From contig NZ_JABWQX020000001.1 of the NCBI RefSeq assembly GCF_014268655.2, positions 3,812,001-3,876,000 on the forward strand: a stretch of DNA of 64,000 nt. Reading direction: 5' to 3'. Each line of letters opens with the position of its first letter. The first letter of the stretch is position 1. The notes below the pieces were generated by a model. That model saw only the letters and a program-made list of their open reading frames with translations. It searched no databases and was not told the DNA's origin. The DNA comes from Pseudomonas marvdashtae (GTDB lineage: Bacteria > Pseudomonadota > Gammaproteobacteria > Pseudomonadales > Pseudomonadaceae). This document shows positions 1-64,000 of this stretch, piece after piece. The translations under genes and the position numbers were made by a program.

Positions 1-751
<751 letters not shown>

Positions 752-761
752 TCATAAAGCA

Positions 762-787
762 AAAGAGCAGCCGAGGCTGCTCATTTT
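762..787. terminator. Hairpin between zipA and ligA
   Basis: GAGCAGCC and GGCTGCTC form an 8-bp stem with a 2-base spacer. On the minus strand it is followed by TTTTGCTTT and on the plus strand by a T run, so it can be drawn as a terminator in either direction. On the minus strand it ends only about 20 bases before the ligA ATG, so it could attenuate zipA-to-ligA read-through. Confidence 0.55.
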
Positions 788-830
788 TTCAAGACTTTTT
801 TGGGAGGGCTTCGCCTGGAGCGCCAGCCCG

Positions 831-860
831 GCCCAGCGGGAGCAAGCTCCCTCGCCACAA
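831..860. repeat. Single REP element (Pseudomonas type)
   Basis: Contains GGGAGCAAGCTCCC followed by TCGCCACAA. It matches the right arm of the REPIN at 52913-53042. It lies between ligA and zipA. A solitary copy, with no partner arm seen nearby. Confidence 0.7.
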
Positions 861-890
861 AAAGCCCTAGCCACAACGACTCTGGCGACT

Positions 891-1736
891 TCAGCGCTTT
901 TGGGTCAGCGCCCGGCGCTCGAATTCAACGATGCGCTGGCGGTAATGCTCGATGGTCTGGGCGGTCAGCACGCTGCGCTGGTCATCCTTCAGTTCGCCGT
1001 TGAGCTCCTGGGACAGCTTGCGAGCCGCGGCCACCATTACGTCAAAAGCCTGCTTGGGATGGCGCGGACCTGGCAGCCCCAGGAAGAAGCTCACCGCAGG
1101 GGTGCTGAAATGGTCGATGTCGTCCAGGTCGAAGACGCCAGGCTTGACGGCGTTGGCCATGGAGAACAGCACCTCGCCATTGCCGGCCATGCTTTCGTGA
1201 CGGTGGAAAATATCCATCTCGCCGAAACGCAGGCCACTTTCCAGAATGTTCTGCAGCAGTGCCGGGCCCTTGAAGCCGGCCGGATCGCGGCAGATCACGC
1301 TGATCACCAGCACTTCTTCGGCCTGGGCCTGTTCCTTGTCGCTGCTCGATGGCTTGCTCTCGTCCGGGAAGTCGCCGTCGCGGCTGCTGAAGCTCGGGCC
1401 GCCATCGAGGTCGAGATTGAGGTTCAAATCCCCCTGGGACGGCTCGCTGTTGCGCTTGCCACGCTTGGAACCCGACTCCTTCGGCTCACGCGCAGGCGCG
1501 CTCATCGACGGCAGGTCGTGCTCATCCAGCTGCGGCTCCTTGTGGGTGTCCAGCACCCGAGGCGGGCCCAGTAGTTCGGCGCTATCATCCTCATCGGGCA
1601 GGTTCGACAGGCTGCGGTCCAGGCGAAACTTGAGTTTCCCCTTGCCGCCGCGCATGCGACGCCAGCCGTCGAAAAGAATACCGGCAATGACTATGATGCC
1701 GATGACGATCAGCCACTCGCGCAGACCGATTTCCAT
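891..1736 (-). CDS. zipA: Cell division protein ZipA
   Basis: Essential divisome protein that anchors FtsZ to the inner membrane. It is 281 aa. An N-terminal membrane anchor at about residues 8-24 ([17 protein letters not shown]) is followed by a basic stretch. A long Asp/Ser/Pro-rich linker covers about 40-140, and a C-terminal FtsZ-binding domain about 140-270 ([11 protein letters not shown], then [16 protein letters not shown]). This is the usual ZipA layout with a short linker for the family. It is transcribed towards ligA, 148 bp away. The ATG at 1736 places the membrane segment right at the N terminus. Confidence 0.94.
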
Positions 1737-1988
1737 GTAATCCCGTGCCTCTATAAAAATGCTGAAAAATAAGGGGCTTAGCTATTTGCAAACCGCTTTA
1801 AAACGTGGCGCCAACTCTATGTTCTGAATGGCGTTTTGCCCACGCATACGAAAAATTGACATTAAACTAGCACGACCAAAGATAACTTTACACCGTCTGT
1901 CGCGTAGGCTTGCGCCAATCTGTGAATTGAACGACACGCCTCCCAGTAAAAACACCTGGCTCCGCCGACAAATCTCTTGCAACCATGG

Positions 1989-4900
1989 TCATGCATCCAC
2001 CATCGCCATGGCTTCTTCCACGTCCACCGCCACCAGCCGCGAACAACCCGGCTCGTGCATCGTCACGCCCATCAACTGGTCGGCCATTTCCATGGCGATT
2101 TTGTTGTGAGTGATGTAGATGAACTGCACGGTCTCGGACATTTCCTTCACCAGTCGTGCGTAACGGCCGACGTTGGCGTCGTCCAGCGGTGCATCGACCT
2201 CGTCGAGCATGCAGAACGGCGCCGGGTTCAATTTGAAGATGGCAAATACCAAGGCCAATGCCGTCAGGGCTTTTTCACCGCCAGAGAGCAAATGAATGGT
2301 GCTGTTCTTCTTGCCGGGGGGACGCGCCATGATTGTCACCCCAGTATCGAGTAGATCTTCGCCCGTCAGTTCCAAATAGGCGCTGCCGCCACCGAAAACT
2401 TTTGGGAAAAGCGCCTGTAGACCGCCATTGATCTGATCAAAGGTATCCTTGAAACGATTGCGGGTTTCCTTGTCGATCTTGCGGATGACGTTTTCCAGGG
2501 TTTCCAGCGCTTCCACCAAGTCGTCATTCTGGGCATCCAGGTAACGCTTGCGCTCGGACTGCTGCTGGTACTCGTCGATGGCGGCCAGGTTGATCGCGCC
2601 CAGGCGCTGGATGCGCTGGGCAATGCGCTCGAGCTCTTCCTCGGCGTCTTTCTCGTTGGCGCCCGCGACCAAGGTGGCGAGCACGCCGTTGAGGTCGTAG
2701 CCGTCCTCCAGCAACTGATCCTGCAAAGCCTTGCGGCGCACGGTCAGGGCTTGCCATTCCATGCGCTGCTGTTCCATCTGGCCGCGGATAAGCTGGGATT
2801 GCTGCTCGGCCTGGCTGCGGCGCTTCTCGGCATCGCGCAGTTCGCGGTCGGCATCCTCCAGGGCGATCTGCGCTGTCTTGAGCTCTTCGTCGACGCTCAT
2901 GCGCTTGTCGAGCAGTTCTTCGAGCTTGAGGCGCAGTTCCTCCAGCGGCGCCTCGCCCTCCTCCAGATTGAGACTCAACTGCTCGCGTTTTTCCGTCAGG
3001 CGCTCGGACTGCATTTCCAGGCGTTCCAAGGCCTGGCGCGTGGAATCGTATTGCGCCCTCAGCGAGCCAAGACGGACCGCCAATTGATGGGCATGGTCCT
3101 TGTGCTGACGCGCTTCCTGGCGCACCCGATCAAGGCGCTCGCGCAGGCTGTCGCGCTGGGCCAACAGCAATTCGCGCTGCTCGGTGTCCAGCGCCATCGC
3201 ATCGAGGGCATCTTGCAGTTGCAAGCGCGCTTCGCCGATCTGCTCGTGTTCCAACGCCCGTTGCTCGCCCAGCTCGGCGATTTCTTCGTCGAGGCGGGTG
3301 CGACGCAGGGCCAATTGCTCGACCTTGGCCTTGCCGGCGGACAACTGCGCCTTGAGCTCGCCTTGCTGGCGCGCTTCGTCCTGCAACAACCGACGCAAGT
3401 GTTCACGGCCATTCTCCTGCTGACGCTGTTGTGCGCGCAGGTTTTGCAATTCGGTTTCCAGGGCTTCGACGCTGGCTTCGCGCTCTTCACGCTCGGCGCC
3501 CAGTCGCTGGATTTCCTGGCCGCGGGCGAGCATGCCGCTCTCGGCTTCGCCGGCCCGGCGCACCCGGAGGAAATGCCGGCCCACCCAATATCCGTCACGG
3601 CTGATCAGGCTTTCGCCGGGAGCCAGTTGCCCGCGCAGGACCAGCGCCTGATCAAGGCTGTCCACCGGCTTGACCTGCCCCAGCCAGGGCGACAGGTCGA
3701 CGTCGGCCTCGACCTTGTCCAGCAGACTGCCGGGCATCCGCACGCCGTCGCCGGCCGGGCTGAGCAGGCGCAGATCGCCCTGGGTGAAGCCCGACAGATC
3801 AAAGCCGCCAAAGTCTTCCACCAGCACCGCTTGCAGGTCGGCGCCCAACACGGTTTCCACCGCCAGCTCCCAGCCAGCGTCGACTTTCAGTCCTTCGGCC
3901 AAGCGCGGGCGTTCGGCCAAGTGCTGGTCGCGCAGCCATTCCGCCGTCCCGGTGCCAGGATCGAGCGCGGCTTGCTGCAAGGCTTCAAGCGAGGCGAGGC
4001 GCCCGTTGAGCCGCTGCAATTCGCCCTGGGCTTGCTGCTGATTCTGCAAGGCCAGTTGCAAGGCCTGGCGCAGTTGCTCAAGGCGTTCGACCTGGGCGTC
4101 TTCGCTCGCTTGCAAATCTTCGAGAGTGGCTTCGCTGGTGGCCAGTTGTTCGCCCAGGTCCAGAATCGCTGCGTCTTCCGGGTCAGCAGCGAGCAATGTC
4201 CGCTCTTCAGTCAGGCGGCGCTGCCGTTCGGCCAGGCGCTCCATGCTGGTTTCCAACTGCTGGATGCGCGACTGCTGCACCTCGGCCTGGCGCCGTGGTT
4301 CGGCGGAGGTGAGGTTGAAAGTGTCCCACTGCTCTTGCCAGCCGTGCATGGTCAGCTCGGCTTCCTCCAGGGCAGCGGCGGCTTCTTCGGCGGCGGCGCT
4401 GGTGATTTCCTGCTCCGGGGTGAGCCGGTCCAGTTCCTCGCCGAGGGTCAGCAACAGGGTGCGGTCATGCCCGAGGTGGGATTCGGTTTCCAGGCGCGCG
4501 CGCTCGGCCTCCTTCAAATCGTCCTGCAACTGACGCAGGCGTTGCTGGCCATGCTGGATGCTCTGTTCGACCCGGGCGATGTCGCCACCCACCGAATAGA
4601 AGCGTCCTTGCACCAGATTGAAGCGCTCGGAGAGTTCGTGGTGCCCGTCGCGCAGGCGTTCGATGGCGGCGTCGGCGTTGCGCTGTTCGGCCACCAACGC
4701 TTCGAAGCTGACTTCCTGGTTGCCGATGGTCGCCTCGCGCTGGCCGACCTGTTCGTTCAACGCCTGCCAGCGCAGGGCTGACAGCTGGGCCTTGAGCTGG
4801 CGCTCTTCGCCCTTGTATTCCTGGTACTTCTTCGCGGCTTCGGCCTGACGGTGCAGCCGTTCCAGCTGGCGCTCGAGTTCTTCACGCAAATCGGTCAGGC

Positions 4901-5477
4901 GCGCCAGGTTTTCGTGGGTCCGTCGGATACGGTTTTCGGTCTCGCGACGGCGTTCCTTGTACTTGGAAATGCCGGCGGCTTCTTCGATGAAATTACGCAA
5001 ATCTTCCGGCTTGGCCTCGATCAGCTTGGAGATCATGCCCTGCTCGATGATCGAATAGCTGCGTGGCCCGAGACCGGTGCCGAGGAAGATGTCGGTGATG
5101 TCGCGGCGACGGCATTTAGTGCCGTTGAGGAAATAACTGTTCTGGCTGTCGCGGGTCACTTTGCGGCGGATGGAGATCTCTGCGTAGGCAGCGTATTCGC
5201 CAATCAGGGTACCGTCCGAGTTATCGAACACCAGTTCGATACTGGCCTGGCTCACCGGTTTACGGCTGGTGGAGCCGTTGAAGATGACGTCGGTCATCGA
5301 CTCGCCGCGCAAATTCTTGGCCGAGCTCTCGCCCATCACCCAGCGCACGGCGTCGATGATGTTCGATTTGCCGCAACCATTGGGTCCGACCACCGCCGCC
5401 ATGTTGCTGGGGAAGTTCACCGTGGTCGGGTCGACGAAAGACTTGAACCCGGCCAGCTTGATGCACTTGAGCCGCAC
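1989..5477 (-). CDS. smc: Chromosome segregation ATPase SMC
   Basis: Condensin-type ATPase that compacts and segregates the chromosome, usually with ScpA/ScpB. It is 1162 aa, normal for the family. The Walker A motif GPNGCGKSN is at about 32-40. Two long Glu/Arg/Gln-rich coiled coils flank a hinge at about 500-660. The ABC signature LSGGEKAL is near 1062 and Walker B FCMLDEVDAPLDD near 1090. The likely start is GTG at 5477, because no ATG precedes the conserved MRLKCIKLAGFKSF. It begins one base after the stop of the upstream GntR-type gene, so translation of the two is probably coupled. A 252-bp gap lies between the smc stop and the zipA start; I see no clear gene in it. Confidence 0.96.
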   Translation of the reverse strand: MRLKCIKLAGFKSFVDPTTVNFPSNMAAVVGPNGCGKSNIIDAVRWVMGESSAKNLRGESMTDVIFNGSTSRKPVSQASIELVFDNSDGTLIGEYAAYAEISIRRKVTRDSQNSYFLNGTKCRRRDITDIFLGTGLGPRSYSIIEQGMISKLIEAKPEDLRNFIEEAAGISKYKERRRETENRIRRTHENLARLTDLREELERQLERLHRQAEAAKKYQEYKGEERQLKAQLSALRWQALNEQVGQREATIGNQEVSFEALVAEQRNADAAIERLRDGHHELSERFNLVQGRFYSVGGDIARVEQSIQHGQQRLRQLQDDLKEAERARLETESHLGHDRTLLLTLGEELDRLTPEQEITSAAAEEAAAALEEAELTMHGWQEQWDTFNLTSAEPRRQAEVQQSRIQQLETSMERLAERQRRLTEERTLLAADPEDAAILDLGEQLATSEATLEDLQASEDAQVERLEQLRQALQLALQNQQQAQGELQRLNGRLASLEALQQAALDPGTGTAEWLRDQHLAERPRLAEGLKVDAGWELAVETVLGADLQAVLVEDFGGFDLSGFTQGDLRLLSPAGDGVRMPGSLLDKVEADVDLSPWLGQVKPVDSLDQALVLRGQLAPGESLISRDGYWVGRHFLRVRRAGEAESGMLARGQEIQRLGAEREEREASVEALETELQNLRAQQRQQENGREHLRRLLQDEARQQGELKAQLSAGKAKVEQLALRRTRLDEEIAELGEQRALEHEQIGEARLQLQDALDAMALDTEQRELLLAQRDSLRERLDRVRQEARQHKDHAHQLAVRLGSLRAQYDSTRQALERLEMQSERLTEKREQLSLNLEEGEAPLEELRLKLEELLDKRMSVDEELKTAQIALEDADRELRDAEKRRSQAEQQSQLIRGQMEQQRMEWQALTVRRKALQDQLLEDGYDLNGVLATLVAGANEKDAEEELERIAQRIQRLGAINLAAIDEYQQQSERKRYLDAQNDDLVEALETLENVIRKIDKETRNRFKDTFDQINGGLQALFPKVFGGGSAYLELTGEDLLDTGVTIMARPPGKKNSTIHLLSGGEKALTALALVFAIFKLNPAPFCMLDEVDAPLDDANVGRYARLVKEMSETVQFIYITHNKIAMEMADQLMGVTMHEPGCSRLVAVDVEEAMAMVDA

Positions 5478-5478
5478 G

Positions 5479-6138
5479 TCAGGCCGCCGTCAGGGCAGAA
5501 ACCACCAGATCGCAACTGCGCTGGGCGTAGGCCGTCAGCACGATGCGGATCTGCGGCAAATCACGGGCCAGCACGGCGGCGAGCAGGCGCTGGAACAGGT
5601 CGAGGAATTCACTCATCTCCGCCTTGCGCTGTTCAAGGGCGAGGAAATAGGCGCGGCTCATCGCCGGCTGCAGGTTTTCGACGGTTTCCTGCAAATACGG
5701 GTTGTTGGCGAACGGATAAGCGGCGCGCATCACGCTGAAGCTTTCGTCGACAAAGGTGCGAATGTCCTGGCGCTCGAAAGCCTCCTGGAGGCGCTGTTGG
5801 ATCGCGACGAACGGCGCCATGTCGGCCTGTACCTTCCAGCCATGGGCCACGGCGTTGCCGAGCAGGATATACAGCTCGCTCATCAACGCACAAAGGCTGC
5901 GTACCTTGTGCTCGGTGAGTTCGGTCACGTGGGCGCCACGGCGCGGCAGGATGGCGATCAGATGACGCCTCTCCAGAATCAGCAAGGCCTCGCGGACCGA
6001 GCCGCGGCTGACATTGAGCGCCAGCGTGACCTTCTGTTCCTGGATGCGCTCCCCCGGCTTCATTTCGCCGCGAATGATCCGCTCGGCGAGGTGATGGGCG
6101 ATTTGCTCGGCGAGGCTGTCCGGGGCCTTGAACGTCAT
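5479..6138 (-). CDS. GntR/FadR-family transcriptional regulator (FCD type)
   Basis: DNA-binding regulator of 219 aa. An N-terminal winged helix (about 10-75, with ERIQEQKVTLALNVSRGSVR as recognition region) is followed by an all-helical FCD-type ligand domain. The ATG at 6138 has AAGGA upstream. It is divergent from xdhA across a 264-bp region holding two operator-like repeats, so it may control the xanthine dehydrogenase operon, itself, or both. It also reads directly into smc with a one-base gap, an odd pairing of a metabolic regulator with a chromosome-structure gene. The ligand is unknown; a purine or purine-derived acid is a guess from context. Confidence 0.85.
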   Translation of the reverse strand: MTFKAPDSLAEQIAHHLAERIIRGEMKPGERIQEQKVTLALNVSRGSVREALLILERRHLIAILPRRGAHVTELTEHKVRSLCALMSELYILLGNAVAHGWKVQADMAPFVAIQQRLQEAFERQDIRTFVDESFSVMRAAYPFANNPYLQETVENLQPAMSRAYFLALEQRKAEMSEFLDLFQRLLAAVLARDLPQIRIVLTAYAQRSCDLVVSALTAA

Positions 6139-6278
6139 GGTTGTCCTTCAAACTCTTCGATTTGCACAAGCGGCGCAGTGTAGCGCACTCGATACGTCAT
6201 GGCGCAGGGCCTGCACCGGGTTTTTGGCACGATATAAGCAAAAAAGCAGAGGAGGAACCCAGGGTCAATACTGAACTC

Positions 6279-6360
6279 ATCCGTTGCTTATCGACAAAAC
6301 GGATTTTCTTGACCTTTAAGTCAGAAAATCATTGACCGAAAAGTCAGACCTGCTAAATTC
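6279..6360 (+). promoter_or_regulatory. xdhA promoter with tandem operator-like repeats
   Basis: Two 17-base units of the form TTGACC-N3-AAGTCAGA start at 6309 and 6332, a 23-base period with 14 of 17 positions identical. Each contains TGAC-N6-GTCA, an inverted repeat. The second TTGACC can serve as a -35 box, with TAAATT at 6354 as -10 after 16 bases. Upstream, ATCCGTT and AACGGAT (6279-6304) form another 7-bp inverted repeat. Likely binding region for the divergent GntR-type regulator; protein binding is inferred. Confidence 0.5.
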
Positions 6361-6402
6361 GGCCCACGTCGATACAACAATAATGAATCTGCGAGGCCTT
6401 CC

Positions 6403-7857
6403 GTGATCCAGTTTTTACTCAACCAGGAACTCCGTAGCGAGCATGCCCTGGACCCGAACCTGACCGTGCTCAACTATCTGCGTGAGCACGTCGGCAAATC
6501 CGGCACCAAGGAAGGCTGCGCCAGCGGCGACTGCGGTGCCTGCACGGTGGTAGTGGGCGAATTGGACACGGACCAAAGCGGTCGCGAACGCATTCGCTAC
6601 CGCAGCCTCAATTCATGCCTGACCTTTGTCTCGTCGCTGCACGGCAAGCAACTGATCAGCGTCGAGGATCTCAAGCACAAGGGCCAACTGCACAGCGTCC
6701 AACAGGCGATGGTCGATTGCCACGGATCGCAGTGCGGTTTCTGCACGCCGGGCTTCGTCATGTCGTTGTTCGCCCTGCAGAAAAACAGCGAGCAACCCGA
6801 CGCCCACAAAGCCCATGAAGCCCTCGCCGGCAACCTGTGCCGCTGCACGGGCTATCGGCCGATCCTGGCCGCCGCCGACCAAGCCTGCTGCGCTAAACAG
6901 CCAGACCAGTTCGACGCCGGCGAGGCCGAGACCATTTCGCGCCTCAAAGCCATCGCGCCCACCGAAACCGGCGAGCTCAATAGTGGCGACAAGCGCTGCC
7001 TGGTGCCGCTGACCGTGGCCGACCTCGCCGATCTCTACGACGCCTATCCACAGGCACGCCTGCTGGCCGGCGGCACTGACCTGGCGCTGGAAGTCACCCA
7101 GTTCCACCGCACCCTGCCGGTGATGATCTATGTCGGCAACGTCGCCGAGCTCAAGCGCATCGAGCATTTCGATGATCGCCTGGAGATCGGCGCCGCGACC
7201 GCGCTCTCCGATTGCTACGAGGCGCTGAACGCCGAATACCCGGACTTCGGCGAATTGCTGCAACGCTTCGCCTCGTTGCAGATCCGCAACCAGGGCACCC
7301 TGGGTGGCAACATCGGCAACGCCTCGCCCATCGGCGACTCGCCGCCCCTGCTGATCGCCCTCGGTGCGCAGATCGTGCTGTGCAAGGGCCAGGTCCGCCG
7401 CACCCTGGCCCTGGAGGATTACTTCATCGATTACCGGGTCACTGCGCGCCAGGAAAGTGAATTCATCGAGAAGATCATCGTGCCGCGGGCCAGCGCCGAA
7501 CAGGCATTTCGCGCCTACAAGGTTTCCAAGCGCCTGGACGATGATATTTCAGCCGTGTGCGCGGCATTCAACCTGCGCATCGACAACGGCGTGGTCCGTG
7601 ACGCCCGCGTCGCCTTTGGTGGCATGGCCGCAACGCCCAAGCGCGCCAAGCATTGCGAAGCCGCCTTGGTTGGCGCGCCGTGGAACGATAGCACCGTCGA
7701 ACGCGCCTGCGTCGCCCTGGCCGAAGATTTCACGCCGCTGTCGGATTTCCGTGCCAGCAAGGAATACCGCCTGCTCAGCGCGCAAAACCTGTTGCGCAAA
7801 TACTTCATCGAACTGCAAACGCCGCACATCGAGACTCGGGTGACCGCTTATGTCTAA
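6403..7857 (+). CDS. xdhA: Xanthine dehydrogenase, small (FeS/FAD) subunit XdhA
   Basis: Electron-transfer subunit of xanthine dehydrogenase, which oxidises hypoxanthine and xanthine to urate. It is 484 aa. A plant-type [2Fe-2S] domain with GCASGDCGACTVVV lies near 35-50. A second [2Fe-2S] helical domain has CGFCTPGF and NLCRCTGYRPI (about 110-155). An FAD-binding domain starts near 200 and includes LLAGGTDLALEV and GTLGGNIGNASPIGD. The start is GTG at 6403 with GAGG six bases upstream; the nearby ATG at 6383 runs into a stop after seven codons. Its end overlaps xdhB by 8 bases, so the subunits are translationally coupled. Confidence 0.95.
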   Translation: MIQFLLNQELRSEHALDPNLTVLNYLREHVGKSGTKEGCASGDCGACTVVVGELDTDQSGRERIRYRSLNSCLTFVSSLHGKQLISVEDLKHKGQLHSVQQAMVDCHGSQCGFCTPGFVMSLFALQKNSEQPDAHKAHEALAGNLCRCTGYRPILAAADQACCAKQPDQFDAGEAETISRLKAIAPTETGELNSGDKRCLVPLTVADLADLYDAYPQARLLAGGTDLALEVTQFHRTLPVMIYVGNVAELKRIEHFDDRLEIGAATALSDCYEALNAEYPDFGELLQRFASLQIRNQGTLGGNIGNASPIGDSPPLLIALGAQIVLCKGQVRRTLALEDYFIDYRVTARQESEFIEKIIVPRASAEQAFRAYKVSKRLDDDISAVCAAFNLRIDNGVVRDARVAFGGMAATPKRAKHCEAALVGAPWNDSTVERACVALAEDFTPLSDFRASKEYRLLSAQNLLRKYFIELQTPHIETRVTAYV

Positions 7858-10249
7858 CCATCACGCCGTAGAGAAGACCCAAGCCGAACTGGCCGAACTG
7901 TTCGCCCGTGACCTCACCACCGGCGTGGGTCGCAGCGTCAAGCATGACAGCGCCGCCAAGCACGTTTCCGGCGAAGCCCAGTACATCGATGATCGCCTGG
8001 AATTTCCCAACCAACTGCACGTGTATGCCCGGCTGTCGGACCGCGCCCACGCCCGGATCATCCGCATCGACACCGCGCCTTGCTACGCCTTCGAGGGCGT
8101 GCGCATCGCCATCACCCATGCAGACATTCCAGGCCTGAAGGACATCGGCCCGCTGCTGCCCGGTGACCCGCTGCTGGCGATCGATGATGTGCAGTTCGTC
8201 GGTCAACCGGTGCTGGCCGTGGCCGCCAAGGATCTTGAGACGGCACGCAAGGCCGCCATGGCCGCGATCATCGAATACGAAGACTTGGAGCCAGTGCTCG
8301 ATGTCGTCGCAGCCCTGCGCAAACGGCATTTTGTACTCGACAGTCACACCCACCAGCGCGGCGATTCGGCCACCGCGCTGGCGAGCGCCGAGCACCGCAT
8401 CCAGGGCTCGCTGCACATCGGCGGCCAGGAGCACTTTTACCTGGAAACCCAGATCTCCTCGGTAATGCCCACTGAAGACGGCGGGATGATCGTCTACTGC
8501 TCGACCCAGAACCCCACCGAAGTACAGAAACTGGTGGCCGAGGTGCTCGGTGTATCGATGAACAAAGTCGTGGTGGACATGCGTCGCATGGGCGGTGGCT
8601 TCGGCGGCAAGGAAACCCAGGCCGCCAGCCCGGCGTGCCTGTGCGCCGTCGTCGCGCACCTCACTGGCCAGCCGGCCAAGATGCGCCTGCCCCGGGTGGA
8701 AGACATGCTGATGACCGGCAAGCGTCACCCCTTCTATATCGAATATAACGTGGGTTTCGACAGCACCGGCCGCCTGCACGGCATCGCCTTGGAACTCGCC
8801 GGCAACTGCGGTTGCTCGCCGGACCTGTCGGCGTCGATTGTCGACCGGGCGATGTTCCACGCCGACAACGCCTACTACCTGGGCGATGCGACCATCAACG
8901 GCCATCGCTGCAAGACCAACACCGCGTCGAACACCGCCTACCGGGGTTTCGGCGGACCGCAAGGCATGGTCGCCATCGAAGAGGTAATGGATGCGATTGC
9001 GCGGCACCTGGGGCTCGATCCGCTGGACGTGCGCAAGGCCAACTACTACGGCAAGACCGAGCGCAACGTCACGCATTACTACCAGACCGTCGAGCACAAC
9101 ATGCTCGAGGAAATGACCGCCGAGCTTGAGCAGAGCAGCCAGTACGCCGAGCGCCGCGAAGCGATCCGCCGCTACAACGCAGGCAGCCCGATCCTGAAAA
9201 AAGGCCTGGCGCTGACCCCGGTGAAATTCGGCATATCCTTCACCGCCAGCTTCCTCAACCAGGCCGGCGCGTTGATCCACGTCTACACCGACGGCAGCAT
9301 CCACCTGAACCATGGCGGCACGGAGATGGGCCAAGGCTTGAACACCAAGGTCGCCCAAGTGGTGGCCGAAGTGTTCCAGGTGGAAATGGACCGCGTGCAG
9401 ATCACTGCGACCAATACCGACAAAGTGCCGAACACCTCGCCCACCGCCGCCTCCAGCGGGGCCGACCTGAACGGCAAGGCCGCGCAAAACGCTGCTGAAA
9501 CCATCAAGCAACGCCTGGTGGAATTCGCCGCGCGGCAGTACAAGGTCAGCGAAGAAGATGTCGAATTCCACAACGGCCATGTGCGGGTTCGCGATCACAT
9601 CCTGAGCTTCGAGGCGCTGGTGCAGCAGGCGTATTTCGCCCAGGTCTCGCTGTCGAGCACCGGTTTCTACAAGACCCCGAAAATCTACTACGACCGCAGC
9701 CAGGCCCGTGGCCGGCCGTTCTACTACTACGCCTATGGCGCGGCGTGTGCCGAGGTCATCGTCGACACGCTCACGGGTGAGTACAAGATGCTGCGCACCG
9801 ACATCCTCCACGACGTCGGCGCCTCGCTGAACCCGGCCATCGACATCGGCCAGGTCGAAGGCGGCTTCATCCAAGGCATGGGCTGGCTGACCATGGAAGA
9901 GCTGGTGTGGAACGACAAGGGCAAGCTGATGACCAATGGCCCGGCCAGCTACAAGATCCCGGCAGTGGCCGACATGCCGCTGGACCTGCGGGTCAAGTTG
10001 GTGGAAAACCGCAAGAACCCTGAAGACACAGTGTTCCACTCCAAAGCCGTGGGCGAGCCGCCGTTCATGCTCGGCATCGCCGCGTGGTGCGCCATCAAGG
10101 ACGCCGTGGCGAGCCTGGGCGACTACAGGCATCAGCCGAAAATCGACGCCCCGGCGACACCGGAGCGGGTGTTGTGGGGGTGTGAGCAGATGCGCGGGTT
10201 GAAGGTTGTCAGTGCTGAGAAAGTTGAAGTCGAAGTGGCTTCGCTTTGA
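7850..10249 (+). CDS. xdhB: Xanthine dehydrogenase, large (molybdopterin) subunit XdhB
   Basis: Molybdenum-cofactor subunit that carries the hydroxylation site. It is 799 aa. Molybdopterin-domain motifs are visible: RMGGGFGGKETQ near 245, AYRGFGGPQG near 365, and KAVGEPPFML near 735, whose Glu matches the catalytic glutamate of the family. ATG at 7850 lies inside the end of xdhA. XdhC, needed to insert the sulfurated cofactor, is encoded 68 bp downstream, so this looks like one xdhABC-guaD transcription unit. Confidence 0.95.
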   Translation: MSNHHAVEKTQAELAELFARDLTTGVGRSVKHDSAAKHVSGEAQYIDDRLEFPNQLHVYARLSDRAHARIIRIDTAPCYAFEGVRIAITHADIPGLKDIGPLLPGDPLLAIDDVQFVGQPVLAVAAKDLETARKAAMAAIIEYEDLEPVLDVVAALRKRHFVLDSHTHQRGDSATALASAEHRIQGSLHIGGQEHFYLETQISSVMPTEDGGMIVYCSTQNPTEVQKLVAEVLGVSMNKVVVDMRRMGGGFGGKETQAASPACLCAVVAHLTGQPAKMRLPRVEDMLMTGKRHPFYIEYNVGFDSTGRLHGIALELAGNCGCSPDLSASIVDRAMFHADNAYYLGDATINGHRCKTNTASNTAYRGFGGPQGMVAIEEVMDAIARHLGLDPLDVRKANYYGKTERNVTHYYQTVEHNMLEEMTAELEQSSQYAERREAIRRYNAGSPILKKGLALTPVKFGISFTASFLNQAGALIHVYTDGSIHLNHGGTEMGQGLNTKVAQVVAEVFQVEMDRVQITATNTDKVPNTSPTAASSGADLNGKAAQNAAETIKQRLVEFAARQYKVSEEDVEFHNGHVRVRDHILSFEALVQQAYFAQVSLSSTGFYKTPKIYYDRSQARGRPFYYYAYGAACAEVIVDTLTGEYKMLRTDILHDVGASLNPAIDIGQVEGGFIQGMGWLTMEELVWNDKGKLMTNGPASYKIPAVADMPLDLRVKLVENRKNPEDTVFHSKAVGEPPFMLGIAAWCAIKDAVASLGDYRHQPKIDAPATPERVLWGCEQMRGLKVVSAEKVEVEVASL

Positions 10250-10250
10250 A

Positions 10251-10306
10251 GAGCGGACGCAGAGCGTCCAAAGATGCATTCCCGCGCAGGGCGTGGGAAC
10301 GAGCAG
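10251..10306. repeat. REP-like palindromic repeat (GGACGC-GCGTGGGAACGA family)
   Basis: GGACGCAGAGCGTCC followed by GCATTCCCGCGCAGGGCGTGGGAACGA. It shares its parts with the repeats at 12486-12595 and 14822-14889. It sits inside the xdhB-xdhC gap of the operon. Confidence 0.65.
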
Positions 10307-10317
10307 TCGAGGTGAAC

Positions 10318-11154
10318 ATGTACAACTGGATCAGCGCCCTCGCCGACCTGCAAGATCGCGGCGAACCCTGCGTGCTGGTGACGATCATCGAAGAGCTCGG
10401 CTCCACGCCGCGCAACGCTGGCTCGAAGATGGTCATCAGCGCCAACCAGGCATTCGACACCATTGGCGGTGGGCACTTGGAATACAAGGCCATGGAACTC
10501 GCCAGGCAGATGCTTGCCAGTGGGCAACAAAACACCCATCTGGAGCGCTTCAGCCTCGGTGCCAGCCTGGGCCAATGCTGCGGCGGCGTCACCGTGCTGC
10601 TGTTTGAACCAATGGGCCAGGTACAGGCGCAGATCGCCGTGTTCGGCGCCGGCCACGTCGGTCGTGCGCTGGTACCGTTGCTGGCGAGCCTGCCATGCCG
10701 AGTGCGCTGGATCGACTCACGGGAAGCGGAGTTCCCCGAGCACCTGCCCCACGGCGTGCGCAAGATCGTCACCGACGAGCCGCTGGATGAAGTCGACGAG
10801 TTGCCCGCCGGCAGCTACTGCATCGTCATGACCCACAATCATCAGCTCGACCTGGAACTGAGCGCCGCGATCCTCAAGCGCAACGACTTCGCCTACTTCG
10901 GACTGATCGGTTCGAAGACCAAGCGGGTCAAGTTCGAGCATCGCCTGCGCGACCGCGGCTTCGACAGCAGCACCCTGCAACGCATGCGTTGCCCGATGGG
11001 GATCGGCGAAGTCAAAGGCAAGTTGCCTGTGGAAATTGCCATCTCCATCGCCGGCGAAATCATCGCCACCTATAACGCGGATTTCGGTCAGCACACTTCG
11101 CGCGCCGAACCCATTGCCAAGTTGCTGCCGGTTTCACGCCGCAGCCAGCGTTGA
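10318..11154 (+). CDS. xdhC: Xanthine dehydrogenase accessory protein XdhC
   Basis: Chaperone that binds molybdenum cofactor and helps load its sulfurated form into XdhB. It is 278 aa from ATG 10318, which has GAGGTGA just upstream. The frame is open further upstream, but that part is translated repeat sequence and was excluded. An N-terminal XdhC/CoxI domain has EELGSTPRNAGSKM. A Rossmann-like domain follows, with FGAGHVGRALVPLLASLP (about 110-130) and the C-terminal FGLIGSKTKRVKFEHRLRDRG. Confidence 0.93.
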   Translation: MYNWISALADLQDRGEPCVLVTIIEELGSTPRNAGSKMVISANQAFDTIGGGHLEYKAMELARQMLASGQQNTHLERFSLGASLGQCCGGVTVLLFEPMGQVQAQIAVFGAGHVGRALVPLLASLPCRVRWIDSREAEFPEHLPHGVRKIVTDEPLDEVDELPAGSYCIVMTHNHQLDLELSAAILKRNDFAYFGLIGSKTKRVKFEHRLRDRGFDSSTLQRMRCPMGIGEVKGKLPVEIAISIAGEIIATYNADFGQHTSRAEPIAKLLPVSRRSQR

Positions 11155-11174
11155 TTCATTATCGAGAAACTTCC

Positions 11175-12479
11175 ATGCCCCTGACACGCAAAGCCTACCG
11201 TGCCGCCCTGCTCCACAGCCTCGCCGACCCGGCCGAAGTGGGAATCGAGGCGTCTTATGAATATTTCGAAGACGGTCTGTTGGTGGTAGAAAACGGCCAG
11301 ATCAGCGCCATCGGTCACGCCCGCGACCTGCTGCCGACCCTGGCGGCGGATATCGAGATCACGCATTACCAAGACGCACTGATTACACCCGGTTTCATCG
11401 ACACCCATATCCATCTTCCGCAGACCGGCATGGTGGGCGCCTATGGCGAGCAACTGCTGGACTGGCTCAACACCTACACCTTCCCGTGTGAAAGCCAGTT
11501 CGCCGACCAGGCCCACGCCGACGCCGTGGCGGATATTTTCGTCAAGGAACTGCTGCGCAACGGCACCACCACCGCCCTGGTATTCGGCAGTGTGCACCCG
11601 CAATCGGTGAACGCGTTTTTCGAGGTCGCCGAGAAGCTCGACCTGCGGATGATCGCCGGCAAGGTCATGATGGACCGCAACGCCCCGGACTATCTCGTCG
11701 ATACCGCCGAGTCCAGCTACAACGAGAGCAAGGCGCTGATCGAACGCTGGCACGGCAAGGGCCGCCTGCATTACGCCGTGACCCCGCGTTTCGCGCCGAC
11801 CAGCACGCCCGAGCAGTTGACCCTCGCCGGCCAATTGCTCGGCGAGTACCCCGATTTGTATATGCAGACTCACATCAGTGAAAACCTGCAGGAAGTGCAA
11901 TGGGTCAAGGAGCTGTTTCCCGAGCGCAAGGGCTACCTGGACGTCTACGACCACTACCAATTGCTCGGCGAGCGTTCGGTGTTCGCCCACGGCGTGCACC
12001 TGTGCGATGACGAATGCGCGCGACTGGCGCAGACCGGTTCGGCCATCGCGTTCTGCCCGACCTCGAACCTGTTCCTGGGCAGCGGCCTGTTCAACCTGCC
12101 AATGGCCGAGAAGCACAAGGTGAATGTCGGCTTGGGCACAGACGTGGGCGGCGGCACCAGTTTTTCACTGCTGCAAACCCTGAACGAAGCCTACAAAGTG
12201 ATGCAGCTGCAAGGCGCGCGACTGAGCCCATTCAAGTCGTTGTACCTGGCCACGCTCGGCGGCGCCCGGGCCTTGCGCCTGGAAAACAATATCGGCACCT
12301 TGCAACCGGGCACCGATGCGGATTTCCTGGTGTTGGACTACAACGCCACGCCATTGTCGAGCTATCGCCTGAAGCAGGCCAAGGACATTGCCGAGCGGTT
12401 GTTTGTCTTGATGACGCTGGGGGATGACCGGACGGTGGCGCAGACTTATGCGGCCGGCAAATTGGTGCATCAGCGCTAG
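11175..12479 (+). CDS. guaD: Guanine deaminase
   Basis: Zinc amidohydrolase converting guanine to xanthine, the substrate of the dehydrogenase encoded upstream. It is 434 aa. Metal ligands are the HxH pair in TPGFIDTHIHLPQT (near 76-78), QTHISENLQEV, FAHGVHLCDDE and the Asp of GLGTDVGGGTSF. The chosen start MPLTRKAYRAALL at 11175 follows GAGAAA; an in-frame TTG at 11151 overlapping the xdhC stop is less likely. It is the last gene of the purine run and ends at a repeat. Confidence 0.94.
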   Translation: MPLTRKAYRAALLHSLADPAEVGIEASYEYFEDGLLVVENGQISAIGHARDLLPTLAADIEITHYQDALITPGFIDTHIHLPQTGMVGAYGEQLLDWLNTYTFPCESQFADQAHADAVADIFVKELLRNGTTTALVFGSVHPQSVNAFFEVAEKLDLRMIAGKVMMDRNAPDYLVDTAESSYNESKALIERWHGKGRLHYAVTPRFAPTSTPEQLTLAGQLLGEYPDLYMQTHISENLQEVQWVKELFPERKGYLDVYDHYQLLGERSVFAHGVHLCDDECARLAQTGSAIAFCPTSNLFLGSGLFNLPMAEKHKVNVGLGTDVGGGTSFSLLQTLNEAYKVMQLQGARLSPFKSLYLATLGGARALRLENNIGTLQPGTDADFLVLDYNATPLSSYRLKQAKDIAERLFVLMTLGDDRTVAQTYAAGKLVHQR

Positions 12480-12485
12480 TTTTGA

Positions 12486-12595
12486 CGATCGTTCCCATGC
12501 TCTGCGTGGGAACGCAGCCCGGGACGCTCCGCGTCCCAAGAGCCGAACGCGGAGCGTCCGTTGAGGCGTTCCCACGCAGAGCGTGGGAACGATCC
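12486..12595. repeat. REPIN-like palindrome between guaD and a regulator gene
   Basis: Outer arms GATCGTTCCCATGCTC and GAGCGTGGGAACGATC enclose GGGACGCTCCGCGTCCC and ACGCGGAGCGTCCG. Roughly symmetric over 110 bases. It lies between convergent genes, where it may also end transcription. Same family as 10251, 14822 and part of 26029. Confidence 0.75.
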
Positions 12596-12604
12596 GAGTC
12601 GGGG

Positions 12605-13369
12605 TTACAGCTTGGCCGTCGAACGCCCGGGCTTCTTGCTCTGCAACAGGTGCGAGAACACCGCATGCAAGTCATCCGAAGCGCTTTCTTCGTCGAGGTT
12701 GAGCTTGCTGTCGATGTGGTCCATGTGATGCATCATCAAGTTCACCGCCAAGGCGGCGTCGCGGGCTTCGATGGCGTCTATCAACTGGGTATGTTCGTCA
12801 TAGGAACAGTGGGAACGGTTGCCGCTCTCGTACTGGGCAATGATCAATGAAGTCTGGGAAACCAGGCTGCGCTGGAAGCTGATCAACGGCGCATTTTTTG
12901 CCGCCTCGGCCAGCTTGAGGTGGAATTCGCCCGACAAGCGGATGCCGGCGCCGCGGTCACCGCGGGAAAAGCTGTCGCGCTCGTCGCTGACCATCTGCCG
13001 CAGCTCGGCAAGCTGCTCGGCAGTGGCGTGCTGCACCGCCAGTTCAGTGATCGCCTTCTCCACCATGCGCCGGGCAAAGAACACCTGGCGCGCCTCTTCG
13101 ACACTCGGGCTGGCCACCACCGCGCCGCGGTTGGGTCGCAACAACACCACGCCTTCGTGGGCCAGGCGTGACAGTGCACGGCGAATGATGGTGCGGCTGA
13201 CTCCGAAAATTTCCCCCAGCGCCTCTTCGCTCAATTTTGTACCGGGCGCCAGGCGCTGTTCGAGGATGGCCTCGAAAATATGCGCATAGACAATATCGTC
13301 CTGGGTTCCGCTGCGGCCGGCTTTGCCTGCTCGCGGTTGTTTCTTGAGGGGCTGCAACTGTTCGTTCAT
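12605..13369 (-). CDS. GntR-family transcriptional regulator (FCD type)
   Basis: Regulator of 254 aa from ATG 13369; GTG at 13375 is an alternative two codons upstream, but the GAG ribosome-site remnant fits the ATG better. A basic N terminus (LKKQPRAGKAGRSG) precedes a winged helix at about 25-95, with LSEEALGEIFGVSRTIIRRA. The FCD domain has FHLKLAEAAKN and MMHHMDHIDSKL, whose histidines are typical metal/ligand contacts in this fold. It is divergent from a BenE-type transporter and convergent with guaD, so control of purine catabolism or of the transporter is likely but unproven. Confidence 0.85.
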   Translation of the reverse strand: MNEQLQPLKKQPRAGKAGRSGTQDDIVYAHIFEAILEQRLAPGTKLSEEALGEIFGVSRTIIRRALSRLAHEGVVLLRPNRGAVVASPSVEEARQVFFARRMVEKAITELAVQHATAEQLAELRQMVSDERDSFSRGDRGAGIRLSGEFHLKLAEAAKNAPLISFQRSLVSQTSLIIAQYESGNRSHCSYDEHTQLIDAIEARDAALAVNLMMHHMDHIDSKLNLDEESASDDLHAVFSHLLQSKKPGRSTAKL

Positions 13370-13462
13370 GGGCACTCGAGTCGGGAGAACTGCGGCGATT
13401 TAACCGTGACTGTAATACGGCACAGCGGGTCGCTGGCAAGTATTGCGTAAAAAACACGGCGA

Positions 13463-13472
13463 TTGTACACAA
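13463..13472. promoter_or_regulatory. Possible GntR-type operator
   Basis: TTGTACACAA, a TTGT-N2-ACAA dyad of the kind bound by GntR-family proteins, lies about 94 bases upstream of the regulator ATG in the divergent region. Short, so chance occurrence is possible. The rest of 13370-13610 shows no gene. Confidence 0.3.
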
Positions 13473-13610
13473 CCTCTGATGGCAACACGACTGTACGGCT
13501 GTTTGCGGGCATGGCTGTATCGCAATCGGCAACTGTCTTGAGTTTAGGCTTAAACCCGAAACCCGGGGCCCTCAAGGCCAGTCAATCTACAACAAGGACC
13601 ACCGCCCACC

Positions 13611-14801
13611 ATGACCGAAGTCACGACCACGCCACTTCGTCCATTGGCCGATACGTCGCCCTCGGCCATCGTTGCCGGGTTCATCGCCATGATGACCGGC
13701 TATACCAGTTCCCTGGTGCTGATGTTCCAGGCCGGCCAGGCGGCAGGGCTGACCAACGGGCAGATTTCCTCGTGGATCTGGGCAATTTCCATCGGCATGG
13801 CGGTGTGCTCCATTGGACTGTCGCTGCGCTATCGCACGCCGATTACCATCGCCTGGTCGACGCCGGGCGCGGCACTGCTGATTACCAGTCTGGGCGGGGT
13901 GAGTTATGGCGAGGCCATCGGTGCCTATATCACCTGCGCGATCCTGGTGACGATCTGTGGCCTGACCGGCAGCTTCGAGCGCCTGGTCAAGCGCATTCCG
14001 GCCTCGCTGGCGGCGGCGTTACTGGCCGGCATCCTGTTCAAGATCGGCAGCGAAATCTTCGTCGCCGCCCAGCATCGCACCGGCCTGGTGCTGGGCATGT
14101 TTTTCACCTACCTGATCGTCAAGCGCCTGTCTCCACGCTATGCGGTGCTCGCGGCGTTGCTGGTCGGCACTGCGCTGTCGGGTTTCCTGGGACTGTTGGA
14201 TTTCAGCAGCTTCGCCCTTGAAGTCGCCACGCCTGTCTGGACCACGCCGCAGTTTTCCCTGGCAGCGACCATCAGCATCGGCATTCCGCTGTTTGTGGTG
14301 GCGATGACCTCGCAGAACATGCCCGGCATCGCCGTGCTGCGCGCCGACGGCTACAACGTGCCAGCATCGCCATTGATCACCAGCACCGGCATCGCCTCGC
14401 TGCTGCTGGCACCGTTCGGTTCCCACGGGATTAACCTGGCGGCCATCAGCGCAGCGATCTGCACCGGGCCACACGCCCACGAAGATCGCGACAAGCGCTA
14501 CACGGCGGCGGTCTGGTGCGGGATTTTCTACGGGATCGCCGGGGTGTTCGGCGCGACACTGGCGGCGCTGTTCGCCGCGCTGCCCAAGGAACTGGTGCTT
14601 TCGATCGCGGCCTTGGCACTGTTCGGATCGATCATCAATGGCCTGAGCATCGCCATGAGCGAAGCGAAAGAGCGGGAGGCAGCGTTAATTACCTTCATGG
14701 TCACGGCGTCGGGGCTGACGCTGTTTTCCATCGGTTCGGCGTTCTGGGGGATTGTGGCGGGGGTGTTGACCTTGCTGATCCTGAACTGGCGTAGCGCCTA
14801 A
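13611..14801 (+). CDS. BenE-family proton symporter
   Basis: Inner-membrane transporter of 396 aa with about 11-12 hydrophobic segments. The sequence resembles BenE (benzoate/H+ symporter) in STPGAALLITSLGG, VVAMTSQNMPGIAVLRADGY and FGSHGINLAAISAAICTGPHAHED. BenE members are known for aromatic acid uptake, but here the gene sits next to xanthine dehydrogenase and guanine deaminase and diverges from a GntR-type regulator. A purine-related substrate is therefore possible and is only inferred. No benzoate catabolic gene is in the window. Confidence 0.8.
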   Translation: MTEVTTTPLRPLADTSPSAIVAGFIAMMTGYTSSLVLMFQAGQAAGLTNGQISSWIWAISIGMAVCSIGLSLRYRTPITIAWSTPGAALLITSLGGVSYGEAIGAYITCAILVTICGLTGSFERLVKRIPASLAAALLAGILFKIGSEIFVAAQHRTGLVLGMFFTYLIVKRLSPRYAVLAALLVGTALSGFLGLLDFSSFALEVATPVWTTPQFSLAATISIGIPLFVVAMTSQNMPGIAVLRADGYNVPASPLITSTGIASLLLAPFGSHGINLAAISAAICTGPHAHEDRDKRYTAAVWCGIFYGIAGVFGATLAALFAALPKELVLSIAALALFGSIINGLSIAMSEAKEREAALITFMVTASGLTLFSIGSAFWGIVAGVLTLLILNWRSA

Positions 14802-14821
14802 AAAAGATGGGTATGCAGCCG

Positions 14822-14889
14822 TGACGCTCCGCGTCACTGGACGCGGAGCGTCCCTAGAGGCATTCCCACGCGGAGCGTGGGAACGATCA
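14822..14889. repeat. REP-like palindromic repeat
   Basis: GTGACGCTCCGCGTCAC and GGACGCGGAGCGTCC are followed by TTCCCACGCGGAGCGTGGGAA. Same family as 10251 and 12486. It separates the transporter from the yggL terminator. Confidence 0.7.
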
Positions 14890-14906
14890 CCCCAACAGAC
14901 AGGCAC

Positions 14907-14939
14907 AAAAAAACCGGCGCCCAGACGGGCTGCCGGTTT
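14907..14939 (-). terminator. Rho-independent terminator of yggL
   Basis: On the minus strand AAACCGGC pairs with GCCGGTTT around an inner GCCC/GGGC helix and is followed by a run of T. It starts about 19 bases after the yggL stop. Confidence 0.8.
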
Positions 14940-14957
14940 CGGAACATCATCGGAAAA

Positions 14958-15302
14958 TCAAGCGACCGGATTGATCGGCTTTTCCGGGTACCAGACGTCC
15001 AGCAACGCGCTGACTTCAACGCTGGTCAGCTCAGGACGTGCCTTGAGCCAGGCTTCAACAGCAGCGCGCTGCTCTTCGGTCACCGAGCCACGCTTCTGCA
15101 AGCAAACCAGACCGTAGTCGTCGCCGCCGACGTAGCCCAGGCCGTTGGCTTCCATGGCCTCTTTCAGGAAAGCGTCGAGGAAAGCGTCAATAGCCTCATC
15201 GGCCAGATCTTCTTTGAAATCCAGGTTCAGTTCGAAACCCAGCTCTTGAAATTCATCCACGCACAGTTTTTTGCGCAGACGCTGGGAACGGTTAGTCGCC
15301 AT
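14958..15302 (-). CDS. yggL: YggL family protein (ribosome-associated, DUF469)
   Basis: Small acidic protein of 114 aa, matching YggL throughout (MATNRSQRLRKKLCVDEFQ, then ELGFELNLDFKEDL). YggL is reported to bind the 50S subunit and aid its assembly; that is family knowledge. The ATG at 15302 has AGGA upstream; an upstream in-frame extension was rejected as unlike the family. It has its own terminator at 14907-14939 and so is probably a single-gene unit. Confidence 0.87.
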   Translation of the reverse strand: MATNRSQRLRKKLCVDEFQELGFELNLDFKEDLADEAIDAFLDAFLKEAMEANGLGYVGGDDYGLVCLQKRGSVTEEQRAAVEAWLKARPELTSVEVSALLDVWYPEKPINPVA

Positions 15303-15535
15303 TGGAACAATCCTCATAAGTAATAACGGCCGGCACTTTACCAGTTTGATGCGTCGTTTGCCCGACTCATCGGGCATGTCCGTCTACCGTCGGTAAAAAA
15401 ATACCGCTTCGATGGGCTTGGGCACGGCACAAGCCGTTGCGCCTTGGGGCATAATGCCGACACTTTCATGACCGTTGAGGGCGTTCATTTCCATGTCCTC
15501 GTCTTTTTCCCCTCGCCTGTAGGGTTTTATTTCAA

Positions 15536-17002
15536 ATGATCAAATCTTTGCGCCCACTGCTTCTGGCCAGTCTTCTTTTTCCTTTGGCCCTTCCCGTCAA
15601 TATCCACGCTGCCACCATCAACACCGCCCTTTCGCCCAATGTGCAAAAGGCCCTCAAGAACAGCAAACTGCAAGACAACGCCCTGTCACTGGTGCTGGTG
15701 CCGCTCAACGGCCCGGGCACCCCGACGTTGTACAACGCCGATGTCTCGGTGAATCCGGCGTCCACCATGAAACTGGTGACGACTTACGCAGCCCTGGAGA
15801 TGCTCGGCCCCAATCATCAATGGAAGACCGAGTTCTATACCGACGGCACCCTCAGCGGCGGGATCCTCAACGGCAACCTGTACCTCAAGGGCGGCGGCGA
15901 TCCCAAGCTGAACATGGAAAAGCTCTGGCTGCTGATGCGCGACCTGCGGGCCAACGGCGTGCAGCAAATTACCGGCGACCTGGTGCTGGACCGCAGCTTT
16001 TTCATCCAACCGCAGTTGCCCGAGTTCAACGACGACGGCAATGACGAAAACAAACCCTTCCTGGTCAAGCCCGATTCGCTGCTGGTCAACCTCAAGGCGC
16101 TGCGCTTCGTCGCCCGCAACGACGGTGGCCGGGTGCTGGTCTCGGTCGAGCCGCCAATCGCCAGTATTCGTATCGAAAACGTGGTCAAGGCCGCCAATTC
16201 CAAACAATGCACCGGCGGCGTGCGCTACAACCCGGTGCCCCAGGCGGACGGCAGCATGACGGTGACCGTCAGCGGTCAACTCGGCGAGGGCTGCAGCTCC
16301 CAGACCTACCTCTCGTTGCTCGACCATGCCACCTACACCGCTGGCGCCGTGCGGGCGATCTGGAAAGAGTTGGGCGGCAGCATCCAAGGCAAGGACCGCC
16401 TGGCCGCGACCCCGAATAGCGCCAAGCTGCTGGCCCGGGCATTTTCGCCGGACCTGGCGGAGATCATCCGCGACATCAACAAATACAGTAACAACACCAT
16501 GGCCCAGCAACTGTTCCTGAGCCTGGGCGCGCAGTATCGCAACGAGGCCGACGGTGACGACGCCAAGGCCGCGCAACGGGTGGTGCGCCAGTGGCTGGCG
16601 AAGAAAGGCATCACCGCGCCGCACCTGGTGATGGAAAACGGCTCGGGCCTGTCCCGTGCCGAACGGGTCAGCGCCCGGGAAATGGCGGCGATGCTGCAAG
16701 CCGCCTGGCGCAGTCCGTATTCGGCGGAGTTCATCAGTTCGATGCCGATTGCCGGCACCGACGGCACCATGCGCAAACGCCTGAAGACCACCGCCATGGC
16801 CGGCGAAGCCCACGTCAAGACCGGCACGCTGAACACCGTCCGCGCCATCGCCGGCTACAGCCGCGACATCAACGGCAATACCTGGGCAGTGGTTGCGATC
16901 CTCAACGATCCGAAACCCTGGGGCGCTTCATCGGTTTTGGACCAGGTGCTGCTGGACCTGTACCGCCAGCCGAAACTGCCGCAGACGGCTTCGGTGCTCT
17001 GA
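15536..17002 (+). CDS. dacB: D-alanyl-D-alanine carboxypeptidase/endopeptidase DacB (PBP4)
   Basis: Periplasmic class C low-molecular-weight penicillin-binding protein that trims or cleaves peptidoglycan cross-links. It is 488 aa. A signal peptide (MIKSLRPLLLASLLFPLALP, cleavage after HAA) is followed by the three active-site motifs: STMK (Ser near 76), SNN in NKYSNNTMAQQ (near 317) and KTG (near 428). The large insertion between the first two motifs is typical of PBP4. It stands alone on the plus strand. Confidence 0.94.
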   Translation: MIKSLRPLLLASLLFPLALPVNIHAATINTALSPNVQKALKNSKLQDNALSLVLVPLNGPGTPTLYNADVSVNPASTMKLVTTYAALEMLGPNHQWKTEFYTDGTLSGGILNGNLYLKGGGDPKLNMEKLWLLMRDLRANGVQQITGDLVLDRSFFIQPQLPEFNDDGNDENKPFLVKPDSLLVNLKALRFVARNDGGRVLVSVEPPIASIRIENVVKAANSKQCTGGVRYNPVPQADGSMTVTVSGQLGEGCSSQTYLSLLDHATYTAGAVRAIWKELGGSIQGKDRLAATPNSAKLLARAFSPDLAEIIRDINKYSNNTMAQQLFLSLGAQYRNEADGDDAKAAQRVVRQWLAKKGITAPHLVMENGSGLSRAERVSAREMAAMLQAAWRSPYSAEFISSMPIAGTDGTMRKRLKTTAMAGEAHVKTGTLNTVRAIAGYSRDINGNTWAVVAILNDPKPWGASSVLDQVLLDLYRQPKLPQTASVL

Positions 17003-17017
17003 TCGCATAAAATCAAG

Positions 17018-17043
17018 CCGGGAGTGGGCTTGCTCACTCCCAC
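17018..17043. terminator. Hairpin between convergent dacB and cyclase gene
   Basis: GGGAGTG and CACTCCC form a 7-bp stem about 10 bases after the dacB stop, without a T run. It may end transcription from either side or be a REP remnant. Confidence 0.35.
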
Positions 17044-17070
17044 CGTAATCGACTTTATCCAGGCTAATGG

Positions 17071-19461
17071 CTACCCCAGCTGCGCCTCGACTCGATCCCG
17101 TCCAGCCTGCTTCGCCGCGTACACTCCGGAGTCGGCCCGCAACAGCAGCGCATCGGCGCCTTCGCCGGCGCGCCAGCTGGCAATGCCGAAACTGGCGGTG
17201 ATCACCCCCACGCCGTCGATCGGCGCCCCGCGAAGGCCGTCCCATAATCCCAGCGCCAGGGTGTAGGCGTCTTCGGCGTCCGTGTCGGGGCACAGCACCA
17301 CGAACTCTTCCCCACCCAAGCGACAGAACACATCGGTGCGGCGCAGTCGCTGGATGATTCGCTGGCAGACCGCTTGCAGCACCCGATCGCCCACCGCATG
17401 GCCATACTGATCATTGACGCGCTTGAAGTGATCGATGTCGAGCATGATGACCGTGAGTTCTCCGGAACCGCGTTCAACCCGGACCATCTCCGAGGTCAGG
17501 CGCTCCTGGAAATAACGCCGGTTGCGAATACCGGTCAAGGCATCGGTCACGGACAGCGCCCGCAGCTCCTCCTCCACGCGCTTGAGGTCGGAAATATCCG
17601 AAACATAGCCGTGCCACAACACCCCGCCGCCGGGCAACTGTTCGGGTGTTGCCTCGCCGCGCACCCAGCGCAAGCCGCGCTGTGGCAGTTGCACCCGGTA
17701 CTCTTCACGCCAAGGGCTCAGGGTGTCAGCCGAGATGCGGATGGAAGCGCGCACCCGTGCGCTGTCCAACGAATGGATTCGCGAGAAAATCGCTTCGGCG
17801 TTTCGCACCAGCACGTCAGGTTCCAGTTCATAGATGTCGCGAATGCCATCGCTGGCGTAGATCACGCTGAATCCGCCGTTGAAATCCATTTTGAATTGGT
17901 AGATGCCGCCGGGAACGTGGGCGCTGAGCTTCTTCAGCAAGATATCCCGCGCGGCCAATGCCTCATGGACACGCTTGCGTTCGGTGACGTCGATGCAGAT
18001 CGCCAGGTGCCCGACCCAAAGCCCTTGGTCGTCGAGCACTGGCGTGGCCAGCATGTTGACCGTCAAGTGGCTGCCGTCGCGGCGCACCAGAGTCCATTCC
18101 CGCGCCTGTTGGCCGCCCTGCTCGCCGCCCTCGAGCAGCATCGCATGGCACGTGGGGATCGGTTTGCCGAAGCGGGCCGCCAACTGTGCGGACCGCTCCT
18201 GCAATTCGCGGGGAACGTGGAGGCTTTCCAGGGTCATGCTTTGCAAAACGTCGCAGCCCTGGTAACCGAGCATCTGCTCGGCGCCGGCGTTGAACGTGGT
18301 GATGATGCCCCGCAGGTCGGTGGCGATGATCGCGACTTGGGTCGCGGCATCGAGCACGCCCTTCAATTGGCCGTGAGTGCCACGTAATTCCGATTCCCGG
18401 GCATGCAGTTCCCGGGTGCGTTGGTCCACCAACGCCAGGGCCCGCTGCCGCTGGCTGACCAACGTGTAGAGCAAGGCGCTGAGCATCAGGCTGAGCAGTC
18501 CGCCCAGCACCGTCAGGCTCACCACGCTGGAGTGATTGCTTGACAGGAACAGACGACTGGGCCGCAGCTCTACGCGAAAGTCATGGTCGCCGAGGCGCAA
18601 CGGCCGTGCTGCCGACAAATCGCTTTTGCCCGGACGGTTCGAGGTTTCGAACAGGACTTCTGGAAGTTCGCCGTGGGCGGCGTCAAGCACACGCATCGAC
18701 AGGTTGTCATCGCCAGCCTCCGGCAGGCCATCGGCGACCAACTGGCGCATGCTGATGGCCGCCACCACATAACCGAACGGTTCGCTGGCCGATGGGCCGA
18801 GGACGGGCGCTGCCAGCATGACACCCCGGGAAAAGGCCGGATCGACGCCTATCAGGTCGATAGGCTCGGAAACCACCAAGGCGTTACGCTGGCGGGCCCG
18901 CTCGAGCGTGACACGGCGCAGTGGATGCGACAGCAAATCCAAGCCCAGCGGCGCGCCATAGGATGGCTGGCTCTGGACGTACAGCACCGGCACGTATTCG
19001 TCCCGTTCGGCGGACTCGCGCAGGATCCCGGCCTCGTCCCGCTCACGAACGGTAAAGGTGCTCGACACTTCGGCCCGCGCTCGTTGTTCAAACGCTTGGC
19101 GCTCCTCCCGCGCCACCCGAGGCGCCCAGGCGAAGGCCCGGGTGCGCCGCAGCAACGCTTCGGTGTAGCCGTGGAACTCCGTGCTGGAAACCCCGGCGGA
19201 GTTGGCGAAGAAGCGCCTCAGACTGTCGAGGCGTTGTTCCTGATCCTGGAAACGTTCTTCGAGGCGGCTATAGCGCTCCTCGACCAACAGTTCAAAGCGC
19301 TGGCGCAACTGGCGATTGAACTGGCTCAGCGTGCCCCAGGCCAGCAGTCCGGTCAGCAGCGAGCCCACCATCAGGACCACTGCAGCCACGAGCCATGCTG
19401 AAACATCTTCGCTGATAAAGCCCAGGATCCTGGGACGCACCTGATGTAATGCCATACACAT
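17071..19461 (-). CDS. Membrane diguanylate cyclase (CHASE-like sensor, two PAS, GGDEF)
   Basis: Predicted c-di-GMP synthase of 796 aa. One membrane helix near 22-45 and a second near 310-335 bracket a periplasmic sensor region that looks CHASE-like (RFFANSAGVSSTEFHGYTEA). PAS regions follow near 365-490 and 500-620. The catalytic GGEEF lies near 712 and an intact inhibitory RxxD (RRTD) is five residues before it, so activity with product feedback is likely. No EAL domain. ATG at 19461 or two codons later at 19455 are both possible. Signal and output are unknown. Confidence 0.88.
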   Translation of the reverse strand: MCMALHQVRPRILGFISEDVSAWLVAAVVLMVGSLLTGLLAWGTLSQFNRQLRQRFELLVEERYSRLEERFQDQEQRLDSLRRFFANSAGVSSTEFHGYTEALLRRTRAFAWAPRVAREERQAFEQRARAEVSSTFTVRERDEAGILRESAERDEYVPVLYVQSQPSYGAPLGLDLLSHPLRRVTLERARQRNALVVSEPIDLIGVDPAFSRGVMLAAPVLGPSASEPFGYVVAAISMRQLVADGLPEAGDDNLSMRVLDAAHGELPEVLFETSNRPGKSDLSAARPLRLGDHDFRVELRPSRLFLSSNHSSVVSLTVLGGLLSLMLSALLYTLVSQRQRALALVDQRTRELHARESELRGTHGQLKGVLDAATQVAIIATDLRGIITTFNAGAEQMLGYQGCDVLQSMTLESLHVPRELQERSAQLAARFGKPIPTCHAMLLEGGEQGGQQAREWTLVRRDGSHLTVNMLATPVLDDQGLWVGHLAICIDVTERKRVHEALAARDILLKKLSAHVPGGIYQFKMDFNGGFSVIYASDGIRDIYELEPDVLVRNAEAIFSRIHSLDSARVRASIRISADTLSPWREEYRVQLPQRGLRWVRGEATPEQLPGGGVLWHGYVSDISDLKRVEEELRALSVTDALTGIRNRRYFQERLTSEMVRVERGSGELTVIMLDIDHFKRVNDQYGHAVGDRVLQAVCQRIIQRLRRTDVFCRLGGEEFVVLCPDTDAEDAYTLALGLWDGLRGAPIDGVGVITASFGIASWRAGEGADALLLRADSGVYAAKQAGRDRVEAQLG

Positions 19462-19596
19462 AACTCAGAAAGGACCGGCCTTGTGTACAGCCCCGGTCAC
19501 GCTCTCAGTTATAGCTATTTGCCACCACTTTAGCCAGCCCCAGACGATCCAAGAGCCTTGAGTTTCAAGGCCTGCCTGGATCCAATCAGCCGAACA

Positions 19597-21867
19597 TCAG
19601 CGCGCCATGATCTTCCATGCGCGGTGAATCTTGCTGTTGCGGGCAAAATCCGGATCGATGGTCTTGGCGGTGATTTCCTCAACCGCGTAACGCTCACCCA
19701 GGTTGTCCTCGAGCTGGAACTTACGGAAGTTGTTGGAGAAATACAGCACGCCGCCCGGCGCCAGGCGCGCCATGGCGAGGTCAAGCAGCTGGACGTGGTC
19801 GCGCTGCACGTCGAACACGCCTTCCATGCGCTTGGAGTTGGAGAAGGTCGGCGGGTCGATGAAGATCAGGTCGTACTCGTCGCGACTGGCTTCCAGCCAC
19901 GCCATGACATCACCCTGTTCCAGGCGGTTCTTGTCGGAAAAACCATTGAGCGACAGGTTGCGTCGAGCCCAGTCCAGGTAGGTTTTCGACAGGTCGACAC
20001 TGGTGGTGCTCCGGGCACCGCCCTTGGCGGCGTGGACGCTGGCGGTCGCGGTGTAGCAGAACAAGTTCAGGAAGCGCTTGCCGGCCGCCTCTTTCTGGAT
20101 CCGCAGGCGCATCGGCCGATGGTCGAGAAACAGCCCGGTGTCCAGGTAGTCGGTGAGGTTGACCAACAGCTTTACGCCGCCTTCGTTGACCTCGGTGAAT
20201 TTGCCCTGGGCACTCTGGCGCTCGTACTGCTTGGTGCCGCTCTGACGCTCGCGGCGCTTGATGACGACACGGCTCTTGTCGACGTTCAAGGCTTGGGGAA
20301 TGGCCGCCAGGGCATCGAACAATCGGGCCGAGGCCTTTTCCGGATCGATGGACTTCGGCGCGACGTACTCCTGGACGTGCACCCAATCGTGGTACAGGTC
20401 GATCGCCATGGAGTATTCCGGCATATCCGCATCGTAGACCCGGTAGCAGTCGACGCCTTCACGCTTGGCCCACTTGCTCAGCAGCTTGAGATTTTTCTGC
20501 AGGCGATTGGCGAACATCTGCCCGCCTTCGCTCAACCGCGCCAACTCGACCACAGGGGCCGGCGCCGGAGCGGGTTTGATCGGGTTGCCGTTCTTGTTGT
20601 ACTGGCGCTCTTGCGGTACTTCCGGGGTTTGATCGTAGGCGGCCTGCTCACGCTCGGCCTGACGCTGTTCCGGCGTGCGCCGCTCGCCGGTGACGAACTG
20701 GTCCGGCAGGACCTTGATCAGCAGCAGTTTGCACGGCAAGGCGCCGTTCCAGAACGAATACTGCTTGTGGCTGCGAATGCCCATGCGCTTGCCCAGGTCG
20801 GGGGCGCCGGTGAACACCGCCGCCTCCCAGTTCAGACAGGCTTGGCGCAGGCGCTCGCCAAGGTTCTGGTAGAGGTAAAGCAGGCTGGCTTCGTCGCCCA
20901 GGCGCTCGCCGTAGGGTGGGTTGCAGATCACCAGGCCTTTCTGGTTCTGGTCCGGACGCGGCTCGAAGGTGGCGACTTCGCCCTGATAGATCTTGATCCA
21001 CTCGCTCAGGCCTGCACGCTCGACGTTGTTGCGGCCCGGCTGGATCAGCCGTGGGTCGGCTTCGTAGCCGCGAATCCACAGCGGTGGCTTGGCCAGCCCG
21101 GCGGCAGCGCGTTCGGTGGCCTCTTCATGAAGCTTCTTCCACAGCGCCGGCACGTGGCCGAGCCAGGCGGTAAAGCCCCACTGCTGGCGACGCAGGTTCG
21201 GCGCCATGTCGGCGGCGATCATGCCAGCTTCCACCAGGAAGGTGCCGACACCGCACATCGGGTCGGCCAGCGCCCCGCCTTCGGCGGCAATGCGCGGCCA
21301 ACCGGAGCGAATCAGAATCGCGGCGGCGAGGTTTTCCTTCAGCGGCGCGGCACCTTGCTGCAAGCGATAACCACGCTGGTGCAGGCTGTGGCCGGAAAGG
21401 TCGAGGGAGAGGATCGCTTCGCCACGGTCCAGGCGCAGGTGGATGCGCAGGTCCGGGTTGAGCTTGTCGATGGACGGCCGCTCGCCCGATGGCGTACGCA
21501 GCTTGTCGACGATGGCGTCCTTGACCTTCAAGGCGCCGAAATGGGTGTTGTCGATGCCCGAGCCGTGTCCGCTGAACTCTACCGCCAGGGTGCCATCGGC
21601 CAGCATATGATCTTGCCAATCGACGTCCAGCACGCCGTGGTACAGGTCTTCGGCGTCCTTCATCGGGAAGCGCTTGAGGACCAGCAACACGCGGTTGGCC
21701 AGGCGCGACCACAGGCACAGGCGATAGGCCGCTTCCATGTCGGCCATGCCGCGCACGGCCGAGGTGTGCTCGCGCGCCTCTTCAAGGCCAAGCCCGACGG
21801 CTTCCTCGATCAGCAGGCCTTCGAGGCCCTTGGGGCAGGTGAGGAAGAGTTCGAAACGATCGGACAT
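19597..21867 (-). CDS. rlmL: 23S rRNA methyltransferase RlmKL (m2G2445 / m7G2069)
   Basis: Bifunctional enzyme methylating two guanines of 23S rRNA. It is 756 aa, somewhat longer than the E. coli protein. An N-terminal THUMP region is followed by the RlmL methyltransferase, with GGALADPMCGVGTFLVEA near 190 and the NPPYGERL catalytic loop near 316. A Pro/Gln-rich linker near 400-450 (TPEQRQAEREQAAYDQTPEV) leads to the RlmK methyltransferase, with NLFCYTATASVHAAKGGA and DPPTFSNSKRM near 670. Divergent from rmf, another ribosome gene, across 530 bp. Confidence 0.94.
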   Translation of the reverse strand: MSDRFELFLTCPKGLEGLLIEEAVGLGLEEAREHTSAVRGMADMEAAYRLCLWSRLANRVLLVLKRFPMKDAEDLYHGVLDVDWQDHMLADGTLAVEFSGHGSGIDNTHFGALKVKDAIVDKLRTPSGERPSIDKLNPDLRIHLRLDRGEAILSLDLSGHSLHQRGYRLQQGAAPLKENLAAAILIRSGWPRIAAEGGALADPMCGVGTFLVEAGMIAADMAPNLRRQQWGFTAWLGHVPALWKKLHEEATERAAAGLAKPPLWIRGYEADPRLIQPGRNNVERAGLSEWIKIYQGEVATFEPRPDQNQKGLVICNPPYGERLGDEASLLYLYQNLGERLRQACLNWEAAVFTGAPDLGKRMGIRSHKQYSFWNGALPCKLLLIKVLPDQFVTGERRTPEQRQAEREQAAYDQTPEVPQERQYNKNGNPIKPAPAPAPVVELARLSEGGQMFANRLQKNLKLLSKWAKREGVDCYRVYDADMPEYSMAIDLYHDWVHVQEYVAPKSIDPEKASARLFDALAAIPQALNVDKSRVVIKRRERQSGTKQYERQSAQGKFTEVNEGGVKLLVNLTDYLDTGLFLDHRPMRLRIQKEAAGKRFLNLFCYTATASVHAAKGGARSTTSVDLSKTYLDWARRNLSLNGFSDKNRLEQGDVMAWLEASRDEYDLIFIDPPTFSNSKRMEGVFDVQRDHVQLLDLAMARLAPGGVLYFSNNFRKFQLEDNLGERYAVEEITAKTIDPDFARNSKIHRAWKIMAR

Positions 21868-22399
21868 GGGGATTTCCAGAGCCTTTGGCTAAGTGGACCG
21901 GGCAACGCATTGCCGGGCCGGGTTCAATCAGGTGCTTTTCTCAAGAGCACCCGCGTGGCACGAACGTGTGCCGTTCCGCCCCCGCCGCTCAGGTTTAAAA
22001 AGCTTAGATGCGAAGGCAGATAAAAAATTCTGTGCAACAAATTGTGAAAACGCGTCCCTTTCGTCGAATAGTACCTGAGTGCAACAGGGGGACATTCTCA
22101 TTCGAACGCGGGGACCGCCCTTCGGCGCAGGGCTGATCATACAGGGGTCTTGCGCAAAAGCGGGTGCTGAACATCATGTTACTTATCGCACTAGCATCTT
22201 TATTGTTACGTGCTTATGACAAAACGATCATTCCATCCGTGTGACGCTTTGGTTAGAACTCACCACAGGTTGGCGTCGCAACGGCGCCGACACCTTGGCT
22301 CGTCACGCCGGCAACGAGCCACCAACGGCAGAATGATTCTGCCCCGACCTCGATTGAGGTCGACGCTAAGCAACAGTCAACAAGTGAGGGCAACACCCT
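21868..22399. other. Divergent rlmL-rmf intergenic region, no gene recognised
   Basis: 532 bases with lower GC between 22000 and 22230. It must hold the promoters of rlmL and rmf. I see short AT-rich stretches but no convincing -35/-10 pair, conserved small RNA or coding frame. Confidence 0.5.
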
Positions 22400-22615
22400 A
22401 TGAGAAGACTTAAGCGTGATCCGTTGGAAAGAGCATTTTTACGCGGTTACCAATATGGCGTTGGTGGTAAATCCCGTGAGCTTTGCCCCTTTACTCTACC
22501 GTCAGTACGTCAAGCCTGGATCAATGGCTGGCGAGAAGGACGCGGCGACAACTGGGACGGTATGACCGGCACTGCGGGTATCCACAGACTCAACGAACTT
22601 CACGCCGTCGGCTGA
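22400..22615 (+). CDS. rmf: Ribosome modulation factor
   Basis: Small basic stationary-phase protein (71 aa) that pairs 70S ribosomes into inactive 100S dimers. The sequence is clearly RMF: MRRLKRDPLERAFLRGYQ, then SRELCPF, and RQAWINGWREGRGDNWDG. GAGGG lies upstream of the ATG. A strong terminator follows at 22704-22730, so it is a monocistronic transcript. Confidence 0.96.
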   Translation: MRRLKRDPLERAFLRGYQYGVGGKSRELCPFTLPSVRQAWINGWREGRGDNWDGMTGTAGIHRLNELHAVG

Positions 22616-22703
22616 CACAGGGCTCAATACTCAAGAACTCGACAATTTGAAACCCATATCGATTTAACCACGCACGTCCCATCCGGGCGGCGGGCTACGG
22701 CCC

Positions 22704-22730
22704 AAGGGGCTCCTTCGAGGAGCCCTTTTT
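22704..22730 (+). terminator. Rho-independent terminator of rmf
   Basis: GGGCTCCT and AGGAGCCC around a TCG loop, followed by five T. About 90 bases after the rmf stop. Confidence 0.9.
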
Positions 22731-22770
22731 AATGCCTTGGGGTTGGTGAACTCGGGCTGTAAACACTGAT

Positions 22771-22931
22771 GTGGCGAGGGGATTTAGCGAAACGTCGCAC
22801 CGCCCCGCTGGGCTGCGAAGCAGCCCCAAGACGGCTCTACCCAATAAACCTGACACACCGAGACGCTGGTAATAAGGGCCGCTTCGCGCCCCAGCGGGGC
22901 GGTGCGACGTTTCGCTAAATCCCCTCGCCAC
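22771..22931. repeat. REPIN with 42-base perfect inverted arms
   Basis: The arm starting GTGGCGAGGGGATTTAGCG at 22771-22812 recurs as an exact reverse complement at 22890-22931. The 77-base centre holds a further small palindrome (GGGCTGCGAAGCAGCCC overlapping the arm end). It lies between rmf and the convergent end of pyrD. The arm sequence differs from the REP type at 52913. Confidence 0.88.
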
Positions 22932-22956
22932 AAATGGCCCTCACCAACCTAAGGAA

Positions 22957-23976
22957 TCACCTCAACGCCGCAATCGCATCCACCGATTCACGAATCAACG
23001 CCGGCCCTTTGTAGATAAAGCCCGAATAGATCTGCACCAGCCTCGCTCCGGCGGTGATCTTCTCGGCGGCATGCTTGCCTTCGGTAATCCCCCCCGCCGC
23101 GATGATTGGCAAGCGCCCCGCCAATTCAGCCGCCAGCACCTTCACGGTGTGGGTGCTCTTGTCACGCACGGGCGCGCCAGATAAGCCGCCCGCCTCGTCA
23201 CCGTGGTCCAGCCCTTCGACGCCTTCGCGTCCCAGGGTCGTGTTGGTGGCGATCACCGCGTCCATGCCCGTCTCGATCAGGGCCTGGGCCACCTGGGTGG
23301 TCTCCTCGTCGGTCATGTCCGGGGCGATCTTGATCGCCAGTGGCACATGCCGGCCGTGGGTCAAGGCCAGTTCCGCACGACGCCGGGCCAAGTCGGCCAG
23401 CAGCTGCTTGAGGGAATCACCGAATTGCAGGCTGCGCAGCCCCGGTGTGTTGGGCGAACTGACGTTGACGGTCACGTAGCTGGCGTGGGCGTAGACCTTG
23501 TCCAGGCAGATCAGGTAGTCGTCGACGGCGCGCTCCACCGGCGTGTCGAAGTTCTTGCCGATGTTGATGCCCAGCACGCCGTTGTATTTGGCCGCGGCCA
23601 CACGGGCCAGCAGATGATCGACGCCCAGGTTGTTGAAGCCCATGCGGTTGATGATCGCCTCGGCTTGCGGCAGACGGAAGATCCGTGGCTTGGGGTTGCC
23701 CGGCTGTGGTCGCGGCGTGACGGTGCCGATTTCCACAAAACCGAACCCCAACTGGGCGAAGCCGTCGATGGCCGCGCCGTTCTTGTCCAGGCCCGCCGCC
23801 AATCCGACCGGGTTGGGGAATTCCAGGCCCATGACCGTCACCGGCAATTTTGCCGGGGCTTTGCACAGCAGCCCATTGAGGCCCAGGCGTCCGCCCGCGC
23901 CGATCAAGTCCAGGGACAGGTCGTGGGAAGTTTCCGGGGAGAGTTTGAACAGCAGTTCACGGGCCAGGGTGTACAT
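22957..23976 (-). CDS. pyrD: Dihydroorotate dehydrogenase (quinone), class 2
   Basis: Membrane-associated flavoenzyme of pyrimidine synthesis, oxidising dihydroorotate to orotate with quinone. It is 339 aa from ATG 23976 ([19 protein letters not shown]), whose N-terminal helices are the quinone/membrane contact of class 2 enzymes. An upstream in-frame extension was rejected because this start matches the family. FMN-site motifs include [13 protein letters not shown] and [14 protein letters not shown], which contains the catalytic serine. Confidence 0.95.
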
Positions 23977-24065
23977 GGGCGGCTTTGACTCGGGCGACGA
24001 AATGAGGCGGCGATTATAGCCGGGCAACGGCGGCGCAAGCGAGGCGTGCGCACAATCCGACGGCA

Positions 24066-24083
24066 CTGGCATATGCCTTGCAC
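24066..24083 (+). promoter_or_regulatory. Sigma-54 promoter of nasS-nasT
   Basis: TGGCATATGCCTTGCAC matches TGGCAC-N5-TTGCA, with GG (24068) and GC (24080) exactly 10 bases apart. The predicted start is near 24092, leaving a leader of about 120 bases to nasS. Implies nitrogen control through NtrC. Confidence 0.75.
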
Positions 24084-24210
24084 CCTTTTGGTCATCAGCG
24101 CCCCATGCCAACGACGGAATGAGTGTCGCACTGTTTCAAAGGACAGCAGCGTCGTCGTTCGGCCTTCTTGGCCAGGACACGGCGCTTTTTTGATGTGGAA
24201 GGTGATACCG

Positions 24211-25422
24211 ATGAATGAAATTCCAGCCACGCCCCTGGCTTGGGTCAACGGCAGCGATGCCCCGGAAAAGAGCGCGGTCAATCTCGGGTTCATGGCCTTG
24301 AGCGACTGTGCCCCGCTGGTCGTCGCCGCGACCCAGGGTTTCGCCCAGCCCTACGGCCTGACCCTGAACCTCAAGCGCCAGGCGTCCTGGGCCAACCTGC
24401 GGGACAAGCTGGTCAGTGGCGAAATCGATGCCGCCCACAGCCTTTACGGCCTGATCTACGCCGTGCACCTGGGCATCGGCGGCGTCGCACCAACGGACAT
24501 GGCCGTGCTGATGGGACTCAACCAGAATGGCCAGAGCATCAACCTCTCCCATGGCCTCCAGGCCCAAGGCGTGACCAGTCCTGAGGCACTGGAACAGCAC
24601 GTGCACCAAACTCGCCCGAAACTGACCTTCGCCCAGACCTTTCCCACCGGCACCCATGCCATGTGGCTCTACTATTGGCTCGCCGCCCAGGGCATTCATC
24701 CACTGTCGGATGTCGACAGCGTGGTCGTACCGCCTCCGCAGATGATCGCGCACCTGCAAGCCGGGCGTATCGACGGATTTTGTGTCGGCGAGCCCTGGTG
24801 CGCCAGCGCGGTGAAGCAGAACCTCGGGTTTACCCTGGCGACCACCCAGACCATCTGGCCCGACCATCCGGAAAAAGTCCTCGGCTGCACCCGTGCGTTC
24901 GTCGAGCAATACCCCAATACCGCCCGGGCGCTGGTGATGGCGATCCTCGAAGCCAGCCGTTTCATCGAACAAAGCACTGAAAACCGCCGCAGCACCGCGC
25001 AATTGTTGAGCGCCCCCGAATACCTCGACGCGCCACTGGACTGCATCGAGCCGCGCCTGCTGGGCATCTACGCCGACGGCCTGGGCAATAGTTGGCAAGA
25101 TCCTCACGCCATGCGTTTTCATGGCGGCGGCGAGGTCAACCTGCCGTACCTGTCCGATGGCATGTGGTTCATTACCCAGTTCCGCCGCTGGGGCCTGTTG
25201 CGCGAAGACCCGGACTACCTGGCCGTGGCCCGGCAAGTCCAGCAGCTCGGGTTGTATCGGGAGGCCGCCGAGGCGCTGGGCGTTTCATCGCCGCGCCAGG
25301 ACATGCGCAGCAGTCAACTGATCGACGGCACCACCTGGGACGGTTCCGACCCGGCCGGGTATGCCCGCGGCTTCAAACTGCACGCCCTGAGCGATGCGGC
25401 TCCCCTTCTCGCCAGCCGCTGA
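24211..25422 (+). CDS. nasS: Nitrate sensor NasS (NrtA/CmpA-like, cytoplasmic)
   Basis: Senses nitrate or nitrite and holds NasT inactive when none is present. It is 403 aa with the fold of the nitrate-binding proteins NrtA/CmpA (LGFMALSDCAPLVVAATQGFA, then SGEIDAAHSLYGLIYAVHLG), but it begins MNEIPATPLAWVNGSD with no signal peptide. This separates the sensor from periplasmic transport proteins. The ATG at 24211 follows GGAAGGTGA. The gene ends 14 bases before nasT. Confidence 0.9.
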   Translation: MNEIPATPLAWVNGSDAPEKSAVNLGFMALSDCAPLVVAATQGFAQPYGLTLNLKRQASWANLRDKLVSGEIDAAHSLYGLIYAVHLGIGGVAPTDMAVLMGLNQNGQSINLSHGLQAQGVTSPEALEQHVHQTRPKLTFAQTFPTGTHAMWLYYWLAAQGIHPLSDVDSVVVPPPQMIAHLQAGRIDGFCVGEPWCASAVKQNLGFTLATTQTIWPDHPEKVLGCTRAFVEQYPNTARALVMAILEASRFIEQSTENRRSTAQLLSAPEYLDAPLDCIEPRLLGIYADGLGNSWQDPHAMRFHGGGEVNLPYLSDGMWFITQFRRWGLLREDPDYLAVARQVQQLGLYREAAEALGVSSPRQDMRSSQLIDGTTWDGSDPAGYARGFKLHALSDAAPLLASR

Positions 25423-25436
25423 CAGGAGCCACGACC

Positions 25437-26012
25437 ATGCTGCGTATCCTGCTGATCAACGACACTGCGAAAAAAGTCGGCCGCCTAAAGGCTGCCTTGA
25501 TTGAAGCCGGGTTCGAAGTGATCGACGAATCCGGATTGACCATCGACCTGCCCGCGCGCGTCGAAACAGTGCGTCCGGACGTCATCCTGATCGATACCGA
25601 GTCACCCGGCCGCGATGTGATGGAACAAGTGGTGCTGGTCAGTCGCGACCAGCCACGACCGATCGTCATGTTTACCGACGAGCACGACCCGGATGTGATG
25701 CGTCAGGCGATCAAGTCGGGTGTTAGCGCCTACATTGTCGAAGGCATCCATGCCGCGCGGCTGCAACCGATCCTCGACGTCGCCATGGCCCGCTTCGAAA
25801 GCGACCAGGCCCTGCGCGCCCAGCTCCTGGCCCGGGACCAGCAACTGGCCGAACGCAAACGCATCGAACTGGCCAAGGGCATGCTGATGAAGATGAAGGA
25901 CTGCAACGAGGAACAGGCCTACACCCTGATGCGCCGCCAAGCCATGAGCCGCCAGCAGAAGCTGATCCAGGTGGCGGAGCAGATCATCGCAATGAATGAG
26001 TTGCTGGGCTGA
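25437..26012 (+). CDS. nasT: ANTAR-domain antiterminator NasT
   Basis: RNA-binding regulator that lets polymerase pass the leader terminators of nitrate genes once NasS releases it. It is 191 aa. A receiver-like domain (about 1-120, with the Asp of VILIDTESPG) is followed by a C-terminal ANTAR three-helix domain (about 130-188, RIELAKGMLMKMKDCNEEQA). The start MLRILLINDT at 25437 follows CAGGAG; the longer frame upstream is an artefact. Matching RNA targets are present at 26100-26186 and 29330-29419. Confidence 0.93.
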   Translation: MLRILLINDTAKKVGRLKAALIEAGFEVIDESGLTIDLPARVETVRPDVILIDTESPGRDVMEQVVLVSRDQPRPIVMFTDEHDPDVMRQAIKSGVSAYIVEGIHAARLQPILDVAMARFESDQALRAQLLARDQQLAERKRIELAKGMLMKMKDCNEEQAYTLMRRQAMSRQQKLIQVAEQIIAMNELLG

Positions 26013-26028
26013 AAGCCCCCTTCCATGG

Positions 26029-26061
26029 ATGATCGTCCCCACGCTCCGTGGCAACGATCAT
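26029..26061. repeat. Degenerate REP-like palindrome in front of the nasA promoter
   Basis: ATGATCGT and ACGATCAT enclose CCCCACGCTCCGTGG. It resembles the GATCGTTCCCACGCTC repeat family of 12486 and 14822 with its centre shortened. It lies between the nasT stop and the sigma-54 promoter and may end the nasST transcript. Confidence 0.5.
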
Positions 26062-26068
26062 GACTAGG

Positions 26069-26086
26069 TTGGCACAGATCTCGCTT
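26069..26086 (+). promoter_or_regulatory. Sigma-54 promoter of nasA
   Basis: TTGGCACAGATCTCGCTT, with GG at 26071 and GC at 26083, 10 bases apart. The predicted start near 26095 lies just ahead of the first leader hairpin. Confidence 0.78.
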
Positions 26087-26099
26087 AAGCAACTCCACA

Positions 26100-26186
26100 G
26101 GTAACCAACGGCGGTTGCCCCACCTACGACAAAGACGTCGCACATCCTCTTCGCCTCCGGGTGCTCAGGGTTGCGGCGTTTTTTTG
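26100..26186 (+). promoter_or_regulatory. NasT (ANTAR) antitermination leader of nasA
   Basis: Hairpin P1: GGTAACC/GGTTGCC, loop AACGGC (26107-26112). Hairpin P2: CGAC/GTCG, loop AAAGAC (26131-26136). Both loops are six bases with A first and G fourth, the ANTAR recognition pattern. The 3' arm of P2 is shared with the 5' arm of a terminator, CGTCGCA (26136-26142) with TGCGGCG (26172-26178), followed by seven T. P2 and the terminator are mutually exclusive, so NasT binding would allow read-through. Confidence 0.85.
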
Positions 26187-26279
26187 TTTTGGTCCTCCGG
26201 GACCGGTGGTGCGACCACAGGCGGCGCACTGCTCAAAGCACTGACTCATTTCTCGAGACTTTTACAGCTGAGGTGCGCG

Positions 26280-27491
26280 ATGAATTCAAGCTTCTGGAAA
26301 TCCGGCCACACCCCGACATTGTTCGCGGCCTTCCTCTATTTCGACCTGAGCTTCATGGTCTGGTACCTGCTCGGTCCACTGGCGGTACAGATCTCCGCCG
26401 ACCTGCACTTGACCACCCAACAGCGCGGCCTGATGGTGGCGACACCGATCCTGGCCGGCGCCGTGCTGCGACTGTTCATGGGCCTGCTGGCCGACCGGAT
26501 TTCACCCAAGACCGCCGGCATGGTCGGCCAGGTGATTGTGATCGGTGCGCTGTTCTGCGCCTGGAAACTGGGCATCCACAGCTACGAACAAGCACTGCTG
26601 CTGGGCCTGTTCCTGGGTGTCGCCGGCGCTTCGTTCGCCGTCGCCCTGCCGTTGGCGTCCCAGTGGTATCCGCCGCAGCATCAGGGCAAGGCCATGGGCA
26701 TCGCCGGTGCGGGTAACTCAGGCACCGTGCTCGCCGCGTTGATCGCACCGGTCATGGCCGTGGCCTTCGGCTGGACCAACGTGTTCGGCTTCGCGGTGAT
26801 CCCACTGGTGATCACCCTGGTGCTCTTTGCCTGGCTGGCCAAGAACGCTCCGGAGCGGCCGAAAGCCAAATCCATGGCCGACTACCTCAAGGCCTTGGGC
26901 GACCGTGACAGCTGGTGGTTCATGTTCTTCTACAGTGTGACCTTTGGCGGGTTCATCGGCCTGGCCAGCGCCCTGCCCGGCTACTTCAACGACCAATATG
27001 GCCTGAGCCCGGTCACCGCCGGCTACTACACCGCGGCCTGCGTGTTCGGTGGCAGCCTGATGCGTCCATTGGGCGGCGCGCTGGCGGACCGTTTCGGCGG
27101 CATCCGCACCTTGCTGGGCATGTACACCGTGGCGGCTGTCTGCATCGCCGCGGTCGGCTTCAACCTGCCGAGCTCCTATGCGGCGCTGGCCCTGTTCGTC
27201 TGCACCATGCTCGGCTTGGGTGCGGGCAACGGCGCAGTGTTCCAACTGGTGCCACAACGCTTCCGCCGCGAGATCGGCGTGATGACCGGCTTGATCGGCA
27301 TGGCCGGCGGCATCGGCGGCTTCGCCCTCGCGGCGGGCATGGGCGCGATCAAGCAGAGCACCGGCAGCTATCAACTGGCGCTGTGGTTGTTCGCCAGCCT
27401 CGGTGTGCTGGCCTGGTTCGGCCTGTATGGCGTGAAACGTCGCTGGAGAACCACCTGGGGTTCGGCAGCGGTCACCGCGGCTCGGGTATAA
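26280..27491 (+). CDS. nasA: Nitrate/nitrite transporter NasA (NNP family, MFS)
   Basis: Inner-membrane nitrate importer of 403 aa with about 12 membrane segments. Nitrate-porter features are seen: FLYFDLSFMVWYLLGPLAVQ in the first helix, GIAGAGNSGTV, and a second signature GLGAGNGAVFQLVPQRF, both glycine-rich nitrate-signature motifs. The start MNSSFWKSGHTP at 26280 follows the terminator by about 95 bases. Expression should need sigma-54 and NasT. The kinase/phosphatase gene starts 9 bases after the stop. Confidence 0.92.
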   Translation: MNSSFWKSGHTPTLFAAFLYFDLSFMVWYLLGPLAVQISADLHLTTQQRGLMVATPILAGAVLRLFMGLLADRISPKTAGMVGQVIVIGALFCAWKLGIHSYEQALLLGLFLGVAGASFAVALPLASQWYPPQHQGKAMGIAGAGNSGTVLAALIAPVMAVAFGWTNVFGFAVIPLVITLVLFAWLAKNAPERPKAKSMADYLKALGDRDSWWFMFFYSVTFGGFIGLASALPGYFNDQYGLSPVTAGYYTAACVFGGSLMRPLGGALADRFGGIRTLLGMYTVAAVCIAAVGFNLPSSYAALALFVCTMLGLGAGNGAVFQLVPQRFRREIGVMTGLIGMAGGIGGFALAAGMGAIKQSTGSYQLALWLFASLGVLAWFGLYGVKRRWRTTWGSAAVTAARV

Positions 27492-27500
27492 CCGGTCACC

Positions 27501-29171
27501 ATGAGCCTGCAACTGAGTTTCGCCGAAGCCAGCGCTATCGGCCCACGGGAGGAAAACCAGGACGCCCTGCGCCTGGTCACCCCGGCCCCGGCGCTGGCCG
27601 CCAGCAAAGGTTACCTGTTCGCCATCGCCGACGGCGTGAGCCAATGCGCCGACGGCGGATTGGCCGCCCGTTCGACCTTGCAGGCCCTGGCCCTGGATTA
27701 CTATTCCACCCCGCAGACCTGGGGCGTGGCCCAAGCGCTCGACCGGCTGCTGCTGGCTCAAAATCGCTGGTTGCAGGCCAACGGTGGCGGGCAACCGCTG
27801 CTCACCACCGTCAGCGCGCTGGTCCTGCGGGGTCGACGCTTCACCCTCGCCCATGTCGGCGATTGCCGGGTCTATCGCTGGCACGCCGATCATCTGCAAC
27901 GGGTCAGCGAAGACCATGTCTGGGAACAACAGGGCATGCAACATGTGCTCAAGCGTGCCCTGGGCTTGGATCAGCATCTGATCCTGGACTTCCTCGACGG
28001 TGAATTGCGCACCGATGAAACCTTCGTGCTGCTCAGCGACGGCGTCTGGGCGGTTTTGGGGGATACGGCCATTGCCGGCATCCTTCGTGACCAGCCGGAC
28101 CTGAATCTCGCGGCGCAGACCTTGGTCAACGCCGCGCATCTGGCCGGGAGCCAGGACAACGCCAGTGCCCTGCTGGTGCGCGTCGATGCCTTGGGCGAAG
28201 CCAGCATCGGCGATGCGCTGATCCAATTGCAGCAATGGCCCCTGCCGCCTGCGTTGAAACCGGGCCAAGTGTTCGAGGGCTGGCAGATCGAGAGCCTGCT
28301 CGGCCAGAGCCAGCAGTCGTTGCTCTACCGGGTCCACGACGGTCAGGGCCAACCCTGGCTGCTGAAAACCTTGCCCGTGCACCTGCGAGACGATAGCCGG
28401 GCCGGGCAAGCGTTATTGTCGGAAGAATGGTTTCTCAAGCGCGTCGCGGGCAGGCAGTTTCCGGAAGTGCACGGCGTGCCCCAGCGCCAGCATTTGTACT
28501 ACGTGATGCGCGAATACCAGGGCGAGACCCTGGCCGAGCTGTTCAGCCAGGGCGGGCCGTTGCCCCTGGCCCAGTGGCTGGACCTGGCGCAACGGCTGGT
28601 ACGGGCGGTCGGCCTACTGCATCGCCGGCAGATTTATCACCGCGACATCAAGCCGGAAAACCTGCACCTGGGCGACGACGGGGAATTGCGCTTGCTGGAT
28701 TTCGGCTTGGCGTACTGCCCGGGCCTGTCCGAAGACCAGGCCAACGTCTTGCCCGGCACGCCCAGCTACATCGCTCCGGAGGCGTTCGGCGGCACATTGC
28801 CTACGGCGCAGCAGGATTTGTACGCCGTCGGCGTGACGCTGTATTACCTGCTGACCGGGCATTATCCCTACGGCGAAATCGAAGCCTTCCAACGTCCGCG
28901 CTTTGGCGTGTCGGTGAGTGCTCATCGTTATCGGCCCGACCTGCCTGAATGGCTTGGACTAAGCCTGGATCGCGCGGTGGCGGCGGACCCAGCTCAGCGC
29001 TTTGAAACCGCCGAAGAATGGTTATTGCTACTGGAACAAGGCGAGCGCCGCAGCTTGAGCGTAAGGCCTCGGCCGCTGCTGGAACGAGAGCCGCTGAAGG
29101 TCTGGCGGACGTTGGCGCTGGGGTCGTTGGTGGTGAATGTTGTGCTGTTGTTTCTGGTTTTTCATTCATGA
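27501..29171 (+). CDS. PP2C phosphatase - Ser/Thr protein kinase fusion
   Basis: Two opposing enzymes in one 556-aa protein. The N-terminal PP2C-type phosphatase (about 1-235) has EENQDAL, IADGVSQCADGG, HVGDCRVYRW, LLSDGVW and SQDNASALLVR, the metal-binding aspartates of the family. A Hanks-type kinase domain (about 255-515) follows, with HRDIKPENLHL near 379, DFGLA near 400 and GTPSYIAPEAF. A C-terminal hydrophobic segment (about 535-555) suggests membrane anchoring facing the cytoplasm. It is wedged between nasA and nirB and is probably cotranscribed with nasA. Target proteins are unknown; NasA, beside it, is an obvious candidate but unproven. Confidence 0.92.
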   Translation: MSLQLSFAEASAIGPREENQDALRLVTPAPALAASKGYLFAIADGVSQCADGGLAARSTLQALALDYYSTPQTWGVAQALDRLLLAQNRWLQANGGGQPLLTTVSALVLRGRRFTLAHVGDCRVYRWHADHLQRVSEDHVWEQQGMQHVLKRALGLDQHLILDFLDGELRTDETFVLLSDGVWAVLGDTAIAGILRDQPDLNLAAQTLVNAAHLAGSQDNASALLVRVDALGEASIGDALIQLQQWPLPPALKPGQVFEGWQIESLLGQSQQSLLYRVHDGQGQPWLLKTLPVHLRDDSRAGQALLSEEWFLKRVAGRQFPEVHGVPQRQHLYYVMREYQGETLAELFSQGGPLPLAQWLDLAQRLVRAVGLLHRRQIYHRDIKPENLHLGDDGELRLLDFGLAYCPGLSEDQANVLPGTPSYIAPEAFGGTLPTAQQDLYAVGVTLYYLLTGHYPYGEIEAFQRPRFGVSVSAHRYRPDLPEWLGLSLDRAVAADPAQRFETAEEWLLLLEQGERRSLSVRPRPLLEREPLKVWRTLALGSLVVNVVLLFLVFHS

Positions 29172-29285
29172 CACCAACCCCACCGCGCTCCATTACCGGG
29201 CAACACGCTTTGATTCGGTGCAATAACTCCCCCTCCAACGCGCCCGCCCCTCGCTTGCCCCAATAAATCCGGGTCCCCGAGCCAC

Positions 29286-29303
29286 TTGGCACAACCACTG
29301 CAT
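29286..29303 (+). promoter_or_regulatory. Sigma-54 promoter of nirB
   Basis: TTGGCACAACCACTGCAT, with GG at 29288 and GC at 29300, 10 bases apart. The predicted transcription start is near 29312. Confidence 0.8.
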
Positions 29304-29329
29304 AACCTCTCTCACCATACATAAAGCAA

Positions 29330-29419
29330 CGCCTCCAACGATGAAGGCGGTGCTTCCCGAGAGAACGGGACCAGGACAAAGGCGTCCTCGCTAGGCCACT
29401 AGCGAGACGCCTTTTTTTG
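29330..29419 (+). promoter_or_regulatory. NasT (ANTAR) antitermination leader of nirB, three hexaloops
   Basis: Three successive six-base loops have A first and G fourth. CGCCT/AGGCG has loop AACGAT (29337-29342, one mismatch in the stem). TCCCG/CGGGA has loop AGAGAA (29360-29365). AGGAC/GTCCT has loop AAAGGC (29378-29383). The last hairpin overlaps the 5' arm of a long terminator, AGGCGT and CTCGCTAG (29380-29394) pairing with CTAGCGAG and ACGCCT (29399-29412), followed by a T run. The last two are separated by only two bases and fit the paired P1-P2 element; the first is extra. Confidence 0.85.
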
Positions 29420-29488
29420 TTTTCGTAAAAATGTCGAGCCAGTCCGATCGCCGTGATGAAACCGGACCTGAGCTTGCGGAGAACCCTG

Positions 29489-31942
29489 ATGAAAAAACTC
29501 AAACTGGTAATGATCGGCAACGGCATGGCCGGGGTTCGCACCCTCGAGGAACTGCTCAAGCTGAGCAACGAGCTCTACGACATCACGGTATTCGGCGCCG
29601 AGCCTCACACCAATTACAACCGCATCCTGCTGTCGCCGGTGCTGGCCGGGGAGCAAACGTTCGAAGACATCGTGCTCAACGACCTGAGCTGGTACTTGGA
29701 AAACAACATCAAGTTGCTGCTCAACCGCAAAGTCGTGGAGATCGATCGCATCAAGCGCCGGGTCATCGCCGAAGACGGTAGCGAAGCCGAATACGACCGC
29801 CTGCTGATCGCCACCGGCTCTACGCCGTTCATCTTGCCGATCCCCGGCAACACCCTGGACGGCGTGATTGGCTACCGCGACATCGCCGACACCCAAGCGA
29901 TGATCGACACCGCCAAGACTCACAAGCACGCCGTGGTGATCGGCGGCGGCTTGCTGGGCCTGGAAGCGGCCAACGGCCTGAAGTTGCGCGGCATGGACGT
30001 GACCGTCGTGCACATCGGTGAATGGCTGTTGGAACGGCAACTGGACAAGACCAGCGGCCAACTGCTGCAAACCGCCCTGGAAAATCGTGGCCTCAAGTTC
30101 CGCCTGTGTGAACAGACCCAGGCCCTGCACGACGCCGGCAATGGCCGGGTCGGCTCGGTACAGTTCAAGAACGGCGACATCATCCCCGCCGACCTGGTGG
30201 TGATGGCCGCCGGCATCCGCCCCAACACCGAACTTGCGGAAAAATCCGGCATCCCGTGCAACCGCGGGATCCTGGTCAACGACACGATGCAAACCTACGA
30301 TCCGCGCGTCTATGCCATCGGCGAGTGCGCCAGCCACCGTGGCACGGCTTATGGCTTGGTGGCCCCGTTGTTCGAACAAGCCAAGGTCTGCGCCAATCAC
30401 CTCGCGCAACTGGGCTTCGCCACTTACAAGGGCTCGGTCACGTCGACCAAGTTGAAAGTCACCGGCATCGACCTGTTCTCCGCCGGGGATTTCATGGGTG
30501 GCGAAGGCACCGAGACCATCACCCTTTCCGACCCGATCGGTGGCGTCTACAAAAAACTGGTGATCAAGGATGACGTGCTGGTCGGCGCCTGCCTGTACGG
30601 CGACACAGCGGATGGCGGCTGGTATTTCCGCCAGATCCGTGAGAACCACGCCATCAGCGAGATCCGCGATCACCTGATGTTTGGGGAAAACGCTTTAGGC
30701 GACGTAGGCCACCAAGGCCAGGACAAAGCCATGAGCATGGCCGACACGGCCGAAGTCTGCGGCTGCAACGGCGTGTGCAAGGGCACCATCGTCAAGGCCA
30801 TCCAGGAACACGGGCTATTCAGCGTCGATGACGTGAAAAAACACACCAAGGCCGCCAGTTCCTGCGGCTCCTGCGCCGGCCTGGTGGAACAGATCCTGAT
30901 CAACACCGTGGGCGGTGCGGCGGACGTCAAGCCGAAAAGCGAAAAAGCCATCTGCGGCTGCAGCGACCTCAACCACGGCCAGATCCGCCAGGCGATCCGC
31001 GACCAGCACCTGCTGACCATCGCCGGGACCATGAGCTATTTGAACTGGCGCACTCCCAACGGCTGCGCGACGTGCCGCCCGGCCCTGAACTATTACCTGA
31101 TCTCCACCTGGCCAGGCGAAGCCCAGGACGACCCGCAGTCGCGCCTGATCAACGAGCGGGCCCACGCCAACATCCAGAAAGACGGCACCTATTCGGTGGT
31201 TCCGCGGATGTGGGGCGGCGTGACCAACCCTTCCGAACTGCGGCGCATCGCCGACGTGGCCGACAAGTACAACGTGCCGATGGTCAAGGTCACCGGCGGG
31301 CAGCGCATCGATCTGCTGGGCATCAAGAAGCAGGATTTGCCCGGCGTGTGGAAAGACCTCGACATGCCGTCCGGCCACGCCTACGGCAAGTCCATCCGCA
31401 CCGTGAAGACCTGCGTTGGCAGCGAGTTCTGCCGCTTCGGCACGCAGAACTCCACCCAGCTTGGCATCGAGCTCGAGCACGATCTGTTCAATATGTGGTC
31501 GCCGCACAAGGTGAAGCTGGCCGTCTCCGGTTGCCCACGCAACTGCTCGGAAGCCGGCATCAAGGACGTGGGAATTATCGGCGTCGATTCGGGCTGGGAG
31601 ATGTACATCGGCGGCAACGGCGGGATCAAGACCGAGGTCGCCGAGTTCTTCGTCAAGCTCAAGACCGCCGAAGAAGTCCGCGAATACAACGGTGCTTTCC
31701 TGCAGCTGTACCGCGAGGAAGCCTTTTACCTGGAACGCACCGTGCACTACATGCAACGGGTCGGCATGGAACACATCAAGAAAGCCGTGTTGGAAGACCC
31801 GGAGCGGCGCAAGGCCCTTCATGAACGCCTGAAGTTTTCCTTGTCGCTGGAACAAGACCCGTGGAAGCAACGCCTGGAACAGCCTCAGCTGAAAAAAGAA
31901 TTCGAAGTCATCCCTGTGAAGACCTTGGAGGTGCCGGCATGA
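29489..31942 (+). CDS. nirB: Assimilatory nitrite reductase [NAD(P)H], large subunit NirB
   Basis: Cytoplasmic siroheme enzyme reducing nitrite to ammonium. It is 817 aa. An FAD/NAD(P)H oxidoreductase half (GNGMAGVRTLEEL near 10, HAVVIGGGLLGLEAANGL near 150) is followed by BFD-like [2Fe-2S] cysteines (CGCNGVCKG, SSCGSCAG). The siroheme/[4Fe-4S] half has TCVGSEFCRFGTQ (C-x5-C) and GCPRNCSEAG (C-x3-C). The start MKKLKLVMIGNGM at 29489 follows GGAG; upstream in-frame codons were excluded. It overlaps nirD by 4 bases. Confidence 0.96.
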   Translation: MKKLKLVMIGNGMAGVRTLEELLKLSNELYDITVFGAEPHTNYNRILLSPVLAGEQTFEDIVLNDLSWYLENNIKLLLNRKVVEIDRIKRRVIAEDGSEAEYDRLLIATGSTPFILPIPGNTLDGVIGYRDIADTQAMIDTAKTHKHAVVIGGGLLGLEAANGLKLRGMDVTVVHIGEWLLERQLDKTSGQLLQTALENRGLKFRLCEQTQALHDAGNGRVGSVQFKNGDIIPADLVVMAAGIRPNTELAEKSGIPCNRGILVNDTMQTYDPRVYAIGECASHRGTAYGLVAPLFEQAKVCANHLAQLGFATYKGSVTSTKLKVTGIDLFSAGDFMGGEGTETITLSDPIGGVYKKLVIKDDVLVGACLYGDTADGGWYFRQIRENHAISEIRDHLMFGENALGDVGHQGQDKAMSMADTAEVCGCNGVCKGTIVKAIQEHGLFSVDDVKKHTKAASSCGSCAGLVEQILINTVGGAADVKPKSEKAICGCSDLNHGQIRQAIRDQHLLTIAGTMSYLNWRTPNGCATCRPALNYYLISTWPGEAQDDPQSRLINERAHANIQKDGTYSVVPRMWGGVTNPSELRRIADVADKYNVPMVKVTGGQRIDLLGIKKQDLPGVWKDLDMPSGHAYGKSIRTVKTCVGSEFCRFGTQNSTQLGIELEHDLFNMWSPHKVKLAVSGCPRNCSEAGIKDVGIIGVDSGWEMYIGGNGGIKTEVAEFFVKLKTAEEVREYNGAFLQLYREEAFYLERTVHYMQRVGMEHIKKAVLEDPERRKALHERLKFSLSLEQDPWKQRLEQPQLKKEFEVIPVKTLEVPA

Positions 31943-32256
31943 ACTGGCTGGATATCTGCGCGCTGGAAGAGATCAATATCCTCGGTTCGCGCATCATCAA
32001 TGGCCCGAAAGGCGACATCGCGATTTTCCGCACCAGCGACGACGAGGTGTTCGCCCTCGATGACCGTTGCCCGCACAAGGGTGGCCCGCTGTCCCAAGGG
32101 TTGGTCTACGGCAAGCGCGTCGCCTGCCCGTTGCACAACTGGCAGATCGACCTGGAGAGCGGCCAGGCCCAGGCCCCCGACGTGGGCTGCGCCCATCATC
32201 ATTCGGCGCGGGTCGAGAACGGCCGGGTCATGCTCGCCCTGCGGGACGCAAGCTGA
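31939..32256 (+). CDS. nirD: Nitrite reductase small subunit NirD (Rieske-type)
   Basis: Small subunit of assimilatory nitrite reductase, 105 aa, with a Rieske-like fold carrying CPHKGGPLSQG and CPLHNWQ, that is, both Cys-His pairs are retained. Some NirD proteins have lost these; here a [2Fe-2S] cluster is possible. ATGA overlap with nirB and a one-base overlap with the nitrate reductase gene show tight translational coupling. Confidence 0.93.
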   Translation: MNWLDICALEEINILGSRIINGPKGDIAIFRTSDDEVFALDDRCPHKGGPLSQGLVYGKRVACPLHNWQIDLESGQAQAPDVGCAHHHSARVENGRVMLALRDAS

Positions 32257-34973
32257 TGAACCGCCAGATCACTGCCTCGACCTGCTGTTATTGCGGGGTC
32301 GGTTGCGGCGTCCTGATCGAGCATGACGGCGAGCGCATCCTTGGCGTCAGCGGCGATCCCGCCCATCCGGCCAACTTCGGCAAACTGTGCAGCAAGGGCT
32401 CGACCCTGCACCTGACCGGCGACCTCGCCGCGCGCGCCCTGTATCCCGAGCTACGCCTGGGTAAAAGCCTGGCCAGGGGCCGCACCGACTGGGACAGCGC
32501 CCTGGATCACGCCGCCAGCGTCTTCGCCGACACGATCGCCGAGCACGGCCCCGACAGCGTGGCGTTCTACATCTCCGGCCAATTGCTGACCGAGGATTAC
32601 TACGCCTTCAACAAACTTGCCCGGGCATTGGTGGGCACCAACAACATCGACAGTAATTCGCGGCTGTGCATGTCCTCCGCCGTGGTGGGCTACAAGCGCA
32701 GCCTCGGTGCCGACGCCCCACCCTGCAGCTACGAAGACCTGGAGCTGAGCGACTGCGTGATGATTGTCGGCAGCAACATGGCCTACGCCCACCCGATCCT
32801 GTTTCGCCGCCTGGAAGAGGCCAAATCCCGCCGGCCGCAGATGAAAATCATCGTCATCGATCCCCGGCGCACCGACACCTGCGACCTGGCCGACCTGCAC
32901 CTGGCGATTCTGCCGGGCACCGACGTGGCCTTGTTTCATGGGATTTTGCACTTGCTGCTGTGGGAAGACTGGGTCGACCGCAGCTTCATCAAGGCCCATA
33001 CCGAAGGCCTGGCGGACCTGAAGAATCTGGTGCGCGACTACACGCCGACCATGGTCGCTCAACTGTGCGGCATCAGCGTCGAGCAACTGCACCAGTGCGC
33101 CGAATGGGTCGGCACCTCCCCGAGTTTCCTGTCGTTGTGGTGCATGGGCTTGAACCAGTCCACCGCCGGCAGCGCAAAAAACAGCGCGCTGATCAATTTG
33201 CACCTGGCCACCGGCCAAATTGGCCGGCCGGGTGCGGGACCGTTCTCGTTGACTGGCCAGCCTAACGCAATGGGCGGCAGGGAAACCGGCAGTCTGTCCA
33301 ACCTGCTGCCGGGCCATCGCGAAGCGGGCAATCCTGAGCATCGCGCCGAAGTCGCCAGCTATTGGGGCGTGGAACAACTGCCCAGCACTCCGGGGCTGAG
33401 CGCCATTGAGCTCTTCGAACAGGTGCGCAGCGGCAAGATCAAGGCCCTGTGGATCGCCTGCACCAACCCGGCCCAATCGATGCCGGACCAGACCGCCGTG
33501 CGCGAAGCCCTGCAAACCTGCCCGTTCGTGGTGTTGCAGGAAGCCTTCCGAACTACCGAGACCGCCGCGTTTGCCGACCTGTTGCTGCCGGCGGCCAGTT
33601 GGGGCGAAAAGGAAGGCTCGGTGACCAATTCCGAACGGCGTATTTCCCACGTTCGCCGGGCAATAAATGCACCGGGCGAAGCACGTCCGGACTGGGCCAT
33701 CACCGTGGATTTCGCACAGCGCCTGGAAAAACGCCTGCGCCCGAACCTACCCAGCCTGTTCGCCTTCGACGCCCCGGCCCAACTGTTCGATGAATACAAA
33801 CAACTGACCCGCGGCCGCGACCTGGACCTGTCCGGCATCAGCCATGCGTTGATCGATCAACTTGGCCCACAACAATGGCCTTTCCCGGAAGGCGCCACGG
33901 TTGGAACGGCGCGTTTGTATGTGGACGGGATTTTTCCTACCGACAGTGGCCGTGCCCGGTTTATGGCCGAACCCTATCGCGCCGCCAAGGAGCTACGTGA
34001 CGCACGCTACCCGCTGACCCTGAACACCGGTCGTCTGCGGGACCAATGGCACGGCATGAGCCGCACCGGCACCGCTGCGCAATTGTTTGGGCATGTGAAC
34101 GAAGCCGTGCTCAGCCTGCATCCGGACGAACTGAATCGCCATCGTCTGCGAGCCGGCGATCTGGTCAGCCTGAAAAGCCGTCGCGGCAGCGTGATCGTGG
34201 CAGTGGACAGTGACGAGAGCGTTCGCCCTGGCCAAGCCTTCCTGCCCATGCATTGGGGCGACCGGTTTCTCAAGGGCGGCGTAAATACCCTGACTCAACC
34301 GGCTTTCGACCCGTTGTCGAAACAGCCGGAACTCAAGCACAGCGGCGTGCGCCTGGAACCGGTGAACCTGCCTTGGCAACTTTTCGCCTTGGTCGAGGGC
34401 GATGTTCAGCAGCATCTGGAGACGCTGCGTCCGCTGTGTGAGGCGTTTGCCTACGTCAGCCTGAGCCTGACTGGACGCGAACGCCCCGCGCTGCTGATCC
34501 GCGCTGCCAGCGCCGTTGCGCCAGAACCGCAACTGCTACAGGCGATCGACGAACAACTGGGGCTGATCGACGGGCCGGTGCTGGCCTATGACGATCCGCG
34601 TCGCTCCATCGGTAAACGGGTACGGATCGAAAATGGTCGTATCACTGCCATTCGCCTGGCCGGCGAAACCCTGGCCCGGCACTGGCTGCAGAACCTGTGG
34701 CTGGAAGGCCGTGCCGATGAGCAACTGCGCCGTTGGTTACTGGCACCGCTGAGCGCGCCGCCGGGCAACGTCGGCGCTACCGTGGGCGGTGGCAAGACGC
34801 TCTGCAATTGCATGAACGTCAGCCAACGCGCCATCTGCGCCGGCATCGAGCGTGGCTTGGACTTGCAGGGATTGAAAAAAGAACTGGGTTGCGGCACGCA
34901 ATGCGGTTCCTGCGTACCTGAAATCAAGCGCCTGCTGGTTGCCACCGCGCAACCGGTGGCCGCGATCTCGTGA
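32256..34973 (+). CDS. nasC: Assimilatory nitrate reductase, catalytic subunit
   Basis: Molybdenum bis-MGD enzyme reducing nitrate to nitrite in the cytoplasm. It is 905 aa from ATG 32256. The N-terminal [4Fe-4S] site is CYCGVGC (about 11-17) plus LCSKG near 44. Molybdopterin-domain motifs include NSRLCMSSAVVGYKRSLG and GLNQSTAGSAKNSALINLHL. The last 70 residues are a BFD-like [2Fe-2S] domain (CNCMNVSQRAIC, then GCGTQCGSC), which lets the enzyme take electrons from a reductase partner. The same protein is called nasA in some organisms; here that symbol is used for the transporter. Confidence 0.93.
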   Translation: MNRQITASTCCYCGVGCGVLIEHDGERILGVSGDPAHPANFGKLCSKGSTLHLTGDLAARALYPELRLGKSLARGRTDWDSALDHAASVFADTIAEHGPDSVAFYISGQLLTEDYYAFNKLARALVGTNNIDSNSRLCMSSAVVGYKRSLGADAPPCSYEDLELSDCVMIVGSNMAYAHPILFRRLEEAKSRRPQMKIIVIDPRRTDTCDLADLHLAILPGTDVALFHGILHLLLWEDWVDRSFIKAHTEGLADLKNLVRDYTPTMVAQLCGISVEQLHQCAEWVGTSPSFLSLWCMGLNQSTAGSAKNSALINLHLATGQIGRPGAGPFSLTGQPNAMGGRETGSLSNLLPGHREAGNPEHRAEVASYWGVEQLPSTPGLSAIELFEQVRSGKIKALWIACTNPAQSMPDQTAVREALQTCPFVVLQEAFRTTETAAFADLLLPAASWGEKEGSVTNSERRISHVRRAINAPGEARPDWAITVDFAQRLEKRLRPNLPSLFAFDAPAQLFDEYKQLTRGRDLDLSGISHALIDQLGPQQWPFPEGATVGTARLYVDGIFPTDSGRARFMAEPYRAAKELRDARYPLTLNTGRLRDQWHGMSRTGTAAQLFGHVNEAVLSLHPDELNRHRLRAGDLVSLKSRRGSVIVAVDSDESVRPGQAFLPMHWGDRFLKGGVNTLTQPAFDPLSKQPELKHSGVRLEPVNLPWQLFALVEGDVQQHLETLRPLCEAFAYVSLSLTGRERPALLIRAASAVAPEPQLLQAIDEQLGLIDGPVLAYDDPRRSIGKRVRIENGRITAIRLAGETLARHWLQNLWLEGRADEQLRRWLLAPLSAPPGNVGATVGGGKTLCNCMNVSQRAICAGIERGLDLQGLKKELGCGTQCGSCVPEIKRLLVATAQPVAAIS

Positions 34974-34983
34974 GGAAAACACT

Positions 34984-35739
34984 ATGAACGCAAAAGTCTG
35001 GCTGGTGGGTGCAGGTCCTGGCGACCCTGAATTGCTGACCCTCAAAGCCGTGCGCGCCTTGGGCGAGGCGGATGTGGTGTTGATCGACGATCTGGTCAAC
35101 GTCGCGGTGCTGGAGCATTGCCCCGCTGCACGCGTCATCGCCGTGGGCAAGCGCGGCGGCTGCCGGTCCACGCCACAGGCATTCATTCACCGGCTGATGT
35201 TGCGTTATGCCCGCCAAGGCAAATGCGTGGTGCGCCTCAAGGGCGGCGATCCGTGCATCTTCGGTCGCGGCGGTGAAGAGGCGCAGTGGTTGCGCGAGCA
35301 TGGGGTCGAAGTGGAATTGGTCAACGGCATCACCGCCGGCCTCGCGGGCGCCACCCAATGCGATATTTCACTGACCCTGCGCGGAATCGCCCGGGGCGTG
35401 ACCCTGGTCACGGCCCACACTCAGGACGGCAGCAGCCTGAACTGGCAAGCCCTGGCGCAAAGCGGGACCACCCTGGTGGTGTACATGGGCGTGGCGAAAC
35501 TGAGCGAGATCCGCGAGCAGTTGTTGGCCGGTGGCCTGGCGGCGGACACGCCCGTGGCCATGATCGAAAACGCCTCCCTGCCCCACCAGCGCGACTGCCG
35601 CAGCGACCTGGCCTCGATGGAAGCCGATGCCAGCGCGTTTCAACTCAAGAGCCCGGCGATCCTGGTGATTGGCGCGGTGGCCGGCGCTGCTGAACTGCCC
35701 GCCTCGCAGCGTGCCTGGGCGCGGGCGTCAGCCCTCTGA
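34984..35739 (+). CDS. cobA: Uroporphyrinogen-III C-methyltransferase (siroheme synthesis)
   Basis: SAM-dependent enzyme making precorrin-2, the precursor of the siroheme needed by NirB. It is 251 aa with the family motifs VGAGPGDPELLTLKA near 8, VRLKGGDPCIFGRGGEE near 83, and GTTLVVYMG near 165. It lacks the oxidase/ferrochelatase half of CysG, so it is the methyltransferase alone. GAGGAAAA precedes the ATG. Last gene of the nitrite/nitrate reductase operon. Confidence 0.92.
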   Translation: MNAKVWLVGAGPGDPELLTLKAVRALGEADVVLIDDLVNVAVLEHCPAARVIAVGKRGGCRSTPQAFIHRLMLRYARQGKCVVRLKGGDPCIFGRGGEEAQWLREHGVEVELVNGITAGLAGATQCDISLTLRGIARGVTLVTAHTQDGSSLNWQALAQSGTTLVVYMGVAKLSEIREQLLAGGLAADTPVAMIENASLPHQRDCRSDLASMEADASAFQLKSPAILVIGAVAGAAELPASQRAWARASAL

Positions 35740-35755
35740 CAGACAACCCCTACCA

Positions 35756-35840
35756 TGTGGGAGCGAGCTTGCTCGCGATGGCAATGTATCAGCAACCTGA
35801 AGGGTGACTGACACACCTCAATCGCGAGCAGGCTCCCACA
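35756..35840. repeat. REPIN after the nitrate operon
   Basis: TGTGGGAGCGAGCTTGCTCG (35756) and its near reverse complement ending CGCGAGCAGGCTCCCACA (35840) flank about 40 bases. Classic fluorescent-pseudomonad REP pair, starting 16 bases after the cobA stop. Confidence 0.85.
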
Positions 35841-35888
35841 ATGAGATTGAAGTACAGCCGCCGGAGATAGGTCGGCTGTCAGGCCGCC

Positions 35889-35911
35889 TTCGCGAGCAAG
35901 CCCGCTCCACA
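35889..35911. repeat. Single REP element
   Basis: TCGCGAGCAAGCCCGCTCCA, same type as the pair at 35756-35840, one mismatch from the usual core. Confidence 0.7.
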
Positions 35912-35950
35912 ATGAGATCGAGCACGACCGGGAAAGCCAGGTCGGCTGTT

Positions 35951-36235
35951 AGGCCGCCTCGCTTTTGATTTTGATCTGGGGCGCCCCGTTAACCACGATG
36001 GCCGAACGCAGGTATTGTGGAGTGGGCATCTCGGCATGGATGCCGGGATAGCCGCGCTGGGCCATGGATGGCCCTTCGCGGCGGGCCCACGGAGCAATGC
36101 CGGAGTGAGGGCATGCCGAGCCTAAGCGAGGCACCGAGTGGTGGGGCAAGCCTTTTTTGCTTACTTTTTTTGGCGTCTGAAAAAAAGTGAGCCGCCGTAA
36201 GGGCGGAACCCTAAGTAGCCGTTACCGCAGCAATG
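35951..36235. repeat. Probable dispersed Pseudomonas repeat of unknown function
   Basis: About 285 bases bounded by REPs and without a credible gene. It ends in an A/T-run region (GCTTACTTTTTTTGGCG, then GAAAAAAAGTGAGCCGCC) whose halves form an inverted repeat with GTGAGC. I recall similar sequence recurring in P. fluorescens genomes, often wrongly annotated as small hypothetical proteins. A minus-strand frame (35949-36149, 66 codons) exists but lacks a ribosome site. Family assignment is from memory. Confidence 0.4.
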
Positions 36236-36280
36236 GATATGTACCCAGTCAACAACCCCCCGGCCGACTGTCAAACCGCC

Positions 36281-36306
36281 ATCGCGAGCAAGCTCGCTCC
36301 CACAGG
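36281..36306. repeat. Single REP element
   Basis: ATCGCGAGCAAGCTCGCTCC followed by CACAGG. Third REP site between cobA and oprF. Confidence 0.75.
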
Positions 36307-36352
36307 TCTCGTGCTTTCCCAGCCCCCTGATTTCCATAAATCCCACGCAAAG

Positions 36353-36380
36353 AAAAGCCCGGCCTAGGCCGGGCTTTTCC
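36353..36380 (-). terminator. Rho-independent terminator of oprF
   Basis: AAAAGCCCGGCC and GGCCGGGCTTTT around TA form a 12-bp stem, followed on the minus strand by TTTTC. It starts about 16 bases after the oprF stop. Confidence 0.92.
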
Positions 36381-36395
36381 AAAGCTGTGGGCTAA

Positions 36396-37430
36396 TTACT
36401 TAGCTTGGGCTTCAACCTGCGCTTCTACGCGACGGTTAACTGCACGACCAGCTTCAGTGGCGTTGTCAGCAACTGGGCGGGATTCGCCGTAGCCAACAGA
36501 CTGAACGCGGGACGATTCAACACCGTACTGGTTGGTCAGAACTTGCTTAACGGCGTTTGCACGACGCTCAGACAGCTTCTGGTTGTAAGCGTCAGGACCG
36601 ACGGAGTCAGTGTGACCTTCAACAGTGGTGCTGGTGGATGGGTACTGCTTCATGAAATCAGCCAGGTTCTTGATGTCGCCGTAGCTGTTTTCTTTAACGA
36701 CCGACTTGTCGAAGTCGAACTTGACGTCCAGCTCAACACGTACGACTTCAGCAACAGCTGGGCAGCCATCAGCGTCAACGGTTACGTTGGCTGGGGTGTC
36801 AGGGCACTTGTCGACGTTGTCGCACACGCCATCGTTGTCGCTGTCGGAGCAGACTTCAGCTGGCGCTGGAACTGGAGCAGCAGCAGGCTTGGAGCCGCCA
36901 CCGAAGTTCACACCGATACCGACGCTTGGCGCCCACTCGGTGTCGCCCTGGTCGATGTTGTACTGAGCTTCAACGCCGGCACGGGCGTAGAAGTTGTCAG
37001 TGAAATACAGCTTGGCGCCGCCACCAACGTTGGCGAAGGTAGAACGGTTACGACCGTTGCTGCCATTCTGGTCGATGCTCTGGTCCGAGAAACCGGCAGA
37101 GACGTATGGACGCAGCATGTCGCCTGGGTTGTTGAAGTGGTACAGAGCGTCCAGAGCGGTGTTGGCGCCCTTGACGTTAGTGCCATCGTCGGTACGTGCG
37201 TTGTGCACTTCGTCGTAGGCCAGACGCAGTTCAACGTCGTCGGTCAGGAAGTAACCGACCGAACCGCCGAACAGGTTGCCGTTGTTCTTGAAGTCACGAG
37301 CGCTGTCGAACATTTCTTTCTTGGCGAAGCCTTCGATTTCAACTGCGCCTTGGCCTTGTGCCAGAGCGCCGAACGAAGTGGCAGCAATCAAAGAACCAAT
37401 GGCAAAGCCCAAGGTGTTTTTCAGTTTCAT
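36396..37430 (-). CDS. oprF: Major outer membrane porin OprF
   Basis: General porin and peptidoglycan anchor of pseudomonads, 344 aa. Signal peptide MKLKNTLGFAIGSLIAATSF (cleavage near AQG). An N-terminal eight-strand OprF barrel (to about 165) is followed by a Pro/Ala hinge (KPAAAPVPAPAE). A cysteine-containing, Asp-rich calcium-like segment (CSDSDNDGVCDNVDKCPD) comes next. The C-terminal OmpA domain has VEGHTDSVGPDAYNQKLSER. Codon use is that of a highly expressed gene. sigX lies 107 bp upstream on the same strand, and oprF transcription in pseudomonads is partly SigX-dependent. Confidence 0.97.
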   Translation of the reverse strand: MKLKNTLGFAIGSLIAATSFGALAQGQGAVEIEGFAKKEMFDSARDFKNNGNLFGGSVGYFLTDDVELRLAYDEVHNARTDDGTNVKGANTALDALYHFNNPGDMLRPYVSAGFSDQSIDQNGSNGRNRSTFANVGGGAKLYFTDNFYARAGVEAQYNIDQGDTEWAPSVGIGVNFGGGSKPAAAPVPAPAEVCSDSDNDGVCDNVDKCPDTPANVTVDADGCPAVAEVVRVELDVKFDFDKSVVKENSYGDIKNLADFMKQYPSTSTTVEGHTDSVGPDAYNQKLSERRANAVKQVLTNQYGVESSRVQSVGYGESRPVADNATEAGRAVNRRVEAQVEAQAK

Positions 37431-37537
37431 CCGTTAAATCCCCATCTGGTGATTGTGAAGCAGTCCCGCAAACCGGGGGACAACTCGGCGGCAAGTCTAT
37501 CAGAACTTGCCTACACGTAAGAGATATTTGCGCCGAA

Positions 37538-38128
37538 CTAAGTTTCAGCAATGCCCGCAAATTTCTCACGTAGCTTATCGAGAGCGCGCTTGTAACGCAT
37601 TTTTGTCGCACTCAAACCCATATGCATTATGTCTGCGATCTCCTGGAATTCCAGTTCTGCGACAAATCGTAGCACCAGAATTTCCCGATCGATCGGGTTC
37701 ACATAAACCAGCCAGCGATCGAGTCCACCTTTTTCCTCGGGCTTGGGCGCCTTTTCTTCGGACGCTTCCTCGAGAGGGTCAAGGCTCAATGCATCCATCA
37801 AGCGACGCTTTCGCCGTTCCTTGCGATACTGCGTGATGCATTCGTTGTAAGTGATGCTGTATAGCCAAGTCTTGAACTTCGATTTCCCCTCGAAGTTCTT
37901 CAGGCCGTACAGCACCTTCAACATCACCTCCTGACAGACATCGTCAGCGTCGCGATCGTTCCCAAGATATCGTGCACAAACGTTAAATAATGTCCGCTGG
38001 TAGCGGCGCATCAACTCTTCGTAGGCCCGCGTAACGTGAAACAGCTCCGTATGCGCGCGCGCGACCAACTCCTCATCAGAGAGATCACGGGGGTCGTAGC
38101 GCGTGGATAGCGATTGGGGTTTGTTCAA
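37538..38128 (-). CDS. sigX: ECF sigma factor SigX
   Basis: Extracytoplasmic-function sigma factor, 196 aa, that responds to envelope state and drives oprF and lipid-related genes (family knowledge). Region 2 (ELMRRYQRTLFNVCARYLGN) and region 4 (REILVLRFVAELEFQEIADI) are both present. The conserved N terminus NKPQSLSTRYDPRD begins at a TTG codon; no ATG is available and no good ribosome site is visible, so the start is less certain. No anti-sigma gene is adjacent; cmpX lies upstream. Confidence 0.92.
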   Translation of the reverse strand: MNKPQSLSTRYDPRDLSDEELVARAHTELFHVTRAYEELMRRYQRTLFNVCARYLGNDRDADDVCQEVMLKVLYGLKNFEGKSKFKTWLYSITYNECITQYRKERRKRRLMDALSLDPLEEASEEKAPKPEEKGGLDRWLVYVNPIDREILVLRFVAELEFQEIADIMHMGLSATKMRYKRALDKLREKFAGIAET

Positions 38129-38219
38129 AACAAGTCGGGCCGACAGTCTAGGTCAATGTGCGCCGCACCCTGCGGTGGCAGGCATTTCGCGGCGGCATAC
38201 ATTAGCAGGGTTTGCCGGG

Positions 38220-39044
38220 TTAGCGGCTACTCACATGCTGTTCCAGCAGGATCCGATTGGAAAGCGACACCAGCTCGCCCTCTTCGGTCAGCAATGTGGT
38301 TTTCACCGTGCCGATCTCTTCGATCTGGCCTTCGACCTCGCCAACACGCACTTGTTGTCCAACCTCATACAGCTCACGCACATAGATTCCCGCAAGAATC
38401 TGACCGGCGATTTCCCGGCTTCCCAACCCCATCGCCAGCGCAACCGCCAGACCAACGGTAATCAAGACAATCACGATCACATGGTTGAGCAGGTCAGTCT
38501 TGACCTCCAACTGGCTGATCGCGACCGAAATACTGATGATGATGACAAGCCCTTGGGCGATTCGCCCAAGTCCCGAAGCGTAGTCCAGTCCAACGCCCTC
38601 GGCGGCGCCGCGTACCAGCCCGTTGGCCAGTTGCGCCAACAGGACGCCCACCAGCAACACCAACGCCGCGCCAAACACCTTCGGCAAATACAGCGCAAGC
38701 ATGTCGAGCGTAGCTGAAACGCGCTCCAGGCCCAGGGATTCAGCCGCCGACACAAGAAATATAAGCAGCACGAACCAATAGACGATCTTGCCCACCAGCG
38801 TCGAGATCGGCACCTGGATGCCGCCGCGAGACAACAGTTTGGTCAGGCCGGTGCCGCCCATCAGGCGGTCGAGGCCCAATTTGGCGAGCAGCTTGGAAAG
38901 CAGCGTGTCCAGCAGCTTGGCCACGACGAACCCCAGCAACAGCACCACCAGGGCGCCAAAAAGGTTGGGGATAAAATTAGCTATCTTGGTCCACAACGCA
39001 GTCATTGCCGTGACGAGGCTCTGGGTCCAGAGATCAAGTTCCAT
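38220..39044 (-). CDS. cmpX: Small-conductance mechanosensitive channel-like protein CmpX
   Basis: Inner-membrane protein of 274 aa with four to five hydrophobic segments (about 24-42, 85-103, 125-148, 165-190) and an MscS-like C-terminal beta part (VGQQVRVGEVEGQIEEIGTV). It probably senses envelope tension and has been linked to SigX activity in pseudomonads. ATG at 39044 is preferred to a TTG two codons upstream. It begins 2 bases after the crfX stop. Confidence 0.88.
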   Translation of the reverse strand: MELDLWTQSLVTAMTALWTKIANFIPNLFGALVVLLLGFVVAKLLDTLLSKLLAKLGLDRLMGGTGLTKLLSRGGIQVPISTLVGKIVYWFVLLIFLVSAAESLGLERVSATLDMLALYLPKVFGAALVLLVGVLLAQLANGLVRGAAEGVGLDYASGLGRIAQGLVIIISISVAISQLEVKTDLLNHVIVIVLITVGLAVALAMGLGSREIAGQILAGIYVRELYEVGQQVRVGEVEGQIEEIGTVKTTLLTEEGELVSLSNRILLEQHVSSR

Positions 39045-39046
39045 AT

Positions 39047-39292
39047 TCAATCAGCCTTATCAGCGGTGCGAGTAACAGGTTTGCGACGGGAAACCGGCGA
39101 GACATGGGCCGACCCGTTGTTCAACGCGATCATCAGCGCGGGCAACCAACGGCCCAGCAGGCTGAACAGATCGCCGGCGCCGACCTGGCGGTTGGCGGTT
39201 TTCAGTACACGCCCCAGGCATGCATCGTCGTCCCGGCTGGACGGCGAGGCCTTGAGCATGTCGCGCAGAGACTGTTCGAACGGATCGTGCAT
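39047..39292 (-). CDS. crfX: CrfX, small protein of the cmaX-crfX-cmpX-sigX cluster
   Basis: 81-aa protein, function not established. ATG 39292 is preceded by GAGAGG; an upstream GTG at 39298 is an alternative. It starts MHDPFEQSLRDMLKASPSSR, has one hydrophobic stretch near 40-58 (GDLFSLLGRWLPALMIALNN) and a basic C-terminal tail. It is found between cmaX and cmpX in many Pseudomonas genomes. The name is given by position and length. Confidence 0.8.
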   Translation of the reverse strand: MHDPFEQSLRDMLKASPSSRDDDACLGRVLKTANRQVGAGDLFSLLGRWLPALMIALNNGSAHVSPVSRRKPVTRTADKAD

Positions 39293-39355
39293 ACGCACCT
39301 CTCGTGATGTCTGTGGAAGACGCGACCAGATTTCGTCGGGTCACATGAAAGCCCA

Positions 39356-40351
39356 TCACACCCAACGCAAACGGCGGAATAACCACCATTGCCCCAAGGC
39401 CACGCACGCCATCAGCAGGCAGGCGACCAGGAATCCGTAAGGGCTGTCGGACAAGGGAATGCCGCCGACATTGATACCCAGCAGGCCGGTGAGAAAACTC
39501 ATCGGCAGGAAGATCCCGGTAATGATGCCGAAGCGGTACATGGTGCGGTTCATGCGCACCGAAAGACGCCGGTCCTCGGCCTCCAGCACAAGCCCCACGC
39601 GCTCTCGGGTCAATTCCAGCTCTTCGAGGTAGCGCGTCAGGCTGTTGTTCAATTCATTCCAATAGTCGCCATCGTCCTCGACGAACCAAGGCAACTTGAT
39701 CCGCGACATCTGGCCGAAGATGTCCCGCTGTGGCGCCAGGAATCGCTTCAGTCCGGCGGCCCTGCGACGGATGTGCAAAATGGCGTCGTGCTCGGGTGTA
39801 TACCGTTCGTCGGTATCGAGTTTTTCTTCCTCGCTGTCGACGATTTCAGACAGGCACGTCACCAGGTCCTGCACTTTATTGGTCAGGTATTGCGCCATAT
39901 AAAGGATGAGTTCCGACGCGGTCTTCGGACCCTTGCCTTCAACCAGCTCCGCCAGCAGCTCATCGGTGGCGCGCAGTGGGCGCAACCGCAGGGAGATCAC
40001 ACGCTGGGCCGAGGCAAAGATGCGCACCGACACCATGTCTTCAGGCTCGGCACCCGGATTGAGGTTGATCCCGCGAAGAAACAGCAGCAATTCGGCATTG
40101 GGCAGGGGCAACAAGCGTGGCCGGGTGTTCTCTTCCAGCAACAGATCGCAGTTGAATTCACTCAAGCCACTGGATTTGCGCAACCACGTATGGGTTTGTG
40201 GATGGCTGCGATCCCAGTGCAGCCACAGGCTTTCATGGGCCTGCAACTGCAAATCGTCAAGTTCGGTCCGGGCTATCGAACGCGCGCCGCCTTTACCATC
40301 CAGCACCAGGGCATGAACCAGCCCCCATTGCGCGTTTTCTTCCTCGAACAT
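39356..40351 (-). CDS. cmaX: CorA/ZntB-family metal transporter CmaX
   Basis: Inner-membrane divalent-cation transporter-like protein of 331 aa. A long cytoplasmic helical domain (SELILYMAQYLTNKVQDLV, then ELELTRERVGLVLEAEDRR) is followed by two C-terminal membrane helices. The pore motif after the first helix reads LGINVGG, so the CorA GMN signature is replaced by GIN, as in ZntB-like members. ATG 40351 is preferred over ATG 40357 because AAGGG is then correctly spaced. Confidence 0.88.
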   Translation of the reverse strand: MFEEENAQWGLVHALVLDGKGGARSIARTELDDLQLQAHESLWLHWDRSHPQTHTWLRKSSGLSEFNCDLLLEENTRPRLLPLPNAELLLFLRGINLNPGAEPEDMVSVRIFASAQRVISLRLRPLRATDELLAELVEGKGPKTASELILYMAQYLTNKVQDLVTCLSEIVDSEEEKLDTDERYTPEHDAILHIRRRAAGLKRFLAPQRDIFGQMSRIKLPWFVEDDGDYWNELNNSLTRYLEELELTRERVGLVLEAEDRRLSVRMNRTMYRFGIITGIFLPMSFLTGLLGINVGGIPLSDSPYGFLVACLLMACVALGQWWLFRRLRWV

Positions 40352-40376
40352 CCTCATCCCTTATGGCTATTTCGTT

Positions 40377-40868
40377 TCATTCAGGCATTTTCAGTGGGCT
40401 TGGCGAGACGATCACGCCGTTGTTGTCCGCATAGACATACTCGCCCGGACGAAAGGTCACGCCGGCGAAGGTCACGGCAACATTGAGATCGCCGATGCCG
40501 CGCTTGTCGGTTTTCATCGGATGACTGGCCAGGGCCTGGACGCCCAGGTCGGTCTGGGCAATGACGTCGACGTCGCGGATGCAACCGTAGATCACCAAGC
40601 CTTCCCAGCCGTTCTTCGCGGCTTTTTCCGCGAGCATGTCGCCCAGCAGGGCCCGACGCAGGGAACCGCCGCCATCCACGACCAGCACTTTCCCATTGCC
40701 CTTGAGTTCAACCTGCTCCTTGACCAGCGAGTTGTCTTCGAAGCACTTGATGGTCACGATTTCGCCGCCGAACGAATCGCGGCCACCGAAATTGCTGAAC
40801 ATCGGCTCCAATACTTGCACCAGGTCCGGATAGGCATCGCACAGGTCGGGCGTGAGGTAATGGTTCAT
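40377..40868 (-). CDS. rraA: RraA-family protein (ribonuclease E regulator or HMG aldolase-like)
   Basis: 163 aa. Sequence [20 protein letters not shown] and the substrate loop [16 protein letters not shown] with [10 protein letters not shown] match RraA. Family members either inhibit RNase E or act as 4-hydroxy-4-methyl-2-oxoglutarate aldolases; the GD and R-D residues used by the aldolases (LLGDML, GCIRDVD) are present, so enzyme activity cannot be excluded. ATG 40868 is the family start; the upstream in-frame extension is not conserved-looking. Confidence 0.85.
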
Positions 40869-40995
40869 CGAACAACTCCTGCAGGGCTTGAACGTCTGGC
40901 TGAATGAACAACCGTTTGTGACCGGAACAACGTAGCGCGTCATATCTTAGCCGCTAGCCGACCAGAGCGAAATGCCCCTGTCCAGGGCCTTCGCG

Positions 40996-41985
40996 TTAAA
41001 CAGCTTCGGCCAATCCGGACGGTTCCGCCAACAGCGGCGCGCATTGATTTTCCAGCCAGCGCGCCACCAGCGGCCAGACCTCGGCGTGCGCGGCTTTGCT
41101 GACGAGCATTTGAACATGGCCAAAATCGTCGCTGAAGCCCTGCTCCCGGCCGAGACAGACGAACTGTTTGTACCCGGAACCGATCTGCTCGAACAACTTA
41201 CGACAGGCCCAGGTCGGGTCCTGACGATCGCCGGCGGCACTCACCGCCAGCACCGGCACTTGCACATCGGCCAGGCCTGCCCACCAGTTTTTTTCGGCAT
41301 CGCCGAAACGCCCGAACAGCCCATACCAGCGCATGCTCTCCAGGGCCAGCCCGATGGGCTCGTCCTCCGGGCCGCGCTTGAGCCTTGAGCCAGACAGTTG
41401 CGCAAACCGCTTGAGGATGAATCTTCCGCTCCACTCCACCGGCGGAATTTTCAGCGGCCAATAGGTGCGGCTGACCTGAGTACCGAAAAACGCCGCCGAC
41501 GCCACGGCGGGCTCGCCCAGATAATGCCCGCCCAAGGCTGCCGCCAAGGTAATGCCACCCAGGGAATGACCGATCCAATGGGGCACCTGGCCGCTTTGCT
41601 CACGCACAAAGGCGCCGATGGCCGGCAAGTCGTAACGGGCATAGTCGGCGACGCGGTTGTTGCGGTAGCCCCGGTTGCGTTGGGACAGCCCATGACCGCG
41701 CATCTCGGGAATCCAGACATCAAACCCACGCCGCACCAGATACGCCCCAAGCCCAAGGCCCTTGGGCGAATACCAGAAGCGCCGGTTGGAAAAGCTGCCG
41801 TGCAGCAGGATCACCGGGACGCCACGGCGTTCGCCGGCATCCGCCATGCCCAGGCGGGTGACGGCCAGTTCGACGCTGTAGTCCGGGCTGTTGCCGGGTT
41901 TCAAGCGATAGACATCTTCGCTCAGATCACCACGCCGCTCGGCGCTGATCAGGGCGACAGGAAATAAGTTGCTGCTGCTTTGCAT
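40996..41985 (-). CDS. Alpha/beta hydrolase (EstX-like)
   Basis: Hydrolase of 329 aa with the nucleophile elbow GHSLGG (near 142), the oxyanion strand VILLHGSFSNRRFW and a C-terminal histidine in FGHVQMLVSKAAH. No signal peptide. The same gene lies between rraA and ppsA in other pseudomonads. Substrate unknown; esterase or lipase-like. ATG 41985 was chosen over an upstream codon at 42000. Confidence 0.8.
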   Translation of the reverse strand: MQSSSNLFPVALISAERRGDLSEDVYRLKPGNSPDYSVELAVTRLGMADAGERRGVPVILLHGSFSNRRFWYSPKGLGLGAYLVRRGFDVWIPEMRGHGLSQRNRGYRNNRVADYARYDLPAIGAFVREQSGQVPHWIGHSLGGITLAAALGGHYLGEPAVASAAFFGTQVSRTYWPLKIPPVEWSGRFILKRFAQLSGSRLKRGPEDEPIGLALESMRWYGLFGRFGDAEKNWWAGLADVQVPVLAVSAAGDRQDPTWACRKLFEQIGSGYKQFVCLGREQGFSDDFGHVQMLVSKAAHAEVWPLVARWLENQCAPLLAEPSGLAEAV

Positions 41986-42035
41986 GATGCTCTTGCACAA
42001 AAAAGGCGGATTCCGTGCGGAGCCCGCCCTGCTTC

Positions 42036-42062
42036 AATCAAAAGGGGCCAACGGGGCCCCTT
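42036..42062 (-). terminator. Rho-independent terminator of ppsA
   Basis: AAGGGGCC and GGCCCCTT with a 5-base loop, followed on the minus strand by TTGATT. Starts 8 bases after the ppsA stop. Confidence 0.8.
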
Positions 42063-42069
42063 CACTCAA

Positions 42070-44445
42070 TCAGACCGCAGCCTGACCCTCAGCCAGGAAG
42101 AACCAGGTTTCCAGTACGGAGTCCGGGTTCAGCGAAACGCTTTCGATGCCCTGCTCCATCAGCCACTTGGCCAGGTCAGGGTGGTCCGAAGGGCCTTGGC
42201 CGCAGATACCAATGTACTTGCCGGCCTTGTTACAGGCGGCGATGGCATTGGCCAGCAACTTCTTCACCGCCGGGTTCCGCTCGTCGAACAGGTGGGCGAT
42301 GATCCCGGAGTCGCGATCCAGGCCCAGGGTCAACTGGGTCAGGTCGTTGGAGCCGATGGAGAAACCGTCGAAGAATTCGAGGAATTCTTCAGCCAGGATC
42401 GCGTTGGACGGCAGTTCGCACATCATGATCACGCGAAGGCCGTTTTCGCCACGGGCCAGGCCGTTTTCCGCCAGCAGGTCGACCACTTGGCTCGCTTCGC
42501 CGAGGGTGCGCACGAACGGCACCATGATCTCGACGTTGGTCAGGCCCATCTCGTTGCGCACGCGCTTGAGGGCGCGGCACTCGAGCTCGAAGCAGTCACG
42601 GAAAGATTCGCTGATATAGCGCGAAGCGCCACGAAAGCCCAGCATCGGGTTTTCTTCTTCCGGCTCGTAGAGCTTGCCGCCGATCAGGTTGGCGTATTCG
42701 TTGGACTTGAAGTCCGACAGGCGCACGATGACCTTTTTCGGGTAGAACGCCGCTGCCAGGGTACTGATGCCTTCCACCAGCTTCTCGACATAGAAACCGA
42801 CCGGGTCGTTGTAGCCGGCGATACGCTTGTCGACGCTGTCCTTGATTTCCTGAGGCAGGCCGTCGTAGTTCAGCAGTGCCTTGGGGTGCACGCCGATCAT
42901 GCGGTTGATGATGAATTCGAGGCGGGCCAGGCCCACGCCGGCATTCGGCAACTGCGCGAAGTCGAAAGCGCGGTCCGGGTTGCCGACGTTCATCATGATC
43001 TTGAACGGCAGCTCCGGCATCGCGTCCACGGAGTTTTTCTTGATGTCGAAGCCCAGTTCGCCTTCGAAAATGTAGCCGGTATCGCCTTCGGCGCAGGAAA
43101 CGGTCACGCCCTGGCCGTCCTTGAGCAATTGGGTGGCGTTGCCGCAACCCACCACTGCCGGGATCCCCAGTTCACGGGCAATGATTGCCGCGTGGCAAGT
43201 ACGCCCGCCACGGTTGGTGACGATGGCGCTGGCGCGCTTCATGACGGGTTCCCAGTCCGGGTCGGTCATGTCGGAAACCAGTACGTCGCCGGCCTGGACC
43301 TTGTCCATCTCCGAGACGTCCTTGATGATCCGCACCTTGCCGGCGCCGATGCGCTGGCCGATGGCACGACCTTCCACCAGTACGGTGCCGGTTTCCTTGA
43401 GCAGGTAGCGCTCCATGACATTGGCCTGGGTGCGGCTCTTCACGGTTTCCGGACGGGCCTGCACGATGTACAGCTTGCCGTCGTCACCGTCCTTGGCCCA
43501 CTCGATGTCCATCGGGCACTTGTAGTGCTTCTCGATGGTCATGGCCTGCTTGGCCAGTTCGCTGACTTCGGCATCGCTCAGGCAGAAACGCGCGCGATCG
43601 GCCTTGTCGACGTCGACAGTTTTCACTGAGCGACCCGCCTTGGCTTCGTCGCCGTAGATCATCTTGATGGCCTTGCTGCCCAGGTTGCGACGCAGGATCG
43701 CCGGGCGACCGGCTTCCAGCGTGCCCTTGTGGACATAGAATTCGTCCGGGTTCACCGCGCCTTGTACGACGGTCTCACCCAGGCCGTAGGCACCGGTGAT
43801 GAACACCACGTCACGGAAACCCGACTCGGTGTCGAGGGTGAACATCACGCCGGCGGTGCCGGTTTCGGAGCGGACCATGCGCTGCACACCGGCGGACAGG
43901 GCGACCAGCTTGTGGTCAAAGCCCTGGTGCACGCGGTAGGAAATGGCACGGTCGTTGAAAAGGGAGGCGAAGACTTCCTTGGCGGCCCGGATGACGTTTT
44001 CCACGCCACGGATGTTCAGGAAGGTTTCCTGCTGACCGGCAAAGGACGCGTCCGGCAGGTCTTCGGCAGTGGCCGATGAGCGTACGGCGACGGCAATATC
44101 GGGGTTGCCTTCGGAGAGCTTGGCAAAGGCGGTGCGGATTTCGGCGTTCAGCTTCTCGGGGAATTCGGCTTCCATGATCCATTGGCGGATCTGGGCGCCG
44201 GTCTTGGCCAGGGCATTGACGTCATCGACGTCGAGGGCGTCGAGCGCATCGTGGATCTGCTGGTTCAGGCCGCTCAGTTCCAGGAAATCACGATAAGCCT
44301 GGGCGGTCGTGGCGAAGCCACCTGGCACCGATACACCGGCGCCGGCGAGGTTACTGATCATCTCGCCCAGGGATGCGTTCTTGCCCCCCACATGCTCTAC
44401 ATCATGGACGCCGAGCTTATCGAGGGAAACTACGTACTCTACCAA
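42070..44445 (-). CDS. ppsA: Phosphoenolpyruvate synthase
   Basis: Makes PEP from pyruvate and ATP for gluconeogenesis, 791 aa. An N-terminal ATP-grasp-like domain ([13 protein letters not shown]) is followed by the phosphohistidine loop [15 protein letters not shown] (His near 420) and a C-terminal PEP/pyruvate barrel with [10 protein letters not shown]. The start is TTG at 44445 preceded by GGAGAG; the usual N terminus [11 protein letters not shown] follows directly, and no ATG fits. Divergent from its regulator ppsR, 184 bp away. Confidence 0.95.
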
Positions 44446-44629
44446 GGTGATCTCTCCACTAACTGTGTTGGAAAAGCTCAAGAACCGGTAGCTCCAGGGG
44501 AGCGAGTCACCGGCGATATGGCCTGGACCTGGAAAATAAGTGAGAATGCGGGCCACGGGCGGCCGGCAAATCGCGCCTATCATATCCAAGAATCGTTACG
44601 AGCTCACTAGCTTAAGGCCCAAGGCGCAA

Positions 44630-45448
44630 ATGAAACGATCTGCTTTCTTTATTTCCGACGGCACCGGCATCACGGCCGAAACGCTGGGCCAGAGCCTGTT
44701 GGCGCAGTTCGAGAACATTACCTTCACCAAGCTGACACGTCCCTACATAGACAGCGTCGACAAGGCGCGGGCCATGGTACAGCAAATCAATAAAGCCGCC
44801 GAAACCGACGGTTTTCGTCCGATCATCTTCGATACCATCGTCAATCAGGACATCCGTGAGATTCTCGCAACGTCCAATGGTTTCATGATCGACATTTTTT
44901 CCACGTTCCTCGCGCCGCTCGAGCAGGAATTGAGCGAGCATTCCTCCTACTCGGTCGGCAAGTCACATTCCATTGGCCACAACTCCAACTACATGGAGCG
45001 GATCGAAGCGGTCAACTTCGCACTGGACAACGACGACGGCGCCCGCACGCATTATTACGACAAGGCCGACCTGATCCTAGTGGGCGTGTCGCGATGTGGT
45101 AAGACGCCGACGTGCCTGTACATGGCGATGCAATTTGGTATCCGCGCGGCCAACTATCCGCTGACCGAAGACGACATGGAGCGCCTGCAACTGCCGAGCG
45201 CCCTGCGCGCCCACCAGCACAAGCTGTTTGGCCTGACCATCGACCCGGACCGCCTTACCGCGATACGCAACGAACGCAAGCCCAACAGCCGCTATTCGAG
45301 CTACGCGCAATGCGAGTTCGAGGTGCGCGAGGTGGAAAACCTGTTCCGGCGGGAGAACATTCCCCACATCAACTCCACGCATTTTTCCGTGGAGGAGATT
45401 TCGGCGAAGATCCTGGTGGAGAAAGGGGTGGAGCGGCGGTTCAAGTAA
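44630..45448 (+). CDS. ppsR: PEP synthase regulatory kinase/pyrophosphorylase (PSRP)
   Basis: Switches PEP synthase off by ADP-dependent threonine phosphorylation and on by Pi-dependent removal. It is 272 aa. The family N terminus [15 protein letters not shown] and the P-loop [10 protein letters not shown] (near 152-161) are intact. ATG 44630 starts at the conserved MKRSAFF. Divergent from its target gene ppsA. Confidence 0.94.
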
Positions 45449-45459
45449 ACCGGGACAAC

Positions 45460-45491
45460 CTGTCGAGAGCGAGCCCGCTCGCTCTCGACAG
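45460..45491. terminator. Perfect 15-bp palindrome between convergent ppsR and mbtH-like gene
   Basis: CTGTCGAGAGCGAGC and its exact reverse complement are separated by CC. No T run. It starts 11 bases after the ppsR stop and 15 before the mbtH-like stop, so it probably ends both transcripts. Confidence 0.6.
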
Positions 45492-45506
45492 AAGCTGGAC
45501 CGCTGT

Positions 45507-45734
45507 TCAATGAGCCGCAGTCGCCTGCTCTTCCATCTTCTTGCGCAGGCTCAACGGTCGCATATCGGTCCAGACCTCTTCGATATAAGCCAGGCATTCC
45601 TTTTTGAAACCGCTTTTGCCAACGGTGCGCCAGCCTTCCGGAACGGCCTTGTAGTCCGGCCAGATCGAATACTGCTCTTCGTGGTTGACCACGACCTGGA
45701 AGAGGATGTCCTCGCGGTCGAATACTGAAGTCAT
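45507..45734 (-). CDS. MbtH-like protein of the pyoverdine pathway
   Basis: Small partner protein (75 aa) that binds adenylation domains of non-ribosomal peptide synthetases and activates or stabilises them. Family residues are seen: [10 protein letters not shown], the WRTVG turn and [18 protein letters not shown] 45734 follows GGAG. It lies 84 bp downstream of pvdH on the same strand, the order found in P. aeruginosa, and is likely cotranscribed under PvdS control. The synthetase ending at 53988 is the obvious partner. Confidence 0.92.
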
Positions 45735-45818
45735 GGGTGGTTCTCCATCGTTGCTCAAGGTTCGCCGCGCGCAGGCGCAGCCAAGGTATGAAAAGGAACG
45801 TACCGGACCGGATGAAAA

Positions 45819-47231
45819 TTAGGTGTCGGCCACGGCGGCTTCCAAGGCACGCCGAAAAATCTCCGCGACCCGGTCGATCTCCGCTGCGGTAATGATCAGC
45901 GGCGGCAGGAAACGCACCACGCCGCCCTGTCGACCACCCAACTCCAGGATCAGCCCACGCTTGAGGCATTCACGCTGCAGCCGTGGCGCCAGCCGTGCAT
46001 CCACCGGTGGATGGCCCAAGGCGTCCGATGTGCCGGCCGGGTCTACCAGCTCGACGCCGAGCATCAGCCCGCGACCACGAATGTCGCCCAATTGCGGGAA
46101 GTCCCTCTGCAGGATATGCAGGTGTTCGCTCAGGCGCTCGCCCATGGCGGCGGCATGGGCCGGCACGTTGTGTTCGACCAGGTAGCGCATGACCGCGCTA
46201 CCCGCCGCCATGGCCATCTGGTTGCCCCGGAAAGTCCCGGCGTGGGCGCCCGGCAGCCAGGTGTCGAGCCAGTCGCGATACACCACCACCGCTAGCGGCA
46301 GGCTGCCGCCGATGGCCTTGGACAGCACGACCACGTCCGGAATGATCCCGGCGTGCTCGAACGCAAACATCTTGCCGGTTCGGCCAAAGCCGCTCTGGAT
46401 CTCATCGACGATCAGCGCCACGCCGGCCCGCTCGGTGATCCGTCGCAACCCGCGCAGCCAATCAAGATCGGCGGGTATCACACCCCCTTCGCCCTGCACC
46501 ACCTCGACAATTACCGCTGCGGGCAACTGCACGCCAGCCTCGGGGTCGGTCAGCAGGTTTTCCAGGTAATGCAGATTGGCCTTGACGCCTTCAGCCCCCC
46601 CGAGCCCGAACGGACACCGATAATCGTAGGGAAACGGCATGAACTGCACGCCACTGCTGAGCAAGGCCCCCAACGGCTTTTTAGGGCCCAGGCTGCCCAT
46701 CAGGCTCAACGCGCCTTGGCTCATGCCGTGATAACCGCCCTGGAACGACAGCACGGTGCTTCGTCCCGTGGCGGTGCGCACCAACTTGAGGGCCGCTTCC
46801 ACCGCGTCTGTGCCCGTGGGGCCGCAAAACTGGATTTTCGCTTCGGCGGCGAGGGCCGCTGGCAACAGGCCGAACAGGTCCTGGACAAAGCGATCCTTGA
46901 CCGGCGTGGTCAGGTCCAGGGTATGCAGCGGCAGCTCATCGGCAAGCACCTGCTGGATCGCCTCGATCACTACCGGGTGATTGTGCCCAAGGGCCAGCGT
47001 GCCCGCGCCGGCCAGGCAATCGATGAAGGTGCGGCCCTCGACATCTTCAACGTACAGGCCCTTGGCGCGCTTGAGGGCCAAGGGGATCCGTCGTGGGTAA
47101 CTGCGGGCATTGGATTCCTGCCGGTTCTGGCGGGCCAGCAACGGCGATTCGTTGAATTGATAGAGCGTCTCGACCGGTGTGGGACTGACCCGGACAGGCA
47201 ATGCTTGGATAGGACTGTGAGCGACTGACAT
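45819..47231 (-). CDS. pvdH: L-2,4-diaminobutyrate:2-oxoglutarate aminotransferase PvdH
   Basis: PLP class III aminotransferase that makes L-2,4-diaminobutyrate from aspartate semialdehyde for the pyoverdine chromophore. It is 470 aa from ATG 47231 (MSVAHSPIQALPVRVSP). Motifs: GAGTLALGHNHPVV, the cofactor loop SFQGGYHGMSQGALS, DEIQSGFGRTGKMFA, and the PLP lysine in VVLSKAIGGSLP near 305. An upstream in-frame extension was excluded because a PvdS box sits within it. Confidence 0.93.
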   Translation of the reverse strand: MSVAHSPIQALPVRVSPTPVETLYQFNESPLLARQNRQESNARSYPRRIPLALKRAKGLYVEDVEGRTFIDCLAGAGTLALGHNHPVVIEAIQQVLADELPLHTLDLTTPVKDRFVQDLFGLLPAALAAEAKIQFCGPTGTDAVEAALKLVRTATGRSTVLSFQGGYHGMSQGALSLMGSLGPKKPLGALLSSGVQFMPFPYDYRCPFGLGGAEGVKANLHYLENLLTDPEAGVQLPAAVIVEVVQGEGGVIPADLDWLRGLRRITERAGVALIVDEIQSGFGRTGKMFAFEHAGIIPDVVVLSKAIGGSLPLAVVVYRDWLDTWLPGAHAGTFRGNQMAMAAGSAVMRYLVEHNVPAHAAAMGERLSEHLHILQRDFPQLGDIRGRGLMLGVELVDPAGTSDALGHPPVDARLAPRLQRECLKRGLILELGGRQGGVVRFLPPLIITAAEIDRVAEIFRRALEAAVADT

Positions 47232-47311
47232 TTTTCGACCCCGCGATGAGTAACCAAACGGCGCACCGGGCAGGTGCGCATTCGGGGCGCACGTGCAGGC
47301 TTCTGTTGGAA

Positions 47312-47335
47312 ACGCATCAGCGAGGCAAGGATTTA
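47312..47335 (-). promoter_or_regulatory. PvdS iron-starvation box of pvdH
   Basis: On the minus strand TAAAT (47335-47331), 16 bases, then CGT (47314-47312): an exact match to the PvdS recognition pattern TAAAT-N16-CGT. It lies about 80 bases before the pvdH ATG, just after the end of the sensor kinase gene. Points to iron-limited expression of pvdH and the mbtH-like gene. Confidence 0.85.
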
Positions 47336-47349
47336 CCCACAGGAACCCG

Positions 47350-48681
47350 TCACTGGACAGGCGACACTTGCACCGGCACGGTGAATTCAACTCGCAGCCC
47401 ATCCGGGCGGCTGTCGAAGTGCAAGCCACAGCCGCAACGCTGGACGATGGCCTGGACAATCGCCAGCCCCAACCCGCAGCCATTGCTCTGGCCGTTGCGC
47501 CAGAAGCGCTGGGTCAGGTGCTGGATATCGTCGGCGGCAATGCCGGGACCTTGGTCGCGCACCTGGAAACGCACACGTTGGCCGATCATCTCCAGGTTCA
47601 GCTCGACCTCGGTATCGCCCGGCGTATGGCGCAGGGCGTTTTCCAGCAGATTGCGCAACGCGGCGATGGCCAGTACCGCTGGCATCTGCACTGGCGCGTC
47701 GGACAGTTGCGGCGATCGATGCAGCCTGATCCGCTGGGGCGCGCCACCGGTCGCATCCTGGATGGCCAGCCGTGCGACCTGCTCGGCATTGCATTGCACG
47801 CCGTCATCGAACGACAGGCTGCCCTCGACCCGGGCCAGCAACAACAGTTGTTCGAGCGTGCGATGCAACCGGTCGGCGCCCTCCTCCGCTCGCGCCAGGG
47901 ACTGGTCGCGCGCGGCGCCCTCGGTCATGCGCGCCACTTGCAGGTGGGTCTTGATGGCCGTCAGCGGGCTGCGCAGTTCATGAGCGGCGTCGCCGGTCAG
48001 GCGGCGCTCGCGTTCGATGGTCTTGCCGATGCGCTGGAGCAACTGGTTCTGAGTTTCCAGCAAGGGACGCAGCTCGCTGGGCAGCGGATGAATCTGCAGC
48101 GGCTCCAGGGAGTCGGCGTTGCGCCGCATCAACGCATCACGCATGCGGTTGAGCGGCGCCAGACCCTGGCCAATGCCGAGCCACAACAGGCACAGGCAAC
48201 CGAGCAGCGCCACGCCGACCGGCACCGACGCCGCCAGCAACACCGACATGTTCAAGGCTTCGCGCTCGATCTGGCGGTCGGCGGTGGTAATGCGCAAATC
48301 ACCTCGGGCCAAGGTAAAACTTCGCCAAGGCGCGCCGTCGATCATCTGGTCATGAAAACCCATTTTCTCGGCTTCAAGAGGTTGCTCCGGGGTGCCGTGG
48401 CTGCGCGCCAGGATCTCCCCGCGCAAGGAGCTGACCTGGCAAGCCATGCCGCCCGGAATACTCAGCTGTTCGGCGCTGAAATGCGTGCCGTCACCCTTGG
48501 TCGGCAAGGGCGGCAGTTGCTCCAGCAACCCGGCGACCATCCGCGCCGAAGCCACCAGGCGCTGGTCGAGGGAGAACATCATCTGGTTGCGCAGGTCGCT
48601 GAGCATCCAGGCGGCGGCCAGGGCCCAGATCAGCGCGAAGGCCGCGCCAAGGGTCAGGCTCAGCCGCAGTCGCAAGCTCAT
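47350..48681 (-). CDS. dsbS: Sensor histidine kinase, probable DsbS-type
   Basis: Inner-membrane kinase of 443 aa. Two membrane helices (about 9-28 and 148-170) enclose a periplasmic domain of about 115 residues with a single cysteine, Cys81, in PGGMACQVSS. HAMP, then the phosphoacceptor DAAHELRSPL and the ATP-binding motifs NLLENALRH, DQGPGIAA and GCGLGLAIV follow. The divergent dsbD-tlpA-dsbG operon resembles the copper-responsive DsbRS system of P. aeruginosa, in which I recall a periplasmic cysteine sensing Cu(I). ATGA overlap with the regulator gene. Confidence 0.8.
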   Translation of the reverse strand: MSLRLRLSLTLGAAFALIWALAAAWMLSDLRNQMMFSLDQRLVASARMVAGLLEQLPPLPTKGDGTHFSAEQLSIPGGMACQVSSLRGEILARSHGTPEQPLEAEKMGFHDQMIDGAPWRSFTLARGDLRITTADRQIEREALNMSVLLAASVPVGVALLGCLCLLWLGIGQGLAPLNRMRDALMRRNADSLEPLQIHPLPSELRPLLETQNQLLQRIGKTIERERRLTGDAAHELRSPLTAIKTHLQVARMTEGAARDQSLARAEEGADRLHRTLEQLLLLARVEGSLSFDDGVQCNAEQVARLAIQDATGGAPQRIRLHRSPQLSDAPVQMPAVLAIAALRNLLENALRHTPGDTEVELNLEMIGQRVRFQVRDQGPGIAADDIQHLTQRFWRNGQSNGCGLGLAIVQAIVQRCGCGLHFDSRPDGLRVEFTVPVQVSPVQ

Positions 48682-49361
48682 CACTTGGAGGATTCCCCAC
48701 CATCGGCCGGCCCCAGCCGATAACCCAGGCCGCGCACCGTCTCGACAATCCCGTTGCCCAGCTTGCGCCGCAGATGATGGATATGCACGTTGAGGGCATT
48801 GCTTTCCAGTTCGTCGTTGAACCCGTAGACGCTGTCCTTGAGCTGCTCGGTGGACAACACCCGCCCGCGGCTGTGGAGCAGGGCCTGCAACAACGACTGC
48901 TCGCGGCGGGACAGGTCCACCGAATGACCGTCCAAAGTGGTTTCGCGGCTGCTGGGGTCATACGTCAGGCGGCCGTGCTCGATCAGGTTGACACTGCGCC
49001 CGGCCACGCGCCGCAACAAGGTGTGCAGGCGCGCCGCCAGCTCGCGCAAGTCGAACGGCTTGAGCAAGTAATCATCGGCTCCAGCCTGCAGGCCTTCGAC
49101 CCGGTCGGTCACCGAATCACGAGCGGTGAGGATCAGCACCGGAATCTCCAGGCCTTGCTGGCGCAACTGCCGGAGCAGCTTGAGGCCGTCCTCATCGGGC
49201 AGGCCAAGGTCGAGCACCATGACATCGAACTCAGCCACGCCGATCATCGCCCGCGCCGCCGCTGCCGTGGCGACGTGTTCGACCGTCAGCCCTTGGGCCG
49301 CAAGCCCAGCGACTATGCCGCTGGCGATCAACTCATCGTCTTCGCAGACCAGTACGCGCAT
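48681..49361 (-). CDS. dsbR: OmpR-family response regulator, probable DsbR-type
   Basis: 226 aa. The receiver domain has CEDDELIA, the phosphoacceptor Asp in VMVLDLGLPDEDG (near 51) and the conserved Lys in YLLKPFD. A C-terminal winged helix (LSRREQSLLQALLHSRGRVL) follows. It is divergent from dsbD across 176 bp that contain an 11-base-spaced direct repeat, a plausible binding site. Translationally coupled to the kinase. Confidence 0.85.
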   Translation of the reverse strand: MRVLVCEDDELIASGIVAGLAAQGLTVEHVATAAAARAMIGVAEFDVMVLDLGLPDEDGLKLLRQLRQQGLEIPVLILTARDSVTDRVEGLQAGADDYLLKPFDLRELAARLHTLLRRVAGRSVNLIEHGRLTYDPSSRETTLDGHSVDLSRREQSLLQALLHSRGRVLSTEQLKDSVYGFNDELESNALNVHIHHLRRKLGNGIVETVRGLGYRLGPADGGESSK

Positions 49362-49470
49362 GGGGAGCCCCGTTGAAAAAGGTACATTAGGCCGCCGGCC
49401 GATTAAGCCGACATTATGCGACGAGTACGCCCGATATGGGCGATCATTGCTGCAAACCGGTTGTCGACCA

Positions 49471-49490
49471 GGTTAATCGACGGTTAATCG
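49471..49490 (+). promoter_or_regulatory. Direct repeat upstream of dsbD, putative DsbR site
   Basis: GGTTAATCG occurs at 49471-49479 and again at 49482-49490, an 11-base period, that is, one helical turn. This is the usual arrangement for tandem binding by OmpR-type regulators. It ends 47 bases before the dsbD ATG. A related GATTAAGCC lies at 49401. Confidence 0.5.
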
Positions 49491-49537
49491 CCGGCCGCCA
49501 TTGTGCCTTCCACCTGCTTCGTTCTAAGGCTTTACCC

Positions 49538-51265
49538 ATGCGTCGATTGCTTTTGCTATGGCTGTTCCTGCTCTCAGGCCTGGCCCAGGCTGCCAATCCC
49601 TTCGAGACCAAACCCGACTTCCTGCCGGTGGAAAAGGCCTTCGTCTTTTCCTCGCAACGCCTGGATTCCGGTGAGACCCAGTTGTTCTGGCAGATCGCGG
49701 ACGGATACTACCTGTATCAGCAGCGGCTCAAATTCGACGGTTTGACCGAAGCGCAGAAGCCGAAGTTGCCGGAAGGCGAAGCTCACAGCGACGAGTTTTT
49801 CGGCGATCAGCAAGTGTATCGCCAGGCACTGGAGCTGAAGATTCCCGCCGGGGCCACCGGCAAGATCAAGGTCGGCTTCCAAGGCTGTGCCGACGCGGGC
49901 CTGTGCTATCCGCCCCAAACCCAAGTGGTCGACCTGGGTGGCGGCGCAGCAGTAGCGGCCAACGGCGAGGCGCAGGACCAGGCCTTGGCCAGCGGTCTGC
50001 AACAGCGCGCGTTGGGCTGGAGTCTGCTGGTGTTCTTCGGCCTGGGCCTGCTGCTGGCGTTCACCCCCTGCTCGCTGCCGATGCTGCCGATTCTGGCCGG
50101 GCTGGTGGTGGGCAGTGGCGCCGGGCCCCGGCGCGGTCTGGCCTTGGCCGGCAGCTACGTGATCAGCATGGCCTTGGTGTATGCCGCCATGGGCGTGCTC
50201 GCCGCGCTGTTGGGGGCCAACCTCCAGGCGCTGCTGCAGCAACCGTGGCTGCTGGGCAGTTTCGCGGCCATCTTCGTGTTGCTGGCGCTGCCCATGTTCG
50301 GTTTCTTCGAACTTCAACTGCCGGCCGCCCTGCGTGATCGCCTGGAGAACGCCGGCCGCCAGCGGCGCGGGGGTAGCCTGGTGGGTGCCGGCGTGCTCGG
50401 CGCACTGTCCGGCCTGTTGGTGGGCCCGTGCATGACCGCGCCGCTGGCCGGTGCGCTGCTGTACATCGCCCAGAGCGGCAACGCGCTGCACGGAGGCCTG
50501 ATCCTGTTCACCATGGGCGTCGGCATGGGCCTGCCGCTGTTGCTGCTGGTAACCGTGGGCAATCGCTTCCTGCCTAAGCCCGGCGCCTGGATGAACCTGC
50601 TCAAGGGTGTATTCGGCTTTTTGTTCCTCGGCACCGCGTTGCTGATGATTCGCCCGATCATCGATGGCTCGCTGTGGATCGGGCTGTGGGGCGCGCTGCT
50701 GGTGATCGCCGCCTATTGCGCCTGGCGCCAAACTCAAGGATTCGGTCGCGCCGCTTATCTGTGGGGCAGCGTGTCGCTGTTGTTCGGCCTGTGGGGCAGC
50801 CTGCTGGTGATCGGTGCAGCGGGCGGCAGCGACGACCTGTTCAGGCCCCTGCAGATCTACGGCGGGGGACAAGGCAACGCGACCCTCAGCGCCGACGATG
50901 CCTTTGTTACAGTCAGCGAGCCTGCCGCCCTGCAAAGGGAACTGGACGCTGCCAAGGCGCAGGGCCAGTGGGTGTTGCTGGATTACTACGCCGACTGGTG
51001 CGTGTCCTGCAAGATCATGGAAAAACAGGTGTTCGGCCGCGCCGAAGTGCTCGACGCCCTCAAGGACGTGCGGCTGCTGCGCCTGGATGTCACCGCCGAC
51101 AGCGCCGCCAGTCGTGAACTGCTAAGCCGCTACCAGGTGCCTGGGCCACCGAGCCTGCTGTGGATCGGCGCGGACGGCACGGAACGCCGCAGCCAACGGA
51201 TCACTGGCGAAATCGACGCCAAGGGTTTCCTGGAACGCTGGAACATGACCCGGAACGCGCCCTGA
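49538..51265 (+). CDS. dsbD: Thiol:disulfide interchange protein DsbD
   Basis: Moves electrons from cytoplasmic thioredoxin to periplasmic thiol proteins. It is 575 aa with all three parts: a signal peptide (MRRLLLLWLFLLSGLAQA) and periplasmic alpha domain with GCADAGLC (Cys near 116 and 121); a central eight-helix membrane domain with Cys in FTPCSLP (near 178) and GPCMTAP (near 297); and a thioredoxin-like gamma domain with DWCVSC near 486-490. All six redox cysteines are retained. The stop overlaps the next start (TGATG). Confidence 0.93.
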   Translation: MRRLLLLWLFLLSGLAQAANPFETKPDFLPVEKAFVFSSQRLDSGETQLFWQIADGYYLYQQRLKFDGLTEAQKPKLPEGEAHSDEFFGDQQVYRQALELKIPAGATGKIKVGFQGCADAGLCYPPQTQVVDLGGGAAVAANGEAQDQALASGLQQRALGWSLLVFFGLGLLLAFTPCSLPMLPILAGLVVGSGAGPRRGLALAGSYVISMALVYAAMGVLAALLGANLQALLQQPWLLGSFAAIFVLLALPMFGFFELQLPAALRDRLENAGRQRRGGSLVGAGVLGALSGLLVGPCMTAPLAGALLYIAQSGNALHGGLILFTMGVGMGLPLLLLVTVGNRFLPKPGAWMNLLKGVFGFLFLGTALLMIRPIIDGSLWIGLWGALLVIAAYCAWRQTQGFGRAAYLWGSVSLLFGLWGSLLVIGAAGGSDDLFRPLQIYGGGQGNATLSADDAFVTVSEPAALQRELDAAKAQGQWVLLDYYADWCVSCKIMEKQVFGRAEVLDALKDVRLLRLDVTADSAASRELLSRYQVPGPPSLLWIGADGTERRSQRITGEIDAKGFLERWNMTRNAP

Positions 51266-52134
51266 TGCTGACGTTAACCTTGGGCACCTTCGCCATCGCC
51301 CTTAACCATTTGCTGCTGATCAGCGCACTGGCCCTGGCGACCTTCGTCGGTTGGCGCGTGGCCAAGCGCGGTGGCGAGAACCCCGAGTCAGTGCTGTTCG
51401 GGCTGTTCCTGCTGGGGCTGCTTGCCGCAAGAATCGGCTTTGTCGCCGCCTACTGGAACCATTACCAGGACGATCCGTGGCAGATTGTCGATTTACGCGA
51501 CGGCGGTTTCCTGGCCTGGCCAGGCATCGTCGCACTGCTGATCGCTGCGTTGCTATGGGCACGTCGCCGACCGGGCCTGCGCCGCCCGCTGGGTTTCAGC
51601 GTCGGCAGCGGGCTGCTGTTCTGGCTGGTGGCAACAATGTCGTTGACGATTTATGAGCAAGGGACCCGCTTGCCGGAGATCGATCTGCGCAACGCCCAAG
51701 GCGAAACCGTGAACCTCGCCGACTACCAGGGCGGCCCCTTGGTGATCAATCTCTGGGCCACGTGGTGCCCACCCTGCCGGCGTGAAATGCCGGTACTGGA
51801 AGAAGCACAAAAGCAGCGCCCGGACCTGACCTTCCTGTTCGTCAATCAAGCCGAAAGCATGCAAAGCGTCAGCACCTACCTGGCCACCCAGGGCCTTAGC
51901 CTGACAAACGTGCTGTTCGATGGCAGCGGTCGTCTTGGTCAGGCTGTCGGCTCGATGGCATTACCGACAACCTTGTTCTACAGCGCCGACGGCCGCCTGC
52001 TGGGCAGTCATCTGGGCGAGTTGTCGGAGGCGAGCCTGGCCCGCGCACTGGAAAATTTCGAAACGCCTGGCTCGACCACGGCGGCCCACCCCGCGACAAG
52101 GACACTGCCATGCCCCGCCTCCACCACCTGCTGA
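51265..52134 (+). CDS. Membrane-anchored TlpA-like thioredoxin
   Basis: 289 aa. The N-terminal 135 residues hold about four membrane helices of a type resembling prolipoprotein diacylglyceryl transferase. A periplasmic TlpA/ResA-like domain with WATWCPPCRRE (active Cys near 168 and 171) follows. Probably receives electrons from DsbD and reduces DsbG or other periplasmic thiols. Overlaps dsbD by one base and dsbG by 25 bases, so the three are made together. Confidence 0.88.
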   Translation: MLTLTLGTFAIALNHLLLISALALATFVGWRVAKRGGENPESVLFGLFLLGLLAARIGFVAAYWNHYQDDPWQIVDLRDGGFLAWPGIVALLIAALLWARRRPGLRRPLGFSVGSGLLFWLVATMSLTIYEQGTRLPEIDLRNAQGETVNLADYQGGPLVINLWATWCPPCRREMPVLEEAQKQRPDLTFLFVNQAESMQSVSTYLATQGLSLTNVLFDGSGRLGQAVGSMALPTTLFYSADGRLLGSHLGELSEASLARALENFETPGSTTAAHPATRTLPCPASTTC

Positions 52135-52877
52135 CCCTGGCCTTTGCCGGCGCACTCTTGCAAACCCCGGTGCTTAACGCCGAAGAGTTGCCGGCGGCGA
52201 TCAAGAAGATCGAAGCCAAGGGCGCGAAAATCGTCGGCACCTTCGACGCACCGGATGGGCTGCGAGGTTACGCGGCGCAATACCAGAACCGTGGCATGGC
52301 CCTGTACCTGACGCCGGATGGTAAACACGTTCTGCTGGGCAACCTGTACGACGCCGAGGGCAAGGACCTGAGCGCCGAACCGCTGCAAAAACTGGTCTAT
52401 GCACCGATGGCCAAGGAAATCTGGGCAAAAATGGAAGCGAGCAATTGGATCGCCGACGGCAACAAGGACGCACCGCGCACTGTGTACCTGTTCAGCGACC
52501 CCAATTGCCCATACTGCAATATGTTCTGGGAACAGGCCCGACCGTGGGTCAAGGCCGGCAAGGTGCAGTTGCGCCACATCATGGTGGGCATCATCCGCGA
52601 AGACAGCCCAGGTAAATCCGCCGCGTTGCTGGCCGCCAAGGAACCGGAGAAAGCCCTGGCCGAGCATGAAACGGCCGGCAAGGGCAGCTCGCTCAAACCG
52701 CTCAAGGACATACCGCCGGCCATCCAGGCCAAGCTCGACGCCAACCTGCAACTGATGGAAGAACTGGAGCTGTCGGCCACCCCGGCGATTTTCTACCTCG
52801 ATGAGAAAGGCGAACTGCAACAACAGCAAGGCGCGCCATCGCCGGACAAGCTGGTGAAAATTCTCGGGCCGAAGTAA
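52110..52877 (+). CDS. dsbG: Periplasmic thiol:disulfide protein DsbG
   Basis: 255 aa with signal peptide MPRLHHLLTLAFAGALLQTP. The N-terminal dimerisation region is followed by a thioredoxin fold with FSDPNCPYCNMFW (CPYC near 133-136) and the cis-proline region ATPAIFYLDEKG. DsbG reduces sulfenylated or wrongly bonded cysteines and is kept reduced by DsbD. Its start lies inside the tlpA-like gene. Last gene of the operon, followed by a REPIN. Confidence 0.92.
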   Translation: MPRLHHLLTLAFAGALLQTPVLNAEELPAAIKKIEAKGAKIVGTFDAPDGLRGYAAQYQNRGMALYLTPDGKHVLLGNLYDAEGKDLSAEPLQKLVYAPMAKEIWAKMEASNWIADGNKDAPRTVYLFSDPNCPYCNMFWEQARPWVKAGKVQLRHIMVGIIREDSPGKSAALLAAKEPEKALAEHETAGKGSSLKPLKDIPPAIQAKLDANLQLMEELELSATPAIFYLDEKGELQQQQGAPSPDKLVKILGPK

Positions 52878-52912
52878 AGCCCAAAAAACCTGACGCGCCG
52901 CCGACTGCTTTC

Positions 52913-53042
52913 GTGGCGAGGGAGCTTGCTCCCGCTGGGTTGCGAAGCAGCCCCTGGCTGTCTTGCTGCGGTTCGTCAGGTTAAACGCATGCGCTTTTTT
53001 GGGGCTGCTGCGCAGCCCAGCGGGAGCAAGCTCCCTCGCCAC
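52913..53042. repeat. REPIN with 42-base inverted arms
   Basis: Arm GTGGCGAGGGAGCTTGCTCC at 52913-52954 recurs inverted at 53001-53042 with two mismatches; 46 bases separate them. It lies between convergent dsbG and the hydrolase gene. The single REP at 831-860 belongs to the same type. Confidence 0.88.
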
Positions 53043-53045
53043 AAG

Positions 53046-53858
53046 TCAGCGTTTTTGCTTCAAGAATTCCAGCAACACCTCGGTCACAAACTCCGGGTTC
53101 TCCAGATTCGAGATATGCCCCGCCTCCGGGACCAGCACATGCCGACAGCCAATCAGCTTGGCCATTTCCAACGCCTCGGCCGATGGCCGTGGCTTGTCCT
53201 GGTCGCCGCACATCACCAGCGTGCGCTCGGCGTCCAGTCCGGGCAGGCGCGGCAGGATATCGTCCCGCCCGAAAATGATCCGCCCCAGCGGTACGACACT
53301 GTTGCGCAGGCGATCGGCGGGTAGCGCAGCGAGCGAGGCGCGGAACTGTTGATAAAGCGCCGACTGCGGATCGATGCCTGGCCGGAAGAAGATCGGCACG
53401 ATGATATCCAGCAACGGTTCAGGAATGCCGCCGCTGGCCTCGATCTTGTCGAATAGCGAGAAGTAATACAGGCGCGTCGGTTCCGGCTCGACGCCGACGT
53501 AGGTGTCCATCAACACCAGCGATTGCACGCGTTCAGGCGCCGCCAACGCCAATCGCGCGCCCCACATCCCGCCCACCGACAGCCCCACCAGGCTGAAACA
53601 ACCGACGTCCAGATGATCCATCAACGCCAGCGCCTGGCGCGCCAGGTCGTCCAGGGAAGTCGTGCCCTCCGGCAAGCGCCCGGACTGGCCGTGCCCCCAC
53701 AGCTCAGGAACGATCACCCGACAGTGCTTCGACAGGGCGTCAATCTGCGGCGCCCACATGCTGCTGTCCCACAAATAGCTGCTGCCCAGCAGCACCACCG
53801 GCCCCCGGCCTTGGTCGAGGTAATGGAGCGGTTGTCCGTCAATCGTTGCAAAGGGCAT
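53046..53858 (-). CDS. Alpha/beta hydrolase
   Basis: 270 aa, no signal peptide. The nucleophile elbow is GLSVGG (Ser near 94), the acid lies in MCGDQDKPRP and the histidine in EAGHISNLE. It resembles 3-oxoadipate enol-lactonase-like hydrolases in length and motifs. It lies 129 bp downstream of the synthetase gene on the same strand and may be cotranscribed. It is not a type II thioesterase (no GHSxG), so it should not be called pvdG. Role in pyoverdine synthesis is unknown. Confidence 0.78.
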   Translation of the reverse strand: MPFATIDGQPLHYLDQGRGPVVLLGSSYLWDSSMWAPQIDALSKHCRVIVPELWGHGQSGRLPEGTTSLDDLARQALALMDHLDVGCFSLVGLSVGGMWGARLALAAPERVQSLVLMDTYVGVEPEPTRLYYFSLFDKIEASGGIPEPLLDIIVPIFFRPGIDPQSALYQQFRASLAALPADRLRNSVVPLGRIIFGRDDILPRLPGLDAERTLVMCGDQDKPRPSAEALEMAKLIGCRHVLVPEAGHISNLENPEFVTEVLLEFLKQKR

Positions 53859-53987
53859 CGGTGACCTCCTTTTGTTGAGTCAGGGAAAACCTTCGGGAGA
53901 CTGAGCTGCGACAAGCGAGGCGTCAACCACGGGGTTGCCCTGCTTGTGCAGCCAGCTCGCGATGGGGTCCTTATAGACGCCGCAAAA

Positions 53988-56900
53988 CTACAATCCTTCC
54001 AACTCTGCCATCAAATCATTCAACCGATCCGCTTTCTCCTCGGTGATTTCGCTGGCCGCCAGCCCTTCGATGTATTCGGCCAGTTCCTGCACCGTGCTGC
54101 ACTCGAACATGGCCCGGAGCGGCACGTTGCGTTGCAGGGCTTTTTGCACACGCGAGGCAATTTGCGTCGCCAGCAACGAATGCCCGCCCAGCTCGAAGAA
54201 GTTATCGCGTATCCCCACCCGCTCGACCTTCAGCACCTCGGCCCAGATGTCCGCCAGGGTCTGCTCCAGATCGCTGCGAGGGGCTTGATAATCCTGGCTT
54301 TGCAACTGGCCAATCTCCAGGGCCGGCAAGGCCTTGCGATCCAGCTTACCGTTAGCGTTGAGGGGCAGCCGGTCGAGCCATAACCAGTGCAGCGGGACCA
54401 TGTATTCCGGCAGCTCAGCGCGCAGCCGTTGTTTGATGCGCTCCAGGCGTTCAGTCGGGTTCAGCGTCGAGTCGGCGGCAACCAGGTAGCCCACCAGATG
54501 CTTGCCGTGGGTGCCCTCCTGCACGCCCACCGCGCCGTCGCGGATTTCCGGTTGCTCGTGCAGCCGCGCTTCGATTTCCCCAAGTTCGATGCGGTAGCCA
54601 CGAATCTTCACCTGGTGATCGATGCGTCCCACGTATTCCAGCACGCCGTCGCTGCGACGTCGCGCCAGGTCGCCGGTGCGGTACAGGCGCTCCCCGGGTG
54701 CGCCGAACGGGTTGGGCACGAACACCGGCGCGGTGCGCAACGGATCGCTGACATAGCCACGCCCGACCCCGGTCCCGGCAACACACAACTCGCCCACCGC
54801 GCCCAGTGGCACCAGTTCCAGCGCGCCGTCGAGCAGGTACAAACGGTTGTTGTCGGTGGGTGTGCCGATGGGCAGGTAAGTGCCACGGGTCGAGGCCATG
54901 TCGACGCGGAAGAACGCGACGTCATCGGAACATTCAGCCGGACCGTAGGCATTCACCAGGCCGATATCCGGGTAACGCAACAGCCATTGGTGAGCAAGCT
55001 CTGGAGGCATCGCCTCGCCGGTCGGCAGCATCCAGCGCAGACCATCGAGGCCGATGCGGTCGTGGGTGAGCATGCCTTGGATCAGTGACGGCACGCTTTC
55101 CAGCACCGTGATGTCCTGGCGTTGCACATGGTCCAGCAGCCCTTGTGGGTCATGGGCGACGGCGTTGGGCACGATGTCCACCCGAGCGCCGAACAACGGC
55201 GCGGCGAGGAACTGCCACACCGAAATGTCGAAACTCTGGGACGCCGTCTGGGCAATCACGTCCGTCTCGTCCAGCGCCAGGTACGGCACTTTGCTGAGCT
55301 GGTTATTGAGCATGCCGCGCTGTTGCACCATGACGCCTTTGGGCAACCCCGTGGAACCCGAGGTGTAGATCACGTAAGCCAGGTTGTCCGGTCCGCTGTG
55401 GACGCCGGGATTGTCCAGCGACACATCGCTGGCCTGGACGTTCTCCCAGACCAGCAGCTTCGGCCGGCCGGCACAGGCGAACTCATCCAGCAACGCCAGC
55501 GCCTGCTCCTCACAGGCGCGGGTGCAAACCAGCAGCGGCGTGCGGCTCAGTTCGATGATGCGGCTCAAGCGCTGGCTCGGCAGGCCCGGGTCCAGGGGCA
55601 GGTAACCGCCGCCGGCCTTGAAACTGCCGATGATCATGCCCAACAGATCCGGGTTCCGTTCGGCCAGCAGCGCCACGGGCTGATCGAGACCGACGCCGGC
55701 GGCGATCAGCGCATGGCCGAGGCGGTTGCTGCGTTCATTCAGCTCGGCGTAGGTGCAGCGTTCCTCCAGGCAACTGGCGGCGACGCGTTGCGGATGAGCC
55801 GCCACCTGGGCCTCGAACAGCTCGACGTAACTGCGCTCCAACGGATAGTCGCGCTCGCTCTGGTTGCAGCCTTCGACCAGAAAGTCCCGCTCCTGGGCGC
55901 CGATCAGCGGCAGCTCGGCCATGTCACCGTGGAAACCGTCGATCAACGCCAGCAGCAATCGCTTGAACTCGCCGAGCAGACCAAGGACGGTGGACTCGTC
56001 GAAATAACGTTGGTCGTAGGACAGGTGCAGCCCCAGGTCATCGCCCGGATAGCAGACCGCCGTCAGCGGGAAATTGGTGTGGGTGCGGCCCGAGTCCGAC
56101 GTAGCATTGAGACTTTGGGCGCGGTCCAGCACCGAGACTTCCACCGGCGCGTTTTCGAACACGAAGAGGCTGTCGAACAGCGGCTGGCCCTTGGGCAGTT
56201 CACTGGCTTCCTGGATGCTCACCAGCGGCAGGTATTCGTACTCACGCAATTGCATGTTGCTGTCCAGCAACCCGTTGAGCCACTGGCGCACGCTGCAGCG
56301 CTGGTCGTCGCCCGGGATCTGCACCCGCAAGGCCACGCTGTTGATGAACAGCCCCACCGTGCGCTGCATCTGCGGCATCTCCACCGGGCGCCCGGCCACG
56401 GTCACGCCGAACAATACGTCGCGATCACCACTGACCCGGCGCAGCACCAGGGCCCACGCCGCCTGGGCGAAGGTGTTCACAGTCAACTGATGGGCCTGGG
56501 CCAGCTCGCGCAATCGCGCGCCATCCCGGGCGTCGAGCCGCGTGTAGCAGTCGCCGACCACCATGCCGCCGCTATCACCGGCGTGCTCGCGCAGGAACGG
56601 CCGGTCGCCGGGGATCGGCGTGGTCCGTTCAAAGCCTTGCAGGTTGCGCTGCCACCACTGCCGGGCTTCGGCCAGGCTCTGGCGTTGCAACCAGCCGATG
56701 TAGTCGCGATAGCGCGGCGGCACGGCCAGCAGGGGCTCACGATGCTCACCGAGGGCGGTGTAGATCTCGAAGAAATCGTCCATCAGCAGCGAACGGCACC
56801 AGGCATCGATGAGGATGTGGTGATTGCTCATCATGAACCAGTAGCGCGCCGCGCCGACCCGGATCAATCGCAGGTGGAACGGTGCCTCGTTCAGCAGATC

Positions 56901-59900
56901 GAAACCGGCCTCGCGCTCCTGCTTGAGCAACGCCTGGAGCTTGGGTTCCTGCTCATTCTCGGGGACCTGCGTCCAATCGAGACAGTCCACCGGCGTGCGG
57001 CCGGGCTTGTGGATGACTTGCAGCATGTCTTCGCCGACGTTCCAGCAGAACGAAGCACGCAAGGCTTCGTGGCGGGCGATGACCGCCTGCCAGGCCTGGG
57101 CGAAACGCTGTGGGTCCAGTTCGCTGTTGATGCGGTAACGGTCCTGCATGTAATACAGGCCCGTGCCCGGCTCCAGCAACGTGTGCAGCAACATGCCTTC
57201 CTGCATCGGCGTCAGCGGATAAACGTCTTCGATCTGCGCGGCCGGCACCGGCAGGTTGTCGAGCTGGGCCTGGGTCAGTTTCGCCAGTGGGAAATCCGAC
57301 GGCGTCAGGCCGCCCGCCTCGTCCGTGAGGCAATGCTCGATCAGGCGCTGTAACTCGTCGAGGTAGGCATCGGCCAGCGCGGCGATGGCTTGGCGGTCAT
57401 GGCGCTCGGCGCTGAAGGTCCAGCGCAGCACCAATTCACCGCCGCTGACCTGGCCGTCGACGCTCAGTTCGTTGGGCAGTGGCGCGTCAGGGTCGTGAAT
57501 CGGCCCCAGTGGTGCGTCGAGGGGCCGGAACAACGCCTCCTGGCCGAGGGCATGATCAAGCTGGCCGAGGTAGTTGAAGGTGATCGCCGCTTGCGGCAAG
57601 GCGGCCATGGCTTCACGGGTGGTCGTGTCGGCCAGGTAACGCAGCACGCCATAACCGAGGCCTTTGTGGGGCACGGCGCGCAGTTGTTCCTTGATGGTTT
57701 TGACCGAGGTGCCGAGATCGTCCCCCCCAGGGCTCAGCCGCAGCGGATAGACGCTGGTGAACCAGCCCACGGTGCGCGTCAGGTCGATGTCATCGAACAG
57801 TGCTTCGCGGCCGTGGCCTTCAAGCTGGATCAGCGCCGATGCATGACCGGTGCGGCGACACAGCACACGAGCCAGCGCCGTGAGCAGCAAGTCGTTGACC
57901 TGGGTGCGGTAGGCGCTCGGCGCCTGTTGCAACAGCTGGCGGGTGCGCTCCGCGTCCAGGCGCACGCTGACGGTTTGCGCGTGACGCTCCTGTTGTCCAC
58001 CATCGGCACGCGTGCAAGGCAGCGCCACGTCCGGGCCACTCAGTTGGCTTTGCCACCAGCCCAACTCCTCACGCAAGGATTCGCTGCCAGCGTAGGCCTG
58101 CAAGCGCGCCGACCAATCTCGAAACGGGCTGGTCTTGGCCGGTAACTGCGGCGCTTGCCCGTCCACGACTTCGCGGTAGGCGGTTTGCAGATCGTCCATC
58201 AATACCCGCCATGACACACCGTCCACCACCAAATGATGGATGGCGATCAGCAACCGTTGCCGACCGTCGGGCATGTCCGCCAGCACGGCGCGCAGCAGCG
58301 GTCCTCTGGCCAGGTCAAAGCTGCGTTGCGCCTGGGCAAATATCCCTTCGCAGGCTTGCGGCGAATCCACGACCAAGTGCTGTAACAACGCGCCCTCGAA
58401 CAACGGCTGATGCTCGGCACGCCAATCCCCGGTCGTGTTGTCAAAGCCCAGGCGCAAGGCATCATGCTGCTCGAAAACAGCACGCAACGCCTGCTCCAGA
58501 TAATGCGCTTCCAGGTGGATTGCCGGCTCCAGCAGCAGCGCCTGGTTCCAGTGGTGACGGTTGGGTATCGCGCTGTCGAAGAACCAATGCTGGATCGGCG
58601 TCAGGCCCGATTCACCGCTCAACAAGCCTTGCTCGGCGCTCACCTGCTCGCTGCGGCTGGCTACGGCGGCCAAGGCCTGCACGGTCTGGTGCTGGAACAG
58701 ATCGCGTGGCGTGAAGTGGATGCCTTGCTGCCGGGCTCGACTGACGACCTGGATCGAGAGGATCGAATCGCCCCCCAGCTCGAAGAAGTTGTCGTTGAGG
58801 CCGACCTGTTTCACGTTGAGCACGTCGCACCAGATCGTCGCCAGCGACTGCTCCAAGGCGTTGCTCGGCGCCACGTAGTGTTGGCGGTTGAGTTCCGGAT
58901 CCGGCATCGGCAGGGCGCGCCGATCGAGTTTGCCGTTGGCGGTCAGCGGCATGCTCGCCAGCAGGATCAGGTGGGTAGGCACCATGTACTCGGGCAGTTG
59001 CGCCTTGAGGTGATGTTTCAGGGTTTCGCGCAAGGCCGCTTGTTGCACCGAGTCCTGTTCGGCGATGTCGGTGGCCAGGTAACCGGCCAGTTGCTTGCCA
59101 CCCGGCAGATCGAGGGCCAACACCACGGCCTCGCGCACGGCGTCGTGTTCCAGCAGACGGTTTTCGATTTCCCCCAGCTCGATGCGGAAACCGCGGATTT
59201 TCACTTGGTGGTCGATTCGGCCCAGGTATTCGACCTGGCCGTCGGCGCACTGGCGTACCAGGTCGCCGGTGCGGTACAGCCGTCCGCCATCGGCGGTAAA
59301 CGGGTCGGCGACAAAACGCTCGGCGGTCATGCCCGGGCGCTGGTGATAACCCTGGGCCAGGCCGGCGCCACCGACATACAACTCGCCCGTGGCGCCTTGC
59401 GGCACCAGCGCCAGGTCGGCGTCGAGAATGTAGGCCACCCGAGCGCCAATCACCCTGCCAATCGGCACGCTGCCCGCGCCCTCCTCCAGCCGTTCCGGGG
59501 CCAGGCTCGCCAGCGGCATTACCACGGTTTCGGTCGGCCCATAGGCGTTAAAAAACAGGCTCGGATTGAAGGCGGCGCGGATGCGTTGCAGGTGCTCGCC
59601 GGTCAGGGCCTCGCCACCGGTGATGCACATGCGCACCGGCAACGTCTGCCCCTGGCTCGCCAGCCATTGCGCCAACTGGCTGCCGTAGCTGGGCGTGAAG
59701 CCGAGGATGTTGATGCGGTGCTGGCGAATCAACCCACAGATCTCCTGGGCGTCCCACTGGCCCTGGGCGCGCAGCACCACATGGGCGCCACTGAGCAACG
59801 GCACCAGCAGGCGCTCGGTGGCGGCATCGAAGTTGATGGAATAGAAATGCAGTTCGCAATCGTCCGGGCACATGCCGAAGCGCTGGATCACCGCTCGGCA

Positions 59901-62900
59901 ATGCATGGCGATTTCACCGTGGGAGACCACCACGCCCTTGGGCTTGCCGGTGGAACCGGAGGTATAGATCAAATAGGCCTGATGTTGCGGCAGGTTGATC
60001 AGCGCCGGCGCATGATCCGCGTATTGCGCCAGGGCCGCCGAATCGTCTTCCAGGCACCAGCGCTGCACGCCCTCCGGCAATGGACCAAGGACCTCGAACA
60101 TGGCCCGGTCGCTGAGCAACAGGCCGACGCCGCTGTCTTCGATCATGTAGTGCAAGCGGTCCAGCGGATATTCCGGATCCAGCGGCACGTAGGCGCCGCC
60201 CGCCTTGAGAATCGCCAATAGGCCGACGACCATTTCCAGCGAGCGCTCCAGCGCCAGGCCCACCCGCACCTGCGGCCCGACGCCACGTTCGCGCAACATC
60301 CAGGCCAGGCGATTGGCCCGGCCTTCGAGTTCGGCGTAGGTCAGGGTCTGGCCGGCGAAGGTCAGGGCCGGCGCCTCGGGGCGCGCCTGGGCCTGCTCAG
60401 TGAACAGCGGATGGATGCATTGATCCAGGCGATGTTCACCCGCCTCCTCGCCAAGGCTGTCGAAGAGCTGCCGTTGCTCGCTCGCGTCCAGCAGCGGCAG
60501 TTCACTCAGTCGCCGGGACGGATCGACCAGCAACGCTTCCAACAGATTGCGCCAGTGCCCGGCCATGCGCGCAATGCGCGGTTCGTCGAACAGGTCAGTG
60601 CTGTAAGTCAGGCAGCAACCCAGCCGATGGTCGAGGTCGGTGACTTCCAGGTTCAGGTCGAACTTGGTCGCGCGGGCGTCGTTGACCAAGTAGTCAACGC
60701 TCATGCCAGCCAACGTGCGACTCTGCTGGAATTCCCAGCGCTGCACGTTGCACATCACTTGGAACAGCGGGTTGTACGCCGCACTGCGCGGCGGTTGCAA
60801 GGCTTCCACCAGATGGTCGAACGGCAAGTCCTGGTGGGACTGCCCTTCGATCACGGTGTGGCGAACTTGCTCGAACAATTCGCCCACCGACATCTGCCCG
60901 TCGAGCTGGCAGCGCAACACTTGGGTGTTGAGGAATGCGCCAATCAGCCCTTCGCTTTCCGGACGAATGCGGTTGGCCACCGGCGCGCCAATACGCAGGT
61001 CGGTCTGGCCGCTGTAGCGATAGAGCAACACGGCCAGGGCAGCGGTCATGGTCATGAACAGGGTCAAGCCACGTTCGGCATTGAAGGCACGTACGCGCGC
61101 GGCCAGCTCATCGCTGAGGTCAAAGCGGAACAACTCGCCACGATGGCTTTGCACCGGTGGACGCGGGCGGTCCGCCGGCAGTTCCAGCAGCGGATGTTCG
61201 CGGCCCAATTGCGCGGTCCAGTAATCCAGCTGTCGCTGGCGCTCGCCGGACTCCAGCCATTGGCGCTGCCAGACGCTGTAGTCCAAGTACTGCACCGGCA
61301 AAGGCTCCAGCGGCGATTCGCGGTCATCGACGAAGGCTTCGTACAGCGCGCTCAGCTCTCTGGCAAAGATGTCCATCGCCCAACCTTCGGTGACGATGTG
61401 GTGCAGCGTCAGCACAAAGTAATGCTCATGCTCGGCGGTCTTGACCAGGCAGGCCCGCAGCAGCGGCCCGGTTTCCAGGTCGAAGGGCTCGTGGGCCTCG
61501 CTGCCCGCCAGTTGTTGCACGCGCTGCTGGCGAGTATCGGCGTCGAGCATCGAGAAGTCCTTCCAGTCCATGCGCAGGCCTGTTTCGCTGCGCACCTGCT
61601 GGCGGGCCACGCCGTCGATGCTCGGGAACGTGGTGCGCAGGGTTTCGTGGCGCAGGAGCAAGGCTTGCAAGGCTGCTTCGAAACGCCCGACGTCCAGCAC
61701 CCCGCGCAACCGCGCCATGCCGCCGACGTTGTAGGCCGGGCTGTCCGGCTCCATCTGCCAGAGGAACCACATGCGCTGCTGGGAGTACGACAGCGGCACC
61801 GGTTGGCTGCGATCGACTTTCTCGATGGGCGGCTGGCGGTTGGTCTGGCCGCTGGCCTGGATCAAGCGCACCTGTTCGGCGAAAGCCCCCAGCTCACTGG
61901 CCTCGAACAATGCCCGCAATGGCAGCTCGACGTCGCAAGCCTGACGGGTGCGGGAAATGATCTGGGTCGCCAGCAACGAATGACCGCCCAGGGCAAAAAA
62001 ATCGTCCCGCAGGCCAATGCGCGCAAGCCCCAGCACATCGCGCCAGATGCCGGCGATCTGCTGTTGGAGTGCGCTGGTCGGCTCGACGTGCTCGCGCACC
62101 TGCCATTGCGGCTCGGGCAAGGCGCGGCGGTCGAGCTTACCGCTTGGGCTCAACGGCATGGCGTCCAGGCGCAGCAGTTGCGCAGGCACCATGTACTCCG
62201 GAAGCTCGGCGGCCAGGGCGGTCTTCAGGCGCGTGGCCTGGGCGCTTTCGTCTTCATGGGCCGCGTCGGTCGTGTAGTAGCCGATCAACTGCGGGCCGGC
62301 CGCCGTGTCCCGCACCAGCACCGCCGCTTGGGCGACGCCAAGCTGGGCCAGCAGTCGGGCCTCGATTTCCTGTGGCTCGACCCGAAAACCGCGCAGCTTG
62401 ACCTGCTGGTCGAGACGGCCAAGGTATTCGATTACGCCATCGGCGCCCCACCGCGCCCGGTCACCGGTACGGTACAACCGCGCGCCCGCCGGCCCTTGCG
62501 GATCGACGATGAAACGCTCGGCCGTCAGGCCCGGACGTCCCAGGTAACCCCGGGCCAGGCCCAGGCCACCGATGCACAGCTCGCCCGGCACACCAATCGG
62601 CACGGGATTGAGCTCAGCGTCGAGCACCCGGCACAGCACATTGGCTAACGGCCGGCCAATCGGCGAGCGCTCGCCATCGGCTTCGGTGCAGTGCCAATGG
62701 GTGACGTTGATGGCGGTTTCAGTCGGGCCGTAGCGGTTGTGCAACTGCGTCGACGGCAGTTGCGCCAACACCCGGTTGCGCAACTCGGCCGGCAGGGGTT
62801 CACCGCCGGAAAAAATCCGCCGCAGGCTCGTGCAGCGGGCGCTCAACGGTTCGTCGACGAACAGGCTGAGCAGCGGCGGCACGAAATGCAACGTGGTCAC

Positions 62901-64000
62901 GCCAAACCGCTCGACCAACTGCGCAATGCGGTGCGGATCGCGGTGTTCGCCTGGCCCGGCCAGTACCAATTGGCTGCCGGTGACCAGCGGCCAGAAGCAC
63001 TCCCACACCGACACGTCGAAACTGATCGGCGCCTTTTGCATCAGCACGTCGCTTTCATCCAACCCATAGGCGGCTTGCATCCATTGCAAGCGCTCAGCCA
63101 GGGCGGCGTGGGTATTGCCGACGCCTTTGGGTTGACCGGTCGAGCCGGAGGTATAAATCACGTAGGCCAAGTGATCGCCGTGCAAGTGCAGGCCCGGTGG
63201 ATTGCTCGGCCATTGCTCCAAGTGCAGGGCGTCCATGGCGATGACGCTGACGCCCTCGCAGGCCGGCAAGCGTTCGAGCAATGCGGTCTGGGTCAGCAGC
63301 AAATCGACGCCGCTGTCCTGGAGCATGTAGGCCAGGCGTTCGCTCGGGTAATCGATATCCAGCGGCACGTAAGAGCCGCCGGCCTTGATGATCGCCAGCA
63401 CGCCGATGAGCAATGGCGCCGAACGCTCGGCGGCGATCGCCACGCACACGTCGGGGCCGACGCCTTTGTCGCGCAGGTAATGTGCCAGCCGATTGGCCTG
63501 GGCGTGCAGCTCGGCGTAGTCCAGCGAACCACCGTCCCACTGCAGCGCGGTGCGTTGCGGGGTGCGGCGGGCTTGTTCATTCAGCAGTTCCGGCAGCCAC
63601 TGCGCGGCGGGTCCACAGGGCGCAGCTTCCCAACGCCGTTGCTGGGCGAGTTCCTCGGCACTCAACAACGGCACATCACCGATGGCCTGCTGCGGGTCGC
63701 TGCAGACGGATCGCAACAGGTTGCAGAAATGCTCGGCCAAGCGCGCGATGGTCGCCGCTTCGAACAGTTCGTCCGCGTAATCGAACGACAGCATCAGCCG
63801 ACCGTTGCGGTCTTCTTCGCTGTGCAATTGCAGGTCGAATTTGGCTTCGCGGCTGTACCACGGCAACTCGTCGGCCAGCAGTCCGGGCAGACGCCGCAAC
63901 GCACCCAGGTCCCGCTGCTGGTGATTGAACATCACTTGGAACAGGCCTTGCTCGCGGGCCTGGGGGAACGCTTCGAGCAGTTGTTCGAAAGGCAGGTCCT
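53988..64000 (-). CDS. pvdL: Pyoverdine non-ribosomal peptide synthetase, C-terminal modules (PvdL-like, partial)
   Basis: The frame is open to the window edge; 3337 residues are visible. Counting from the codon at 63935, the order is: end of a condensation domain (1-100); adenylation A1 (110-625, [10 protein letters not shown] near 263); carrier T1 (LGGHSLLA, Ser near 652); C2 (HHIVTEGW near 845); A2 ([10 protein letters not shown] near 1326); T2 (LGGDSILS near 1723); epimerase (HHLVVDG near 1900, FNYLGQ); C3 (HHILIDAW near 2371); A3 ([10 protein letters not shown] near 2859); T3 (LGGHSLLA near 3252). There is no thioesterase. This matches the Glu-D-Tyr-Dab end of PvdL. A3 specificity residues read D-I-W-E-L-T-A-D-D, a diaminobutyrate-like code. 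Confidence 0.88.

Follow-up and report, generated by a model that had tools for sequence, protein, structure and literature searches.

The window, the whole stretch of 64,000 nucleotides of Pseudomonas marvdashtae DNA analysed here, carries on its + strand the gene nirB (29489..31942), assigned to the large subunit of nitrite reductase by TIGR02374 (932.9 bits) and by further NCBIfam matches. On the 3' side of nirB, up to position 35739, NCBIfam models identify nirD, a nasA-like nitrate reductase gene, whose matches score under their own curated cut-offs, and the uroporphyrinogen methyltransferase gene (cobA). The nirB leader is flanked by a kinase/phosphatase gene (27501-29171) on one side and by nirB on the other. 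An ANTAR-domain protein is encoded at 25440..26012 on the + strand, and a search of the genome with PF03861 returned a single match (G000:C1:3837839-3837988), so that the sole ANTAR protein found, and hence the one candidate for the cognate protein of an ANTAR-target antiterminator RNA, is encoded 3.3 kb upstream of the nirB leader. This protein is taken to be NasT, and we use the name nasT for its gene on that understanding. The preceding gene (24208..25422, + strand) encodes a substrate-binding-type protein with a weak, below-cut-off match to the SsuA family, which is presumed to be NasS because of its position beside nasT. A narK RNA (RF03032; Rfam, 26071..26141, + strand), a two-hexaloop leader, serves below as a comparator from the same genome. 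Other Rfam matches in the window are an rmf leader RNA (22249-22381, 110.8 bits) and TwoAYGGAY (36024-36088, 50.7 bits, model positions 45-113 of 168).

Direct reading of the nirB leader reveals the motif TTGGCAC-N6-TGCAT (29286..29303, + strand), in which GG and GC are spaced 12 nt apart, and which we take to be a sigma-54-type promoter; promoter spacing would place the RNA start near 29313. As the sequence-only reading had it, the promoter is followed by three hexaloops, AACGAT, AGAGAA and AAAGGC, all of them with A at position 1 and G at position 4 and each closed by a stem. The first hairpin, H1 (29324..29355, + strand; direct reading, folding and covariation), presents AACGAT at 29337-29342 on a core stem, 29330-29336/29343-29349, that has one C.A mismatch at its second pair and is continued by an outer helix, 29324-29328/29351-29355. 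The middle hairpin, H2 (29355..29370, + strand; reading and conservation), presents AGAGAA at 29360-29365 on the stem TCCCG/CGGGA, and H3 (29373..29388, + strand; direct reading) presents AAAGGC at 29378-29383 on the stem AGGAC/GTCCT. The loop and 3' arm of H3 form the 5' arm of an intrinsic terminator (29378..29418, + strand; predicted stem 29378-29414, T-run 29412-29418), which makes the two structures mutually exclusive; the earlier claim that the third stem overlaps a terminator arm is borne out by reading and predicted fold alike. Counted loop to loop, H1 and H3 are 41 nt apart. The linker between them is 23 nt from the core stem and has H2 inside it, with 5 nt between H1 and H2 and 2-4 nt between H2 and H3.

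The predicted fold of RNA 29313-29418 contains H1, H2 and the terminator (-47.3 kcal/mol), and the same RNA constrained to H1, H2 and H3 reaches -35.9 kcal/mol. The terminated form is thus predicted to be favoured over the H3 form by about 11 kcal/mol, and read-through therefore needs something that holds H3. The thermodynamic fold proposed in the sequence-only reading accordingly recovered its first two hairpins and its terminator, and formed the third hairpin only when forced. None of 5000 dinucleotide shuffles of 29302-29411 contained three A1/G4 hexaloops (mean 0.08). On the + strand of the window, at least three such hexaloops within 60 nt occur at one further place, 24702-24745, where they overlap one another inside the coding region preceding nasT.

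The leader is a member of the Rfam family P11 (RF00625), which it matches at 29275-29411, promoter motif included, with a score of 123.8 bits where the cut-off is 70. Helices for H1 and H2 are already part of the family's structure line, which shows the terminator rather than H3; Rfam types the family as a gene ('Pseudomonas sRNA P11'), and its output for P11 gives no link to an ANTAR protein. The first ~30 positions of the match (29275-29304) are sigma-54 promoter DNA and are probably untranscribed. In two overlapping samples of genomes, P11 scored above its cut-off in 178 of 298 from the genus and in 160 of 248 from the family. With 20.8 bits, the leader did not reach the narK RNA cut-off of 43.2, and its membership in that family was rejected. 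Romeo 2012, going by its title, reportedly treats antitermination in the P. aeruginosa nirBD operon, and Marogi 2024 is said to concern P11.

For the analysis of conservation, 158 loci were fetched. The H3 core matched the script pattern exactly in 156 of them, and of these 152 differed from one another; discarding near-identical rows left 85. The two loci without the exact core, L139 and L155, show GGACAAAGG. Leaders outside the NirB-anchored set described below had been found by the P11 model or by an H1/H3 pattern, so that typical ones are favoured. The H1 loop was located in the rows through the letters AA[ACT]G, with no leader dropped for lacking them, and L145 was set by hand. In the alignment of 85 non-redundant leaders the H1 loop keeps its closing C, A1, A2, G4 and closing G without exception, while the H1 stem has two-sided changes in 11 of 12 pairs, with 84.3% of cells paired. 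The whole leader structure yielded 146 two-sided cells, compared with a shuffle mean of 51 and with 18 to 32 when partners were slid. A gap-free count over 13 pairs of H1 gave 154 two-sided cells (shuffle maximum, 87) and 12 pairs with a two-sided change, a number that 10 of 500 shuffles reach. The covariation of H1 is the strongest among the three hairpins; that of H3 is silent because its stem never varies.

Since leaders in this alignment had been found with the P11 model, the count was repeated on leaders found through NirB only. A close NirB was present in 43 of 89 family genomes, and H1 and H3 occur together in 42 of these 43 NirB-anchored leaders, 36 by the script rule and 6 by eye. Five of the leaders read by eye have a mismatch near the H1 loop and failed the rule of three contiguous pairs, yet still show the loop and its closing C-G; the sixth, G322, has H1 and H3 and lacks the H2 hexaloop. 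The element is absent from G365. An order-wide NirB scan of 30 loci, which mostly returned another NirB branch, detected no hexaloop pair in the 1.5 kb upstream and two single A1/G4 hexaloops with a T-run. Of the 42 leaders with H1 and H3, 28 also possess the A1/G4 hexaloop of H2, counting G113 (L036), whose H2 hairpin carries ATAGAA.

Because the H2 hexaloop occurs in 28 of 42 NirB-anchored leaders but H1 and H3 together in 42 of 43, we conclude that H1 and H3 are the canonical pair P1/P2, H3 being the antitermination hairpin, and that the middle H2 is an accessory hairpin. H1 has the six-base loop with A1 and G4 of the first hairpin of an ANTAR-target antiterminator RNA, and H3 has the A1/G4 hexaloop over the 5' arm of the terminator that characterizes the second. 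The sequence-only reading had described a putative ANTAR/NasT-type leader with one hexaloop more than the standard two-hairpin element, a description that we retain. It had also named the upstream hairpin as the extra one, perhaps present by chance, and here it was mistaken: the conservation test that it suggested for that hairpin came out in favour of H1, whose invariant loop core, covarying stem and near-universal presence led us to reject it as an extra or chance loop, and it is H2 that lineages lack. The view that H2 and H3 form the only canonical pair was likewise rejected.

Among the 85 non-redundant leaders, 65 have the A1/G4 hexaloop of H2, each with a gap of 39-42 nt between H1 and H3. 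In 16 of the other 20 the gap is still 38-42 nt, several of these keeping the H2 helix under another loop, which refutes a strict rule that a long gap needs a middle hexaloop. In the NirB-anchored set, leaders without the hexaloop show a tetraloop, a loop of some other length, an extended insert or a deletion. H2, unlike H1, is missing from several lineages, including whole clades. In L145, L221 and L222 a longer insert stands in place of the H2 loop and the CCCG/CGGG helix is retained. For the H2 stem, two-sided changes affect 4 of 5 pairs in the 85-leader alignment and all 5 pairs on 72 leaders, a result that none of 500 shuffles reached. Spacing is narrowly distributed in these 72 leaders, with H2 and H3 separated by 17-18 nt in 69 and H1 and H2 by 22-24 nt in 70 (23 nt in the leader studied here).

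Loop changes were counted by parsimony on a tree built from the nirB coding stretch, which covers 105 of 115 loci, the 10 loci without a usable nirB stretch being left out. In the 102 leaders with the hairpin, positions 1-6 of the H2 loop changed 4, 17, 8, 2, 1 and 5 times, respectively. With 2, 1 and 17 changes, G4 and A5 are the most constrained positions and position 2 is the freest, and a nearly fixed G4 beside a drifting position 2 favours recognition of the loop over a mere spacer. Against recognition stand the still firmer fixation of A5, the lineages that lack the A1/G4 loop, and the 4 changes at A1, a number similar to the 5 at position 6. The A1/G4 state itself underwent 8 changes on the tree and is absent in 9 of 105 loci. 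A5 of the H2 loop (29364 in the window, and its counterparts in relatives), with its one tree change, is a position that the ANTAR rules do not name; they name A1 and G4. The H2 hairpin is real, and it is a putative NasT site.

The narK RNA of the window carries the hexaloops AACGGC (26107-26112) and AAAGAC (26131-26136). The Rfam narK RNA looks like a two-hexaloop ANTAR/NasT element of which Rfam draws the first hairpin only, and some family genomes have up to five matches to it. We compared the best-scoring 30 loci, the window site among them (L161-L190), 29 of which have the anchor. Their loops are AACGGC-like and then AAAGRC, a pair that the H1 and H3 loops of the nirB leader resemble. Exactly one upstream loop, 23-25 nt away, was found in 27 of the 29 leaders, and the remaining 2 have the same loop on a shorter stem; none of these 29 best-scoring matches has a middle loop. 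A pattern scan of named genomes returned at least 120 stretches, 98 of those listed having an H1-type stem. Among the matches listed, a middle hexaloop is present in 41 of 48 from Pseudomonadaceae and absent in 47 of 50 from elsewhere. The three others that have one are L244, a Pseudomonadales MAG, and L307 and L336, in which the loop closer to H3 is probably the true P1. In 25 of the 27 Comamonadaceae among the matches listed the loops are 25-31 nt apart, with no middle loop in any of these 25; 25 of the 27 lack the T-run by the criterion used, and all are pattern matches and not proven leaders. Some matches listed from outside the family, known from sequence pattern alone, combine gaps of 41-54 nt with the absence of a middle loop. 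With kinship ignored, long gaps and middle hexaloops tend to go together.

The genome has a second nirB, at G000:C1:2776976. Its leader (L360; G000:C1:2776500-2777020) contains a promoter-like TGGCAC-TGCA site upstream, the hexaloop AACGAT, AAAGAC 81 nt on, and then a T-run; it also has a middle hexaloop with G4 and with G at position 1. Rfam assigned it to no family at cut-off, P11 and narK included. A stretch similar to this second leader was found in 52 of 119 genus genomes, in many of them over the last hairpin and terminator only. Among the best 30 loci, 28 show the pattern and give 27 unique leaders; L385 and L388 were left out. In 26 of the 27 unique leaders a middle hairpin carries a hexaloop that lies 33-36 nt ahead of the last loop; across these 26, G4 and the closing C-G never vary, and position 1 is split evenly between A (13) and G (13). 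Gaps are 70-87 nt in the leaders with a middle hexaloop, and the one leader without it has the shortest, 63 nt. Covariation in the middle stem of the 27 unique leaders does not rise above shuffles. In L366, L368, L370 and L377 the middle CAGGC[ATAGAC]GTCTG nearly copies the last CAGGC[AAAGAC]GCCTG, as if by local duplication.

We regard the nirB leader as a real and conserved three-hexaloop variant of what is, by prediction, an ANTAR antiterminator leader. The control would be nitrate-responsive transcription antitermination of the ANTAR class, with NasT as the presumed reader. Transcription would begin at the sigma-54 promoter; H1 would form first and recruit NasT as the canonical P1, and NasT would then hold H3 before the terminator closes, allowing polymerase to continue into nirB. 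Without free NasT, the terminator would form and P11 RNA would be released. In Paracoccus, according to the accessible portion of the report, nitrate frees NasT from NasS and NasT binds leader RNA (PMC3795266). Our best guess for H2 is an extra NasT contact that would relay the protein from H1 to H3 across the gap of 41 nt, compared with 23-25 nt in narK.

Work on other ANTAR systems, as far as the accessible text of each paper goes, bears on such a step. EutV binds hexaloops singly, and a step from one hexaloop to the following one has been proposed for it; it contacts G4 and cannot touch both hexaloops of one RNA at once, and a 20-nt extension harms antitermination (PMC8934654). The eut linkers are 5-12 nt, a 14-nt linker harms antitermination, and a 3-nt linker failed in eutP (PMC3369931). 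Linkers of 2-25 nt are given in the accessible description of an actinobacterial ANTAR-target set. SELEX with NasR returned hexaloops with A1, G4 and a closing C-G (PMC7496416). By analogy, the H2-H3 linker of 2-4 nt, about as short as the failing eutP linker, may speak against a relay. The middle G4 hexaloop that the second nirB leader has of its own supports it, though G at position 1 in 13 of 26 such leaders and the lack of covariation above shuffles in their middle stem count against it, and the 16 of 20 leaders that keep the 38-42 nt gap without an A1/G4 middle loop indicate that a relay is not strictly required.

An intermediate dock is the simplest role for H2, one supported by the tendency, uncorrected for kinship, of long gaps to contain a middle hexaloop, and on balance we lean towards a NasT antitermination leader in which the middle hexaloop would act as an accessory docking or relay site. 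If H2 were instead purely structural, a folded spacer drawing H1 nearer to H3 and stopping the 3' arm of H2 (GGGAC) from pairing with the 3' arm of H3, its ANTAR-like loop would be incidental or ancestral. The CCCG/CGGG helix kept in several leaders despite a lost G4, an altered size or an insert fits that account, as does the gap retained in those 16 of 20 leaders; H1 is also somewhat stronger on average where the A1/G4 middle loop is lacking (mean -17.1 versus -15.0 kcal/mol, p 0.012, kinship ignored). Against a spacer, G4 of H2 is kept while position 2 varies freely, the six-base size is retained in most leaders, and the second nirB leader likewise has a middle G4 hexaloop; we consider a pure spacer rather improbable, if worth keeping in view. 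The idea that H1 is a chance or minor extra loop and that H2 and H3 are the true pair can appeal to their adjacency and to A1/G4 in both, but it is contradicted by the invariant H1 loop core and the 11 of 12 covarying pairs, by the absence of H2, not H1, from whole clades, and by the likeness of the H1 and H3 loops to the narK pair; we give it almost no credence.

The released RNA offers a further role. If P11 with H1 and H2, 23 nt apart like the narK pair, withheld NasT from other leaders, H2 would exist to complete an H1-H2 pair, a situation comparable to that of EutX/Rli55 and EutV. In line with such a sponge, of the 65 leaders with the H2 hexaloop, 64 have both H1 and H2 in the predicted fold of their terminated RNA, and none has H3; the H1-H2 spacing of 22-24 nt in 70 of 72 leaders is close to the 23-25 nt between P1 and P2 of narK; and, in the accessible portions of the respective papers, EutX/Rli55 is mentioned as a sequestering RNA (PMC8934654) and expression of P11 as a small RNA is reported (PMC12080996). 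The benefit is doubtful, since the sponge would be most abundant when NasS already holds NasT, and lineages without the H2 hexaloop exist. We therefore consider the sponge unlikely as the reason for H2. A combined scheme, in which NasT would be loaded at H1, passed over H2 and parked on H3 along a chain of hexaloops, with released P11 as a sponge coupling the nirB and narK leaders, is speculative, and we would not expect it to hold in full. If chain and sponge were both true, P11 would be an ANTAR decoy by origin, and if the chain were true, the second nirB leader, with a middle G4 hexaloop of its own, would exemplify it independently.

For the P11 small RNA, the leader would also supply a concrete mechanism within the bacterium. 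As stated in the accessible portions of the reports, P11 alters C. elegans behaviour across generations (PMC10977744, PMC12080996), an effect reported by others as not robust (PMC11942167). No paper joining P11 to NasT hexaloops was among the matches listed in a literature search outside which subscription papers mostly fell, and a search for ANTAR leaders with three or tandem hairpins likewise listed no paper joining P11 to NasT. In the EutV structure, as described in the accessible text, a single ANTAR dimer cannot touch two hexaloops at once, which raises the question of how it makes use of both. The third loop within the gap, the two-loop leader in the same genome and the relatives without a middle loop together make the EutV-type proposal testable.

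Among the closest known systems is P11 (RF00625), a P. aeruginosa small RNA, which the nirB leader matches by its score of 123.8 bits and its H1 and H2 helices. The narK RNA is alike in its promoter-like 5' end, its AACGGC hairpin, its AAAGRC hairpin before a terminator and its place beside nasT; it differs in having two hexaloops, 23-25 nt apart, with no middle one among the best 29 leaders. The nasA leader of Paracoccus denitrificans is alike in that NasT binds the leader RNA there (PMC3795266), as NasT is presumed to do here. Two hairpins, HI and HII, were mutated in that leader (PMC5424462), and 'a series of regulatory hairpins', their number not given, is mentioned in PMC3795266; neither paper mentions a middle hexaloop in its accessible portion. 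In the accessible text of PMC3369931, PMC3369936, PMC7496416, PMC8934654 and PMC8164766, the ANTAR element consists of two hairpins. As far as these descriptions extend, the eut leaders of Enterococcus (EutV), nasF of Klebsiella (NasR) and amiE (AmiR) share with the nirB leader A1/G4 hexaloops, a closing C-G, a second hairpin overlapping the terminator and an ANTAR regulator, whereas the nirB leader has three hexaloops, with its obligatory pair 41 nt apart and the third between them.
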